The position numbers and the translations under genes were made by a program. Below are positions 1-41,238 of a DNA stretch of 41,238 bases, one piece after another (positions within the stretch are counted from its first letter, which is position 1; each line of letters starts with the position of its first letter). Source of the stretch: a virus; IMG/VR virus record IMGVR_UViG_3300032205_000009, positions 1 to 41,238 of that record; one strand, given 5' to 3'. The notes below the pieces were generated by a model. The model made no database searches, was not told the origin of the DNA, and saw only the letters and a program-made list of their open reading frames with translations.

Positions 1-20
1 GGGTCGGCACGATCCGCTAA
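1..20 (+). CDS. 3' end of an upstream gene (partial)
   Basis: The frame ending in TAA at 18-20 gives the last residues VGTIR. The stop directly abuts the ATG of the next gene, as expected inside a tight late operon. Too little is present to name it. Confidence 0.3.
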
Positions 21-3000
21 ATGCCTGTCACCAGGGGTGAACAGGGACAGGCGAGGGGCGGCTACAAGCCCAAGACCAAGCCTAAGCCCAAGCCTTCCCC
101 CGTCCCCAGGTCGAAGCCTGTCTCTGCCCCTCGTACCTCGACGACGCGCGCTCCGGCGCGCGTCACGCCGGCCCCTGCCCCGACATCGCCCGGTGACCCG
201 GCGGTGGCCGCGATCCAGCGCAAGCTGCGCGCTCACGGGCTGAAGGTGACTGTCGACGGCATCCCCGGCCCGGAGACCGACGCCGCCATCGCGGCGTACA
301 ACGCGCGGCTCGCGCGCAAGCGTGTGAACGTCATCAAAACACAGGTGACCGAGCCGGAGCCGACGGTCAGGACGCCGCCTCCCCTCCGGCCACTGCCGGC
401 GGGTGTGATCAAGACACAGTTCGCCGAGCCGACGGCACCGACGACGGTTGCCACCTTGCCTGTCCCGGCTCGTCATAGCGGGTCGGCGCTCGCAAGGTAT
501 GAGCCGTTCGATCCGAACGCGCTTGGAAACATTCCTGGCTTGCAGCCGCACCGCGTGTACGCCGCGACGCCTGACCTTCGTACCTCACAAGACAAGTTGA
601 TCGGTGAGCTCACCGGCACGTTCCTCTCCGACCCGCTCGGCGTGCTTGAGCTCGGCAAGTCGGCGGTGCATCTGGCGAAACATCCGTCGTTCGGCGCGGC
701 AGCCGGGACAGCTCTAGCGGGGGTCGGCCTGGTGCCGTTCCTGCGCGGTCCTCGCGCGGCTGCGCGTGTGGTCAGCGCACTCCGCGAAGGACGGGCGTTC
801 GACGAGGCTGTCAGGGCCGGGGCGGCGTCGTTTGGAGAGCGCGGCCCGATCGCGACGGCACGCGAGAGCGCCGCCTTGAAACAGATGAAACGGGACGCGA
901 TGCCTGTGTTGGAGAACGATCCGACCCGCAGAGTGATCTTCGATCAGATCGACCAGGCGGGGCTCCCGGAAGCACACGCCGTGAGACTGAAGAACGATCT
1001 CGACGAGGCTGCTGTTCGCCACGCCGATGCTGCCGCCAAGCGTTTCAAGGGTCCCGGTTCGCTGGCCGACCGCCGCGCCGCGCACGCCTCCTCCTACTAC
1101 GAGCACATCAACCCGGTCGACCCGCTCCCGCGCGCCAATGCTCACATCCCGCAGGTCGTCTACCCGGAGAAGACGCAGGCGGCGCGGCTCAGATCGAAGG
1201 TGAAGCCGCGCAAGGGCGCCGCTACCGGGGTCCCGACGACGCCCGACCTGCTCGCCAGGACTGCGGATGGGACCGAGTTCAAAATCGCCGGGAACATCAC
1301 CCCGGAGGACTGGGTGCAGCGCGTGCAGGCGGTGATCCCGAGCGCAGCTGCACGCGACAACCTCGCTCGCTGGTACGAGCACTACGAGCCGATGTTCCGC
1401 AAGGCGTTCAAGAAGGATGCCGACGCGGTGATGCGCGGCTTCGCCGTCTCGCAGGCGAATGCCTCCCCGTCGAGCGGCCTCGCCGCGGTGCTCAAGGTGA
1501 TGGACAAGCTGCGGCGCGGCGAGCAGATCGGGCCGCGCGAGATTTCGGTGGTCGCTCAGTCGATCGGCAAGGCGGTCGAGGACAAAGAGATCGACAAGTT
1601 CGTTGCTGCCAAGCTGTCCGACTTCGTCGACTCGCTGGCCGGGAAGAACACACGTACTTGGATGGGCGACGTCACCGAGGCGGGTTCGCCGACGGCGGTC
1701 GATATACATGCGATCCGCGACCGCGGCTTTATCGACAAGAAGTTGCGCGCGAGGATCGAAGCGCTCGGTGCGAAGCACGGCAAGGACTTCAAGATCGAAG
1801 GCAGAGGGACCGCGACCGGTCCGTTGTACGAGCGGATCTCGGAGTGGTACCAGGAGATCGCCGACCACCTGAACGCGATGGACGGCGGCAAGGGTTTCGA
1901 CGGTCGCAGCAACTGGACGCCCGCGCAGGCCCAGGCGCTCGGTTGGTCGACGATCCAGATGGCGCACGGCGTGGTGCCGGAAGGTTTCGCGGAGGCGTTC
2001 GCTAACAACACGCGCGCGATCACGTTCGAGTTGACGCACGGCCCGCTCGGCCTCGGCAACGACCTGACGCAGGCCCAGACACGCCAGGTCGCACAGACGA
2101 TGCGGGACGCCGCGGTCAGGCTTGCCGACGACACCGAGGGGATCTGGCTGCGCGACGTTTCGATCGGCGTCGGCGGCTGGGAGCAGGGCACCAACATCAA
2201 CCTGACGCTGCGCGTGCTCGGCTCGGAGGAGTCGGTGCAGGCGGCGTTGACCCGTTACGCGCAGGCCTTCGACCAGGAGTGGGTGCAGGCGACCCGCGAG
2301 GTGTCCGGCAAGAAAGCAAGGGCGACGCTCCTGATCGACTCGCCGAAGTTCCGCGACCCCCGGACGCGCGCACGCTTCTTCAAGGCGCTGAACAGAATCG
2401 AGCCGAGGCTCGAAGGCTTCATGGACTACGATGTCGACGGCGTTCCGGCGCTGGCGATTCGGACCGGGAGCCCTTCAGTCTCTCCGAAGACTGCCGATAA
2501 GTTCATCAACCGTTACAGAGCGGCTATTGAGCAGGCCGAAGCTGAGACGGGAATCGAAGTCAGCGGTTCCGTCCGGAACATGGAGATGCTCACAGGAGGT
2601 CAGCACGGTGAAGTTGCGCCCGTACAAACACTCGCCGGAAGTGGAGGAGGGCTCGCTAGAGGTGCCCTGGACGATCCACTTGCCGCTCAAATCCGAGGCG
2701 AGCTCGAAGCCGCAATCGAACGAGCCCGAGGACCAGCAGAGCCCGGAGCAGCCGGCCCCGTAGAGCCGGAACAGAAGCCGCCGGGGATTCTCCGGCGTCT
2801 GATGGTCGAGGAGAAGGGCGCGTTCACGCCTGGGGCTGAGCCGGGGAAGCCGCGTCCGCCTGACGAGACGCTCGCGACCCCGTTCGAGCCGGTCTCCGAT
2901 CTGACGCCCGAGGAGCAGGTTCAACAGGGAGTGCGCGGCGCTCGGTCGCAGTACGGCAAGCAGAAGGTGCTGCGCAGCGAAGAGAGGAGGCAGCGCGCCG

Positions 3001-4679
3001 AAGAGCTGGACAAAGCTCTGCGCTCGGTCGCTGACCCTGACGAAGCGAGAGCAGCCGCGGCGGACGCGATGCGTGGGGAGCTCCCGAAGATCGACTTTCA
3101 GGGGCTGTCGACGCTGAACGCCGACTCGCTCAAGTACCTGAAGACGTACGTGAAGAACTCCGACCTGCTGCTCCCGTACCAGAAGATCAACCTGATGGAC
3201 GCGCTCGACAAGGCGGTCAGGGGCCGGGTGCCGACTCCGTACGAGATGAGGCTGATCGACCACGTCTTTGGGAAGAACACCGCGATGGGGATCGCGCAGA
3301 CCGCCGGCAACGGCTGGGATGTCGCGATCAACATCCTCAACATTCCCAGGTCTCTGCAGTCGACGCTCGACCTGTCGGCGGTCGCACGGCAAGGGCTGGT
3401 GGCACTCTCCTCACACCCGTACTTGGCGGGACGGGCGATCCCGAAGATGCTGCGCGCGGCGCGCAGCCCCAAGTACTACGACGAGCTGATGAGGGGGATC
3501 GAGGAGGACCCGGTGTACAACCTCGCGCTCGCCGGCCACGTCTCCTTCACCGACCCGTCCGAGTACGGCTCGCTCGCCGCCCAGGAGGAGGCGTTCGGCT
3601 CCGACTACGCGGCTCGGATCCCCGGCTTCGGCCATCTGATCAAGGGCTCGTCGCGCGCCTACACCGGCTTCCTGAACAAGGTGCGGATGGATCTCTTCAA
3701 GAACCAGATCAGGATCGCCCAGACCGCAGGCAGGAACATCCAGGACGAGGAGTTCCTGAAGGAGATCGGCAAGGTGGTGAACGCAGCGACGGGACGTGGG
3801 ACGCTGCCCGAGCGGATCGAGGACTGGGCCCCGGCGGTGAACGCCGTCTTCTTCTCGCCGAGGCTGATGATGTCTCGCATCCACTATCTCGACCCGACTT
3901 GGTATGTGCGTCTCGGCCGGGGCCTCCCTCCCGGAGCTCGCCGGCAGGTTCGGATCGAGGCCTTGCGTGGACTGTTCGCCACGGTGGGGGCGGTCAGCGC
4001 AGGGCTTTACCTGTTCTCGCGCATCCCCGGCGTGGAGGTTGGCTCGTTCGACAAGGACCATCCGTTCGGCGACCCGCGCAGCGCCAACTGGGGCAAGCTG
4101 AAGATCGGCAACACGCGCATCGATCTGGCCGGCGGCTTCCAGCAGTACGTCCGTCTGGTGGCTGTGCTGGTGACACAGACCAAGGTGTCCTCGACGAGCG
4201 GCAAGAAGACGAAGCTGGGGACGGGCAAGTTCGGATCGCAGGACACCGCCGATGTGCTGATTGACTTCCTGCGCGGCAAGGCCGCACCGTCGATCGGGCT
4301 CGGCCTGAACGTCGCCTCGGGGAGAAACATGATCGGCGAGTCGGTCGCGCGCGGGCCACTGCCTGAGGCGGCATGGAGTATCGCCAGGACGAGCTTCATC
4401 CCGCTGATCCTTCAGGACACGGCAGACCTCTACAACGACAGGCACGGCGGCATCAACGGCCTCCTCTGGGCGCTCGGCGGCTACGGGCTGGGCGCGTTCG
4501 GCCTCGGCCTGCAAACCTACGGGCCGAAGGTCGAGACAGGTGGCGGAGGCGGCGGCGGCGGAGACGAGTCATACCCAGGCTCCGGCTCCGGCGGCGAGTC
4601 ATACCCCGGCTCTGGCGGCGGGGGTGAGTCGTATCCCGGCTCCGGAGGCAGCGGCGAGTCGTACCCCGGTGCCCCGTGA
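21..4679 (+). CDS. Very large internal/ejection virion protein (1552 aa)
   Basis: Probably a virion-internal protein delivered with the DNA; I infer this from its size, its position at the end of the structural block and its partner, a transglycosylase overlapping it by 4 nt. The N-terminus is a Lys-Pro-rich linker (about residues 15-35) followed by a peptidoglycan-binding-like helical repeat (about 58-97, with VDGIPGPETDAAI). The middle is long, charged and helical. The C-terminal third contains the stretch from NIPRSLQSTLDLSAVARQG to the FSPRLMMSR motif and hydrophobic segments near 1310-1332 and 1478-1497. This part recalls the LPD38-type region of phage polyvalent proteins, but I recall this from memory only. 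The protein ends in four ESYPG repeats. The ATG follows directly after a stop; no clear Shine-Dalgarno is seen. It could also be a large polyvalent protein with enzymatic domains I do not recognise. Confidence 0.75.
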   Translation: MPVTRGEQGQARGGYKPKTKPKPKPSPVPRSKPVSAPRTSTTRAPARVTPAPAPTSPGDPAVAAIQRKLRAHGLKVTVDGIPGPETDAAIAAYNARLARKRVNVIKTQVTEPEPTVRTPPPLRPLPAGVIKTQFAEPTAPTTVATLPVPARHSGSALARYEPFDPNALGNIPGLQPHRVYAATPDLRTSQDKLIGELTGTFLSDPLGVLELGKSAVHLAKHPSFGAAAGTALAGVGLVPFLRGPRAAARVVSALREGRAFDEAVRAGAASFGERGPIATARESAALKQMKRDAMPVLENDPTRRVIFDQIDQAGLPEAHAVRLKNDLDEAAVRHADAAAKRFKGPGSLADRRAAHASSYYEHINPVDPLPRANAHIPQVVYPEKTQAARLRSKVKPRKGAATGVPTTPDLLARTADGTEFKIAGNITPEDWVQRVQAVIPSAAARDNLARWYEHYEPMFRKAFKKDADAVMRGFAVSQANASPSSGLAAVLKVMDKLRRGEQIGPREISVVAQSIGKAVEDKEIDKFVAAKLSDFVDSLAGKNTRTWMGDVTEAGSPTAVDIHAIRDRGFIDKKLRARIEALGAKHGKDFKIEGRGTATGPLYERISEWYQEIADHLNAMDGGKGFDGRSNWTPAQAQALGWSTIQMAHGVVPEGFAEAFANNTRAITFELTHGPLGLGNDLTQAQTRQVAQTMRDAAVRLADDTEGIWLRDVSIGVGGWEQGTNINLTLRVLGSEESVQAALTRYAQAFDQEWVQATREVSGKKARATLLIDSPKFRDPRTRARFFKALNRIEPRLEGFMDYDVDGVPALAIRTGSPSVSPKTADKFINRYRAAIEQAEAETGIEVSGSVRNMEMLTGGQHGEVAPVQTLAGSGGGLARGALDDPLAAQIRGELEAAIERARGPAEPGAAGPVEPEQKPPGILRRLMVEEKGAFTPGAEPGKPRPPDETLATPFEPVSDLTPEEQVQQGVRGARSQYGKQKVLRSEERRQRAEELDKALRSVADPDEARAAAADAMRGELPKIDFQGLSTLNADSLKYLKTYVKNSDLLLPYQKINLMDALDKAVRGRVPTPYEMRLIDHVFGKNTAMGIAQTAGNGWDVAINILNIPRSLQSTLDLSAVARQGLVALSSHPYLAGRAIPKMLRAARSPKYYDELMRGIEEDPVYNLALAGHVSFTDPSEYGSLAAQEEAFGSDYAARIPGFGHLIKGSSRAYTGFLNKVRMDLFKNQIRIAQTAGRNIQDEEFLKEIGKVVNAATGRGTLPERIEDWAPAVNAVFFSPRLMMSRIHYLDPTWYVRLGRGLPPGARRQVRIEALRGLFATVGAVSAGLYLFSRIPGVEVGSFDKDHPFGDPRSANWGKLKIGNTRIDLAGGFQQYVRLVAVLVTQTKVSSTSGKKTKLGTGKFGSQDTADVLIDFLRGKAAPSIGLGLNVASGRNMIGESVARGPLPEAAWSIARTSFIPLILQDTADLYNDRHGGINGLLWALGGYGLGAFGLGLQTYGPKVETGGGGGGGGDESYPGSGSGGESYPGSGGGGESYPGSGGSGESYPGAP
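4566..4676 (+). repeat. 30-bp coding tandem repeat (ESYPG)
   Basis: Four copies with an exact 30-bp period start at 4566, 4596, 4626 and 4656 (each GAGTC followed by TA/TAT-CCC). They encode ESYPGSG plus Gly/Ser and form the C-terminal tail of the internal protein. The last copy is cut short by the overlapping start of the next gene. Such repeats may vary in number between relatives. Confidence 0.85.
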
Positions 4680-5764
4680 GCGCAGACCCTTACCGCGCCG
4701 CCGCGAGCCGCACCGCCAACCGCTACGGCATCCCCGGCAAGCTGTTCGAGCGACTGATCACCCAGGAGTCAGGCTGGAACCCAAAGATCCAGTCGTCTGC
4801 AGGGGCCATCGGGCTCACCCAGCTGATGCCGGCCACCGCGGCCTCGCTGAAGGTCAACCCGCTCGACCCGATCGCGAACCTGGACGGCGGTGCCCGCTAC
4901 CTGCGCCAGCAGTACGACCGCTTCGGCTCCTGGCGTCTCGCGCTCGCCGCCTACAACGCCGGCCCCGGCCGTGTCGCGGACGGCAGCTGGCAGCAGATCC
5001 CCGAGACGTCCAACTACGTCAGGTCGGTGATGGGCAACGTCACCTACAGGAGCGTGCCGGCGCCGCGCACCGACCAGACCGTGACGCCGCCGCCGCGCAC
5101 CCCGACCGTGCCGATGCCGCCACGTACCAGCCCTGCACTTCCGAGCGACGCGCTCTGGGGGACAGACCTGGTCTCCAAGGCGGCGTTCGAGAACTTGGGC
5201 AAGATCGCCCGAGGCTGGAAGCCATCCTCGACGTTGGCCGACCTGGTCGCAGCCTCACAGGTGCCCGTGTCAACCGCGACGGTGCCGGCAGAGACTGCCT
5301 CGATGCCGTCGTCGCCGAGCAAGGTCCCCACCACGCCGTCCCAGCCGACGCCGCCGAGTTCCGGCAAGCTGGGCAAAGTGATCACCGCTCCTGGCGCAGA
5401 CCGCAGCGGGGTGCGCACCCATCAGGCGGTCAGGGACTTTGTCGCCAAGGTCGCAGGCGTGTACGGCTCGCCGCTGACGATCACCACCGGCACCAACCAC
5501 AACCAGTACGTGATCGGCACCCACCGCCAGTCTCAGCACTGGACGGGCGACGCAGCCGACATTGCCTTTGGCCACGGGACAGGCTCGGACAACGTCGACC
5601 CAGCGCTGACGAAGTTGGGCCAGGATGCTTTGATCGCTGCCGGCGCAGACCCCGAGTGGGCTCGTAAGCAGACCGGCGGAGCGTTCAACATCGGGGGCCA
5701 CAACATCCTCTTCAACACCTATGTCGGAGGCAACCACTACAACCATCTCCACGTCGGTGTCTGA
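4676..5764 (+). CDS. Bifunctional lytic transglycosylase and M15-like peptidase (362 aa)
   Basis: Cuts peptidoglycan glycan strands and probably peptide stems, likely as a virion-borne enzyme during DNA entry. Residues about 8-110 are a soluble lytic transglycosylase (SLT) domain with catalytic Glu31 in QESGWNP, followed by GAIGLTQLMPATA and AAYNAGPGRV. Residues 120-235 are a Pro/Thr/Ser linker. The C-terminus looks like an M15/VanY-type zinc peptidase: His288 and Asp295 in SQHWTGDAAD, and His357/His359 in NHLHVGV. GTG is the start, overlapping the preceding stop (GTGA), which implies translational coupling with the 1552-aa protein. It is the last gene before a terminator, so it seems to end the late transcript. 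It could instead be the endolysin, but a separate amidase sits with a holin-like gene near 36 kb. Confidence 0.9.
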   Translation: MSADPYRAAASRTANRYGIPGKLFERLITQESGWNPKIQSSAGAIGLTQLMPATAASLKVNPLDPIANLDGGARYLRQQYDRFGSWRLALAAYNAGPGRVADGSWQQIPETSNYVRSVMGNVTYRSVPAPRTDQTVTPPPRTPTVPMPPRTSPALPSDALWGTDLVSKAAFENLGKIARGWKPSSTLADLVAASQVPVSTATVPAETASMPSSPSKVPTTPSQPTPPSSGKLGKVITAPGADRSGVRTHQAVRDFVAKVAGVYGSPLTITTGTNHNQYVIGTHRQSQHWTGDAADIAFGHGTGSDNVDPALTKLGQDALIAAGADPEWARKQTGGAFNIGGHNILFNTYVGGNHYNHLHVGV

Positions 5765-5815
5765 CACAGGCAGCAAATAGCGTCTGAATTTTGGGTGAAT
5801 GTGTGTTCAGAAAAG

Positions 5816-5844
5816 TTGACACACGATGTCTAGACATAGATGAT
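5816..5844 (+). promoter_or_regulatory. Sigma70-type promoter with an overlapping palindrome
   Basis: TTGACA (5816-5821), a 17-bp spacer and GATGAT (5839-5844). The 12-bp perfect palindrome ATGTCTAGACAT (5826-5837) fills the spacer and could be an operator. Transcription would start near 5851 and meet a terminator about 60-90 nt later; no ORF follows. Confidence 0.45.
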
Positions 5845-5850
5845 CAGTGA

Positions 5851-5940
5851 CGAGATGCTCGGCTGGCCCAGGGAGACTTGGGCTGGGTGTGCAGATCAAA
5901 CTGGTAGCTGAGGCCTCCTTCGGGGGGCCTCGGCGTTTCT
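5851..5940 (+). ncRNA. Candidate small RNA
   Basis: A roughly 90-nt interval between a good promoter match and a strong terminator. It contains an imperfect stem (GCCCA/TGGGC around 5868-5890) before the terminator hairpin and no plausible ORF with a ribosome-binding site. It sits just left of the attP region. Function unknown; it may instead be the end of the late transcript only. Confidence 0.3.
5910..5940 (+). terminator. Rho-independent terminator after the late genes
   Basis: Stem GAGGCCTCC/GGGGGCCTC (5910-5918 with 5923-5931, one G-U pair) closed by a TTCG tetraloop and followed by a T-containing tail. It ends rightward transcription after the transglycosylase and protects the attP/integrase region. 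Confidence 0.75.
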
Positions 5941-5948
5941 GTGGGCTT

Positions 5949-6202
5949 GGTCACTTTGGTCACCGCTGGTCACTTACCTGCCCATTGGTCACCTGTCCAG
6001 GCATGTCAGTAGCCTGACGCCCTAGGGGGATTTGGCTTAGGCAAGCCATGTCGTCCCTCTGGTAGGTCCCGCGAGCGACTTTCGAGACCGCCGCATTCGA
6101 CCGCTCTGCCACCCCTCCGAGCCTGTATTTAAGCCAAACCGCCTTCGGGCTGAATGTGGTTATACACAGATTCCGGCACCTTCACTGGTCACCGCTGGTC
6201 AC
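5949..6202. other. attP: Probable phage attachment site attP with arm-type repeats
   Basis: Six copies of GGTCAC lie in two groups: 5949, 5958, 5968 and 5987 on the left, 6187 and 6197 on the right. The 16-mer GGTCACCGCTGGTCAC occurs identically at 5958-5973 and 6187-6202. Between the groups is a serine-tRNA-like segment. Short direct repeats on both sides of a tRNA-derived core, next to a tyrosine integrase, are the usual architecture of attP arms and core. The hexamer also appears inverted (GTGACC) upstream of the integrase at 8131-8136. An unsplit site argues that this is not an integrated copy. Confidence 0.65.
6080..6118 (-). other. tRNA-Ser(CGA) 5'-half, candidate attP core
   Basis: Read on the minus strand from 6118, the sequence begins GGAGGGGTGGCAGAGC, folds a D-arm (GCA with TGC) and continues through an anticodon loop CTCGAAA (anticodon CGA). 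After the loop it departs from a normal tRNA: no canonical TTCGA T-loop and no CCCCTCC acceptor 3' strand follow; instead a hairpin TGGCTT/AAGCCA (6033-6048) and CCCCCTAGG are seen. This fits a shared core with a host tRNA gene, or a decayed phage tRNA. Most tRNA-integrating elements carry the 3' half, so the 5' half here is unusual. Confidence 0.55.
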
Positions 6203-6220
6203 CTTCTTGGTTCCGAGCAC

Positions 6221-6253
6221 AAAAAAGCCCGCCCCCGGAGGTGGGGACGGGCT
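6221..6253 (-). terminator. Terminator of the leftward integrase operon
   Basis: On the minus strand, stem AGCCCGTCCCC/GGGGGCGGGCT (arms 6226-6236 and 6242-6253, one bulge) followed by six U residues (AAAAAA at 6221-6226 on the plus strand). It lies 38 nt past the last gene of the operon. Confidence 0.8.
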
Positions 6254-6291
6254 CGTCGATGGTGTGCTGCCGTCGACCGGTGGAGCCTATG

Positions 6292-6588
6292 TCACAGCCC
6301 TGGTGCCTGCCAGACCCAGAGCCCGTGCGGCGTCTTGTGCCCGATCGTGCGCAGGATCAGGCGAGTGCGCTCCACGTCGAGACCCGTGCACTTCGCGACC
6401 GTTCGAGCCTGCCGCGGGACAGGCTCCCCGCTCAGAAAGCGCTCGACGCGAGCGACATCGAGACGCCATTGCGCTTCGATTTCCCGACGGCGCTGTGTTG
6501 CGCATTCGGGACACACGTCGAGCCCATGAACGACGGTAATGTTGACCCGTCTTTTGCCGCAGCTTTGGCAGTGGTAAGCCTTCGCCAT
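6292..6588 (-). CDS. Zinc-ribbon protein with possible HTH (98 aa)
   Basis: Two CxxC pairs near the N-terminus (CQSC and CPEC) suggest a zinc ribbon. The C-terminal half, around ARTVAKCTGLDVERTRLILR, has a helix-turn-helix-like pattern. The ATG overlaps the stop of the preceding gene by 4 nt (ATGA), so it is translationally coupled and co-expressed with the integrase. Its place directly downstream of the integrase makes a role in recombination direction or operon control conceivable, but this is inference. Confidence 0.7.
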   Translation of the reverse strand: MAKAYHCQSCGKRRVNITVVHGLDVCPECATQRRREIEAQWRLDVARVERFLSGEPVPRQARTVAKCTGLDVERTRLILRTIGHKTPHGLWVWQAPGL

Positions 6589-6809
6589 CACGCCTCCTCG
6601 GCAGGCGTTCGCATCTTGAGATGGACGAGCGCGTTGCCGGTCACCTCGACCTCGCCCATGTTCAAGTAGGAGAGGTAGCTGCCGCAGCCGAGGCAGAAGT
6701 CGACGCCGCAGGAGCGCTCCCGGTTGGCGTCCTCGGGGACGTAGACGATCAGGACGCCGCCGTCGGTGTCGCAGTCGGAGCAGATGTAGAGCCACCACTT
6801 CATAGCCAT
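6588..6809 (-). CDS. Small cysteine-rich protein (73 aa)
   Basis: Contains CSDC near residue 10 and FCLGCGSY near residue 41, a likely zinc-binding fold. It overlaps the integrase stop by 4 nt (ATGA); a second ATG two codons in is an alternative start. Middle gene of the three-gene integrase operon. Function unknown. Confidence 0.7.
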   Translation of the reverse strand: MAMKWWLYICSDCDTDGGVLIVYVPEDANRERSCGVDFCLGCGSYLSYLNMGEVEVTGNALVHLKMRTPAEEA

Positions 6810-8077
6810 CACGCTGCCAGCGCTGCCATGCGCTTGCTGTGGTTCTCGCGGTCGACGAAGTGCACGTAGACCTCGCTCACGACCTTCGGGCTGTTGCCGA
6901 GCGCGAGCGCGACCTCCTCGATCGAGGCGCCGTTCGTGAACAGCCTGGTCGCGAACGAGTGGCGCAGGAAGTGGGACTTGATCTGGCGCTTGATCCCGGC
7001 CCGTTTCGCAGCCTGACTGATCTTGCGCTGCACGAAGTTCGACGAAAGCGGCGTCTGCTTCAGCGACGGGAAGAGCAAGCCCTCCTCCTGCAGCCAGCCG
7101 GCCTCGAACCCTTCGGTGATGTAGGTGTCGAGGATCTCGCGCGCGTCCTGCGAGAGGACGACGTAGCGCGTGCGCACGCCCACCTCGCCGAGGCGCCCCT
7201 TCAGCGTCCCGAACCACGTTCTCGGGTCGTTCGTGGTGAAGCCGAAGGCAATCTGCTTCGTCACCTTGAGCGAGCCGTACGGGCCGTAACGGGGGCCGTC
7301 CACGATGTCGATGACCAGCAGCCCGAGAGCCTCGTTGATGCGCAGGCCGGTGCGGTGCATCGTCTCCACGATCGTCTGGCGCTTGCGCCCGTCGTCCGCC
7401 CTGCGCTGCTTGGCCGGCGCGAGTTCGGCCACGATCAGGTCGCGCTCCTCGTCGGTGATGATGTGCTCCTCGTCGAGCGGGATGTTCAGCGGATCGCCCT
7501 TCTTCTTCTCCCACCTGCGCTTGCGCACCGAGCGCACCGGGTTGTCGGTGCGGTAGCGGGTGGGTGCTTTCGTGAACGAGTCGAACATCACCCCGAGCGC
7601 CGACTTCGTCTTGCGCAACATCGAGTAGCTGAGCGGCTTGCCGGTGCGCGGCGAGATGTACTCCTCCGCGCGGTCGAGGATGCGGTCGATCAGCGCGGCG
7701 TCCACGTCGGTCACGCGCTGTCGTGCGAGCAGGTCCTCGGAGAAACGCCAGACATCCCTGTGCACGGCGAGCGTGCCGTCCTTCAGCGTCTCCTCTGCGA
7801 GCCTGAGGAACTCCTCGCGCGCGGCCGGGATGCGGATCGTACCGTCGAGCTTGGTCGGCTCCGCGCCCACCTGGGCCCGGTAGCGGCGCAGCGCCTCGTC
7901 GTAGTCGCGCGTGCGCAGCGAGACAGGCTTGCGCTTCCCGTCGACCTTGCGGACGATGTAGTAGATCCCGTTGCGCGTGAACATCCACTTCACGCCTTCG
8001 ACGGGGACGAACTCGTTGCCGGGTCCGAGGTCGACGACCTCGTCCGGCGCGACCAGCCGCAATGCTGGTTCAGCCAT
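6809..8077 (-). CDS. int: Tyrosine integrase (422 aa)
   Basis: Site-specific recombinase that would join attP to the host attB. The catalytic domain shows Arg246 in RTGLRINEAL, His369-x-x-Arg372 in HFLRHSFATRL, and nucleophile Tyr404 in SEVYVHF. The N-terminal part (to about residue 170) holds an arm-binding/SAM-like region with KRKPVSLRTRDYDEALRRY. The ATG at 8077 is chosen because AGGAGGA lies 5 nt upstream; the frame stays open 38 codons further but without a ribosome-binding site. The leader carries CAATCCAAC, a partial match to the leader repeat of the 16-19 kb operon. The attP-like region lies 0.6-0.9 kb downstream. Confidence 0.95.
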   Translation of the reverse strand: MAEPALRLVAPDEVVDLGPGNEFVPVEGVKWMFTRNGIYYIVRKVDGKRKPVSLRTRDYDEALRRYRAQVGAEPTKLDGTIRIPAAREEFLRLAEETLKDGTLAVHRDVWRFSEDLLARQRVTDVDAALIDRILDRAEEYISPRTGKPLSYSMLRKTKSALGVMFDSFTKAPTRYRTDNPVRSVRKRRWEKKKGDPLNIPLDEEHIITDEERDLIVAELAPAKQRRADDGRKRQTIVETMHRTGLRINEALGLLVIDIVDGPRYGPYGSLKVTKQIAFGFTTNDPRTWFGTLKGRLGEVGVRTRYVVLSQDAREILDTYITEGFEAGWLQEEGLLFPSLKQTPLSSNFVQRKISQAAKRAGIKRQIKSHFLRHSFATRLFTNGASIEEVALALGNSPKVVSEVYVHFVDRENHSKRMAALAA

Positions 8078-8139
8078 GACTTCCTCCTGTTGGATTGCTT
8101 CCCGCCGGGTGACTAGTCCAGCGGTCTGAGGTGACCAGT

Positions 8140-8581
8140 GTACCCGCGTTCGCCTCCCTCGTTCGGGTGGTCTTGCCGGGGCTGATCGCACCAGCCCCGG
8201 CCCAGCCTCCCAGCGAGCCTGCTGTCCTTCCCCTTCACCCGCTATCCGTCCGCACCGTCGAGCCCACCATCCGCCGCGCCGTCCTGCGTGCCCATCCGAC
8301 GCTCCACCCGCCCTACCTCCCTCTCAGCCGTTAGCCCATCCACCCTTCCCCCTTCCCCGACTGTCTCTGGGCAGCCCAGCCCTCGGACTGAGCCACCCAC
8401 AAACACCCGCCCACCAGCCAGCCGACCTACGCTCCCTCCTGCCCCCCGGTCCTCCGGCTCTCCTTGGCCCCAGCCAACCTGCCACCCAGCGATCCGTTCT
8501 TCCATCGATCGAGCCAGCCCGCCATCCCCGCCAACTTGCCGACTCGCCGTCCAGCCAGCCGCCTCCCCGGCCGTCCGCTCG
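8140..8581. other. Strand-skewed C-rich spacer with a G-quadruplex motif
   Basis: About 440 bp without a credible gene. The plus strand is strongly pyrimidine-rich, built of degenerate CCAGCC/CCACCC units with few G. On the minus strand this gives many GG/GGG runs, including four G-tracts of three or more at 8335-8358 separated by 2-5 nt, a canonical G4 motif. ORFs in it are low-complexity Pro/Ser or Gly repeats without ribosome-binding sites. It lies upstream of the integrase and downstream of the 219-aa gene. Confidence 0.6.
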
Positions 8582-9241
8582 TCACCACTTGATCGGGACA
8601 GGCTCCGAGAACGCCTCGACCGAGAAGCGCCCCGCGCCGAAGGTTGTGTTGTCGCCGATGCCTTTCACCAGGCCGGCTCTGTTGACGATCACCAGCACAT
8701 CACCGGGCCGGATCAACTCCGGGGCCAGGATCTGCAGGTGGAAGGAGGCACGCCAGCCGGGGTTCAGGATCGGCCGGCGGCGCGGCCCGAAGCGTCCGTT
8801 CGCATAGCGAGCGATCCGCACGTCGATCTCGTCCCAGGTTTTCACCCCGAACGAGACGTGGTCTTCGGCGAGGCTGAACGACTCCGCGATGAACGGTCCG
8901 GCGCTACGCCGCCCGGTCTTCGACGGGTCGGGCGAGTAGCGTCCAGCTGCGACCATCGCCTTCGTCATCTGGGTGGCCGGGAAGGCGAGCGTGCCATCGT
9001 CGACTCTCCAGACGAGGGATTCGTAGTCGGTTTCCTTGCGCGCGCGCGAGCCGGGTGCGGAGCTCTCGCGTAGCTCCCAGTTGTCCATGTCGGGCCGGGA
9101 GAAGAAGTACGGCTTGACCCCGGCGATCTCGATGTCGAGCGCGTATGGGAGCTCGAAGTCTCCGAACAGCTCGGCGGGTCCCAGCGCGGTGGTCGCGCTG
9201 CCTACGAGCACTTTCTTGGTGCGTTTCGTCGTGGTTGCCAT
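8582..9241 (-). CDS. Conserved phage protein of unknown function (219 aa)
   Basis: Soluble protein with an N-terminal Lys-rich tip, FPATQMTKAMVAAGRY in the middle, then RRRPILNPGW, and a C-terminal block with VNRAGLVKGIGD and FGAGRFSVEAF. This arrangement (A..AGR..., RRP...W, AG...GIGD, G+F.V) is what I remember of a widespread phage family of unknown function. The glycine-rich GIGD/GAGRF end is reminiscent of RAMP/Cas7-like folds, which is only a speculation. It is transcribed alone, with GAAGGAG about 13 nt before the ATG and AAGG closer. It lies between the integrase and the recombination operon. Confidence 0.75.
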   Translation of the reverse strand: MATTTKRTKKVLVGSATTALGPAELFGDFELPYALDIEIAGVKPYFFSRPDMDNWELRESSAPGSRARKETDYESLVWRVDDGTLAFPATQMTKAMVAAGRYSPDPSKTGRRSAGPFIAESFSLAEDHVSFGVKTWDEIDVRIARYANGRFGPRRRPILNPGWRASFHLQILAPELIRPGDVLVIVNRAGLVKGIGDNTTFGAGRFSVEAFSEPVPIKW

Positions 9242-9555
9242 CCTTGGATTGCTCCTTCTGTTTTGAGGTGCGGTGTGTCCTTCCCTTGATAGGTAGGCCG
9301 GTCGGGCAAGCGCGGCGGACGCGCGGCCTATGGAGCCGAGACTTCACCTCACCAGCCGTCCCACTGCTTGCGTTCTTCCGCCCCCACTCGCCTGGGCCGC
9401 TCGCACGCGCGGTGCCTGTCTGTCTGGTCCGCTGTCGGCGCGAGTGCCCCGGCTCACCGCTGCCGGTAGTGCTCACCTATGCTTACGGTGCCCCCGGCGA
9501 AAGAAACTGGTGTGTGACACTCACTCGGGTTTTCAATGGGGGCAACCTTTCTAAA
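9242..9555. other. Intergenic spacer, no gene seen
   Basis: About 314 bp between two leftward genes. It must hold the promoter of the 219-aa gene and possibly the terminator of the recombination operon. I see an inverted repeat TGCCCCC/GGGGGCA (about 9490 and 9537) enclosing GTGTGTGACAC, and TAGGCC/GGCCTA near 9293 and 9324. None is a convincing promoter or terminator. Confidence 0.4.
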
Positions 9556-9708
9556 TCACCTGGCCTTTCTGGGCGGCGGCTCGACGTTGCGCTTGTAGCC
9601 GTCCCACTCCTCGAAGAGGTTCATCCGCTTCTCGCGCCAGAACCGTCGTTGTTGGGCGCGTGAGCGCAGCGCGCGGAGTGCGAGGCGCTGTTCGTACGAG
9701 AGGCCCAT
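9556..9708 (-). CDS. Small basic protein (50 aa)
   Basis: Arg-rich helical peptide (SYEQRLALRALRSRAQQRRF, then MNLFEEWDGYKRNVE). The ATG overlaps the preceding stop by 4 nt. Last gene of the recombination operon. Function unknown; the charge suggests nucleic-acid contact. Confidence 0.6.
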   Translation of the reverse strand: MGLSYEQRLALRALRSRAQQRRFWREKRMNLFEEWDGYKRNVEPPPRKAR

Positions 9709-9884
9709 CACTGCTCGACCTCGCAGCGGCAGTGCCCGTCGAGCGCGGGAGGCCAGCCGCATTCGGCGCAGACCTCGATCTGGTGCGGCGGACCACACTG
9801 TGGGCAGTCGATGAGCACGGCGTCCGGGTGGCGTTCGCGCCATGCCTCTTTCAGCGAGAGCATGTCCCCGAGGCTTTCGGTCAT
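9708..9884 (-). CDS. Zinc-ribbon microprotein (58 aa)
   Basis: Contains CPQCG, CAECG and a terminal CRCE, a likely treble-cysteine zinc site. ATG overlaps the stop of the VRR-NUC gene (ATGA). Function unknown; one of several CxxC microproteins of this phage. Confidence 0.65.
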   Translation of the reverse strand: MTESLGDMLSLKEAWRERHPDAVLIDCPQCGPPHQIEVCAECGWPPALDGHCRCEVEQ

Positions 9885-10309
9885 GCCGTCTTCACCATCT
9901 GGGCGATCTCGCGTGCGTGGGTGATGTCGCCGTTGCAGGCGATCGTCAGTCGTGCGAGCTGGATCGGCGTGACGGCGCAGCGCAGGGTGGCGGTGATCCG
10001 GTCGAGGTCGCGGTCGGTCCAGCAGTACACCTCGCAGCCGGCGGAGGCGAGGCGGTCGAGCCAGCCCTGCTGGTTGACGTCCGGCTTGTTCGGCGCGATC
10101 TTGAGCTCGGCGTAGAGGAGGCGCTCGCGCACCAGGGTGAGGTCGGGGAAGCCTTTGCCGTCGGCGCCGACCGGGGTGCGCCACTGTGTCTTGCCGTCGC
10201 GCGGGACGGGGAGGCGGTGGAAGCGTGCGACCGTCCAGCCGTATTCGTGCGCGAGCTTGATCACATGCTTCGAGAACTCGGCCTCGGTGCGGAACAGCTT
10301 CTCGGTCAC
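9881..10309 (-). CDS. VRR-NUC domain nuclease (142 aa)
   Basis: PD-(D/E)XK-fold nuclease of the VRR-NUC type, a family linked to Holliday-junction or flap cleavage in phages. Visible core: GFPDLTLVRERLLYAELK (Asp, then Glu-x-Lys) and downstream NQQGWLDRLASAGCEVYCW. This length is normal for stand-alone phage versions, with a C-terminal helical tail added. GTG start overlaps the preceding stop (GTGA). Its operon also encodes a RecB-like exonuclease and an HNH protein, indicating a recombination/DNA-processing unit. Confidence 0.9.
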   Translation of the reverse strand: MTEKLFRTEAEFSKHVIKLAHEYGWTVARFHRLPVPRDGKTQWRTPVGADGKGFPDLTLVRERLLYAELKIAPNKPDVNQQGWLDRLASAGCEVYCWTDRDLDRITATLRCAVTPIQLARLTIACNGDITHAREIAQMVKTA

Positions 10310-10578
10310 GGCAGCGCCCCCTGGTCGCGTAGCCAGTTCTCGTACTCGGCGTTCAGCTCGTCGCAGCGGCGCTGCGCGCGCGCCTCCGCGCTGTAGCCGC
10401 CTCCGCCGCGGCCGGGGTACTCCTCGACGACGTGGTAGCCGACGAGCCGGTCGTGCACGTACCAGATCTCCGGCGCCGGTCGTTCGCGGCTGCGGGAACT
10501 GGTCACGCCGTTCGAGCCGGAGATCGGCCAGCCGGTGACCGAGCCCACTGAGTAGCGGGGGAGCACGGGCTCGCTCAC
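10306..10578 (-). CDS. Hypothetical protein (90 aa)
   Basis: The centre (PEIWYVHDRLVGYHVVEEY) looks like a small beta unit; the C-terminus (AEARAQRRCDELNAEYENWL) is helical. GTG at 10578 overlaps the preceding stop (GTGA); an ATG six codons upstream would overlap more. Not recognised. Confidence 0.6.
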   Translation of the reverse strand: MSEPVLPRYSVGSVTGWPISGSNGVTSSRSRERPAPEIWYVHDRLVGYHVVEEYPGRGGGGYSAEARAQRRCDELNAEYENWLRDQGALP

Positions 10579-10754
10579 TTCTCCACCTTCAAACATTCAT
10601 GGCGCTGCAGATCCGCCGGCAGCGGCTTCTCGCAGTCGAGCATCGTCAGCACCGGCTGTCCGAACGCGGCCCACCAGCGCACGGTGGCGCAGTCGGCCAG
10701 GTGGGCCTGCACCTTGCCGTCGGGGAGCTCGACGAGCGCGTAGTCGCGGCTCAT
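10575..10754 (-). CDS. Hypothetical protein (59 aa)
   Basis: Begins MSRDYALVELPDGKVQAHL and ends RHECLKVEK. Overlaps its upstream neighbour by 4 nt (ATGA) and its downstream one by 4 nt (GTGA), so it fits the operon exactly. Not recognised. Confidence 0.65.
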   Translation of the reverse strand: MSRDYALVELPDGKVQAHLADCATVRWWAAFGQPVLTMLDCEKPLPADLQRHECLKVEK

Positions 10755-11431
10755 CCGCCGACCCCTCTGATCGCGTCGAGGAAGCGCTGCCCGTCCTGCA
10801 GGCAGTACGTCATCGACGGGACGAGCGTGTAGTACCGAGCCCCCGAGTCGCCGCCGACGCCGAGCAGCACGCCGATCTCACCGACCAGCGTGTCGAGCAC
10901 GTTCGCGCCGTCCTCCACCGTTTCGTCCGGCACTCGGACAGTCCACGTCTTGCGATTAGAGCGACGACGCCCCACCGGAGGAGCAGCGGGACGTCGTCGC
11001 TGTTGCTGCCCACAAAACGGGCAGTGTTCCGACCCCTGGGGGCCAGGAGCTCGCGCCGCGAGCGTTTCAGGGGTCGGAGGCTGGGGCTCAAGCGGACCGA
11101 CGGGGTGGTAGTGGATCGTGTTGCCTTCGGAGAGCACGTCGCACCACTGGAACGTGTTGTCGGCGATTGCCCAGCGGATCGCCGCCCGGTGACCGCCCAC
11201 CATGCCGGTGATGTCGTTGTGACACTCGACGCAGAGCCCGGTCAGGTTGCCGACGACGGCGCCGTGCAGCTCCACCCACGGGTAGTCGCCGTTCAGCTGC
11301 GAGCGGCGCACGATGTGATGCGCGTGCTCGGCGATCCGGTGGCACTGCGGGTTCGAGCAGTACGGGCCGACCGTGTACTTCGGTCCCTGGTGGCCCTTCA
11401 GATCCCAGGTGTCTGTCGCCGGCAGCGTCAC
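10751..11431 (-). CDS. HNH endonuclease-like protein (226 aa)
   Basis: Metal-dependent nuclease domain in residues about 20-80: CSNPQCH, AHHIVRRS (catalytic His), then NLTGLCVECHND with the Asn, second Cys pair and final His of an HNH zinc-finger. A CPFCG half-ribbon and a basic Arg-rich linker follow near residue 137. The C-terminal 70 residues are unrecognised. GTG overlaps the preceding stop (GTGA). Position in the recombination operon, far from the terminase, favours a role in DNA metabolism rather than packaging, but both are known for phage HNH proteins. It shows no sign of a homing insertion. Confidence 0.85.
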   Translation of the reverse strand: MTLPATDTWDLKGHQGPKYTVGPYCSNPQCHRIAEHAHHIVRRSQLNGDYPWVELHGAVVGNLTGLCVECHNDITGMVGGHRAAIRWAIADNTFQWCDVLSEGNTIHYHPVGPLEPQPPTPETLAARAPGPQGSEHCPFCGQQQRRRPAAPPVGRRRSNRKTWTVRVPDETVEDGANVLDTLVGEIGVLLGVGGDSGARYYTLVPSMTYCLQDGQRFLDAIRGVGG

Positions 11432-11826
11432 AGGCGTCCCTGCCAGAGCGCCTGGGGGCGCGCGTGGTTGATCCCACGGTGGGCTTGGCGGTAGAGGCCG
11501 GTGTTGTAGGCGACACCGTTGCTGCCGAGCCGCCGCATCACCGGCCCGAGCACGCGCTTCTCGCGCACCACCATCTCACCGACGGCGTCCCAGACATCAT
11601 CGCCCGTGAACGGCTCGCCCGAGAGCGCCGAGGTTCGTGCCAACTGGCAGGCGACCTCGTACAGCACCTCGGAGGAGATCGGGGAGTGCTCGGCCACCTG
11701 ACGCATCGCCTCGTCGCGCAGCACACGGCCATGCGCGCGGCCTTCGAGGCGGTGGTCGAGTTCGAAGTCGAAGCCGTATTGCGTGTACTGGTCGAGGTCG
11801 AGCCCGCTCACCAGCGGTTCCTCCAC
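11428..11826 (-). CDS. Winged-helix-like hypothetical protein (132 aa)
   Basis: The C-terminal half (GDDVWDAVGEMV, VLGPVMRRLG, then HARPQALW) follows a pattern I associate with small actinophage proteins of helix-turn-helix type; this is from memory and tentative. GTG start; it overlaps the upstream membrane peptide gene by 19 nt and the HNH gene by 4 nt. Confidence 0.6.
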   Translation of the reverse strand: MEEPLVSGLDLDQYTQYGFDFELDHRLEGRAHGRVLRDEAMRQVAEHSPISSEVLYEVACQLARTSALSGEPFTGDDVWDAVGEMVVREKRVLGPVMRRLGSNGVAYNTGLYRQAHRGINHARPQALWQGRL

Positions 11827-11900
11827 GTTTCCAGCGCCCAGTCGCAGATGATCAGGAAGATCAGCACCCAGGCGACGATGGCGGCGATCGCGTAGACCAT
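11808..11900 (-). CDS. Single-pass membrane microprotein (30 aa)
   Basis: A peptide that is almost all one transmembrane helix (AIAAIVAWVLIFLIICDWAL) with a basic C-terminal tip. Its ATG sits in TGATG with the exonuclease stop and has GGGAGGAG in front. The good ribosome-binding site and coupling support it as real. An unexpected membrane peptide in a nuclease operon; function unknown. Confidence 0.6.
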   Translation of the reverse strand: MVYAIAAIVAWVLIFLIICDWALETWRNRW

Positions 11901-12805
11901 CACTCCTCCCACGCCGGACATGTCGGTCGGAAGCCGCAGAAGTCGCAGGCCCACGTATGCCACCTGCCGTGCGTCGGCCAGGGGTCGTCGGGGCCGTAGA
12001 TGTCCATGTACAGGTTCGCCTCGGCCTCGATCGCGCGCATCTGCTCGCGCATTTGGGCGCGCTCGATCGGCGTCGGCTGCACCAGCAGCGCCTCAGACTC
12101 CAGTGGCGTCACGATCGTTGGCGTGCCTGTCGTGTACGTCTCGTCGCGGTTAAACGTGCTCGTCGCAGACAGCGAGTGGAACTCGACCGGCTTGCGCTTC
12201 GCCTCTCCGTACACGGCGGCTTGGATCCGCCACGATTCCTTCGGCTTCATTTGCTTGCGCTTGCCGGTCTTCAGGTCGATCACGCTCGCCTCGCGTTCCA
12301 CGTCGAAGCGCCCGACCACTGGCAGTGCGAGCCCTAGGTCGATCTCCACCATCGTCTCGACGGCGAGCGGCTGGATCCGCTCGGCAACCTTGTGCTGGTA
12401 GGCGGCGAGGATTACCTTGCCGCGGTTGCGCGTTTCCTCCGGACCGGTGTCCCAGACGATCTCGGCGTTCGCCTTCTCCTGCTCGTCGACCAGCACGCGG
12501 ATGAAGCCTTCGTCCATGTACCAGTTGAGGAGTTCGGCGAGCGGTAGGTCTTCGTGCGACTCGATCTTCTGGCTGAAGTTGAGTTCGATCCCGGCGTGCA
12601 CGGCGGTGCCCATCACGGGCGCTTCGGCGGGACGCTCGCGGCGGCCCTTGATGTAGCGCTGCTGCCACTGGTACGGGCAGCGTCGGAACATGTCGAACGA
12701 CGACGGGCTCCAGTGGTCGATCGGCAGCGTGCCCGGTTCGAGCGCGTCGAACTGCTGCTCGATCAGCTCGCGGGGCGGGGCGTACATCGAGAGGTCCAGC
12801 GTCAC
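11900..12805 (-). CDS. RecB/Cas4-like PD-(D/E)XK exonuclease (301 aa)
   Basis: Single-strand or double-strand exonuclease of the PDDEXK_1 superfamily, probably providing ends for recombination. It has SPSSFDMFRRCPYQW (first Cys), MGTAVHAGIE, then catalytic VGRFDVE and VIDLKTGKR (Asp...Asp-x-Lys), the QAAVYG helix, and a C-terminal WACDFCGFRPTC cluster. The four cysteines are placed as in Fe-S-containing AddB/Cas4-type nucleases. GTG at 12805 is chosen because it overlaps the preceding stop (GTGA); the longer frame has no support. A paired annealing protein would be expected nearby; the 160-aa gene at 13319 is the best positional candidate. Confidence 0.9.
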   Translation of the reverse strand: MTLDLSMYAPPRELIEQQFDALEPGTLPIDHWSPSSFDMFRRCPYQWQQRYIKGRRERPAEAPVMGTAVHAGIELNFSQKIESHEDLPLAELLNWYMDEGFIRVLVDEQEKANAEIVWDTGPEETRNRGKVILAAYQHKVAERIQPLAVETMVEIDLGLALPVVGRFDVEREASVIDLKTGKRKQMKPKESWRIQAAVYGEAKRKPVEFHSLSATSTFNRDETYTTGTPTIVTPLESEALLVQPTPIERAQMREQMRAIEAEANLYMDIYGPDDPWPTHGRWHTWACDFCGFRPTCPAWEE

Positions 12806-13161
12806 CGGTAATCCACCCCGTCGACCGTCGGGCCGCGGGTCTTCGCCGCCTCCCAGATCGTCTCCTCGCCTGAGACCGGGAGCATGTGCACGTAGATGTC
12901 CCATTCGGGCGGGCCCTCGCGGGAGCGCCGATAGGCGCCGAGCGGGAAGTCCCAGGACGGCTTCGCGCCGACGGGCCGGTACGGGAGCCCCTTCAGCCCG
13001 AGCAGCCACTCCGCGAGCTCCGGATTCTGCGTGATCACGAAGACGTGGTGCTCGCGCATCCGGAAGACCTTCCCGTCCATCGCCTTGATCCGATCGAGGA
13101 ACTCGGCGGCGGTCGGGAGCGCTGCGTCGGCCGGCGAAGGAACGTGCTCGCTCACGCTCAC
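12802..13161 (-). CDS. Hypothetical protein (119 aa)
   Basis: Predicted soluble alpha/beta protein with MDGKVFRMREHHVFVITQ and PEWDIYVHMLP. GTG start overlaps the upstream stop. Not recognised; operon position suggests a DNA-metabolism accessory. Confidence 0.65.
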   Translation of the reverse strand: MSVSEHVPSPADAALPTAAEFLDRIKAMDGKVFRMREHHVFVITQNPELAEWLLGLKGLPYRPVGAKPSWDFPLGAYRRSREGPPEWDIYVHMLPVSGEETIWEAAKTRGPTVDGVDYR

Positions 13162-13319
13162 CCGTGCTCCTCGGCCTCGGCGAGCACCTCGCGCAGCAGA
13201 TCGAGCGTGATCGTCAGATCGCCCCGCTCGATGCCTCGCGGCAACGACTCGGCCAGAGGTTGGAGGTAGGCGATGGTGCGTTCGACGGCGCCGATCTGGT
13301 GGGGGGCCAGGGCGAGCAT
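13158..13319 (-). CDS. Small helical protein (53 aa)
   Basis: MLALAPHQIGAVERTIAYLQ then a second helix ending LAEAEEHG. ATG at 13319 lies in TGATG with the preceding stop, preferred over an in-frame start 18 codons upstream inside the neighbour. Not recognised. Confidence 0.6.
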   Translation of the reverse strand: MLALAPHQIGAVERTIAYLQPLAESLPRGIERGDLTITLDLLREVLAEAEEHG

Positions 13320-13801
13320 CAGTACGGGATGTCGTCGGCTTCCTGTGACGGCGATGGGGTTGAGGTCAGCCATTCCGCCCAGGCGTGCGCGATCCGCTTC
13401 TGCGCCTCGAACGTGCGCTGGTTCTCGGGCATCAGCGGCATCGTCTCGACGGCCAGCTTCGCCCCGACCGAGAGCGCGATCCTCCAGGCCGTCTGCGGGT
13501 CGGTAGGTCGCTGCGTCTCGGTCACGACCGGGATCTGCGGCTGTTTTTCCGCGAGCGACCCGGCCTGCTCGTAGTAGCGGTTCATGTAGAACGTTCCCGG
13601 CTGGTGCGGGTTCGCGTTGCCCTGCTTCTCGGTGAAGTCGATCAGTGCGAGCGAGCCGATCAGGCGCGCAGCCTCGTTGGCCTTCTCCTCGATCTTCGTG
13701 TCGAGGCGCTTGACGCGCTCGTCGTCGGTCGAGATCCGGTACCAGCCGGTGCCGGCGTCCTGCTCCACCTTGGTGATGCGTGCCTCGATTGAGGGCATCA
13801 T
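13319..13801 (-). CDS. Hypothetical recombination-operon protein (160 aa)
   Basis: N-terminal SIEARITKVEQ, then long charged helices (DERVKRLDTKIEEKANEAAR), IDFTEKQG, and FYMNRYYEQAGSL. Two ATG codons in tandem overlap the preceding stop, with AAGGAGG just upstream. Place beside a RecB-like exonuclease suggests a DNA-binding or annealing partner, but no RecT, Redbeta or OB signature is obvious to me. Confidence 0.6.
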   Translation of the reverse strand: MMPSIEARITKVEQDAGTGWYRISTDDERVKRLDTKIEEKANEAARLIGSLALIDFTEKQGNANPHQPGTFYMNRYYEQAGSLAEKQPQIPVVTETQRPTDPQTAWRIALSVGAKLAVETMPLMPENQRTFEAQKRIAHAWAEWLTSTPSPSQEADDIPY

Positions 13802-13992
13802 TCGTCCTCCTTGTCGCCAGTCAGGAGAAACCCCGGAGTCACGCGCAGGAAGGAGGCGAGGCCGCGCAGCGGCTCGCCGAGGTACGGCTCAGCCTCGTCC
13901 GCCTCCCAGCGCTGGATCGTGCGCGAGGTGACGTGGACCGCTCTCGCGATCTCCTGTTGTGAGTAGCCCTGGCCGATCCGGAGTTTTCTCAT
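13798..13992 (-). CDS. XRE-family helix-turn-helix regulator (64 aa)
   Basis: A Cro/CI-type HTH_3 domain: MRKLRIGQGYSQQEIARAVHV, TSRTIQRWEADEAEP and a short C-terminal tail. The size fits a Cro-like or minimal repressor. ATG at 13992 is chosen because the domain begins there. It heads the recombination operon, facing a PAS-HTH gene across a control region that carries a CCGTTT/AAACGG palindrome 23-42 bp upstream and repeated CACGACAA boxes. It is the best candidate for the lysogeny repressor or its antagonist. Confidence 0.85.
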   Translation of the reverse strand: MRKLRIGQGYSQQEIARAVHVTSRTIQRWEADEAEPYLGEPLRGLASFLRVTPGFLLTGDKEDE

Positions 13993-14014
13993 TCTCTGTC
14001 CTAAATGCCCGTCG

Positions 14015-14137
14015 CCGTTTTCGGTGCGAAACGGCTTGGTTTGCCTGCAATTCACAGGGAAAACTCCAGCACAGAGCAGCACGACAAGTAAACGACATCT
14101 GCACGACAACTTCTTAACAAAGCGTCGTTTTACATTC
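14015..14137. promoter_or_regulatory. Divergent control region with operator-like repeats
   Basis: More AT-rich than its surroundings. It holds an inverted repeat CCGTTT-N8-AAACGG (14015-14034), two direct GCACGACAA copies (14079-14087 and 14101-14109), AACGACAT (14091-14098), and an inverted relative GTCGTTTTA (about 14124-14132). These repeats are likely operators for the XRE or PAS-HTH protein. I could not fix a leftward promoter with confidence. Confidence 0.5.
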
Positions 14138-14380
14138 CTTTCCCAAGTCTCAACTCTCACCTCTACGGGTTACAACTTGCGTCCCGTGAGGGGGAGGAGA
14201 AGGGGGCGGATCGAGCTCCCGGTGGTGCCCCGTGGGCCCGGTCAACGCCCCCCAGCCCCAGCCGCAGGGGCGCGCAGACAAACTGGTAGGCCATGACCTT
14301 CTCACCGTCGATGTCAGGAGGCAAGGTCCGCCGGCCTGCGGTTCAGCGGAAAGAGCGGGGAAATGTTCGAGGGGTCGTAC

Positions 14381-14410
14381 TTGACCCTGGTCGTGCGGTC
14401 GGAGTACCGT
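14381..14410 (+). promoter_or_regulatory. Weak rightward promoter candidate
   Basis: TTGACC (14381-14386), 18-bp spacer, TACCGT (14405-14410), about 25 bp before the PAS-HTH start. The rest of 14138-14435 is G+C-rich and shows no gene with a ribosome-binding site; one ORF at 14293-14502 overlaps the PAS gene and looks spurious. Confidence 0.3.
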
Positions 14411-14435
14411 TTCCTACATCGGCAGGCGTGACCCG

Positions 14436-14996
14436 ATGCTGTTCACCCTTGAGCAGTTCTTCAAGCTCAACTTCCGGGTCGGGATCGTCGAGGCTGACGT
14501 GAACGACCCGCACGTCGCGCTGACCGTGAACGACAACCTGTGCAGGTTCTTCGACCGCAGTCGCGAGGAGTTGATGAGGCCGGGGATCTTCGCGAGCATC
14601 TCCGACCCCGACGATCTGGAGCGCGAGGAGCCGATGATGCGTGCCCTGCTCGGGGGGGAGCGCGACAACTACGGGCTCGTCAAGCGCTACACACGCCCCG
14701 ACGGCGAAACCATTCGGGGGTATGTGAACGTTGAACTGATACGTGACGAGGGTGGCGATCCGGCAAAGACGGTCGGCATGGTCGTCGAGGTGAGAGACCT
14801 CGATGATCTGCGCGATCTGCTACTGCAGCGTCAGCTGCTCGCGCAGGCGCTCGTCGAGGCCGACACGAAGCTCGCGCTCGCGGCGCTGCGGATCACCGAG
14901 GAGGAGCACGTCACCCGGCGCAAGCTCGCGCACGACCTCGGCGTCGGGATCTCCACCGTGCAGGGCTGGATCGACCGTGGGCGTCGCCTGAGATAG
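14436..14996 (+). CDS. PAS-domain helix-turn-helix regulator (186 aa)
   Basis: Residues about 10-115 form a PAS fold: FFKLNFRVGIVEAD, LTVNDNLCRFFDRSREEL, then FASISDPDDLEREEPMMRAL, YTRPDGETIRGYVNVELI and GMVVEVRD. A helical linker (118-150) leads to a C-terminal HTH, RRKLAHDLGVGISTVQGWIDRG. PAS domains sense small molecules, redox state or light and are rare in phage regulators. No cofactor residue can be assigned. It faces the XRE gene and precedes a second HTH protein, so I infer a sensory input into early control. No strong Shine-Dalgarno is visible at the ATG. Confidence 0.8.
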   Translation: MLFTLEQFFKLNFRVGIVEADVNDPHVALTVNDNLCRFFDRSREELMRPGIFASISDPDDLEREEPMMRALLGGERDNYGLVKRYTRPDGETIRGYVNVELIRDEGGDPAKTVGMVVEVRDLDDLRDLLLQRQLLAQALVEADTKLALAALRITEEEHVTRRKLAHDLGVGISTVQGWIDRGRRLR

Positions 14997-15038
14997 CATC
15001 CGGCCCAACCAGGAGCCCGTGCCTGCGAGCGGAGGACC

Positions 15039-15812
15039 ATGCCGCCGAACCTCGCAGACAGGGTGCACCGTGTTCGGGTGCTGCTCGACACGCTGAACGA
15101 TCCGTATCCGACCCCCAAGGGCCACCTTCGACCAGACGCAGGACCGGCACCGTCGCGCTATGTGCCCTGCCTCACCTGCCAGCGGCAAGGCTGGCTGAAA
15201 CGGCGCGGCCGGCTGATCCTCTGCCTCGCCTGCGACGGGACCGGCGACCGCCGCCGCCGGCACGACGAGGAACCCTGGGACGCCTACCTGAACGTGCCCC
15301 TAGGAGACGCTGAGCCGGTCGCACGGGAGCCGATGAGCCTGCGGGCGATAGAGGAGCAGGTGGCAGAGCAGGAAGGCCGCTACGAGGCTCTCAGCTACGG
15401 CTGGGAGCGTCTGCAGCGCGCCTACCAGGCCCACGGCTCCTACCGCGAGCTGCGCCGTCAGCTGGAGTGGTTGAGGGCCAGTGCGCCGCGGCGGCACCGT
15501 CTGGTGCGCACCGTTCTGATCGAGCACGAACCCCGCACGCTCGACGCTCGCGCCGCGCTCGACTTGGAGCTGGGTGTCGTCGCGCTCGCGCTCCGGATGC
15601 GCTCGGTCCGCGTCCCGCCGTGGCTGATGGAGCACGCCGCCGCCGACGAACGGCAACAGACGATCGCCGCGCTCGCCGCGCTCGGGCTCCGGGCCGGCGA
15701 GATCGCACGTCGGCTCGGGATCCCGAAGGAAGTGGTGCGGCGACGGCTCAAAGGGGTGCCGATGCGAGCGGTAGACTCTGGGCAGGCTGGAATCCCCCTC
15801 GGGGCGATGTGA
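15039..15812 (+). CDS. Zinc-finger and HTH protein (257 aa)
   Basis: An N-terminal zinc site of DnaJ type: Cys44, Cys47, Cys62, Cys65 in CLTCQRQGW and LCLACDGTG. A long helical centre follows (RAIEEQVAEQEGRYEAL). The C-terminal HTH is LAALGLRAGEIARRLGIPKEVVRRRLKG, of the sigma-region-4/Fis-like style. GGAGG lies 3 nt before the ATG. Co-directional with the PAS-HTH gene 42 nt upstream, probably one transcript. Could be a transcription regulator or a small-terminase-like protein; regulator is favoured by context. Confidence 0.7.
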   Translation: MPPNLADRVHRVRVLLDTLNDPYPTPKGHLRPDAGPAPSRYVPCLTCQRQGWLKRRGRLILCLACDGTGDRRRRHDEEPWDAYLNVPLGDAEPVAREPMSLRAIEEQVAEQEGRYEALSYGWERLQRAYQAHGSYRELRRQLEWLRASAPRRHRLVRTVLIEHEPRTLDARAALDLELGVVALALRMRSVRVPPWLMEHAAADERQQTIAALAALGLRAGEIARRLGIPKEVVRRRLKGVPMRAVDSGQAGIPLGAM

Positions 15813-15826
15813 GGCCCATGGCTCGG

Positions 15827-15843
15827 GGGCGCAGCCTGCGCCC
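15827..15843 (+). terminator. Hairpin after the rightward regulator operon
   Basis: GGGCGCA-GCC-TGCGCCC stem with a following pyrimidine-rich tail (TGATCCTTCTCCTC). It lies between convergent operons. The T-run is poor, so it may act with Rho or only as a barrier. Confidence 0.4.
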
Positions 15844-15859
15844 TGATCCTTCTCCTCTA

Positions 15860-16048
15860 CTAGAGACCCGGTGCGTGGTTGCAGCTGCCCGGATCGCCTG
15901 GGTACAACTCCTCTCTGCAGTCGCTGCGATAGATCGGCCCGGTGTCGTCGTTACCGTTGTGCGTGTGGCTGATCTGGATCGCCAGCGCTCCGACGGCGAC
16001 GGCGAGCAGCAGGATCGCTGCGGCGAGCACCGCGACGATCCACTTCAC
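15860..16048 (-). CDS. Small membrane-anchored protein (62 aa)
   Basis: N-terminal transmembrane helix (WIVAVLAAAILLLAVAVGAL) and a short polar exterior domain with two Cys (SDCREELYPGDPGSC) that may form a disulfide. GTG start overlaps the upstream stop (GTGA). Last gene of the leftward accessory operon. Could be a lysogeny surface factor or superinfection-exclusion protein; this is inference. Confidence 0.6.
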   Translation of the reverse strand: MKWIVAVLAAAILLLAVAVGALAIQISHTHNGNDDTGPIYRSDCREELYPGDPGSCNHAPGL

Positions 16049-16329
16049 GCCGCCACCTTCTTCGCCCACGCCTCGATGTGCGCGGCGTCCCAGACGGGAC
16101 CGCACGCCAGCACCGCGAGCGGCGTCGGTGCGGTGCCCCGCGTGTAGCGCTGCTGGAACGTCCGGTACTGCAGACCGGCCAGCTGCGCCGCCTCGGTGAT
16201 GCCCACTAGCGTCATCTCCGGCTTTGGGTCCGCGTCGAGTTCGACGGCGAGCCGCTCGATCCACTCGGCGCACTCGTCCAGCTCCTGGCGTGTCTTGCGC
16301 AACCGTTGCGCAAGCTGTCGCTTGGTCAT
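16045..16329 (-). CDS. MerR/excisionase-like DNA-binding protein (94 aa)
   Basis: N-terminal charged helix, then an HTH_17/AlpA-like wing: VGITEAAQLAGLQYRTFQQR, ending GPVWDAAHIEAWAKK. Such proteins serve as excisionases or small regulators. ATG at 16329 has AAGGAGG upstream, within leader copy 1. It is far from the integrase, so excisionase function is not certain. Confidence 0.75.
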   Translation of the reverse strand: MTKRQLAQRLRKTRQELDECAEWIERLAVELDADPKPEMTLVGITEAAQLAGLQYRTFQQRYTRGTAPTPLAVLACGPVWDAAHIEAWAKKVAA

Positions 16330-16374
16330 GTGTTCCTCCTTGTCGGTTGACCGAGGGGAGCGCTTTAGCGCTCC
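16330..16374 (-). promoter_or_regulatory. Leader repeat, copy 1
   Basis: In transcript order: hairpin GGAGCGC-TAAA-GCGCTCC (16374-16357), then CCTCGGTCAACCGAC (16356-16342), then AAGGAGGA, then ATG at 16329. The upstream gene's TAA stop lies in the hairpin loop. Confidence 0.8.
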
Positions 16375-16610
16375 TCCCACCTGACTTCGTGCCCGAGTAC
16401 CTTGATGCGATCCGCGATCTCCATCGCTTTGACGGCGATGGGGTGGTCGGCAGGCCAGTACTCGGGCTCGCTCTCGACGCTGTCTGCGTTGAAGAAGCCA
16501 TCAGGCTCCTGTGCTCCGACATCGTCGGAGTGCGTGACGCGCAGGATCTCGCCCGTCTCGGTGTCCACTTCGACGCCAAGCCATACGCTGTAGTCGATCG
16601 TGACTTTCAT
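16365..16610 (-). CDS. Acidic hypothetical protein (81 aa)
   Basis: MKVTIDYSVWLGVEVDTETG suggests a small beta sheet; the end ADRIKVLGHEVRWEER is charged. The start is set by AAGGAGAGAACC directly before ATG. Its TAA stop falls in the loop of the next gene's leader hairpin. Not recognised. Confidence 0.7.
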   Translation of the reverse strand: MKVTIDYSVWLGVEVDTETGEILRVTHSDDVGAQEPDGFFNADSVESEPEYWPADHPIAVKAMEIADRIKVLGHEVRWEER

Positions 16611-16659
16611 GGTTCTCTCCTTCGTTGGTTGACCGAGGTGCCGAGGTCATGTGACCTCG
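16611..16659 (-). promoter_or_regulatory. Leader repeat, copy 2
   Basis: Hairpin CGAGGTC/GACCTCG (16642-16659) with the upstream TGA stop inside it, then CCTCGGTCAACCAAC (16638-16624), GAAGGAGAGAACC and ATG at 16610. Confidence 0.8.
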
Positions 16660-16841
16660 ACGCCTGTGGCGTAGAACGTGCCGCCGCGAAAGTCGCGGAG
16701 CGCGATCCGTTCGCCGTTCGTGCGATCCAGCCGGATGATTCGCCGGCCGAAAACGCCCTTGCTGTGCTTGCGTGCGACGGCGATCTTGCAGCTCGTCGCG
16801 ACGACCTGATCGCCATGCAGGACGATGTAGGTGCGCTTCAC
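16647..16841 (-). CDS. Small basic protein (64 aa)
   Basis: Beta-rich sequence KRTYIVLHGDQVVATS then IIRLDRTNGERIALRDF and FYATGVEVT; resembles a small OB/SH3-like barrel by pattern only. GTG start overlaps the upstream stop (GTGA). Stop codon lies in the leader-2 hairpin. Not recognised. Confidence 0.65.
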   Translation of the reverse strand: MKRTYIVLHGDQVVATSCKIAVARKHSKGVFGRRIIRLDRTNGERIALRDFRGGTFYATGVEVT

Positions 16842-16999
16842 GCCGTCGCCTCGTCCATCACATAAATCCACGCCTCGACGGCGTAGCCGGGTGGGTCTTC
16901 AAGCCGAACGACGCGGTCATGTGACTCGATCTCGACCGCCTCTATGCCCTCTTCGCGCAGCTTCCGCCGCGCGGCTTTGCGTGCTTCGGCGTCGGTCAT
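16838..16999 (-). CDS. Small protein (53 aa)
   Basis: Starts MTDAEARKAARRKLREEG and continues EAVEIESHDRVVRLEDPPG. ATG overlaps the preceding stop (ATGA) and its own TGA overlaps the next GTG, so both ends fit the operon. Function unknown. Confidence 0.65.
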   Translation of the reverse strand: MTDAEARKAARRKLREEGIEAVEIESHDRVVRLEDPPGYAVEAWIYVMDEATA

Positions 17000-17331
17000 G
17001 CCTCCACCTGATCTGACGCCGTCTCGATCCAGGCGCTAGCGATCTCCACCCAGTCGACCTTGTCGAGCGCGTAGCCGAGCAGATCGGCGGCGAAGGACGC
17101 GCCCAGGTCGGGCTCAAGCTCGTCACACACCCACTCTTTGAGCATCTCGCTCACCGCGTAGAGGGGCGACTGATGCGTCCAGGTTTCCTCGCTCTCCGCC
17201 GCTCGCTCGCTCTCGATCGTTGCGGTGACCCTCTCCGTCGCTGCGTTGTACAGACCCTCGTCGTTCGTGAGCCACAGGTTGACGCACCACGTCGGGTAGT
17301 TCGTCCAGCCGTTGTAGCCGGTGTCGTTCAT
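16996..17331 (-). CDS. Conserved NYPTW-type phage protein (111 aa)
   Basis: N-terminal signature GYNGWTNYPTWCVNLWLTND is one I recognise from many phage hypothetical proteins of unknown function. The rest is acidic and helical (SEMLKEWVCDELEPDL). AAGGAGGAACG precedes the ATG, within leader copy 3. Function unknown. Confidence 0.75.
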   Translation of the reverse strand: MNDTGYNGWTNYPTWCVNLWLTNDEGLYNAATERVTATIESERAAESEETWTHQSPLYAVSEMLKEWVCDELEPDLGASFAADLLGYALDKVDWVEIASAWIETASDQVEA

Positions 17332-17375
17332 CGTTCCTCCTTGTTGAATTGACCGAGGTGCCCACTTGCGTGGGC
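17332..17375 (-). promoter_or_regulatory. Leader repeat, copy 3
   Basis: Hairpin GCCCAC-GCAA-GTGGGC (17360-17375), then CCTCGGTCAATTCAAC (17358-17343), AAGGAGGAACG and ATG at 17331. The upstream stop is 7 nt before the hairpin. Confidence 0.8.
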
Positions 17376-17381
17376 CTCCTC

Positions 17382-17525
17382 TCAGGTTTTCGCGAGCATC
17401 GTCTTCAGAACATCTGCCGCTTCCAGGTAGAGCGCGGCCGACTCGGGCTCGTCGTCGGCGTCGGCAGCTTCGGCGTTGATCTCCAGCTGCTCGATCGCGA
17501 TCTCGCATGCGTCGATGAGGTTCAT
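17382..17525 (-). CDS. Small acidic protein (47 aa)
   Basis: Helical and very acidic: MNLIDACEIAIEQLEINAEA, then ADADDEPESAALYLEAADVL. A ribosome-binding site AAGGAGAGAACC lies before the ATG in leader copy 4. Function unknown; acidic phage microproteins can act as DNA mimics or inhibitors, but nothing here shows it. Confidence 0.65.
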   Translation of the reverse strand: MNLIDACEIAIEQLEINAEAADADDEPESAALYLEAADVLKTMLAKT

Positions 17526-17577
17526 GGTTCTCTCCTTTGTTGGATTGACCGAGGTGCCGCGCAGTGATGCGCGGCAC
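17526..17577 (-). promoter_or_regulatory. Leader repeat, copy 4
   Basis: Ten-bp perfect hairpin GTGCCGCGCA-TCAC-TGCGCGGCAC (17554-17577), then CCTCGGTCAATCCAAC (17554-17539), AAAGGAGAGAACC and ATG at 17525. Its stem nearly matches that of copy 5. Confidence 0.85.
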
Positions 17578-17581
17578 CGTG

Positions 17582-17809
17582 CTATGGGCGATCGGCAGCG
17601 ACGACGGCGTCGTGCGCGGCGTTGAACAATTCCTCGCCCGAGAGCAAGGTGTAGTGGCGTGATTCGCAGAGCGCCTCAAAGACGACCTGCACGGCGACGT
17701 TTTGGCCGAGGCCGAGATAGCCCTTGGCTGTGGTGACGATGTGCGGGAATTGAGCGGCGAGTGTCTCGCGCTGCCCTTCCCGCCCTTCGGGTGCGAACTC
17801 GATGGGCAT
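17582..17809 (-). CDS. Hypothetical protein (75 aa)
   Basis: MPIEFAPEGREGQRETLAAQ, then a helix-strand pattern (NVAVQVVFEALCESRHY) and EELFNAAHDAVVAADRP. Start set by GAGAGGAAACTACACCC before ATG. Not recognised. Confidence 0.65.
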   Translation of the reverse strand: MPIEFAPEGREGQRETLAAQFPHIVTTAKGYLGLGQNVAVQVVFEALCESRHYTLLSGEELFNAAHDAVVAADRP

Positions 17810-17862
17810 GGGTGTAGTTTCCTCTCGTTGGTTGACCGAGGTGCCGCGCATCACTGCGCGGC
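17810..17862 (-). promoter_or_regulatory. Leader repeat, copy 5
   Basis: Hairpin GCCGCGCA-GTGA-TGCGCGGC (17843-17862) with the upstream TGA stop in its loop, then CCTCGGTCAACCAAC (17841-17827), GAGAGGAA and ATG at 17809. Confidence 0.85.
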
Positions 17863-18030
17863 GTACCCCTCTTCGATCAGTGCGCTGACGAGCGGCTCCA
17901 CGTAGCGGGGCTCGCAGACAAGCGCGCCGCCGAACCAGTGCGCGTCGGTGTGCTCGCGTAGCCAGCTGCGCACGTCGGCAGTGAGCGGCTGAATCAGCAC
18001 GATCGAGCCGTGATCCTCGACGTTGAACAT
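17851..18030 (-). CDS. Hypothetical protein (59 aa)
   Basis: Compact alpha/beta pattern: MFNVEDHGSIVLIQPLTADV, SWLREHTDAHWFGGALVCEP, VEPLVSALIEEGY. ATG lies in TGATG with the preceding stop; a GTG one codon upstream is an alternative. Stop codon is in the leader-5 hairpin loop. Confidence 0.65.
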   Translation of the reverse strand: MFNVEDHGSIVLIQPLTADVRSWLREHTDAHWFGGALVCEPRYVEPLVSALIEEGYAAQ

Positions 18031-18224
18031 CACGACACCCGCTCTTCCGCGAGCAGGTCGCGATAGACCGCAGGTGCGTTCGCGTACAGCGTTACGTTGT
18101 TGCCGAAGTCGAGCACGACGTAGTCCTCGTCCTCGGTCTCGCCCTCCACGAACTCGACGCGCGTGCAGGTCTTGCCCAGCATTTTCTCGGTGGCCTCGTC
18201 GATGCCGATCTGAACACGATCCAT
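18030..18224 (-). CDS. Acidic hypothetical protein (64 aa)
   Basis: MDRVQIGIDEATEKMLGKTC then EFVEGETEDEDYVVLDFGNN. A beta-rich acidic protein, starting after GAAGGAGGGTATCACCC. Not recognised. Confidence 0.65.
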   Translation of the reverse strand: MDRVQIGIDEATEKMLGKTCTRVEFVEGETEDEDYVVLDFGNNVTLYANAPAVYRDLLAEERVS

Positions 18225-18280
18225 GGGTGATACCCTCCTTCTGTTGGATTGACCGAGGGAGGGCCGCGTAAGCGGCCCTC
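18225..18280 (-). promoter_or_regulatory. Leader repeat, copy 6
   Basis: Nine-bp hairpin GAGGGCCGC-TTAC-GCGGCCCTC (18259-18280), then CCTCGGTCAATCCAAC (18258-18243), GAAGGAGGG and ATG at 18224. A GAAAAAGA stretch lies on its 5' side. Confidence 0.85.
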
Positions 18281-18306
18281 TCTTTTTCAGGCGTGCCGGA
18301 TCGTGT

Positions 18307-18516
18307 TCACTCCTTCGTGTCGAGTCGGAGGACGCCCACGCGCACCGCGTCGTCCGTCAGGTACAGATCCTCGGTGCGATCGCTTGTGTCAATGTCAGCG
18401 CCGCTCTCGATGAGAGTGGCGCGGTACGCCGCGAGCGCTGCGTCGTAGGTCGGATATGGCCCTGTCATCGGACAGGGGTCGTCATAGCCGTTGTAGATCA
18501 GGTAGAAGCTGTCCAT
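18307..18516 (-). CDS. Small hypothetical protein (69 aa)
   Basis: MDSFYLIYNGYDDPCPMTGP then PTYDAALAAYRATLIESGAD, and VRVGVLRLDTKE. AAAGGAGAATCACCCC precedes the ATG. The YPTYDAAL...Y block recurs in small phage proteins, but no function is known to me. Confidence 0.65.
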   Translation of the reverse strand: MDSFYLIYNGYDDPCPMTGPYPTYDAALAAYRATLIESGADIDTSDRTEDLYLTDDAVRVGVLRLDTKE

Positions 18517-18566
18517 GGGGTGATTCTCCTTTGTGTTGGATTTGACCAAGGACCGCCGGAGCGGTC
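18517..18566 (-). promoter_or_regulatory. Leader repeat, copy 7 (variant)
   Basis: Hairpin GACCGC-TCCG-GCGGTC (18551-18566) adjacent to the upstream TAA stop, then CCTTGGTCAAATCCAAC (one extra A, G to T change), AAAGGAGAA and ATG at 18516. Confidence 0.8.
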
Positions 18567-18929
18567 TTACATCACGTAGAGAGCGCCGTCGTCGCCGACG
18601 TAGAGATCGCTCTCGCCGTACGGCTTCGTGAGCGCCGTCAGGCGGTCGCCGACCTCGCCGTGACCGCGATCCCAGAATCCGGCGCCGTGGCCGTTCCGGG
18701 TCAGCCAGAAGTCGTGGCCCAGCTGTTCTGGCGTCCACGCCGACCAGTCGAGCCCTTCGCGGTCGAGCAGGTCGAGAAAGTCGCGACACTCGGCCGCCAT
18801 CGTCTCGGTGGCCTCATCGGCGATGTCTCCAGGGCCATAGACCGCGTCGAGCGGCTCGCCGTCTTCGTCCGTCGAAGACCAGAGAGCGCACGTCACGTAA
18901 CCATCAATCATCGTTTCTGCAATGTCCAT
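18567..18929 (-). CDS. Conserved GHDFWLTRNGHGAGF phage protein (120 aa)
   Basis: N-terminal MDIAETMIDGYVTCALWSST, then EPLDAVYGPGDI, and the signature LGHDFWLTRNGHGAGFWDRG near residue 85. I know this signature from many phages and plasmids; its function is unknown. The protein is acidic and soluble. GAAGGAGAACGAA precedes the ATG. Confidence 0.8.
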   Translation of the reverse strand: MDIAETMIDGYVTCALWSSTDEDGEPLDAVYGPGDIADEATETMAAECRDFLDLLDREGLDWSAWTPEQLGHDFWLTRNGHGAGFWDRGHGEVGDRLTALTKPYGESDLYVGDDGALYVM

Positions 18930-18976
18930 TTCGTTCTCCTTCGTTGGATTGACCGAGAGGGCCTCGTTAAGAGGCC
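18930..18976 (-). promoter_or_regulatory. Leader repeat, copy 8
   Basis: Hairpin GGCCTC-TTAAC-GAGGCC (18960-18976) with the upstream TAA stop in the loop, then CTCGGTCAATCCAAC (18957-18943), GAAGGAGAA and ATG at 18929. Confidence 0.85.
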
Positions 18977-19212
18977 TCGTGAATCTCGAATGAGCGTCCG
19001 AGATCGTGTGTACGGGCGGTCTGGGTGACGAATGCCGAGTCAAGCTCGCGCGACCAGTGAACCTGGAACGGCTCTTCGATCTCGTCAAGCCATTCGCAGT
19101 GGCGTTCCACTTCGTCTTTCAGGTATTCGAGCGCATCCGCGCGATCTTCGAAGAGGGGCGGGTCGTCGTCTTCCGGCAGATAGCCGGGAGTGTTGATTAC
19201 GACTACGAACAT
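18967..19212 (-). CDS. Acidic hypothetical protein (81 aa)
   Basis: MFVVVINTPGYLPEDDDPPL, then ALEYLKDEVERHCEWLDEIE and FQVHWSRELDSAFV. Ferredoxin-like pattern by eye. GAAGGAGAACAACC precedes the ATG. Stop is in the leader-8 hairpin loop. Not recognised. Confidence 0.7.
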   Translation of the reverse strand: MFVVVINTPGYLPEDDDPPLFEDRADALEYLKDEVERHCEWLDEIEEPFQVHWSRELDSAFVTQTARTHDLGRSFEIHEAS

Positions 19213-19261
19213 GGTTGTTCTCCTTCAGTTGGGATTGACCAAGGCCCGGATGCGCTCCGGG
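19213..19261 (-). promoter_or_regulatory. Leader repeat, copy 9 (variant)
   Basis: Hairpin CCCGGA-GCGCA-TCCGGG (19245-19261), then CCTTGGTCAATCCCAAC (19244-19228), GAAGGAGAA and ATG at 19212. The upstream TAG is 10 nt before the hairpin. Confidence 0.8.
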
Positions 19262-19271
19262 TGGGCGTGGA

Positions 19272-19472
19272 CTAGCGCGTAACGTCTTCGACGCGCCCGT
19301 CCGGGTGGACGAGCGTGAAGACCTTCGGGCCGTCAGGTGAGTGGATGTCGCTCTGGTAGAGCAGGCCGTCCTCGTCCTCGCGCTTGAGGAAGGTCTGGTA
19401 GACGCCCTGCCAGCTGCGGCCGACGAACTCGCTGATCGCAGCGGCGGACACGTACGTGCGCGGTGTTTCCAA
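19272..19472 (-). CDS. Small HTH-like protein (66 aa), first gene of the accessory operon
   Basis: TTG at 19472 is taken as start because AAGGAGA sits 5-6 nt upstream; no ATG or GTG is near. Sequence ETPRTYVSAAAISEFVGRSW then GVYQTFLKREDEDGLLYQSD and FTLVHPDGRVEDVTR. The middle could be a short HTH, which would suit an operon regulator. Not recognised with certainty. Confidence 0.6.
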   Translation of the reverse strand: METPRTYVSAAAISEFVGRSWQGVYQTFLKREDEDGLLYQSDIHSPDGPKVFTLVHPDGRVEDVTR

Positions 19473-19551
19473 GATGCTCTCCTTCGTGAGTGTGGATTGA
19501 CCGAATCGGCGGTGAGAAGCTCGCACGGGCATGACTCCGCGCTTCACCGCC
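19473..19551 (-). promoter_or_regulatory. Leader repeat, copy 10 (operon head)
   Basis: Larger hairpin GGCGGTGA/TCACCGCC (19508-19515 with 19544-19551), then TTCGGTCAATCCACAC (diverged end), GAAGGAGA and TTG at 19472. No gene stop is near, so here the hairpin is part of the 5' untranslated leader. Confidence 0.6.
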
Positions 19552-19855
19552 GCCTTTCGATCCTTCGGTCGGACTGGCATGCAGGAGCGCGCAGGATCGA
19601 CGCACAAGGCGTCCCGGCCATCGCCGGTCATCAGGGTCAACGCGTTCCACCAGGGTCTCACCGACCGCTAGGAGAAGGATCAGGGTGCTCACCGCTCCAC
19701 ACGATGCCCTCGCGACCTAGGCCGATCCTTGCGTCCCCGCAGGGCCGCTGGTGGCTAGCTTCCTCGTTGCCCACACGATCACTTAGACCGTGCGGTGAGG
19801 GAGTCTGTCCCTGTCGCCCATCCCGATTCACCTGCTCGATTCCTGCGACTCCCCC

Positions 19856-19883
19856 ACAGTAGCACGGGGAGACAGCATGTCAA
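19856..19883 (-). promoter_or_regulatory. Leftward promoter of the accessory operon
   Basis: On the minus strand TTGACA (19883-19878), 16-bp spacer, TACTGT (19861-19856): the best sigma70-type match in the window. Transcription would start near 19849, giving a leader of about 375 nt before the first gene. In 19552-19848 I see no credible gene; two in-frame extensions there lack ribosome-binding sites. Confidence 0.65.
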
Positions 19884-19923
19884 GCCCCAGGAGACACAAT
19901 CACTCGATCGAGGGAGGCCAGAA

Positions 19924-20478
19924 CTGAGCGACGAAGCCAACCAAGCGCTCGTCCTGTGCGTCCCCGACACAGCTCTCGTCCCTGACGGCTCGACCTTCTA
20001 CGACGGCCCAGACGACAAGCGCTGCAGGCTGATCAAGCCCGACGGCGAACGCTGCAAAGCCACCAGAGTCAGGCGCTACGGTCTCTGCTCAGGCCACGCC
20101 GGGACGGGCGGCATCATGCGCGACCCAGCGGGGGCAGCCAAGCTAGCCAACGCCGAGCGGAGACGCCGCAGCGCCGCCAGGGTCTCGCTAGGGATCAGCG
20201 CACGCAGAGCCGCGCAACCGCTGCAGCAGAGCCGGATGCAGGCACAACTACGTGCCAACGAGGTCGCTGCAGCGCTCATCGACGCGCCCCTCGACGACCC
20301 CGAAGTGGGCACGATCCCGAGGCAGCAGGCGATGATCCGAGCCATGGAACTGCTGTACCCGCAGGTGCACGCCAGCCTCGACATGACGCTGCCCGACGAG
20401 CCCGAGCAGCTGGGCACGATGGGCTGGCAGGAGATGCAGGCGCTGGCCCAGCAGCTGGTGACCAGCAGTGACCAGTGA
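19924..20478 (+). CDS. Zinc-binding protein, possible small terminase subunit (184 aa)
   Basis: An N-terminal zinc motif, CRLIKPDGERCKATRVRRYG followed by LCSGHAG (Cys, Cys, Cys, His), precedes basic helices (NAERRRRSAARVSLG) and an acidic C-terminal half. CxxxxxxGxxC...CxxH motifs of this style often occur in actinophage proteins next to terminases. CTG at 19924 is the likeliest start: GGGAGG lies 6 nt upstream and the product begins Met-Ser-Asp. The only other start is a GTG 43 codons upstream, inside the opposing promoter. The large terminase is 4.4 kb away, so the terminase role is uncertain. Confidence 0.65.
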   Translation: MSDEANQALVLCVPDTALVPDGSTFYDGPDDKRCRLIKPDGERCKATRVRRYGLCSGHAGTGGIMRDPAGAAKLANAERRRRSAARVSLGISARRAAQPLQQSRMQAQLRANEVAAALIDAPLDDPEVGTIPRQQAMIRAMELLYPQVHASLDMTLPDEPEQLGTMGWQEMQALAQQLVTSSDQ

Positions 20479-20481
20479 CCC

Positions 20482-20510
20482 CGCAACCCCGCATGAACAC
20501 AGGGGTTGCG
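20482..20510 (+). terminator. Hairpin after the zinc-binding gene
   Basis: CGCAACCCC/GGGGTTGCG, a perfect 9-bp stem with an 11-nt loop, 3 nt after the stop. No T-run follows, so termination is uncertain. Three GTGACC boxes overlap the gene's last codons (20458, 20468, 20475). Confidence 0.4.
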
Positions 20511-20645
20511 AGCAGGGCTACGGCCTCCTAGACCGCTGACATCCCCGCTCTGCGCCACGCACAGGGCATGCACGTAGGGCAGGAGGCAAGGCATGCCTGC
20601 TACGCAGGGAACGACCCGGTCCGGCTCTCTGCCTCGCGCGCAGGG

Positions 20646-20712
20646 GCGCGCGCGCGGCGCCGCCCTGCCCTCCCTCCCCCCTCGCGCGCGCGTCGCGCGC
20701 GGGGCCTCGCGG
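20646..20712. other. Non-B DNA element: CG runs around a G4 tract
   Basis: Alternating CGCGCG runs at about 20646-20661 and 20682-20702 flank the C-tract at 20663-20681, which is a four-run G4 motif on the minus strand. The flanks can form Z-DNA or pair as a long stem. The rest of 20511-20800 shows no gene. Confidence 0.5.
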
Positions 20713-20801
20713 GCGGCCCCACTCCGACCGGGCACGCAGCCTTCTGAGCTACGGGCACGCGGTAACGGGACCCCCTGTCCGGGTTCCCTAAAACGCTCTT
20801 T

Positions 20802-20831
20802 GCTGTACAAGGCTGTATGGCTAGCTGTACA
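20802..20831. promoter_or_regulatory. Operator-like GCTGTA repeats
   Basis: GCTGTACA at 20802-20809 and 20824-20831, with GCTGTATG at 20812-20819 between them. TGTACA is palindromic and the spacing is about one helical turn per box. They lie just before the ribbon-helix-helix gene and suit autoregulation by such a protein. Confidence 0.5.
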
Positions 20832-20840
20832 GTGCTGCAC

Positions 20841-21170
20841 ATGCCTATGGTGACGGTGCGCCTGTCGGAGGGCGAGAAGGCTGCGTGGCTCGATGGGGCT
20901 CGCGCGCGTGGCATGACGCTGACGGGGTTTCTGAAGGTCTGCGTGCGCGAGGCGGTGGAGACTCGTTCGTCACGGGCCATCGCTCAGGCCGTGAGCCTGG
21001 AGCTCCTCCCCGAGCTGGAGCGAATGCTGGCGGAGTACACGGGCGAACCGGCATCCGCCTCGGGGGCTTTCGAGCTCTCGATCGCGAAGACGTTCGACCG
21101 GGGGTGCTTCGATGCCGAGCTCCACAAGCCAGGGGTCGTCTGTCACGGCTGCGGCGGCTCCAGCTACTGA
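20841..21170 (+). CDS. Ribbon-helix-helix regulator (109 aa)
   Basis: The N-terminus VTVRLSEGEKAAWLDGARAR then GMTLTGFLKVCVREAV is a CopG/Arc-type ribbon-helix-helix: one DNA-contacting strand and two helices, acting as a dimer. The C-terminus is an unrecognised tail with CHGCGG. ATG 20841 is favoured because the fold begins there; ATG 20817 (with AAGG upstream) would put the operator repeats inside the gene, and ATG 20847 is also possible. Confidence 0.75.
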   Translation: MPMVTVRLSEGEKAAWLDGARARGMTLTGFLKVCVREAVETRSSRAIAQAVSLELLPELERMLAEYTGEPASASGAFELSIAKTFDRGCFDAELHKPGVVCHGCGGSSY

Positions 21171-21264
21171 TCCGTTCCTGAAGGCGTTCCCTGCCCGTCC
21201 TGGTGATCTTGCCCCGTCGCCGGCCCAGCTGCGGAAGCTGGGGGGCCTGTGGCCGGGGCGCTAG
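21112..21264 (+). CDS. Possible small overlapping ORF (50 aa)
   Basis: Reads MPSSTSQGSSVTAAAAPATD then FLKAFPARPGDLAPSPAQLR and ends LWPGR. It overlaps the end of the regulator gene by 59 nt in another frame. There is no clear ribosome-binding site; coupling by reinitiation is possible. May be chance. Confidence 0.25.
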   Translation: MPSSTSQGSSVTAAAAPATDPFLKAFPARPGDLAPSPAQLRKLGGLWPGR

Positions 21265-21512
21265 TCTCGCATCGGCTGGGGCTCTTCGTCGACCAGCCAG
21301 TACAGGTCGTTTTCTCTCAGGCGGACGACGAGGTTGTGTCTGTCGTCGGGGGTCTGGACACGCAGGATCAGGATCTGTTGGTCGTAGCGCCAGAGGCTGA
21401 GGACGCCCATCTGGGTGGTTTCTGCTCCGGTGTTGCTGATGAAGCAGACGATGCCGCCGTGCTCGCGGGCGAGCGCGGCTGCTTCGCCGATCTCCAGGGG
21501 TTCGTCAGCCAT
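21261..21512 (-). CDS. Hypothetical protein (83 aa)
   Basis: MADEPLEIGEAAALAREHGG, IVCFISNTGAETTQM and LRENDLYWLVDEEPQPMRD; a small alpha/beta fold by pattern. Its ATG overlaps the preceding stop by 8 nt. Last gene of a five-gene leftward operon. Not recognised. Confidence 0.6.
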   Translation of the reverse strand: MADEPLEIGEAAALAREHGGIVCFISNTGAETTQMGVLSLWRYDQQILILRVQTPDDRHNLVVRLRENDLYWLVDEEPQPMRD

Positions 21513-21798
21513 CGGTCTCTGCCGGGGTGTTGGCGCGCAGTCGGGCCAGGGTTTCGGCGAGGATCTCGTCGATGCGCTCGTATTCGGCGAGGCGCTCGGA
21601 GGCGAGACCGAGGGCTTCGCGCAGCTGCTCGTTGACTGCCCGTTCGCGCCGGTACAGGTTGATCAGGTCGTCTTCTGTGAAATGGCCTTCGGCGGCGGCG
21701 AGCAGGCGCATGCAGCGCACCATCGCGCGGAGCGCTTCGTGGTTCTCTTGGGGGATGGCTCGCAGGACTGTTTCAGCGTCCTGAGCTGAATCGGTCAT
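21505..21798 (-). CDS. Coiled-coil hypothetical protein (97 aa)
   Basis: Mostly helical with LINLYRRERAVNEQLREALG and LAEYERIDEILAETLARL. ATG overlaps the preceding stop (ATGA). Not recognised. Confidence 0.6.
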   Translation of the reverse strand: MTDSAQDAETVLRAIPQENHEALRAMVRCMRLLAAAEGHFTEDDLINLYRRERAVNEQLREALGLASERLAEYERIDEILAETLARLRANTPAETDG

Positions 21799-21926
21799 GC
21801 GCTCCGCCATGCGTCGAGCGCGAGCTTGAACTCAGCCCAGGCGGCTGCGAGTTGGGCGGTGGCTGCGGTGAGCCTGGCCCACGCTTGCGGCCTGGAACTG
21901 GGGTTCTGATCCGCTAGGCCGGTCAC
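21795..21926 (-). CDS. Small helical protein (43 aa)
   Basis: VTGLADQNPSSRPQAWARLT followed by an Ala-rich helix. GTG overlaps the preceding stop (GTGA); the longer frame would run through the neighbour. Not recognised. Confidence 0.55.
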   Translation of the reverse strand: MTGLADQNPSSRPQAWARLTAATAQLAAAWAEFKLALDAWRSA

Positions 21927-22075
21927 CTCTGCCCCTCCGGTTTCGGGCAGAGGTCGCAACCGATCCCTTGCACTTCGCCATCGAGCCAGTGCTGGAAGCA
22001 CGTCTCGCACAGCGACTCGGCGGCTCGGCGCTCGTACTCGTTCGCGCACACCTTGATCTGCTTCGGATCAGTCAC
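21923..22075 (-). CDS. Zinc-ribbon microprotein (50 aa)
   Basis: Has CANEYERRAAESLCETC and CDLCPKPEG, likely binding zinc by CETC and CDLC. GTG start gives VTDPKQIKV and overlaps the preceding stop by 8 nt. Function unknown. Confidence 0.6.
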   Translation of the reverse strand: MTDPKQIKVCANEYERRAAESLCETCFQHWLDGEVQGIGCDLCPKPEGQR

Positions 22076-22526
22076 CGACAGTATTATTAGGGGCGTTTCC
22101 GACGGCCATCGGGACGCGCTCGTAGGTGAGGCTGTTGCGCCCGGTCGGGTTGACCCGTTCAGGCCCGTGCCGCACCACGCCTTCATCGATCAGGATTTTC
22201 AGGTTGTCTCTGACGACGCCTGCAGTGACGCCGGCCTGCTGGGCGAGCTGCTGGACGCTGACGGGGCCGATGTGCTCGCTGACCATCGCCAGGATCTGCG
22301 CCTGCCGCTGCTCGGGTTTCATCGGCGGGTTGCGCTTCTTCGTCGGCTTCGGCTTGCTCGCGGCCTTCTTCTTGCCGCCGTCGAGCGCTTTCAGGATGGC
22401 GTCGTTCGGCAGCTGCCCGACGTGGCGGATGAACCAGTCGAGGATCTTGATCTGCTCGTTCAGCTCATCACGTTCGAGCGCGGCTTCGTGTCGTTCGGCT
22501 TCGAGGCGTTCCTTCAGGCTGGGCAT
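22068..22526 (-). CDS. Coiled-coil winged-helix regulator (152 aa)
   Basis: N-terminal coiled coil (LKERLEAERHEAALERDELN), a Lys-rich linker (GGKKKAASKPKPTKKRN) and a C-terminal winged helix (AQILAMVSEHIGPVSVQQLA, then VTAGVVRDNLKILIDEGVV). The end ERVNPTGRNSLTYERV looks like the wing. AAGGAGACAGAACC precedes the ATG. It heads the leftward operon and faces the late operon, so it may control this junction. Confidence 0.75.
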   Translation of the reverse strand: MPSLKERLEAERHEAALERDELNEQIKILDWFIRHVGQLPNDAILKALDGGKKKAASKPKPTKKRNPPMKPEQRQAQILAMVSEHIGPVSVQQLAQQAGVTAGVVRDNLKILIDEGVVRHGPERVNPTGRNSLTYERVPMAVGNAPNNTVGD

Positions 22527-22674
22527 GGTTCTGTCTCCTTCCTCTCTGACTGGGCGTCGATTCTAAACCACCGTTCGGGGCCTCGCACGCCCGTACACTG
22601 CCGGCGAGATCTCCTCACGTAGGTTCGGCCCGTTCGGATTGCACGCGCCGGACCTGGGATCTCTGACTGGGCCA

Positions 22675-22698
22675 GGGCGTCTTCGGGCGCCCTCGGTC
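22675..22698 (+). promoter_or_regulatory. Hairpin-CCTCGGTC leader before the late genes
   Basis: Stem GGGCGTC-TTCG-GGCGCCC (22675-22692, one G-U) overlapping CCTCGGTC (22691-22698), then GAAGGAGG and ATG at 22715. Same hairpin, CTCGGTC and Shine-Dalgarno order as the leader repeats at 16-19 kb, but on the plus strand and without the AATCCAAC half. Confidence 0.55.
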
Positions 22699-22714
22699 CG
22701 TGAAGGAGGAAAAC

Positions 22715-22810
22715 ATGGGTGTTCACCTCTCACCGGGTGATGCTGCGCTCTGGCTGATCGCGATCGCCCTCTGGGTCTTCGTCCTCTTCGGCGCCAACCT
22801 GATCAGCTGA
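22715..22810 (+). CDS. Membrane microprotein (31 aa)
   Basis: MGVHLSPGDAALWLIAIALW then VFVLFGANLIS: one transmembrane helix with little else. GAAGGAGGAAAAC is an excellent ribosome-binding site. First gene of the late operon; function unknown. Confidence 0.7.
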   Translation: MGVHLSPGDAALWLIAIALWVFVLFGANLIS

Positions 22811-22989
22811 TGCGCAAGAAGGCCAACACGAAGGTGCACACGGTGATGTCGGAGTTCAAGCGCGGGCAGTTGCATTCGGGCTCGAAGAAGGGCTCGAAGG
22901 TCACTTCGCGCCAGCAGGCGATCGCGATCGCCTTGTCGGAGGCCGGCAAATCGAAGCCGAAGCCGAAGGCGAGGAAGAAGAGGCGCTGA
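22810..22989 (+). CDS. DUF6496-like basic protein (59 aa)
   Basis: HTVMSEFKRGQLHSGSKKGS then TSRQQAIAIALSEAGK and a Lys/Arg tail. This matches what I recall of the DUF6496 pattern found in phages. ATG lies in TGATG with the preceding stop. Strong positive charge suggests DNA or capsid-lumen contact. Confidence 0.75.
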   Translation: MRKKANTKVHTVMSEFKRGQLHSGSKKGSKVTSRQQAIAIALSEAGKSKPKPKARKKRR

Positions 22990-23561
22990 TGCCGCCTCGG
23001 CCCGTTCCCGCGAGCAGGCCACCTCCATCGGGGCGAAGCTGGATCGTTCCGGGCACTGTCGCGAACGAGCCGCCGCCACCGTGGAAACCGCCGCCGCCGA
23101 GTCTTGTCGAGGTAACGCCTGCGATCAGGCAGATTTGGCAGGCGACAGGCTTCAAAGGCCCGATGCCCACCCTTTACAAGGATCCGAGCATCCTGCTCCG
23201 CGCTCTGGGCACGGCCCCCTGGCCGAGGATCCCCTCCCAGAGCCGGGTCATGTTGTCACCTGAGATGGTGGCGGGTTTGCAAACGCTCGCGCTCCCCCGC
23301 AACCGCGACCTGGAGGCGGTCAAGGTGCTGCTGCATGAATTCGCACACACCCGGCAGCCGATGACGCTGAACCGGCCGACCTTCGAGGGCGGCGCAGAGG
23401 CGTTCGCGCAGCAGCATCTGATGGACGCGCTGCGCAGGCTGCACATCGACCGGTTCGACCCGACGAACAGCTGGCCCAGCTACGCCTATCCGCAGTTCAC
23501 CGACAGGATGAGGCAGTCGGGCTGGAACGCTGTCAACCGCGGACAGTTCGGGAGGCGTTAG
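22989..23561 (+). CDS. Zincin-like metallopeptidase (190 aa)
   Basis: Has the zinc-protease helix VKVLLHEFAHTRQP (HEFAH at 116-120) and a downstream EGGAEAFAQ helix that can give the third ligand (Glu133 or Glu137). The N-terminus is Pro-rich and disordered. The ATG overlaps the previous stop (TGATG). Position before terminase and capsid genes makes prohead maturation conceivable, though usual prohead proteases are serine types next to the capsid gene. Could also be a virion or host-directed peptidase. Confidence 0.75.
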   Translation: MPPRPVPASRPPPSGRSWIVPGTVANEPPPPWKPPPPSLVEVTPAIRQIWQATGFKGPMPTLYKDPSILLRALGTAPWPRIPSQSRVMLSPEMVAGLQTLALPRNRDLEAVKVLLHEFAHTRQPMTLNRPTFEGGAEAFAQQHLMDALRRLHIDRFDPTNSWPSYAYPQFTDRMRQSGWNAVNRGQFGRR

Positions 23562-23563
23562 AG

Positions 23564-23815
23564 ATGCAGATGCGCGTCTTGATCGCGCAGGTGCCGGAAC
23601 GGGACGTGCTGCTCGCGGAGCTGCTCCAGATCGTCGCCCGCCATCCGGGCAACGACGTCTTCGTGGTCGCGATCGAGACGCCCTGGGGGCAGCGGGCGAT
23701 GCGCACGGCAAGGACGGTCGACTCCTGGGACCGGCGGCTCTGGTCGGAGATCGAGGACCTGCTCGGCGAGGAGCTGCGGCGCGCCGACGACTGGGACGAC
23801 GGCGAGGATCTCTAG
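23564..23815 (+). CDS. Hypothetical protein (83 aa)
   Basis: MQMRVLIAQVPERDVLLAEL, FVVAIETPWGQRAM, then an acidic helix ending RADDWDDGEDL. GGAGG lies about 9 nt before the ATG. Not recognised. Confidence 0.65.
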   Translation: MQMRVLIAQVPERDVLLAELLQIVARHPGNDVFVVAIETPWGQRAMRTARTVDSWDRRLWSEIEDLLGEELRRADDWDDGEDL

Positions 23816-23828
23816 TCAAGGAGGAGTA

Positions 23829-24077
23829 ATGCCGAAGAAGTCACAAGCCCCGCCGGCCCCGAACCTGTCCGGTGTCTTCCCGAAGAACCCGACGTTCAAG
23901 GGCCGCACCGACGTGGGCGGCCAGTACAGGACCACGCCGGCTCCCTCGCCGCCTGCGGCGAAGCGGCGACCGAGGCCACGTCAGCCGGCGCTCGACCTAG
24001 CTCCGAGCGTGCGCGCGCCGAAGAAACAGCGGCCGGCGGCGAAGCAGGCGCCGCACGGCGGCTGGTACACGCGCTAG
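23829..24077 (+). CDS. Basic Pro-rich protein (82 aa)
   Basis: Low-complexity and positively charged (PAAKRRPRPRQPAL, RAPKKQRPAAKQ), probably disordered. AAGGAGGAGTA precedes the ATG. Possibly a DNA-associated head protein; unproven. Confidence 0.65.
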   Translation: MPKKSQAPPAPNLSGVFPKNPTFKGRTDVGGQYRTTPAPSPPAAKRRPRPRQPALDLAPSVRAPKKQRPAAKQAPHGGWYTR

Positions 24078-24123
24078 CGGAAACAGCCCTATATATAAGG
24101 TCAGGATCCGAGGGTCGGGTTCT

Positions 24124-24318
24124 TTACGCGCGCACGACGAGAACGGTGGCGAGCGGCCGGCCGTGCACGGTGAGCTCGATCCAGCGCTCGCCGCCCTCGG
24201 AGCGGTGCCCGTGCACCTCGATCTCGTCGTAGCCGTCGGCCCAGTTGCGCAGCGCGGCCTTCACCCAACCCTCGACATCCCATGCAACGGGGCTCTCTTC
24301 GTGAGCCTGAATGGACAT
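24124..24318 (-). CDS. Reverse-strand small protein, moron-like (64 aa)
   Basis: MSIQAHEESPVAWDVEGWVK then EIEVHGHRSEGGERWIELTV. It lies alone against the late operon with its own promoter 11 nt upstream, the usual form of a moron that may be expressed in the lysogen. A weak stem CCGA-CCC-TCGG follows the stop on its strand. Between it and the preceding plus-strand gene is an AT-rich near-palindrome at 24088-24100. Function unknown. Confidence 0.6.
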   Translation of the reverse strand: MSIQAHEESPVAWDVEGWVKAALRNWADGYDEIEVHGHRSEGGERWIELTVHGRPLATVLVVRA

Positions 24319-24328
24319 CGCACCTGAA

Positions 24329-24356
24329 AGCGTAGCGCTCTGCGGCGTTTTGTAAA
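24329..24356 (-). promoter_or_regulatory. Promoter of the reverse-strand gene
   Basis: Minus-strand TTTACA (24356-24351), 16-bp spacer, TACGCT (24334-24329). Predicted start near 24322 gives an almost leaderless mRNA for the ATG at 24318, which has no good Shine-Dalgarno. Confidence 0.45.
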
Positions 24357-24372
24357 CGACCTGGAGGTGCTT

Positions 24373-24855
24373 TTGAAGGTGGCAGCCGTCACGCTCGCGA
24401 GCCTCACGCTCGCGACCACGACGTTCGACCCGCACTCTCACCGTGACCACCACCGTGTCGTCGGTCACGGCCAGATCCGCTTCGACGGGGCCGGCCCCGA
24501 ACGCTGGGCCCTCCGCTACCGGCGCGAGCACCGGCTCGCCGCCACCCTCAAAAAACAACTGCGCCGCCAGCGCCACCTGATCCTCGCCAACTCCAGCGTC
24601 AGCGAGGCGATCGAGCTCGCCGCCGCTACCTACGGCGACGGGGAGACGCTCTGGCGTCGCGCTCGCTGCGAGTCGGGTCTGAACCGGTACGCGCGCAACC
24701 TGAGCTCCGCGGCGTCCGGCCTGTTCCAGTTCCTCCCGAGCACCTGGCGCTCGACGCCTTATGCGAGGTTCTCAATCTTCTCACCGTACGCGAACGCGCT
24801 CGCCGCAGGCTGGATGGGCGCGCACGGCCGAGGCAACGAGTGGAGTTGCAGATAG
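24373..24855 (+). CDS. Exported lysozyme-like transglycosylase (160 aa)
   Basis: N-terminal signal-like segment (KVAAVTLASLTLATTTF), a His/Arg-rich linker, and a lysozyme-fold domain from about residue 75 with catalytic Glu100 in RCESGLNRYA, then SSAASGLFQFLPSTW and YANALAAGWM. It cuts glycan strands. TTG at 24373 is chosen: GGAGG ends 5 nt upstream; the GTG at 24367 overlaps that GGAGG. It precedes the terminase by 7 nt. It may aid lysis or be carried in the virion. Confidence 0.8.
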   Translation: MKVAAVTLASLTLATTTFDPHSHRDHHRVVGHGQIRFDGAGPERWALRYRREHRLAATLKKQLRRQRHLILANSSVSEAIELAAATYGDGETLWRRARCESGLNRYARNLSSAASGLFQFLPSTWRSTPYARFSIFSPYANALAAGWMGAHGRGNEWSCR

Positions 24856-24862
24856 GAGACCG

Positions 24863-26524
24863 TTGCCGAAGACGAAGAGGCCGCTCGACGAGATCAGCCC
24901 CCAGATGCTGGAGGCGTTCAAGAAGGAGTACGCGCGCCGGCTGAACGAGCGCGCCGCCGCGCTCCAGCACCCCGCGGGGCTCTTGGATCACGTCCAGTGC
25001 ATCGACGCGAAGACTGGCGAGCGCTTCAGCTTCACCCTTAATGATCCGGACGCCGGTTGGTTCTGGCAGCGCGACGTGCTCGACAAGTGGATCCCGAAGC
25101 CGCTCAACCTCGTCCTGAAGGCACGGCAGATCGGGATCACCTGGCTCGCAGTCGGTTACGCGCTCTGGAAGCTGCTGACCAAGCCGGGAACCAGGGTGCT
25201 GGTCGTCTCGATCAACGAGGACGAGGCGATCAAGGTCGTGAACCGGCTCTTCGACATGTTCGCCTCGCTGCCCGAGCATCTCCAGTTCGAGGCGAAGATC
25301 ACCAAACCGTCACGGGACGCACGCCCCTCGACACTGATCGAGTTCACGTTCCCCGACGGTCGCATCTCCAGCTGCGTCGGGCTCCCCTCGACGAGACGCG
25401 CCGGCCACGGCGAGGTCGCGACGCTGGTGCTGCTCGACGAGTACGCGCGGCACGAATACGCGCGCGACAGTTGGAAGGCGGTCTTCGCGACCGCGGACAA
25501 CGGCGGACAGATCATCGTCATCTCGACCGCGAACGGCGTCTCGAACGAGCAGACCGGCGAAGGCAACTACTACCACCACCTCTGGGTCAACGCAGAGCAC
25601 TACGGGATCGACGTGCAGTTCCTGCCCTGGGACCTGCACCCCGACCGTGACGAGCACTGGTACGCGACGAACGCACAGGCGCTCCCGGCCACAGACAGAG
25701 CGGAGCAGTTCCCCCGGACTCCGGAGGATGCGTTCATCAACACCGGGCAGTGCTGGTTCGACCTGGAAGCGCTCGCCTGGTACGCGGAGAACGCGCCGCT
25801 CGGGGAGCTGTACCGGATGCGCTTCATCCCCGACGCGACGGGCGCGAAGGCGAAGATCCACCAGGCCGAGCAGGGGCTGATCCGCGTCTATGCGCGCCCC
25901 GACCCGAACCACGACTACGCGATCGGCGCCGACGTCGCGACCGGCCGGGGCCTCGACTACAGCTGCGCCTACGTCGTCGACCTGACCTCGATGGCGATCG
26001 TCGCGGAGCTGCACGCGAAGCTGGACGCCGACGAGTTCGCCGAGCAGCTGCACTTCCTCGGGCGCTGGTACGGGACGGCACGGCTGGCGGTGGAGATGGG
26101 CGGCGGCTTCGGCGAGCCGGTGATCATCAGTCTGCGCGACGGCCGCAAGGGCCGGCCGCACTATCCGAAGCTGTACCGGCACGCGATCGCCGACCGGCCC
26201 GATCAGCGGCTGATCGCCAACTACGGCTTCCCGATGAACGTGAAGACCAGGCCGCAGGTGATCAACCAGATCGAGCAGGCGATCCGCGAGCGCGCGATCC
26301 CGGCGCTGCCGAGGGCGTTGATCATGGAGTGTCGTACCTTCGTGCGCGCGAAGACGCTCCCGAGTCCTCGCGCCCAGGACGGCGCCAACGACGACCGCGT
26401 GATGGCCTTCGGGATCGCGCTGGAGATGTACCGGCAGCTCGGCACGCACGAACGGCGCGTGCAGCGCAAGCCGAAGCGGCGTCCACCGCACAAATACAAG
26501 TGGCAGAAACGGAGGGTGGCGTAA
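24863..26524 (+). CDS. terL: Terminase large subunit (553 aa)
   Basis: ATP-driven DNA packaging motor with a headful or cutting nuclease. ATPase: Walker A-like LKARQIGITW (about 85-94), Walker B LVLLDEYARHE (188-198), coupling motif VISTANG (219-225). RNase H-like nuclease: IGADVATGRGLDYS with its first Asp and the late NDDRVMAFGIA with its last Asp. TTG at 24863 has AGGAGA 3 nt upstream and gives PKTKRPLDE; the open frame further upstream runs inside the preceding gene. A TAATG join links it to the next gene. Confidence 0.92.
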   Translation: MPKTKRPLDEISPQMLEAFKKEYARRLNERAAALQHPAGLLDHVQCIDAKTGERFSFTLNDPDAGWFWQRDVLDKWIPKPLNLVLKARQIGITWLAVGYALWKLLTKPGTRVLVVSINEDEAIKVVNRLFDMFASLPEHLQFEAKITKPSRDARPSTLIEFTFPDGRISSCVGLPSTRRAGHGEVATLVLLDEYARHEYARDSWKAVFATADNGGQIIVISTANGVSNEQTGEGNYYHHLWVNAEHYGIDVQFLPWDLHPDRDEHWYATNAQALPATDRAEQFPRTPEDAFINTGQCWFDLEALAWYAENAPLGELYRMRFIPDATGAKAKIHQAEQGLIRVYARPDPNHDYAIGADVATGRGLDYSCAYVVDLTSMAIVAELHAKLDADEFAEQLHFLGRWYGTARLAVEMGGGFGEPVIISLRDGRKGRPHYPKLYRHAIADRPDQRLIANYGFPMNVKTRPQVINQIEQAIRERAIPALPRALIMECRTFVRAKTLPSPRAQDGANDDRVMAFGIALEMYRQLGTHERRVQRKPKRRPPHKYKWQKRRVA

Positions 26525-26916
26525 TGAGCTCAATGGCAGATTTCGCCGGGGCACTCGGCGGCGGGGCTCCGCCCGGTCTCCCGCCCGGTCTCGGCCCCGG
26601 TGGGCCCCCGGTCGACCTGGGTGCAGGCGTCGGTCCTCCGGTCGACATGGGGGCACCGCCTCCGCCCCCGCCCGACCAGCCCGAGCCCGGTGCCCAGTAC
26701 TCGACGTCGCTGGATGCGCTCGACGGCGCCGAGGAGGCGCTGCACGCGTTCATCCAGCTCGACCCGGACGAAGCAGACCGCGCGATGGCAGCGCAGTGCC
26801 TGCAGAACGTGCTCAAGCTGAAGGCCGGCAACCAGAAGGCGCAGCAGGGCGGCGAGATGAAGGGCCTCGCTCGCGCCTTGCAAGCCAACGGCGGACCGCC
26901 AGGTGGCGGATACTGA
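26524..26916 (+). CDS. Pro/Gly-rich hypothetical protein (130 aa)
   Basis: First half is Gly-Pro low complexity (GAPPGLPPGLGPGGPP); second half has a helical pair (DALDGAEEALHAFIQLDPDE, CLQNVLKLKAGNQKAQQGGE). The ATG overlaps the terminase stop by 1 nt. Possibly a head-assembly accessory; not recognised. Confidence 0.65.
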   Translation: MSSMADFAGALGGGAPPGLPPGLGPGGPPVDLGAGVGPPVDMGAPPPPPPDQPEPGAQYSTSLDALDGAEEALHAFIQLDPDEADRAMAAQCLQNVLKLKAGNQKAQQGGEMKGLARALQANGGPPGGGY

Positions 26917-28837
26917 GTTGGCCGAAACCGACGTCTACGACCAGTCGAAGGTTCGAGACGCCGTCGGCCTGGTGGTGAAGGCGGTCGAGGACGCGGAGCG
27001 CCGCTACCACGACGCCTTCGTCGACCGCTGCGAGCAGCGTTACGCCTCCTACCGCGCTCTCTCCGACGCGCAACCGGACGAAGAGGACTGGCACTCCGAC
27101 ATCACCACGCCGTACGTGATGCAGACCTGCGAAGGGATGCTCTCGACGATGCTGGAGCCGAGTCCCCGGTTCAACGTGCAGCCGCGCCCGAAGCCGGACG
27201 AGCCGCTCGAAGAGGTGCTGCAGCGGCTGAAGTCGGTCGACGCCGTCTCAGACACCTTGCGTTATGCCTTGGACCGGGACGGCTTCGCGCGCAAGCAGCG
27301 CGATTTCATGCAGCAGGATCTGGTCTGCGGGATCACCGTCCTGAAGGACTACTGGGACTCCGAGTCGCGCACCGTCACCAGCCTGGTGCCCGAAGAGTTG
27401 ATGCTCTACGACGCCGCCGGCCTGGGGATCGACAGCATCCGGACGCACTCCGAGCAGGAGCAGAAGGACACGCTGGTGCGCGACGACGCCTGCTCCGAGG
27501 TCAGGGACGTGCGCGACTTCTTCTGGCCGTCACAGGCCTCGACGGTCAGACGCGCCGAGTGGCTCGTCGACAGGACGTGGGAGTCGTTCGCCTCGCTGAA
27601 ACGCAAGGAGAAGATCGGCCTCTACAAGGACGTCGACAAGCTGAAGGAATCGAACTCGGTCGCGCAGCTGAAGAAGCTGACCGAGCGCGAGCAGCGCCTG
27701 CGCGGCGTCGACCGCACACAGGACCTCGTCGAGGTGCTGGAGTACTGGACGCCGGAGCGCGTGGTCACCGTCGCGAACCGCAACGTGCTGCTGCGCGACG
27801 ACCCGAACCCGTTCTGGAACGGCCGGCTCCCCTTCGTCGTCTGCGCGGCGATGCCCGATGCGTTCCAGATTCCCGGCATCTCGGTTGTCGAGGCGCTCGC
27901 GCAGCTGCAGGAGATGCTCTGGACGCTGCAGAACCAGCGCATGGACGCGGTCCGTTTGCTCGCGAACGTGATCACGATCATCCGCTCCGACGTGGACGAT
28001 CCGGATGCGTTCGAGTTCGCGCCGAACGCGCAGTGGTTCGTCGAGGACCCGGCGCAGGTCTCGCAGCTCCCGATCGACCCGACCGTCGCCCAGATCACCT
28101 TGCAGGCTGAGTCGCTGCTGAAGGGCGACCTGCAGAACATCATGGGCGGCTTGCCGATGGCCTCGGGCTCCGACTCGCAGACGATCGACCAGCAGACCGC
28201 GACGGGGGTCTCGATCATCACCACGATCGCCCAGCGGATCATCCAGTCGCGCAAGCAGCACTACCTCTGGGCCTACGCCGACCTCGGCAAGCACTTCCTG
28301 TTGCTCTATCAGCAGTTCCTGCGCGACGACCGCGTCGTGCGCGTGCTCGGCTTGCAGGGCTCGCAGGCCTACCGCAAGATCTCCCCGCTCGAAATCCAGG
28401 GCGACTTCGACGTGATGATCGACGTCACCAGCGACTCGCTGCTGCGTCAGGAGCGCCGCGCCGAGTCGCAGAGCCTGCTGCAGATCGCCGCCCAGGTGCA
28501 GCCGGTCTTCGCCCAGTCCGGGGCCCCGCTCAACCTGAAGGCCTTCATGGAGAGGACGCTCGATGCCTACGACATCTCGGACAAGGAGCGCTTCTTCATG
28601 CCGCCCCAGGTCGGCGCCGCCACCGCGGGTGGCCCACCCGGCATGCCGCCTCCGCCTGGTGCCAACGGGCAGGCGCCGGCACTTCCCGGCGGGGTTGCCC
28701 TCCCGGCCGGCGTGACCAACGCGGGCGCCGCCGCCGGCCCGATGTCGCCGAACTCGACCGACAGCATCTCGGCGGAGAACGCGATGGCGACGATGCTGCG
28801 CATGCGCGGAGGCGCCTCCAATGCGTCCGCGCCGTAG
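26903..28837 (+). CDS. Portal protein (644 aa)
   Basis: Dodecameric ring through which DNA passes. Evidence: position after the terminase, length between T7-type and P22-type portals, an N-terminal helical wing (AVEDAERRYHDAFVDRCEQR), DITTPYVMQTCEGMLSTMLE, the FMQQDLVCGITVLKDYW block and the central PGISVVEALAQLQEMLWTLQ stem. The C-terminal 80 residues are Pro/Gly/Ala-rich. GTG at 26903 overlaps the previous gene; TTG at 26918 is a shorter alternative. Confidence 0.88.
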   Translation: MADTELAETDVYDQSKVRDAVGLVVKAVEDAERRYHDAFVDRCEQRYASYRALSDAQPDEEDWHSDITTPYVMQTCEGMLSTMLEPSPRFNVQPRPKPDEPLEEVLQRLKSVDAVSDTLRYALDRDGFARKQRDFMQQDLVCGITVLKDYWDSESRTVTSLVPEELMLYDAAGLGIDSIRTHSEQEQKDTLVRDDACSEVRDVRDFFWPSQASTVRRAEWLVDRTWESFASLKRKEKIGLYKDVDKLKESNSVAQLKKLTEREQRLRGVDRTQDLVEVLEYWTPERVVTVANRNVLLRDDPNPFWNGRLPFVVCAAMPDAFQIPGISVVEALAQLQEMLWTLQNQRMDAVRLLANVITIIRSDVDDPDAFEFAPNAQWFVEDPAQVSQLPIDPTVAQITLQAESLLKGDLQNIMGGLPMASGSDSQTIDQQTATGVSIITTIAQRIIQSRKQHYLWAYADLGKHFLLLYQQFLRDDRVVRVLGLQGSQAYRKISPLEIQGDFDVMIDVTSDSLLRQERRAESQSLLQIAAQVQPVFAQSGAPLNLKAFMERTLDAYDISDKERFFMPPQVGAATAGGPPGMPPPPGANGQAPALPGGVALPAGVTNAGAAAGPMSPNSTDSISAENAMATMLRMRGGASNASAP

Positions 28838-29129
28838 GCTGTCCGAGGTCGAGCGCCGTAACGCGAACGTCCACACGGGGGAGCTCGCGGCGCTCGCACA
28901 GCACCCGCTCTGGCCGGCGCTCGCCGCGGAGATCGACGACAAGCAGCAGCGGATCGAGCGGATGCTGCTGAGCGGCGTCCTGAGTCCACCACCGCAGCCG
29001 TTCGATCAGCGCAAGGCGGACTTCTGGAACGGCTTCATCCACGGCATGCGCTGGTTCCTCGCGCAGCCCGGTCGTGCCGAAGGCGAGCTGGAGCGCGCAT
29101 TCAAGAAGGCGGAAGGAGCAAGTAGATGA
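28821..29129 (+). CDS. Hypothetical protein between portal and scaffold (102 aa)
   Basis: Helical: LSEVERRNANVHTGELAALA, DDKQQRIERMLLSG and DFWNGFIHGMRWFLAQPG. The ATG lies within the end of the portal gene after GGAGGCG. Not recognised; a small head protein is likely by position. Confidence 0.7.
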   Translation: MRPRRRLSEVERRNANVHTGELAALAQHPLWPALAAEIDDKQQRIERMLLSGVLSPPPQPFDQRKADFWNGFIHGMRWFLAQPGRAEGELERAFKKAEGASR

Positions 29130-30187
29130 GCAGCGTGACCCAGCAGATCCTCGACGCCTGGGACGATGACGACGAGTCCACCGAGGGCGCCGTCGTCGAA
29201 CAGCCCGCCGAAGAGCAGCCCGAGGAAGTCGTAGAGGAGGAACAGTCCGAGCCCGACCAGGAGGACGGCGAGCAGCCGGAAGAGGAAGAGGGTCAAGAAG
29301 AAGAGGAGACGGTCGAGGAGGGCGAGCAGGAGGGCGAGGAAGAAGGGGAGGCCGAGGGCGAGGCCGAGGTCGAGGAGGACGACGTTCTCGCCCAGTTCAC
29401 CGACCCGGAGATCCGCGCCTACCTTGCCAAATACCAGAACGACCCGGAGCGTGCGCTGAAAGCCGCCGTCAACCTGCAGCGCGTGCTCGGCCGGCAGGGC
29501 CAGGAGAAGGCCGTCCTGACCCGGCGTGTGCAGGAGCTCGAAGCGGAGATCGCCGAACGGCAGGCTTTCCAGACCGGCGCGCTGCTCAACCCCGAGCAGC
29601 AGCAGTGGGTCGGCGAGGCAGCCGAGTCCGGCAACCCGTCCCTCTACGTGCAGCAGGCGGTGCAGGCCGGCGAGTTCGAGCTCGCGCGCGCCGTCTGCGC
29701 CGAATGGGCGCGCGAGTCGCCGTACGAGGCGCTGCGCGTCGCGCAGGCGATCGACGGCGCCGAACAGCGCAGCTTCCAGCAGCAGTACCAGCAGATCGAG
29801 GAGGAGCCGGTCGACCACGGGCTGCTGCTCGACACGCTTGTCTCCAACTTCCCGGAGATGCCGATCTACGAGACGCAGATGATCTCGACCCTGAACAACC
29901 TGGGGCCGGCGCACCCGCTCGTCCAGGACGCGCAGTCGAACGACCTGCGCACCGCGGCGAAGGCGATCATCAACATCTACGAGATCGCGCGCGCGCAGAC
30001 CGCGAGCGTCAAATCGACGCGCGAACAGGTGCGCGCAAAGACAAAGACTGAAGCCGCCGAAGCACGGCGGCGCGCAGTAGTCAGTTCCTCCAACGCCCAG
30101 CCGAGTCCGAGCGAGGCACCCCGGCAGCGCACGATCATGCCGGGTCTCACCTTGGAGCAGCTCGAAGCTGAATGGGAGAACGACTAG
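29126..30187 (+). CDS. Scaffolding protein (353 aa)
   Basis: Guides capsid assembly, then leaves. The first 90 residues are extremely acidic (long Glu/Asp runs), followed by coiled coil (QEKAVLTRRVQELEAEIAER), helical middle, and a C-terminal basic segment (EQVRAKTKTEAAEARRRAVV) that typically binds capsid protein. It sits directly before the major capsid gene. AAGGAG precedes the ATG, which overlaps the previous stop (ATGA). Confidence 0.82.
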   Translation: MSSVTQQILDAWDDDDESTEGAVVEQPAEEQPEEVVEEEQSEPDQEDGEQPEEEEGQEEEETVEEGEQEGEEEGEAEGEAEVEEDDVLAQFTDPEIRAYLAKYQNDPERALKAAVNLQRVLGRQGQEKAVLTRRVQELEAEIAERQAFQTGALLNPEQQQWVGEAAESGNPSLYVQQAVQAGEFELARAVCAEWARESPYEALRVAQAIDGAEQRSFQQQYQQIEEEPVDHGLLLDTLVSNFPEMPIYETQMISTLNNLGPAHPLVQDAQSNDLRTAAKAIINIYEIARAQTASVKSTREQVRAKTKTEAAEARRRAVVSSSNAQPSPSEAPRQRTIMPGLTLEQLEAEWEND

Positions 30188-30230
30188 GCCGAAGTACGGG
30201 CCTCCCAAGCGGAGACACCCCGACGTGGGC

Positions 30231-30251
30231 CGAAGGGAAACCGTTCCTTCG
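30231..30251 (+). promoter_or_regulatory. Hairpin in the capsid-gene leader
   Basis: CGAAGGGA/TTCCTTCG, 8 bp with one G-U and a 5-nt loop, 20 nt before the capsid start in an 83-nt gap. May stabilise or set 5' ends of the capsid mRNA; no promoter was identified. Confidence 0.4.
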
Positions 30252-30270
30252 ACACCCGTAGGGAGTGAAG

Positions 30271-31449
30271 ATGGCTGGCACGATCGTTCAGGGCAACGTC
30301 TCCACCGAGGAGCAGCTGCCCGATGAGCGTGTCGTCGACATGGACGAGAAGATCCGTGTCCTCAAGCCCGACGACACGCAGTTCACGACCATGACATCGA
30401 GAACCACCTCCCGCGTGGCGACGCGCGAGAAGGTGAACTGGCTGGAGGAAGAGGACTTCCCGAGGGTCGTCACGGGCGATGCCCAGACGAACGTCTCGAC
30501 GGCCCTCAACCTGGGCGCCGGCCAGGGCAAGATCGTCGCCGCCAACGACCTGCTGCGCAACATGCGCACGGGCGAGGGAATCCGGGTGGTCAGCGTCGCA
30601 ACCGACGCGCTGGTGATCGCACGCGCGGTCTCCGCTTCCATCCCGGCGGTTGCACTGAACGCAGGCGACAGCTACCTCGTCGTCGCCGACGCGCAGCCGC
30701 AGGGCTCGGACTTCCCCTCGCCCCGCTACCTGCAGCGGGTGCTCGGCTTCAACTACACGCAAATCACACGCACAAGTTGGTCATTCACGGGTACCGACAC
30801 CGCGATCGAGCTCTACGGCGGACGGGAGCCGGCGAAGGAAGCGAAGCGTGCGGCGCGTGTGCACAAGAAGAAGTGGGAAGGGATCGGTTTCTGGGGGATG
30901 CGCAGCTTCGTCGCTGCCGTCGCGCCGGAGAACGAGCCTCGCGGCACTGCCGGCGGAGCGCTGGAGTTCATCTCCACGTTCAAGCGCGACGTCAACGGCC
31001 CCCTGACAGCCGACTTCTTCGACCTCTTCCTCACCGACGTGATGCAGTACGGGACGAGCGACAAGATCTTCTTCGCCTCGCCCCTGATCACCGCGTCGAT
31101 GTCGAAGTTCAACCGCAGCGGCATGGGCTCCCAGTGGGACCCATCCCCGCGGGAGGTACACGGCGTCAAGGTCGACGCCTTCATCTCGGGCGCCTACGGC
31201 TACCGCATCCCGGTGGTCGTGAAGAAGGAGTTCGGGGAGTTCCCGACCGCCAACAAGGGGTTCGGCTCCTACGGCTTCCTGCTCGACATGAACTACATCG
31301 AGCGCCGGCCGCTGCGCGACCGTGACACCAAGCTGATCACCGATCAGCAGCCGAAGGGGAAGGACGTCGTCTCGGCCGAGTACATGACCGAGGCCACGTA
31401 CGAGTTCGCCCACGAACGGGCGCACGGGATCCTCTACGGCGCAACCTGA
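30271..31449 (+). CDS. Major capsid protein (392 aa)
   Basis: Forms the head shell. Similar in my reading to the SU10-type (DUF5309) HK97-fold family: an N-terminal arm (DMDEKIRVLKPDDTQFTTMT), beta-rich core with NAGDSYLVVADA, LQRVLGFNYTQITRTSWSFT, and the C-terminal EATYEFAHERAHGILYG. It follows the scaffold and is flanked by hairpins as often seen for capsid genes. ATG 30271 has GGGAG 5 nt upstream; a GTG two codons earlier is possible. Confidence 0.9.
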   Translation: MAGTIVQGNVSTEEQLPDERVVDMDEKIRVLKPDDTQFTTMTSRTTSRVATREKVNWLEEEDFPRVVTGDAQTNVSTALNLGAGQGKIVAANDLLRNMRTGEGIRVVSVATDALVIARAVSASIPAVALNAGDSYLVVADAQPQGSDFPSPRYLQRVLGFNYTQITRTSWSFTGTDTAIELYGGREPAKEAKRAARVHKKKWEGIGFWGMRSFVAAVAPENEPRGTAGGALEFISTFKRDVNGPLTADFFDLFLTDVMQYGTSDKIFFASPLITASMSKFNRSGMGSQWDPSPREVHGVKVDAFISGAYGYRIPVVVKKEFGEFPTANKGFGSYGFLLDMNYIERRPLRDRDTKLITDQQPKGKDVVSAEYMTEATYEFAHERAHGILYGAT

Positions 31450-31457
31450 TCCACCCC

Positions 31458-31495
31458 TCGGGGGCGGGTGTGGTGGCTTCCTTCCCCGCCCCCGA
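31458..31495 (+). terminator. Strong hairpin after the capsid gene
   Basis: Perfect 11-bp stem TCGGGGGCGGG/CCCGCCCCCGA (31458-31468 with 31485-31495), 16-nt loop. No U-run follows, so it likely causes partial termination or protects the capsid mRNA end. Confidence 0.6.
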
Positions 31496-31512
31496 ACACC
31501 TTTGGAGGTTCG

Positions 31513-32064
31513 ATGCGCTTCATCAGCAAATGGGGCCGCTTCGGCGTCTGCGTGCGCCCCCAGATCGAAGAGGCCTACGCGGTCGGAATGGCGAAGACGA
31601 TCCAGGAGCCGGTCTACGCGATGTTCCACCCCGGCGTCCTGACCGCCGCCGAGCGTGAGCTCGCGATCACACACTGGGCGTTCAACGGCTTCTACCAGGA
31701 GCAGGACCAGGTGACGATCGTCCCGCCCGACTATCGGCTCGGAGGCTTCGACTCGCTGGAGGCGCAGATCCAGAACAACTGGTCGGACGAGATCCGTCAG
31801 CTGGTCGACGACACGCTGACCGACCACGCCGCTCGCTTCGACGACATCCTCGCGATCCCCGAGATCCGCTTCGCACCGCCCTGGCCGCGCTACGACGAGT
31901 ACGCCGGCAGCTCGACGGCGCTGCTGCGCAAGCTGCTCGACGAGGGCCACGACCTGCAGGCAACCCTCGACTACGAGCGCCAGAACCAGAACCGGCCGAA
32001 GGTGATCGAGGAACTCGAACGCGGCCTCGTCGAGCCGGCGCAGGAAGAGGTCGTCGCCGGATGA
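31513..32064 (+). CDS. Hypothetical structural protein (183 aa)
   Basis: MRFISKWGRFGVCVRPQIEE, then MAKTIQEPVYAMFHPGVLT and FNGFYQEQDQVTIVPPDYR. GGAGG lies 4 nt before the ATG. Found directly after the capsid gene, so a head or connector accessory is likely; family not named by me. Confidence 0.7.
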   Translation: MRFISKWGRFGVCVRPQIEEAYAVGMAKTIQEPVYAMFHPGVLTAAERELAITHWAFNGFYQEQDQVTIVPPDYRLGGFDSLEAQIQNNWSDEIRQLVDDTLTDHAARFDDILAIPEIRFAPPWPRYDEYAGSSTALLRKLLDEGHDLQATLDYERQNQNRPKVIEELERGLVEPAQEEVVAG

Positions 32065-32441
32065 CGGAACGCTGGAACCGGCCGGTCAAGGTGCTCGACA
32101 TCCGCCAGTCTCCAACTCAGGGGATCTGGCTGCCCGACGGGCGCGTGCACGGCGCGGTCGAGTTCGAGCTCGACGAGGAGTCGGTCGAACGGATCCGCAC
32201 CGGCTACGTCTGCGCCAAGTGCCTGCTCCCGTTCGAGCACGCATGGCCGGAACGCTGCCCCGACTGCGGCGCGCCGATCCGCAGCGAACAGGCCGAGTAC
32301 TTCGCGCGCGAGTACGGCGGCGAGGAGACGACGCGCGGCTTCGACCTCGAAGAGGAGATCGCGCGCATGCACGAAGAGCTGGAACGCCAACGAAAGGAAG
32401 GCAATGGCAGCCACCACCCCGACCGGCCAGCAGCCGGCTGA
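32061..32441 (+). CDS. Zinc-ribbon protein (126 aa)
   Basis: CAKCLLPFEHAWPERCPDCG is a clear two-pair zinc ribbon around residues 51-69, preceded by a beta unit (IWLPDGRVHGAVEFEL) and followed by a charged helix (EEEIARMHEELERQRKEGN). ATG overlaps the previous stop (ATGA). Function unknown. Confidence 0.75.
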   Translation: MTERWNRPVKVLDIRQSPTQGIWLPDGRVHGAVEFELDEESVERIRTGYVCAKCLLPFEHAWPERCPDCGAPIRSEQAEYFAREYGGEETTRGFDLEEEIARMHEELERQRKEGNGSHHPDRPAAG

Positions 32442-32601
32442 CGACGCCCTCGCGCTCGCCTACCACGCCAACTCTTGGCGCCCCTGGGAGCAGGGCGGCA
32501 CGACTACCACGGCAGGCTTCGTCGCGCAGGCCAACGACCCCGCCGGCCACTACACCTGGCGCGTCTCGCGCTCGACCGACAACAAGGGCCGTCCCGGCTG
32601 A
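32404..32601 (+). CDS. Small hypothetical protein (65 aa)
   Basis: MAATTPTGQQPADDALALAY, then WRPWEQGGTTTTAGFVAQAN and a basic tail. It overlaps the end of the zinc-ribbon gene by 38 nt; AAAGGAAGG supports the start. Not recognised. Confidence 0.65.
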   Translation: MAATTPTGQQPADDALALAYHANSWRPWEQGGTTTTAGFVAQANDPAGHYTWRVSRSTDNKGRPG

Positions 32602-33023
32602 TGACGCACCAGTGGTTCTCGGCATCCGGCGGGGGCCTGCTCGGGACGCTCTGGACGGCGAACCCGCTCACGGTCGCGCTGCTCAAGCCCGCCTACGTGC
32701 CGAACCTGGACACGCACAAGGTCTGGACGGACGTCTCGGCGCAGGAGATCACCGGCACCGGCTACACCGCGGGCGGCGTCGCGCTCGCCGGCAAGTCCGC
32801 CGTCTACGACTCCGCCGCCGACCGCACCAACCTGGTCGCGAACGACACCACCTGGGGGCCGGGTGCCACCTTCGATGCCGCCTTCGCCGTCGTCTACGAC
32901 AACTCCGGCGCCAAGCCGCTCTGGAGCCTCGTCGACTTCGCCGGCACGAAGAGCGTCGCCGCCGGGATCTTCACGATCGACTGGGCGAGCGCCGGCCTGC
33001 TCTACATAACCCCGATGCCCTAA
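32601..33023 (+). CDS. Hypothetical virion protein (140 aa)
   Basis: Beta-rich: GGGLLGTLWTANPLTVALLK, EITGTGYTAGGVALAGKSAV, and FAVVYDNSGAKPLWSLVDF. Pattern recalls small tail-completion or decoration proteins. TGATG join with the preceding gene. Confidence 0.65.
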   Translation: MTHQWFSASGGGLLGTLWTANPLTVALLKPAYVPNLDTHKVWTDVSAQEITGTGYTAGGVALAGKSAVYDSAADRTNLVANDTTWGPGATFDAAFAVVYDNSGAKPLWSLVDFAGTKSVAAGIFTIDWASAGLLYITPMP

Positions 33024-33038
33024 GCGAGAGGACTGCAG

Positions 33039-33683
33039 GTGCTCCTGAAACCAGCAACGTGCATCGGCGACCAGGCGGGCCCCGACCCTCCGCCCGTGGC
33101 CGTCAGCTACTTCGACCTGAACAAGAACAACATGTTCGACGACGCCCACAACGACGGTCGCTATCTCAGCGTCAGACTGTTCACCAACTCGAACCTCGGC
33201 TACGACGGCGGGGAGATCAGTCCCGGCGAGGGCGACGTGTGGTCGTACATGTTCGAGACGTCTGGCGTGGGCGGCTTCGGGGCCAAGCTCGACATGGGCG
33301 GCACGATCCTGTTTCAGAACAACAGCACCAACCACCTGAACATGGTCGTCACCGGCCGTCCCCTCGACAGCACGTTCGGCCCCAGAGGCTTCGGGTCGGT
33401 GCGAGCGACGACCGACGCGGTCAAGTTCGAGATGAACTCCGACGACAACTTCGAGATCAACCTCAACGGCGAAGGCGACATCTCGCTCTTCACCGCCGAG
33501 GGCGGCATCCTGATGCGGTCGTGGTGGCCGTGGCAGGTGCGCTGCACCGACAAGGCGCAGTTCTCGCTCAACGACTCGTTCGAGATCTCGGCGAACGGCG
33601 ACTGGGCCCACCCGATTCTCCGAGTCGACAGCAACGGCACCTACCACATCAAGGCCGGCAAGACCTGGGTGGCAGACCTCTGA
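33039..33683 (+). CDS. Hypothetical beta-rich tail/adhesion protein (214 aa)
   Basis: Asn/Asp-rich beta structure: YFDLNKNNMFDDAHNDGRYL, then NFEINLNGEGDISLFTAEGG and a terminal NGTYHIKAGKTWVADL. GTG start with AGAGG upstream. Composition and neighbours suggest a spike or receptor-binding component; no family recognised. Confidence 0.65.
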   Translation: MLLKPATCIGDQAGPDPPPVAVSYFDLNKNNMFDDAHNDGRYLSVRLFTNSNLGYDGGEISPGEGDVWSYMFETSGVGGFGAKLDMGGTILFQNNSTNHLNMVVTGRPLDSTFGPRGFGSVRATTDAVKFEMNSDDNFEINLNGEGDISLFTAEGGILMRSWWPWQVRCTDKAQFSLNDSFEISANGDWAHPILRVDSNGTYHIKAGKTWVADL

Positions 33684-33820
33684 CCGTCAGCGACCGCTGG
33701 AAGCGCTTCGCACTGCAATGCCTCGACCAGGTGTTCCTTCTTGAGGAGCGTGTGGAACAACTCGAAGCAGAGCTCGCGCAGCTGCGCGAGCCGGAACGGA
33801 AGGAGCACGATGGCGAGTAA
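33680..33820 (+). CDS. Small coiled-coil protein, CTG start proposed (46 aa)
   Basis: VSDRWKRFALQCLDQVFLLE then ERVEQLEAELAQLREPERKE, a clear heptad coiled coil. A CTG overlaps the preceding stop as CTGA, mimicking the ATGA joins used elsewhere; a GTG at 33731 is a shorter conventional start. Function unknown. Confidence 0.5.
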   Translation: MTVSDRWKRFALQCLDQVFLLEERVEQLEAELAQLREPERKEHDGE

Positions 33821-33845
33821 TCAGACGGAGAGAACTCGGGAGTGA
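33810..33845 (+). CDS. Truncated duplicate start, MASNQTE peptide (11 aa)
   Basis: AAGGAGCACG-ATGGCGAGTAAT here nearly matches AAGGAGCACCG-ATGGCGAGTAAC before the gene at 34681 (MASNKTEE). The copy ends after 11 codons. It looks like a leftover of a duplication or insertion event and may not be functional. Confidence 0.5.
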   Translation: MASNQTERTRE

Positions 33846-33910
33846 ACGCCAACGTCTTCTTCGACTGGACGCTGATCTATGCCCCGACCTACAGGCTCCC
33901 TTCACTATGA
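33842..33910 (+). CDS. Mini-ORF or gene remnant (22 aa)
   Basis: GTG overlaps the previous TGA (GTGA) and its TGA overlaps the next ATG (ATGA). Encodes NANVFFDWTLIYAPTYRLPS. Could be a coupling peptide or the decayed end of a lost gene. Confidence 0.35.
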   Translation: MNANVFFDWTLIYAPTYRLPSL

Positions 33911-34659
33911 GCGACCCGAGATCCGAAATTGAGTTTCTCACGCCGATTACTTGCGTAAAGGGCGCTGATATCGGCTTCAAGGTGCGGGACGAAGGGGTTC
34001 CGCTTCCGACGCGGTCTACGTTGAACTTCGCCGGAGCGGGCGTTTTCGCTAGCGACGACGCCGCGAACGACTGGACGAACGTGTCGATCCCCGGCGGAGG
34101 CGGCGGAACCATCAATCCGGTCTTCATCGCGCAGGCGGTGGTCGTGAACAAGTCCGCCGACGTCACCTGGCCGCAGTACACCTGGTACGCCCCCAACTGG
34201 GCTTTCTCCGGTGGCGGCAACGTCATCTACAAGAACACGCTCGGAGTCACCTTCACGAACGTGATCGGGACGAACGACGGAATCAATCTCGCAACGTCCG
34301 GCTGGTACCGCCTCGAAGCGTGCTGGGGCACGATTCTGAACGACACGGACACGACCCCACCGAACGAGCATTGGCTGATGTTCAGCCTCAGCAGCGGATT
34401 CCCGAAACCTGGAACGGGCCCGTGGAGAAGCTGGTCGTCGGAGCGCAGGAAGACGTCCTCTGATCGTTCCCCAAACCCGACGATCTCCTACAAGGATGTG
34501 TTCGTCGGCACCTCTGGAACGTTCAAGTACAGCGGCGGCTGGGCGACGGTCAACCTGCGCTCGATCCTCACGAACTTCGACAACGTGATCAACAACGGCC
34601 AGATGATCTACTGCTCGATCATGATCGAACAGCTGCCGTTCACGGTGGGACCGCCGTGA
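33907..34659 (+). CDS. Tail/receptor-binding protein (250 aa)
   Basis: N-terminal LNFAGAGVFASDDAANDWTN followed by VSIPGGGGG is a motif common in phage tail and fibre proteins before a receptor-binding head. The C-terminal domain is aromatic and beta-rich (YTWYAPNWAFSGGGNVIYKN, SGWYRLEACWGT), of C1q/TNF-like style by eye. It lies between two copies of a MASN gene start, suggesting an exchanged cassette. It would act at the host surface. Confidence 0.7.
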   Translation: MSDPRSEIEFLTPITCVKGADIGFKVRDEGVPLPTRSTLNFAGAGVFASDDAANDWTNVSIPGGGGGTINPVFIAQAVVVNKSADVTWPQYTWYAPNWAFSGGGNVIYKNTLGVTFTNVIGTNDGINLATSGWYRLEACWGTILNDTDTTPPNEHWLMFSLSSGFPKPGTGPWRSWSSERRKTSSDRSPNPTISYKDVFVGTSGTFKYSGGWATVNLRSILTNFDNVINNGQMIYCSIMIEQLPFTVGPP

Positions 34660-34680
34660 CGGAGACCGAAAGGAGCACCG

Positions 34681-34971
34681 ATGGCGAGTAACAAGACGGA
34701 GGAGCCCAAGCTGACGCTCCCCACCGGACACCCCGAGGCCGGGTACGTCTCCCCCGACCTGTCCTTCAGCGACACGGGCGGACCTGTCCCCGACGCCGAG
34801 AAGGAGTGGGCCGACGAGCGCGACTCCGCGCGCAAGACCGAGGTGGAAGCGGTCGCAGCTCACGAAGACGAGGTCGCGAAGGCAGAGGCGGCAGCTGCCG
34901 AGGAGGCAGCGGCCGAGCCCGCACCGACCACGACCAAGGCGACGACCAGCAAGACGTCTTCTTCGTCCTGA
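34681..34971 (+). CDS. Acidic hypothetical protein (96 aa)
   Basis: MASNKTEEPKLTLPTGHPEA, then an Ala/Glu-rich helix (EVAKAEAAAAEEAAAE) and a Thr/Ser tail. AAAGGAGCACCG precedes the ATG. Its first codons are duplicated at 33810. Not recognised. Confidence 0.65.
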   Translation: MASNKTEEPKLTLPTGHPEAGYVSPDLSFSDTGGPVPDAEKEWADERDSARKTEVEAVAAHEDEVAKAEAAAAEEAAAEPAPTTTKATTSKTSSSS

Positions 34972-34981
34972 CCACCAGGGC

Positions 34982-35014
34982 GTGGGGGCGGGCAACGACC
35001 CCGCCCGCCCCCAC
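34982..35014. terminator. Bidirectional hairpin between convergent genes
   Basis: Perfect 11-bp stem GTGGGGGCGGG/CCCGCCCCCAC with a loop of 11 nt, between a plus-strand and a minus-strand gene. No U-run on either side. It shares most of its stem with the hairpin at 31458-31495. Confidence 0.6.
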
Positions 35015-35021
35015 CGTTACC

Positions 35022-35174
35022 TCAGCCCTGGTCGTGACAGTCGACGCACAGCCACGGGCCGGCGCTGCGCCGAGCTCCGCAGTAGGCGTGCTGTTGGCAG
35101 CGCGTGCAGCGCGTCCACTTGCGGTACGAGGCCCAGCTGGTCCAGGCTCGGCGTGCTTGCTGGGCGAGGGTCAT
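35022..35174 (-). CDS. Zinc-ribbon microprotein (50 aa)
   Basis: CTRCQQHAYCG and LCVDCHDQG form a likely zinc ribbon; the N-terminus MTLAQQARRAWTSWASYRKW is a basic helix. TGATG join with its upstream gene. Second gene of a reverse-strand pair within the late region. Confidence 0.65.
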   Translation of the reverse strand: MTLAQQARRAWTSWASYRKWTRCTRCQQHAYCGARRSAGPWLCVDCHDQG

Positions 35175-35386
35175 CAGTCCTCCCGTGCGATGTCGATGCG
35201 CTGGTCGAAGTGCTCGGGGTCCCAGGCCCGGAAGTCGCGTCCGCCGTCGAGCCATTCGATACGCGCGATGCGCTCGCTCGGTTCGTCGCGAATGACGTCC
35301 AACACGGTGTAGACGAGACGGCCCTTGTCGAGCACCTTGTCGCCTGCCTGGAGGTCGCGTACGGCGACTTCGGTGATGCGTGCCAT
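35174..35386 (-). CDS. Reverse-strand small protein, moron-like (70 aa)
   Basis: MARITEVAVRDLQAGDKVLD then GRLVYTVLDVIRDEPSERIA; SH3-like small barrel by pattern. Its leader has GTCAATCCAAC, the same block as the 16-19 kb operon, with a weak GAAAGGAT ribosome-binding site. So it may share that operon's control although it lies 16 kb away. Confidence 0.65.
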   Translation of the reverse strand: MARITEVAVRDLQAGDKVLDKGRLVYTVLDVIRDEPSERIARIEWLDGGRDFRAWDPEHFDQRIDIARED

Positions 35387-35409
35387 GTGATCCTTTCGTT
35401 GGATTGACT
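35387..35409 (-). promoter_or_regulatory. Leader repeat, copy 11 (without hairpin)
   Basis: In transcript order GTCAATCCAAC (35408-35398), GAAAGGATCAC, ATG at 35386. The CCTCG half and the hairpin are missing. Upstream TAAAAT near 35416-35423 could be a -10 box. The rest of the gap to 35543 shows nothing clear. Confidence 0.6.
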
Positions 35410-35543
35410 GGACACATTTTACTACACGGGCAACAGCGTCTTCAGCCAAGGCAACGAGAAGGCCGCATGTTTGCAGGGCTTTTCCGGAATCGGCCCACGC
35501 GGGTAAGCCGAAAATCTCTTAACAATCGAAGGAAGGCGTTGCC

Positions 35544-36491
35544 GTGTCGAGCAACTGGTGGGAGCGCGCGAACCCCGGCGGACGGATGGTCGGCCCGTCC
35601 TTTATACGGCCTCTCTATCCGCCCGACGCCGCCGCGAAGGGCAAGACGCCGAGCTCGAACGGCGACGACGTGCTCGCGATCAAACGAGCCGTCTGGAGAT
35701 CAGGCCACTGGCCCGGGCCCGCCTCGGGCTTCGACACGGCGTTCTCCAACCAGTTCTCGCACGGCAAGTCGGGCAACGTCTCCGAGAACGGCCTCGCTGG
35801 ACTGCAGCGTCAGAACAACATGGACGCAACCGGCTGGATGGGCGAGCCGACCTACAACCTGATCCGCAGCGCCCGGATTCCGCAGGGGCTCCCGCACGCC
35901 GGAGAGCCGATCCTCGACCAGGTCGCGACCGACCTCCTCAACAGCTACGCGAAGCAGGCCGAGGCGAAGCCGGTCGGTCAGCTGACGCGCAAGGCGTTCC
36001 CGTCCCCGAACTACTCGGGCCGGCGTGGCGCGACCGTGCGGCTGATCGTGATCCACACCGCCGAAGGCGCGACGACGATCGAGTCGCTCGGCAACTACTT
36101 CGCGAACGCACACGTCAACGCTTCGTCGCACACGGGCATCGACGACAAGCTCGGCGTCGTCGGTGAGTACGTCAAGCGCTCGAACAAGGCGTGGACGGCG
36201 GCGAGGGCGAACCCGGTCGCGGTGCAGACTGAGCTCTGCGCGTTTGCGAAGTGGACGGCGGCAGAGTGGGCGAAGCACGACAACATGCTTGAGAACTGCG
36301 CACGCTGGATCGCCGAGGAGGCGACAGCGTTCGGCCTGCCGATCACGAAGCTGGACGCGCCGCAGGCGCAGGGCTCCGGTCGTGGTGTCTGCCAGCACGC
36401 CGACCTCGGTGTTTTCGGGGGAGGCCACTGGGACTGCGGTTCCAGCTTCCCGATCGACGACGTGCTCAAGCGAGCGAAGGAGCTGGCATGA
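35544..36491 (+). CDS. N-acetylmuramoyl-L-alanine amidase endolysin (315 aa)
   Basis: Cleaves the bond between muramic acid and the peptide stem. Residues about 25-112 resemble a peptidoglycan-binding helical domain (VLAIKRAVWRSGHWPG, GLAGLQRQNNMDATGWMGEP). Amidase_2 core from about 160: His171 in VIHTAEG, SSHTGIDDKLGVVGEYV, His285 in CQHADLG, and Cys298 in HWDCGSSFP are the likely zinc ligands. GTG start with GAAGGAAGG 7 nt upstream. It is followed by holin-like genes, forming the lysis cassette. Confidence 0.9.
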   Translation: MSSNWWERANPGGRMVGPSFIRPLYPPDAAAKGKTPSSNGDDVLAIKRAVWRSGHWPGPASGFDTAFSNQFSHGKSGNVSENGLAGLQRQNNMDATGWMGEPTYNLIRSARIPQGLPHAGEPILDQVATDLLNSYAKQAEAKPVGQLTRKAFPSPNYSGRRGATVRLIVIHTAEGATTIESLGNYFANAHVNASSHTGIDDKLGVVGEYVKRSNKAWTAARANPVAVQTELCAFAKWTAAEWAKHDNMLENCARWIAEEATAFGLPITKLDAPQAQGSGRGVCQHADLGVFGGGHWDCGSSFPIDDVLKRAKELA

Positions 36492-36598
36492 CCGAAGAGC
36501 CTGAGCAGGACGAGCCCGGAATCGAGTGGCCCGAGCCTCGCGAAGACCCGGACGAGGAGCCGTCAGAGCCGTGGGCCAAAGAAAACGACAAAGAATGA
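36488..36598 (+). CDS. Acidic microprotein (36 aa)
   Basis: Nearly all Glu, Asp and Pro (EDPDEEPSEPWAKENDKE). ATG overlaps the amidase stop (ATGA). Lies between amidase and holin candidate; function unknown. Confidence 0.6.
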   Translation: MTEEPEQDEPGIEWPEPREDPDEEPSEPWAKENDKE

Positions 36599-36601
36599 AT
36601 C

Positions 36602-36781
36602 GTGTCGACGGACGCCATCGCTGCTGCCGGGGCGTTCCTGTCCGGGGCCGGGTCGGTGCTGGGCGCCTGGTTCGTGATCAGGGGGATGCGAAAACGGATG
36701 GAGCAGGAGTGCGAGGAGCGGCTGCGGCTCTTCCGGGAGGGGATCGAGATGGCTGAGCAGATCGAGCATCCTGAGAGATGA
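36602..36781 (+). CDS. Putative holin-like membrane protein (59 aa)
   Basis: One N-terminal transmembrane helix (AIAAAGAFLSGAGSVLGAWF) then a basic hinge and charged helix (RKRMEQECEERLRLFREGIE). Size, topology and position just after the amidase fit a small holin or lysis regulator. GTG start 3 nt after the preceding stop. Confidence 0.6.
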   Translation: MSTDAIAAAGAFLSGAGSVLGAWFVIRGMRKRMEQECEERLRLFREGIEMAEQIEHPER

Positions 36782-37086
36782 GCCTCTGGCAGAAGATTGC
36801 GCTGGGCGGCTCGCTCGTCCTCGCCGCCTCGGCCGGCGTCTTCGCCTCGATCGCGTTCTCGGCCGGCACGGCGCAGACGCCGTCGAAGACCGTAACGATC
36901 ACCCTGACGAACGGCGCGACAGGACCAGCAGGGCCGCAAGGCCCGCCGGGGGAGCGCGGCCCTGCTGGGGCAACCGGCCCGTCCGGCGTGAGTGACTGTC
37001 CGGCCGGCTCGACCTTCGGGAAGCTGGTGATCATCGTGCAGGGGAAGGGGCCGGTCAGCATCCTGACCTGCATCGTGGACGAATGA
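36778..37086 (+). CDS. Membrane-anchored collagen-like protein (102 aa)
   Basis: N-terminal signal anchor (LGGSLVLAASAGVFASIAFS), then a GXY segment (GATGPAGPQGPPGERGPAG) and a small domain with two Cys (SDCPAGSTFG...LTCIVDE). Collagen-like repeats trimerise phage fibres; here one is tethered to a membrane segment within the lysis cassette, which is unusual. ATG overlaps the previous stop (ATGA). Confidence 0.7.
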   Translation: MSLWQKIALGGSLVLAASAGVFASIAFSAGTAQTPSKTVTITLTNGATGPAGPQGPPGERGPAGATGPSGVSDCPAGSTFGKLVIIVQGKGPVSILTCIVDE

Positions 37087-37310
37087 TCGCGTTCTCGACC
37101 TCGGAGACGATCACCTTCTCGGTCGTCGGCTTCTTCGTCCTGATCGCGCTGCTTATCTTCGTCCGCCTGCTGATGCGCCGCACACCACCGACCTGGCATC
37201 TGTACCGGATCGGCTTCTTCATCGAGCGCGACCCGGAGCCCGTCTGGCCTGCACGCGACACGAAGGTGATCGAGCCCGGTATCTCCGAGTCGGACACCTG
37301 GCACAAGTAG
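37083..37310 (+). CDS. Membrane protein of the lysis region (75 aa)
   Basis: Single transmembrane helix (ITFSVVGFFVLIALLIFVRL) and a soluble tail (TWHLYRIGFFIERDPEPVWP). ATG overlaps the previous stop. Holin partner or spanin-like role possible. It ends in TAG and the same frame stays open for 28 more codons. Confidence 0.65.
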   Translation: MIAFSTSETITFSVVGFFVLIALLIFVRLLMRRTPPTWHLYRIGFFIERDPEPVWPARDTKVIEPGISESDTWHK

Positions 37311-37316
37311 CTCGTC

Positions 37317-37397
37317 CTGAGCGACCAGCAGCGCATCGTTTTGCTCGGGCTGGTGCTCGGGCTGTTCTTCTACGCCCGCTTCGTCGGCTGGATCTGA
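37317..37397 (+). CDS. Membrane microprotein, CTG start or readthrough (26 aa)
   Basis: Reads SDQQRIVLLGLVLGLFFYAR then FVGWI, a transmembrane peptide. No ATG, GTG or TTG is at its natural start; CTG-AGC-GAC gives Met-Ser-Asp, as at 19924. It is in frame with the preceding gene, so TAG readthrough would fuse both. A TTG eight codons in is a short alternative. Confidence 0.45.
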   Translation: MSDQQRIVLLGLVLGLFFYARFVGWI

Positions 37398-37406
37398 GAG
37401 GAGCCC

Positions 37407-38054
37407 ATGACCAAGAAGCAAATGAGCGACCAGATCCAGTTCTGGCTGGGCCTGCAATCGATCGCCCCGTACGACGAGACGGCGATGATCGCCGACCTGC
37501 TCTACCAGGGGACGATCGACCTGCTCGCGCGCACGCGCTGCGTGGTGCGCTGCTGCCATCTAAACACGGTGGCAGACGTCAGCGAGTACCTGCTCGACCA
37601 CTCGATCCTCGCCCTGGTCGACATCGAGGACGGCGCGATGCGACGTACGCGTCGCGACGTGATGCCGGCGAACACGTTCACGCTGATCCGCGCCGACGTG
37701 CTGCGCTTGAACCCGGCCCCCGCCGAGGACGGCGAGCTCGACGTCTGGGCGGTGATGCGTCCGCAGAGGATGACGGCCGACGCCGACTCGCCCGGTGACG
37801 AGCTCTTCGGCGCGATCCCCGACGAATACCACGACGCGATCGTCACTTACGGGCTCTGGAAGGCAGCCGACTACACCGACGACCAGCGCTCCGGCGACGG
37901 CGAGCGCTACCGGACCCTCTACGAGGGCCAGGACGGCCGTGGCGGCAGGCTGCAACAGATCCGCCAGCTGGTGAACAAGCGCGGCACGGCGCGCGCCGCC
38001 GACCGCCGCGTCAACCTGCGCCTGTCGCGCAAGCGCGGCGTCTGGGTGGGCTGA
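37407..38054 (+). CDS. Head-tail connector/adaptor protein (215 aa)
   Basis: Helical protein with an N-terminal QMSDQIQFWLGLQ, IADLLYQGTIDLLARTR, and the C-terminal IPDEYHDAIVTYGLWKAADY then RGGRLQQIRQLVNKRG. This arrangement is typical of adaptor proteins that bridge portal and nozzle (P22 gp4-like in role, tail-tube A in T7). GAGAGGAGCCC precedes the ATG. It ends directly before the nozzle-like gene. Confidence 0.75.
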   Translation: MTKKQMSDQIQFWLGLQSIAPYDETAMIADLLYQGTIDLLARTRCVVRCCHLNTVADVSEYLLDHSILALVDIEDGAMRRTRRDVMPANTFTLIRADVLRLNPAPAEDGELDVWAVMRPQRMTADADSPGDELFGAIPDEYHDAIVTYGLWKAADYTDDQRSGDGERYRTLYEGQDGRGGRLQQIRQLVNKRGTARAADRRVNLRLSRKRGVWVG

Positions 38055-39536
38055 ATGGGGGCGCCGAACTCGCTGCTCGGCACGGCGCGCTCGTTCGCCA
38101 GAGACTTCCCGCGCGACCAGATGCCTGCCGGCTACCTGTGGGACGTCACCGACTACGTGCCGACGATCGTCGATGCGCCCTTGACCGGTCGTGGCGGCTG
38201 GCGCTGGGGCTCGACGGCGCTGAGCGCGGACGCCCAGGGCGGGATCCTCGCCACCTTCTCGGAGGGCGACAAGCTGCTGGTGCACACCTGGAACAACCGC
38301 TGGATGGAGGTCGACCAGACCGACCCGTACACGGCGCACGACCACGGGCCTGCGCGCATGGGGTTGCAGAACCCGGTGCAGCTGCAGGACACGGTGGTGC
38401 ACATGGACGGCACGGGCGCCGACGTGCCGCAACTGCTGACGAACGTCCCCGGCTACGGAATCGCGACCGGCGACGCGCACCCGTCGGCGTACAAGGGCCG
38501 CTACGCCACCGTCTACAAGTCGCGGCTCGTCACGGGCGGCGCGCTCGGGGAGCTCGACGCTGTCCGCTTCACCGTCCCCGGCAACAACAATCTGCCGAAC
38601 GACGAGGCCTACGACGACAACTCGTTCATCCGCACCAGCAAAGAGGTGACCGGGCTGGCGGCTCTGCGCTCGGTGCTGATCGTCTTCCACAAGGGCTCGG
38701 TGGAACGGATCCGCGGCTCCATTCCGCCCTACAGCCCCGAGGGGAAGGGCGACATGTTCGTGGAGTCGCTCTTCGACCGCGCCGGCTGCCCCGACGCGAA
38801 GTCGATCGCCTACTGGAACGACAACGTGATCTTCGCCGACGAGCACGGCGTGCACATGACCGACGGGGCGACGGTGCGCAACCTCGTCTCCCAGGGCGGC
38901 ATCCTCACCTACTGGCGCCCCCTGTACGAGCACAAGCAGCAGATCGCTGCCTGCACCTTCCTCGACTACTACCTGGTCACGGTCAAGCGTGACGACGGTC
39001 TGGTTGTCACGCTGCTCTGCGACCTGACGCGCCGGCAGTGGTTCCGCTTCACGAACATCAACGCCTACTGCTACATCACCTCGTCGGGCGCTTCGAGCAT
39101 GGAGCGGGTCTGGGCGGGGATGATCGGGACGGGGCGTCTCGCGCGGCTGGGCCCCTGTTTCTTCCCCGACCTGGAGGTTGCCCCGCTCCTCGACGACGAC
39201 GGTACTGCGGTGCTGCCGGCGTTCGAGACGCCCTGGTTCCGGCTCGGCCAGGAGGGCCGCAAACGTGTTCGTTTCGGCTACCTCTCCTACGACGCGCGCC
39301 TGCCGAGCCTGACGACCCCGGTGCTCGACTTCGGCTACCTGCGCTCGCCGCAGCAGCACAGCTACACGTCGGTCGGTACCCTGCCGGCGACCTCCGAGTA
39401 CACCCGCTACCGGCTGCCGCTCGGGCAGTTCCCCTACGGCGTCGCCTTCCGCGTCGCACAGACACAGGCAACGAGCGCCCTGCGCGTCTTCGACCTCGGC
39501 GTCGAGCAGTGGCCGGCCGAACGGAGCCGACTGTGA
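38055..39536 (+). CDS. Tail nozzle / tubular protein B-like (493 aa)
   Basis: Beta-propeller-like repeats: VTDYVPTIVDAPLTGRGGWR, ILATFSEGDKLLVHTWNNRW, SRLVTGGALGELDAVRFTVP, NVIFADEHGVHMTDGATVRN. Length and position after the connector match nozzle proteins of short-tailed phages, which close the tail and bind fibres. ATG follows the previous stop without a gap. Confidence 0.8.
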   Translation: MGAPNSLLGTARSFARDFPRDQMPAGYLWDVTDYVPTIVDAPLTGRGGWRWGSTALSADAQGGILATFSEGDKLLVHTWNNRWMEVDQTDPYTAHDHGPARMGLQNPVQLQDTVVHMDGTGADVPQLLTNVPGYGIATGDAHPSAYKGRYATVYKSRLVTGGALGELDAVRFTVPGNNNLPNDEAYDDNSFIRTSKEVTGLAALRSVLIVFHKGSVERIRGSIPPYSPEGKGDMFVESLFDRAGCPDAKSIAYWNDNVIFADEHGVHMTDGATVRNLVSQGGILTYWRPLYEHKQQIAACTFLDYYLVTVKRDDGLVVTLLCDLTRRQWFRFTNINAYCYITSSGASSMERVWAGMIGTGRLARLGPCFFPDLEVAPLLDDDGTAVLPAFETPWFRLGQEGRKRVRFGYLSYDARLPSLTTPVLDFGYLRSPQQHSYTSVGTLPATSEYTRYRLPLGQFPYGVAFRVAQTQATSALRVFDLGVEQWPAERSRL

Positions 39537-40138
39537 CGAGCTCCGCCGGCCGCAGGCGCGGCACCGACGACGACCGTCCGCTGAGCGAGACCGAGTACCA
39601 GCAGGTGCAGCGGCTCTTCGCCGACCCGTTCTCACTCCCGCTCCCCTTCAAGACCTGGCTGATCTCCTACCTGGAGACCTCCGACATGCTGCTGCCGCAG
39701 GGGTCGGTGCAGGGCCTGCAGATCGCGCTGAACGACGCATTGATCGCGACGAACGTTGTCGTCAGTGGCGAGGCCAGAGGCCTGCTGCTGGGAGCGTCCC
39801 TGCCGGACGTCCATCCGGGCCTGCCCGTCGCCGGCTTGCGGCTGGGGACGATCGTCCCGGCGATCACCGGCAGCGGCGCTCCGGGCGTGCCGGGTCCCCC
39901 AGGGCCTCCGGGTCCCCCAGGTCCCACGGGCCCCCCAGGCCCCGTTGTCACCTACACGCACACGCAGAGCGCACCTGCCGCCACCTGGACAGTGGCGCAC
40001 GGGCTCGGCCGTTTCCCGTCGGTGTCGGTGGTCGACTCGGGTAACAGCGTCCTGATCCCGAGCATCACTTACGACGACGCGAACCAGATCACCGTCACGT
40101 TCGGCGGCGCGACCACAGGGAAGGCCTTTTTGAACTGA
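39533..40138 (+). CDS. Tail fibre with collagen-like shaft (201 aa)
   Basis: N-terminal helical attachment region (PLSETEYQQVQRLFADPFSL), a collagen-like shaft (GAPGVPGPPGPPGPPGPTG and on) and a C-terminal fibre domain TWTVAHGLGRFPSVSVVDSG ending ANQITVTFGGATTGKAFLN, which I know from many tail fibres. GTG overlaps the preceding stop (GTGA). Likely trimeric and host-binding. Confidence 0.85.
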   Translation: MTSSAGRRRGTDDDRPLSETEYQQVQRLFADPFSLPLPFKTWLISYLETSDMLLPQGSVQGLQIALNDALIATNVVVSGEARGLLLGASLPDVHPGLPVAGLRLGTIVPAITGSGAPGVPGPPGPPGPPGPTGPPGPVVTYTHTQSAPAATWTVAHGLGRFPSVSVVDSGNSVLIPSITYDDANQITVTFGGATTGKAFLN

Positions 40139-41238
40139 TGCCGACGCTAGGGAACGCACTCAACTTCGCAAAGCTGGAGGCGCTCAACTTCCGGAGTCAT
40201 CAGCTAACGGCGCCTCCGACGTTGCCCGTCACGGGGCAGCTTTATTACAACACCACCCCCGGCGACAACACGCTCTACTGGTACGACGGCACCGGCTGGG
40301 TGTCCGCCCGCGGAGGCGGCGCGGGTGTTCCTGACGCCACTGCCAGCGTCAAAGGCATCATCCAACTTGCGGGCGATCTAGCCGGCACGGCGGCGAGTCC
40401 GCAGATCGCAGCCGGGGCGATCGTCGATGCCGACGTTGCGGCTGCGAACAAGGACGGCACCGCCGGCACCCCGTCGCTGCGCACGCTCGGCACCGGCTCG
40501 ACACAGGCTGCGGCAGGCAACGACTCTCGACTGACCGACGCCCGAGCTCCGACGGCCCATCACACGACGCACGAACCCGGTGGCTCCGACCCGCTGAACG
40601 TCGATGCCGCAGTCGGCACAGGCTCTCTGCGCACGCTGGGCGCGGGCGCGTTGCAAGCGATGCCGGGAAACCGCACGCTCGACGCGATTGCGGCTCCGGT
40701 CGCGGCGGTCTCTTTCAACAACCAGAGACAGACGGGCGTCGCCGATCCCGTGTCTGCCCAGGACAGCGCGACCAAGAACTACGTCGACAACAACATTCAG
40801 GGGCTTGACGCGAAGGCGTCGGTCAAGGCGGCGACGACGGCGAACGTGACGCTCGCGGGCGGCGCCCCGAACACGCTCGACGGGGTCACGTTGGCGGCGA
40901 ACGACCGGGTGCTCGTCAAGGACCAGACGGCGCCTGCGCAGAACGGCATCTACACGGTCACGACGCTCGGCACGGGGGCGAACGGCACCTGGACACGGGC
41001 GACGGACATGGACGCCTGGGCGGAGGTCCCGAGCGCTTACACCTGGATCGAGCAGGGCACGACGCAGGCCGACACGGGCTGGGTCTCGACCGCCGACGCT
41101 GGCGGCACGCTCGGCACGACCTCGATCACCTGGACGCAGTTCTCCGGGGCAGGGCAGATCATCAGCGGCGCGGGCCTGACGAAGACCGGCAACACGCTCG
41201 CCGTTGGAGCCGGGGCGGGGATCACCGTCAACGCCGAC
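40138..41238 (+). CDS. Tail fibre protein (N-terminal 367 aa, cut by the window end)
   Basis: N-terminal QLYYNTTPGDNTLYWYDGTG, then VKGIIQLAGDLAGTA, the repeat block AAAGNDSRLTDAR and HHTTHEPGGSDPLNVDA, and KNYVDNNIQGLDAKASVKAA with NDRVLVKDQTAPAQNGIYTV. All are standard shaft modules of phage fibres. TGATG join with the preceding fibre gene. No stop before the edge, so the receptor-binding tip is missing. Confidence 0.88.
   Translation, partial: MPTLGNALNFAKLEALNFRSHQLTAPPTLPVTGQLYYNTTPGDNTLYWYDGTGWVSARGGGAGVPDATASVKGIIQLAGDLAGTAASPQIAAGAIVDADVAAANKDGTAGTPSLRTLGTGSTQAAAGNDSRLTDARAPTAHHTTHEPGGSDPLNVDAAVGTGSLRTLGAGALQAMPGNRTLDAIAAPVAAVSFNNQRQTGVADPVSAQDSATKNYVDNNIQGLDAKASVKAATTANVTLAGGAPNTLDGVTLAANDRVLVKDQTAPAQNGIYTVTTLGTGANGTWTRATDMDAWAEVPSAYTWIEQGTTQADTGWVSTADAGGTLGTTSITWTQFSGAGQIISGAGLTKTGNTLAVGAGAGITVNAD

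Follow-up and report, generated by a model that had tools for sequence, protein, structure and literature searches.

Why are ten starts within a single viral operon preceded by leaders of the same layout, and what might read them? The operon lies in IMG/VR virus record IMGVR_UViG_3300032205_000009, which was analysed over its entire 41,238 nt (the window). Ten leader copies, all on the minus strand, were located in an array region at 16330-19551, and as the earlier note had described, each shows the order hairpin, GGTCAA tag, Shine-Dalgarno sequence (SD) and start codon. Copy 1 (19497-19505; UUC↓GGUCAA, the arrow marking the predicted cut, first G at 19502) belongs to a gene starting at 19472 and would provide a cis cleavage triplet and the 3' strand of stem I, with a cis cut predicted between 19503 and 19502. 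The other nine read CUC↓GGUCAA, or CUU↓GGUCAA in copies 2 and 4. Copy 2 (19235-19261, hairpin 19245-19261, first G 19240) precedes the gene at 18967-19212, copy 3 (18949-18976, hairpin 18960-18976, first G 18954) that at 18567-18929, copy 4 (18542-18566, hairpin 18551-18566, first G 18547) that at 18307-18516, copy 5 (18249-18280, hairpin 18259-18280, first G 18254) that at 18030-18224, and copy 6 (17832-17862, hairpin 17843-17862, first G 17837) that at 17582-17809. They are followed by copy 7 (17545-17578, hairpin 17553-17578, first G 17550; gene 17382-17525), copy 8 (17349-17375, hairpin 17360-17375, first G 17354; gene 16996-17331, DUF7249), copy 9 (16629-16661, hairpin 16640-16661, first G 16634; gene 16365-16610) and copy 10 (16347-16374, hairpin 16357-16374, first G 16352; gene 16045-16329).

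The conserved block had been described as near-constant, and this holds for GGTCAA and the N-T-[C/T] directly before it, which are invariant, but not for the full 16-mer CCTCGGTCAATCCAAC, which is exact in two copies only; with up to three mismatches it has six matches against 0.40 expected, and six were reached in 0 of 100 shuffles. A perfect hairpin of 6-11 bp ends 0-3 nt before the tag in nine copies, while that of copy 1 is longer and unlike the other nine. The tag is tied to the hairpin rather than to the SD, from which a C/A-rich linker of variable length separates it. The untagged genes of the array, with starts at 18033, 16999, 16841 and 16048, each overlap the preceding gene by 4 nt, so that a leader precedes every non-overlapping start in this array. 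All ten exact tags in the window lie in leaders before SDs, in one orientation and with a hairpin adjoining.

On one side the array is bounded by a conserved plus-strand gene with CxxC pairs and a C-terminal HTH (15039-15812; 14 relatives), on the other by a second conserved plus-strand gene (19795-20478; 15 relatives) whose start codon is uncertain. Upstream of the operon leader a promoter-like TTGACA-16 nt-TACTGT on the minus strand, recognized by eye at 19856-19883, is the probable start of the array transcript.

The operon's own 5' leader (19650-19497, minus strand) contains a hammerhead-like core, 150 nt upstream and partly beyond the region 16330-19551. It consists of a guide UUGACC, CUGAUGA, GAAA, a stem III and UUC↓GGUCAA. 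The guide (19635-19640), the 5' strand of stem I, is the complement of the tag GGUCAA. Directly 3' of it lies CUGAUGA (19628-19634), aligned as CUGA[U/C]GA in 12/12 array phages, followed immediately by the hairpin hp1 (CCGGC-GAUG-GCCGG, 19614-19627) and, contiguous with it, hp2 (GACGC-CUUGU-GCGUC, 19599-19613). The segment at 19559-19598 holds the helix P3 (GAUCC 19598-19594 with GGAUC 19563-19559) and the 3' strand of P0 (CGCG 19591-19588, pairing with CGCG 19644-19641); P0 and P3 form a pseudoknot. The second core segment, GAAA (19555-19558, positions 12-15.1), is GAAU in G024, L314 and L316, and the stem III hairpin CGGCGGUGA...UCACCGCCG occupies 19507-19552. Each of the 12 array phages has one such leader, in the order guide, CUGA[U/C]GA, hp1, hp2, P3, GAA[A/U], stem III, NUH and tag, and P0, hp1, hp2 and P3 covary among these leaders. 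Note that P0 is 6-11 bp long in 11 of the 12 and 4 bp only in this virus. The core was spotted in aligned first leaders. The reader RNA had been missed by the earlier note; its division into a hairpin kept as structure and a block kept as sequence was correct.

The relatives from IMG/VR each have their own array, with a tag that does not vary inside one phage but changes from phage to phage. In 12/12 array phages the phage's own tag is complemented by the bases that lie 5' of CUGANGA, and a change in the guide goes with one in the tag (UGACC/GGUCA, UGAUC/GAUCA, UGACU/AGUCA, GGAA/UUCC). We then compared 84 array copies, first copies excluded, with the leader of their own phage. Positions 1.1, 1.2, 1.3 and 1.4 are paired in 84/84, 15.1:16.1 in 83 (80 A-U, 3 U-A) and 15.2:16.2 likewise in 83 (68 G-C, 15 C-G). 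H17, which directly precedes the predicted cut, is C in 75 copies, U in 8, A in one and never G. The Watson-Crick fraction is 0.969 compared to 0.750 with leaders shuffled among phages (0/5000 shuffles as high), although, as the phages are related, the covariation amounts to a handful of independent changes and is exaggerated by the shuffle p-values. NUH is found at the cleavage site in 89/93 copies; the exceptions are three CAC copies with a GAAU leader and one copy of ambiguous register. A leader with GAAU instead of GAAA goes with array tags of CAC instead of CUC. Out-of-sample phages, located via the flanking protein, behave in the same manner: L314 and L316 have GAAU and tags CAC/CAT/CAA, and L305 has GUGGAA and GAAACG with tags GUC↓UUCCA. 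The adjoining hairpins comprise 45 distinct stems in the 84 copies, and their inner 5 bp are 100% paired versus 54% with arms shuffled; they vary freely, always pair and adjoin the cut site, as expected of a stem III. This is an anatomy of one leader and many targets, with guide-tag pairing and covarying core pairs.

Most likely, the ten leaders each supply the substrate half for a single hammerhead-like ribozyme, which is itself encoded by the 5' leader of the operon. That this is a natural trans-acting, multi-target ribozyme of the hammerhead type, whose leader RNA cuts some ten leaders of the same operon with no protein nuclease, we also consider likely, if with slightly more reserve. The leader RNA would fold P0, hp1, hp2, P3 and stem III around the CUGANGA...GAAA core and, together with the copy 1 tag, would form a complete junction at which it cuts in cis. 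The guide strand could then pair with the tag of any downstream copy as stem I, with A 15.1 and G 15.2 of the leader pairing to the U and C that directly precede the cut site and stacking on the copy's own hairpin as stem III; cleavage would follow the NUH triplet. After each cut the gene upstream would end in a 3' terminal hairpin and the one downstream would begin with a 5' leader that is short and unstructured, GGUCAA-(C/A)n-SD-AUG, and the long early transcript would be resolved into independent single-gene messages. The virus family probably splits its long early message in this way with one RNA enzyme; we know of no such case in nature. That the RNA is cut, that this takes place in trans and what it would do to stability and translation, we infer. 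The closing pair of helix II, 10.1-11.1, is absent (C/A opposite C in 12/12 leaders), and hp1, hp2 and P3, two hairpins and a pseudoknot, take the canonical place of this helix. As stem I has only 4-7 bp, binding in trans may depend on both partners being on one transcript, or on a chaperone. Positions 16.2 and 16.3 are inside the hairpin in many copies and would need to be freed, and the leader's own stem III is in competition with the hairpin of the copy.

Guide-tag complementarity alone would also suffice for an antisense-type riboregulator of the array genes: the leader RNA, or the 5' fragment left by its cis cut, would bind all tags without cutting them, and the hammerhead core would act only in cis at copy 1. 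The short stem I and missing canonical helix II do make efficient cutting in trans uncertain. Yet such a regulator does not predict that 16.1/16.2 of downstream copies track leader positions 15.1/15.2, which are some 75 nt away from the guide, that H17 is never G or that a hairpin always adjoins the cut site, and we regard it as unlikely. A search for antisense sRNAs with tag-complement 9-mers or longer gave nothing consistent; it missed the guide because this is only 4-7 nt long.

That the tag is complementary to a core in the leader RNA of the same operon argues against two earlier proposals, a repressor operator and the target of an RNA-binding phage protein, and supports a site that acts as RNA. 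Many oriented copies, uniform within a phage and differing between phages, do resemble immunity-specific stoperators (PMC6550527, PMC9283540), and the tag might accordingly be bound by a transcription-stopping repressor of the cluster A type or by a phage-specific translation regulator. A protein site would not, however, track guide and GAAA/GAAU, and the ten exact window tags all precede SDs, in one orientation and beside a hairpin. The conserved flanking Zn/HTH protein was rejected as a reader; it is present in G033, which has neither array, leader nor tag, and in G005 and G026, which lack both such a leader and this tag. We hold a protein site to be very unlikely.

A leader before every non-overlapping start and C/A-rich linkers would equally suit an ordinary translation leader, with a hairpin that insulates it from the preceding gene, a linker that keeps the SD open and tags copied at recombination seams during gene acquisition. 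This explanation is very unlikely: about 9 nt stay the same across differing stems and genes, yet from one phage to the next they change in step with the leader, and conversion confined to 9 nt is implausible. In 31 pairs, homologous genes bear whichever tag their phage uses, which makes the recombination seam proposed earlier improbable. Nor are the copies duplicates of one gene, as within one phage no homologous downstream genes were found except for a start-calling artefact in G017. Further candidates were rejected: SD sequestration by CCUC, judged by eye, is not general; an integron attC-like site lacks a matching second core site; and complementarity to the 16S 3' end (AUCCAAC) is seen in the window only, in the wrong order relative to the SD, and is absent in other phages.

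A leader detector requiring a 5-nt guide, CTGANGA and four or more targets recovers the array leaders, along with two weaker extra matches. A first viral pattern scan gave 108 single matches, about the estimated chance level, and the true arrays came with a relaxed tag; a scan with TTGAYCCTGAYGACCNGCG gave 11 matches, of which only three arrays already known were real. Rfam hammerhead models had no match at the gathering threshold or at E up to 10. A host search with a TerL profile against 84,980 species genomes yielded only matches of 27-37%, and among cultured phages no close relative was found.

A catalytic core and its many targets are readable in the sequence, and individual bases covary across more than a dozen phages; a function in processing early polycistronic mRNA is therefore directly testable. 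If correct, the assignment would mean monocistronic messages from a phage operon without a protein nuclease, a structural variant of the hammerhead missed by current models, and ready-made guide/target pairs of different specificities for processing synthetic operons.

Among known systems the closest layout is that of CR3/CR4 in cluster M mycobacteriophages, a small-gene array with a variable stem-loop and a conserved repeat before each gene (PMC7953290). That repeat, CACACGGAGAAGGGA, contains the SD, whereas the array tag differs in sequence and position; in 43.6 kb of cluster M phage Estes the detector found no guide-CUGANGA leader. The resemblance to cluster K suggested in the earlier note extends to the layout, as SAS/ESAS are short oriented repeats upstream of non-structural gene starts with optional inverted repeats (PMC3203893), but not further: the SAS is the same 13-mer, GGGATAGGAGCCC, in all members and overlaps the SD, while the array tag is phage-specific and lies 5' of it. 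ESAS arms are conserved in sequence, RNA hairpins were judged unsupported (PMC3203893), and ESAS contain SigA-like promoters (PMC11373665). Cluster A stoperators share multiple oriented sites of phage-specific sequence; at these the immunity repressor binds DNA, and they have neither a hairpin nor a link to an RNA core. The window tags occur in leaders only and in one orientation. Shared with the hammerhead ribozyme are CUGANGA directly 3' of stem I (12/12 leaders and L305, L314 and L316), GAAA directly 5' of stem III (11/12, with the partner changed for GAAU in G024), a covarying stem I between the strand before CUGANGA and that after the cut, stem III, the NUH rule and the 15.1:16.1 pair. 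A 2017 review treats prokaryotic hammerhead roles as an open question with a persistent link to phage genomes, and its trans-acting hammerheads are artificial constructs (PMC6155905). The candidate described here differs from the natural cis-acting types I-III and from the discontinuous hammerhead of mammalian Clec2 3' UTRs in that helix II is replaced by hp1, hp2 and the P0/P3 pseudoknot, in its compensated GAAU/NAH variants and in escaping Rfam detection. It would also set one catalytic leader against about ten separate substrate leaders.

The window is an IMG/VR virus record, and its phage encodes TerL, a portal protein, an SU10-like capsid protein and a tyrosine integrase, and is apparently a temperate tailed phage. 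The ten leaders described in the earlier note are all present, on the minus strand, but the near-constant block they were said to share is narrower than claimed: GGTCAA, the tag, is unchanged in all ten, while only two copies match the full 16-mer exactly. In nine of the ten a perfectly paired hairpin (6-11 bp) lies directly 5' of the tag, and that of the first copy differs. Note that the untagged genes of the array all begin 4 nt inside the preceding gene, so that every independent start does have a leader before it. One array gene (16996-17331, minus strand) encodes a DUF7249 protein, and ArdC-like proteins, judged by sequence appearance, occur among the array genes of relatives (G025, 34828; G036, 10107); the content suggests a set of early genes for anti-restriction or host takeover.

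Related loci were gathered by TerL (20) and portal (61) searches, and the whole contigs were then retrieved and screened for 8-mers enriched 5' of SD-start sites. This revealed arrays in many relatives, each with a particular tag that is constant within one phage: CTCGGTCAACC in G017, G021, G022, G030, G036 and G037, CTCGGTCACTC in G025, CTCGATCA[A/C] in G028, CTCAGTCATCC in G032, CTCGGTCACCC in G038, CACGGTCA in G024, and GTCTTCCC in G010 and G027. In 31 homologous gene pairs across tag classes each gene bears the tag of its own phage, which argues for a phage-specific reader of the tag. Two conserved genes, Zn/HTH and B, flank the array, which runs antisense to them; in contig G033 these two are adjacent, with no array between them and no enriched tag in the screen. 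Adjoining Zn/HTH in the window is a PAS-domain protein whose C-terminus may hold an HTH (14436-14996, plus strand), without homologue among the relatives examined.

Alignment of the operon's first leaders (window 19650-19497, minus strand) yielded two invariant segments, CUGA-N-GA and CGAAA, whose sequences are those of the hammerhead ribozyme's two core segments. The complement of the phage's own tag, the guide, sits immediately 5' of CUGANGA, and an NUH triplet (CUC, CUU, UUC, GUC or similar) directly precedes the tag. The order in the window is UUGACC-CUGAUGA-hp1-hp2-P3-GAAA-stem III-UUC/GGUCAA (slash, predicted cut), and stem I, hp1, hp2, P3 and stem III all form in its MFE fold. Stem I, which is short, hp1, hp2, P3 and P0 covary across 12 phages. 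P0 pairs sequence 5' of the guide with a segment after P3a, giving a pseudoknot with P3; it has only 4 bp in the window and was located by search, so that its pairing is partly selected, and its position is constant across phages. The leader lacks the canonical helix II; since hp1, hp2 and P3 run on without gaps, it may be replaced by a four-way junction. Rfam gave no match at gathering or permissive thresholds.

In 84 of the 85 non-first copies from these 12 phages the stem has 5 bp or more and ends 0-5 nt 5' of the tag. Pairing in the inner stems is 100%, compared with 54% once the 3' arms are shuffled, but the first figure is inflated by construction, as stems were chosen as the best hairpin; the fairer shuffled-sequence control gave mean hairpin scores of 19.2 versus 7.5. 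With 45 distinct 5-bp stems beside a tag fixed per phage, the proposal that the hairpin is kept as structure and the block as sequence is supported. Among 52 tetraloops 16 are GNRA and seven UNCG. In all arrays the stop codon of the upstream gene lies in the hairpin loop or just 5' of the hairpin and rarely within the 5' arm, a placement that may be partly compositional.

Pairing of guide and tag, and the anatomy around it, are evident in the downstream copies: positions 1.1-1.4 pair with the own phage's leader in 84/84, 15.1:16.1 and 15.2:16.2 in 83/84 each, and H17 is C, U or A, never G. Changes are coordinated: tags GUC/UUCC go with guide GGAA and GAAACG in the leader, and G024, with GAAU in its leader, has CAC/GGUCA. 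Three phages found later via a flanking protein repeat this, L314 and L316 with GAAU and CAC, CAT or CAA/GGUCAA, L305 with the GGAA class. As the phages are related, independent changes are few, about five (GAUC, GACU, GGAA, 15.2 G to C, 15.1 A to U). A leader acting solely as antisense does not predict the covariation at 15.1 and 15.2. In G024 (IMGVR_UViG_3300010376_000016, 43674-45394 and 1-1100) leader types CACGGTCACACAC and CACGGCTCAACAGGGGCCACACAC alternate along the array, and in the latter, possibly a masked or switchable target, a small inserted hairpin interrupts the stem I strand.

In the hammerhead reading, each downstream leader would be the substrate half, with its own hairpin as stem III, the NUH as cut triplet and the tag as stem I strand, and the first leader would provide the catalytic strand. 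The cut would produce 3' ends capped by a hairpin and 5' leaders that are short and open; that the RNA is cut, that this happens in trans, and what it brings about, we infer.

Integrase genes outside the array also have their own phage's tag in the leader (G027, 1757, minus strand; G025, 2579; G005, 34341), with hairpin and GUC in G027 and CAC, not NUH, in G025; the window integrase leader has only half a tag (AATCCAAC). The arrays of G005 (22858-24146), G026 (11379-9767, minus strand) and L313 are without the CUGANGA leader and carry other repeats (GTCAGAACC; ACCACC; CACTCACTC), possibly another kind of control system at the same genomic position.

The host was not found with a TerL profile against 84,980 species genomes, nor was a cultured relative. 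A review (PMC6155905) presents trans-acting hammerheads as artificial and the roles of prokaryotic hammerheads as open; a natural multi-target trans-acting one was not found in the literature searched, whose partial coverage leaves its absence unproven. Cluster M leaders in L294, Mycobacterium phage Estes (35377-41846), also resemble variable stem-loops, then CACACGGAGAAGGGA. With the cluster K SAS/ESAS and the cluster M CR3/CR4 the array leaders have the layout alone in common.
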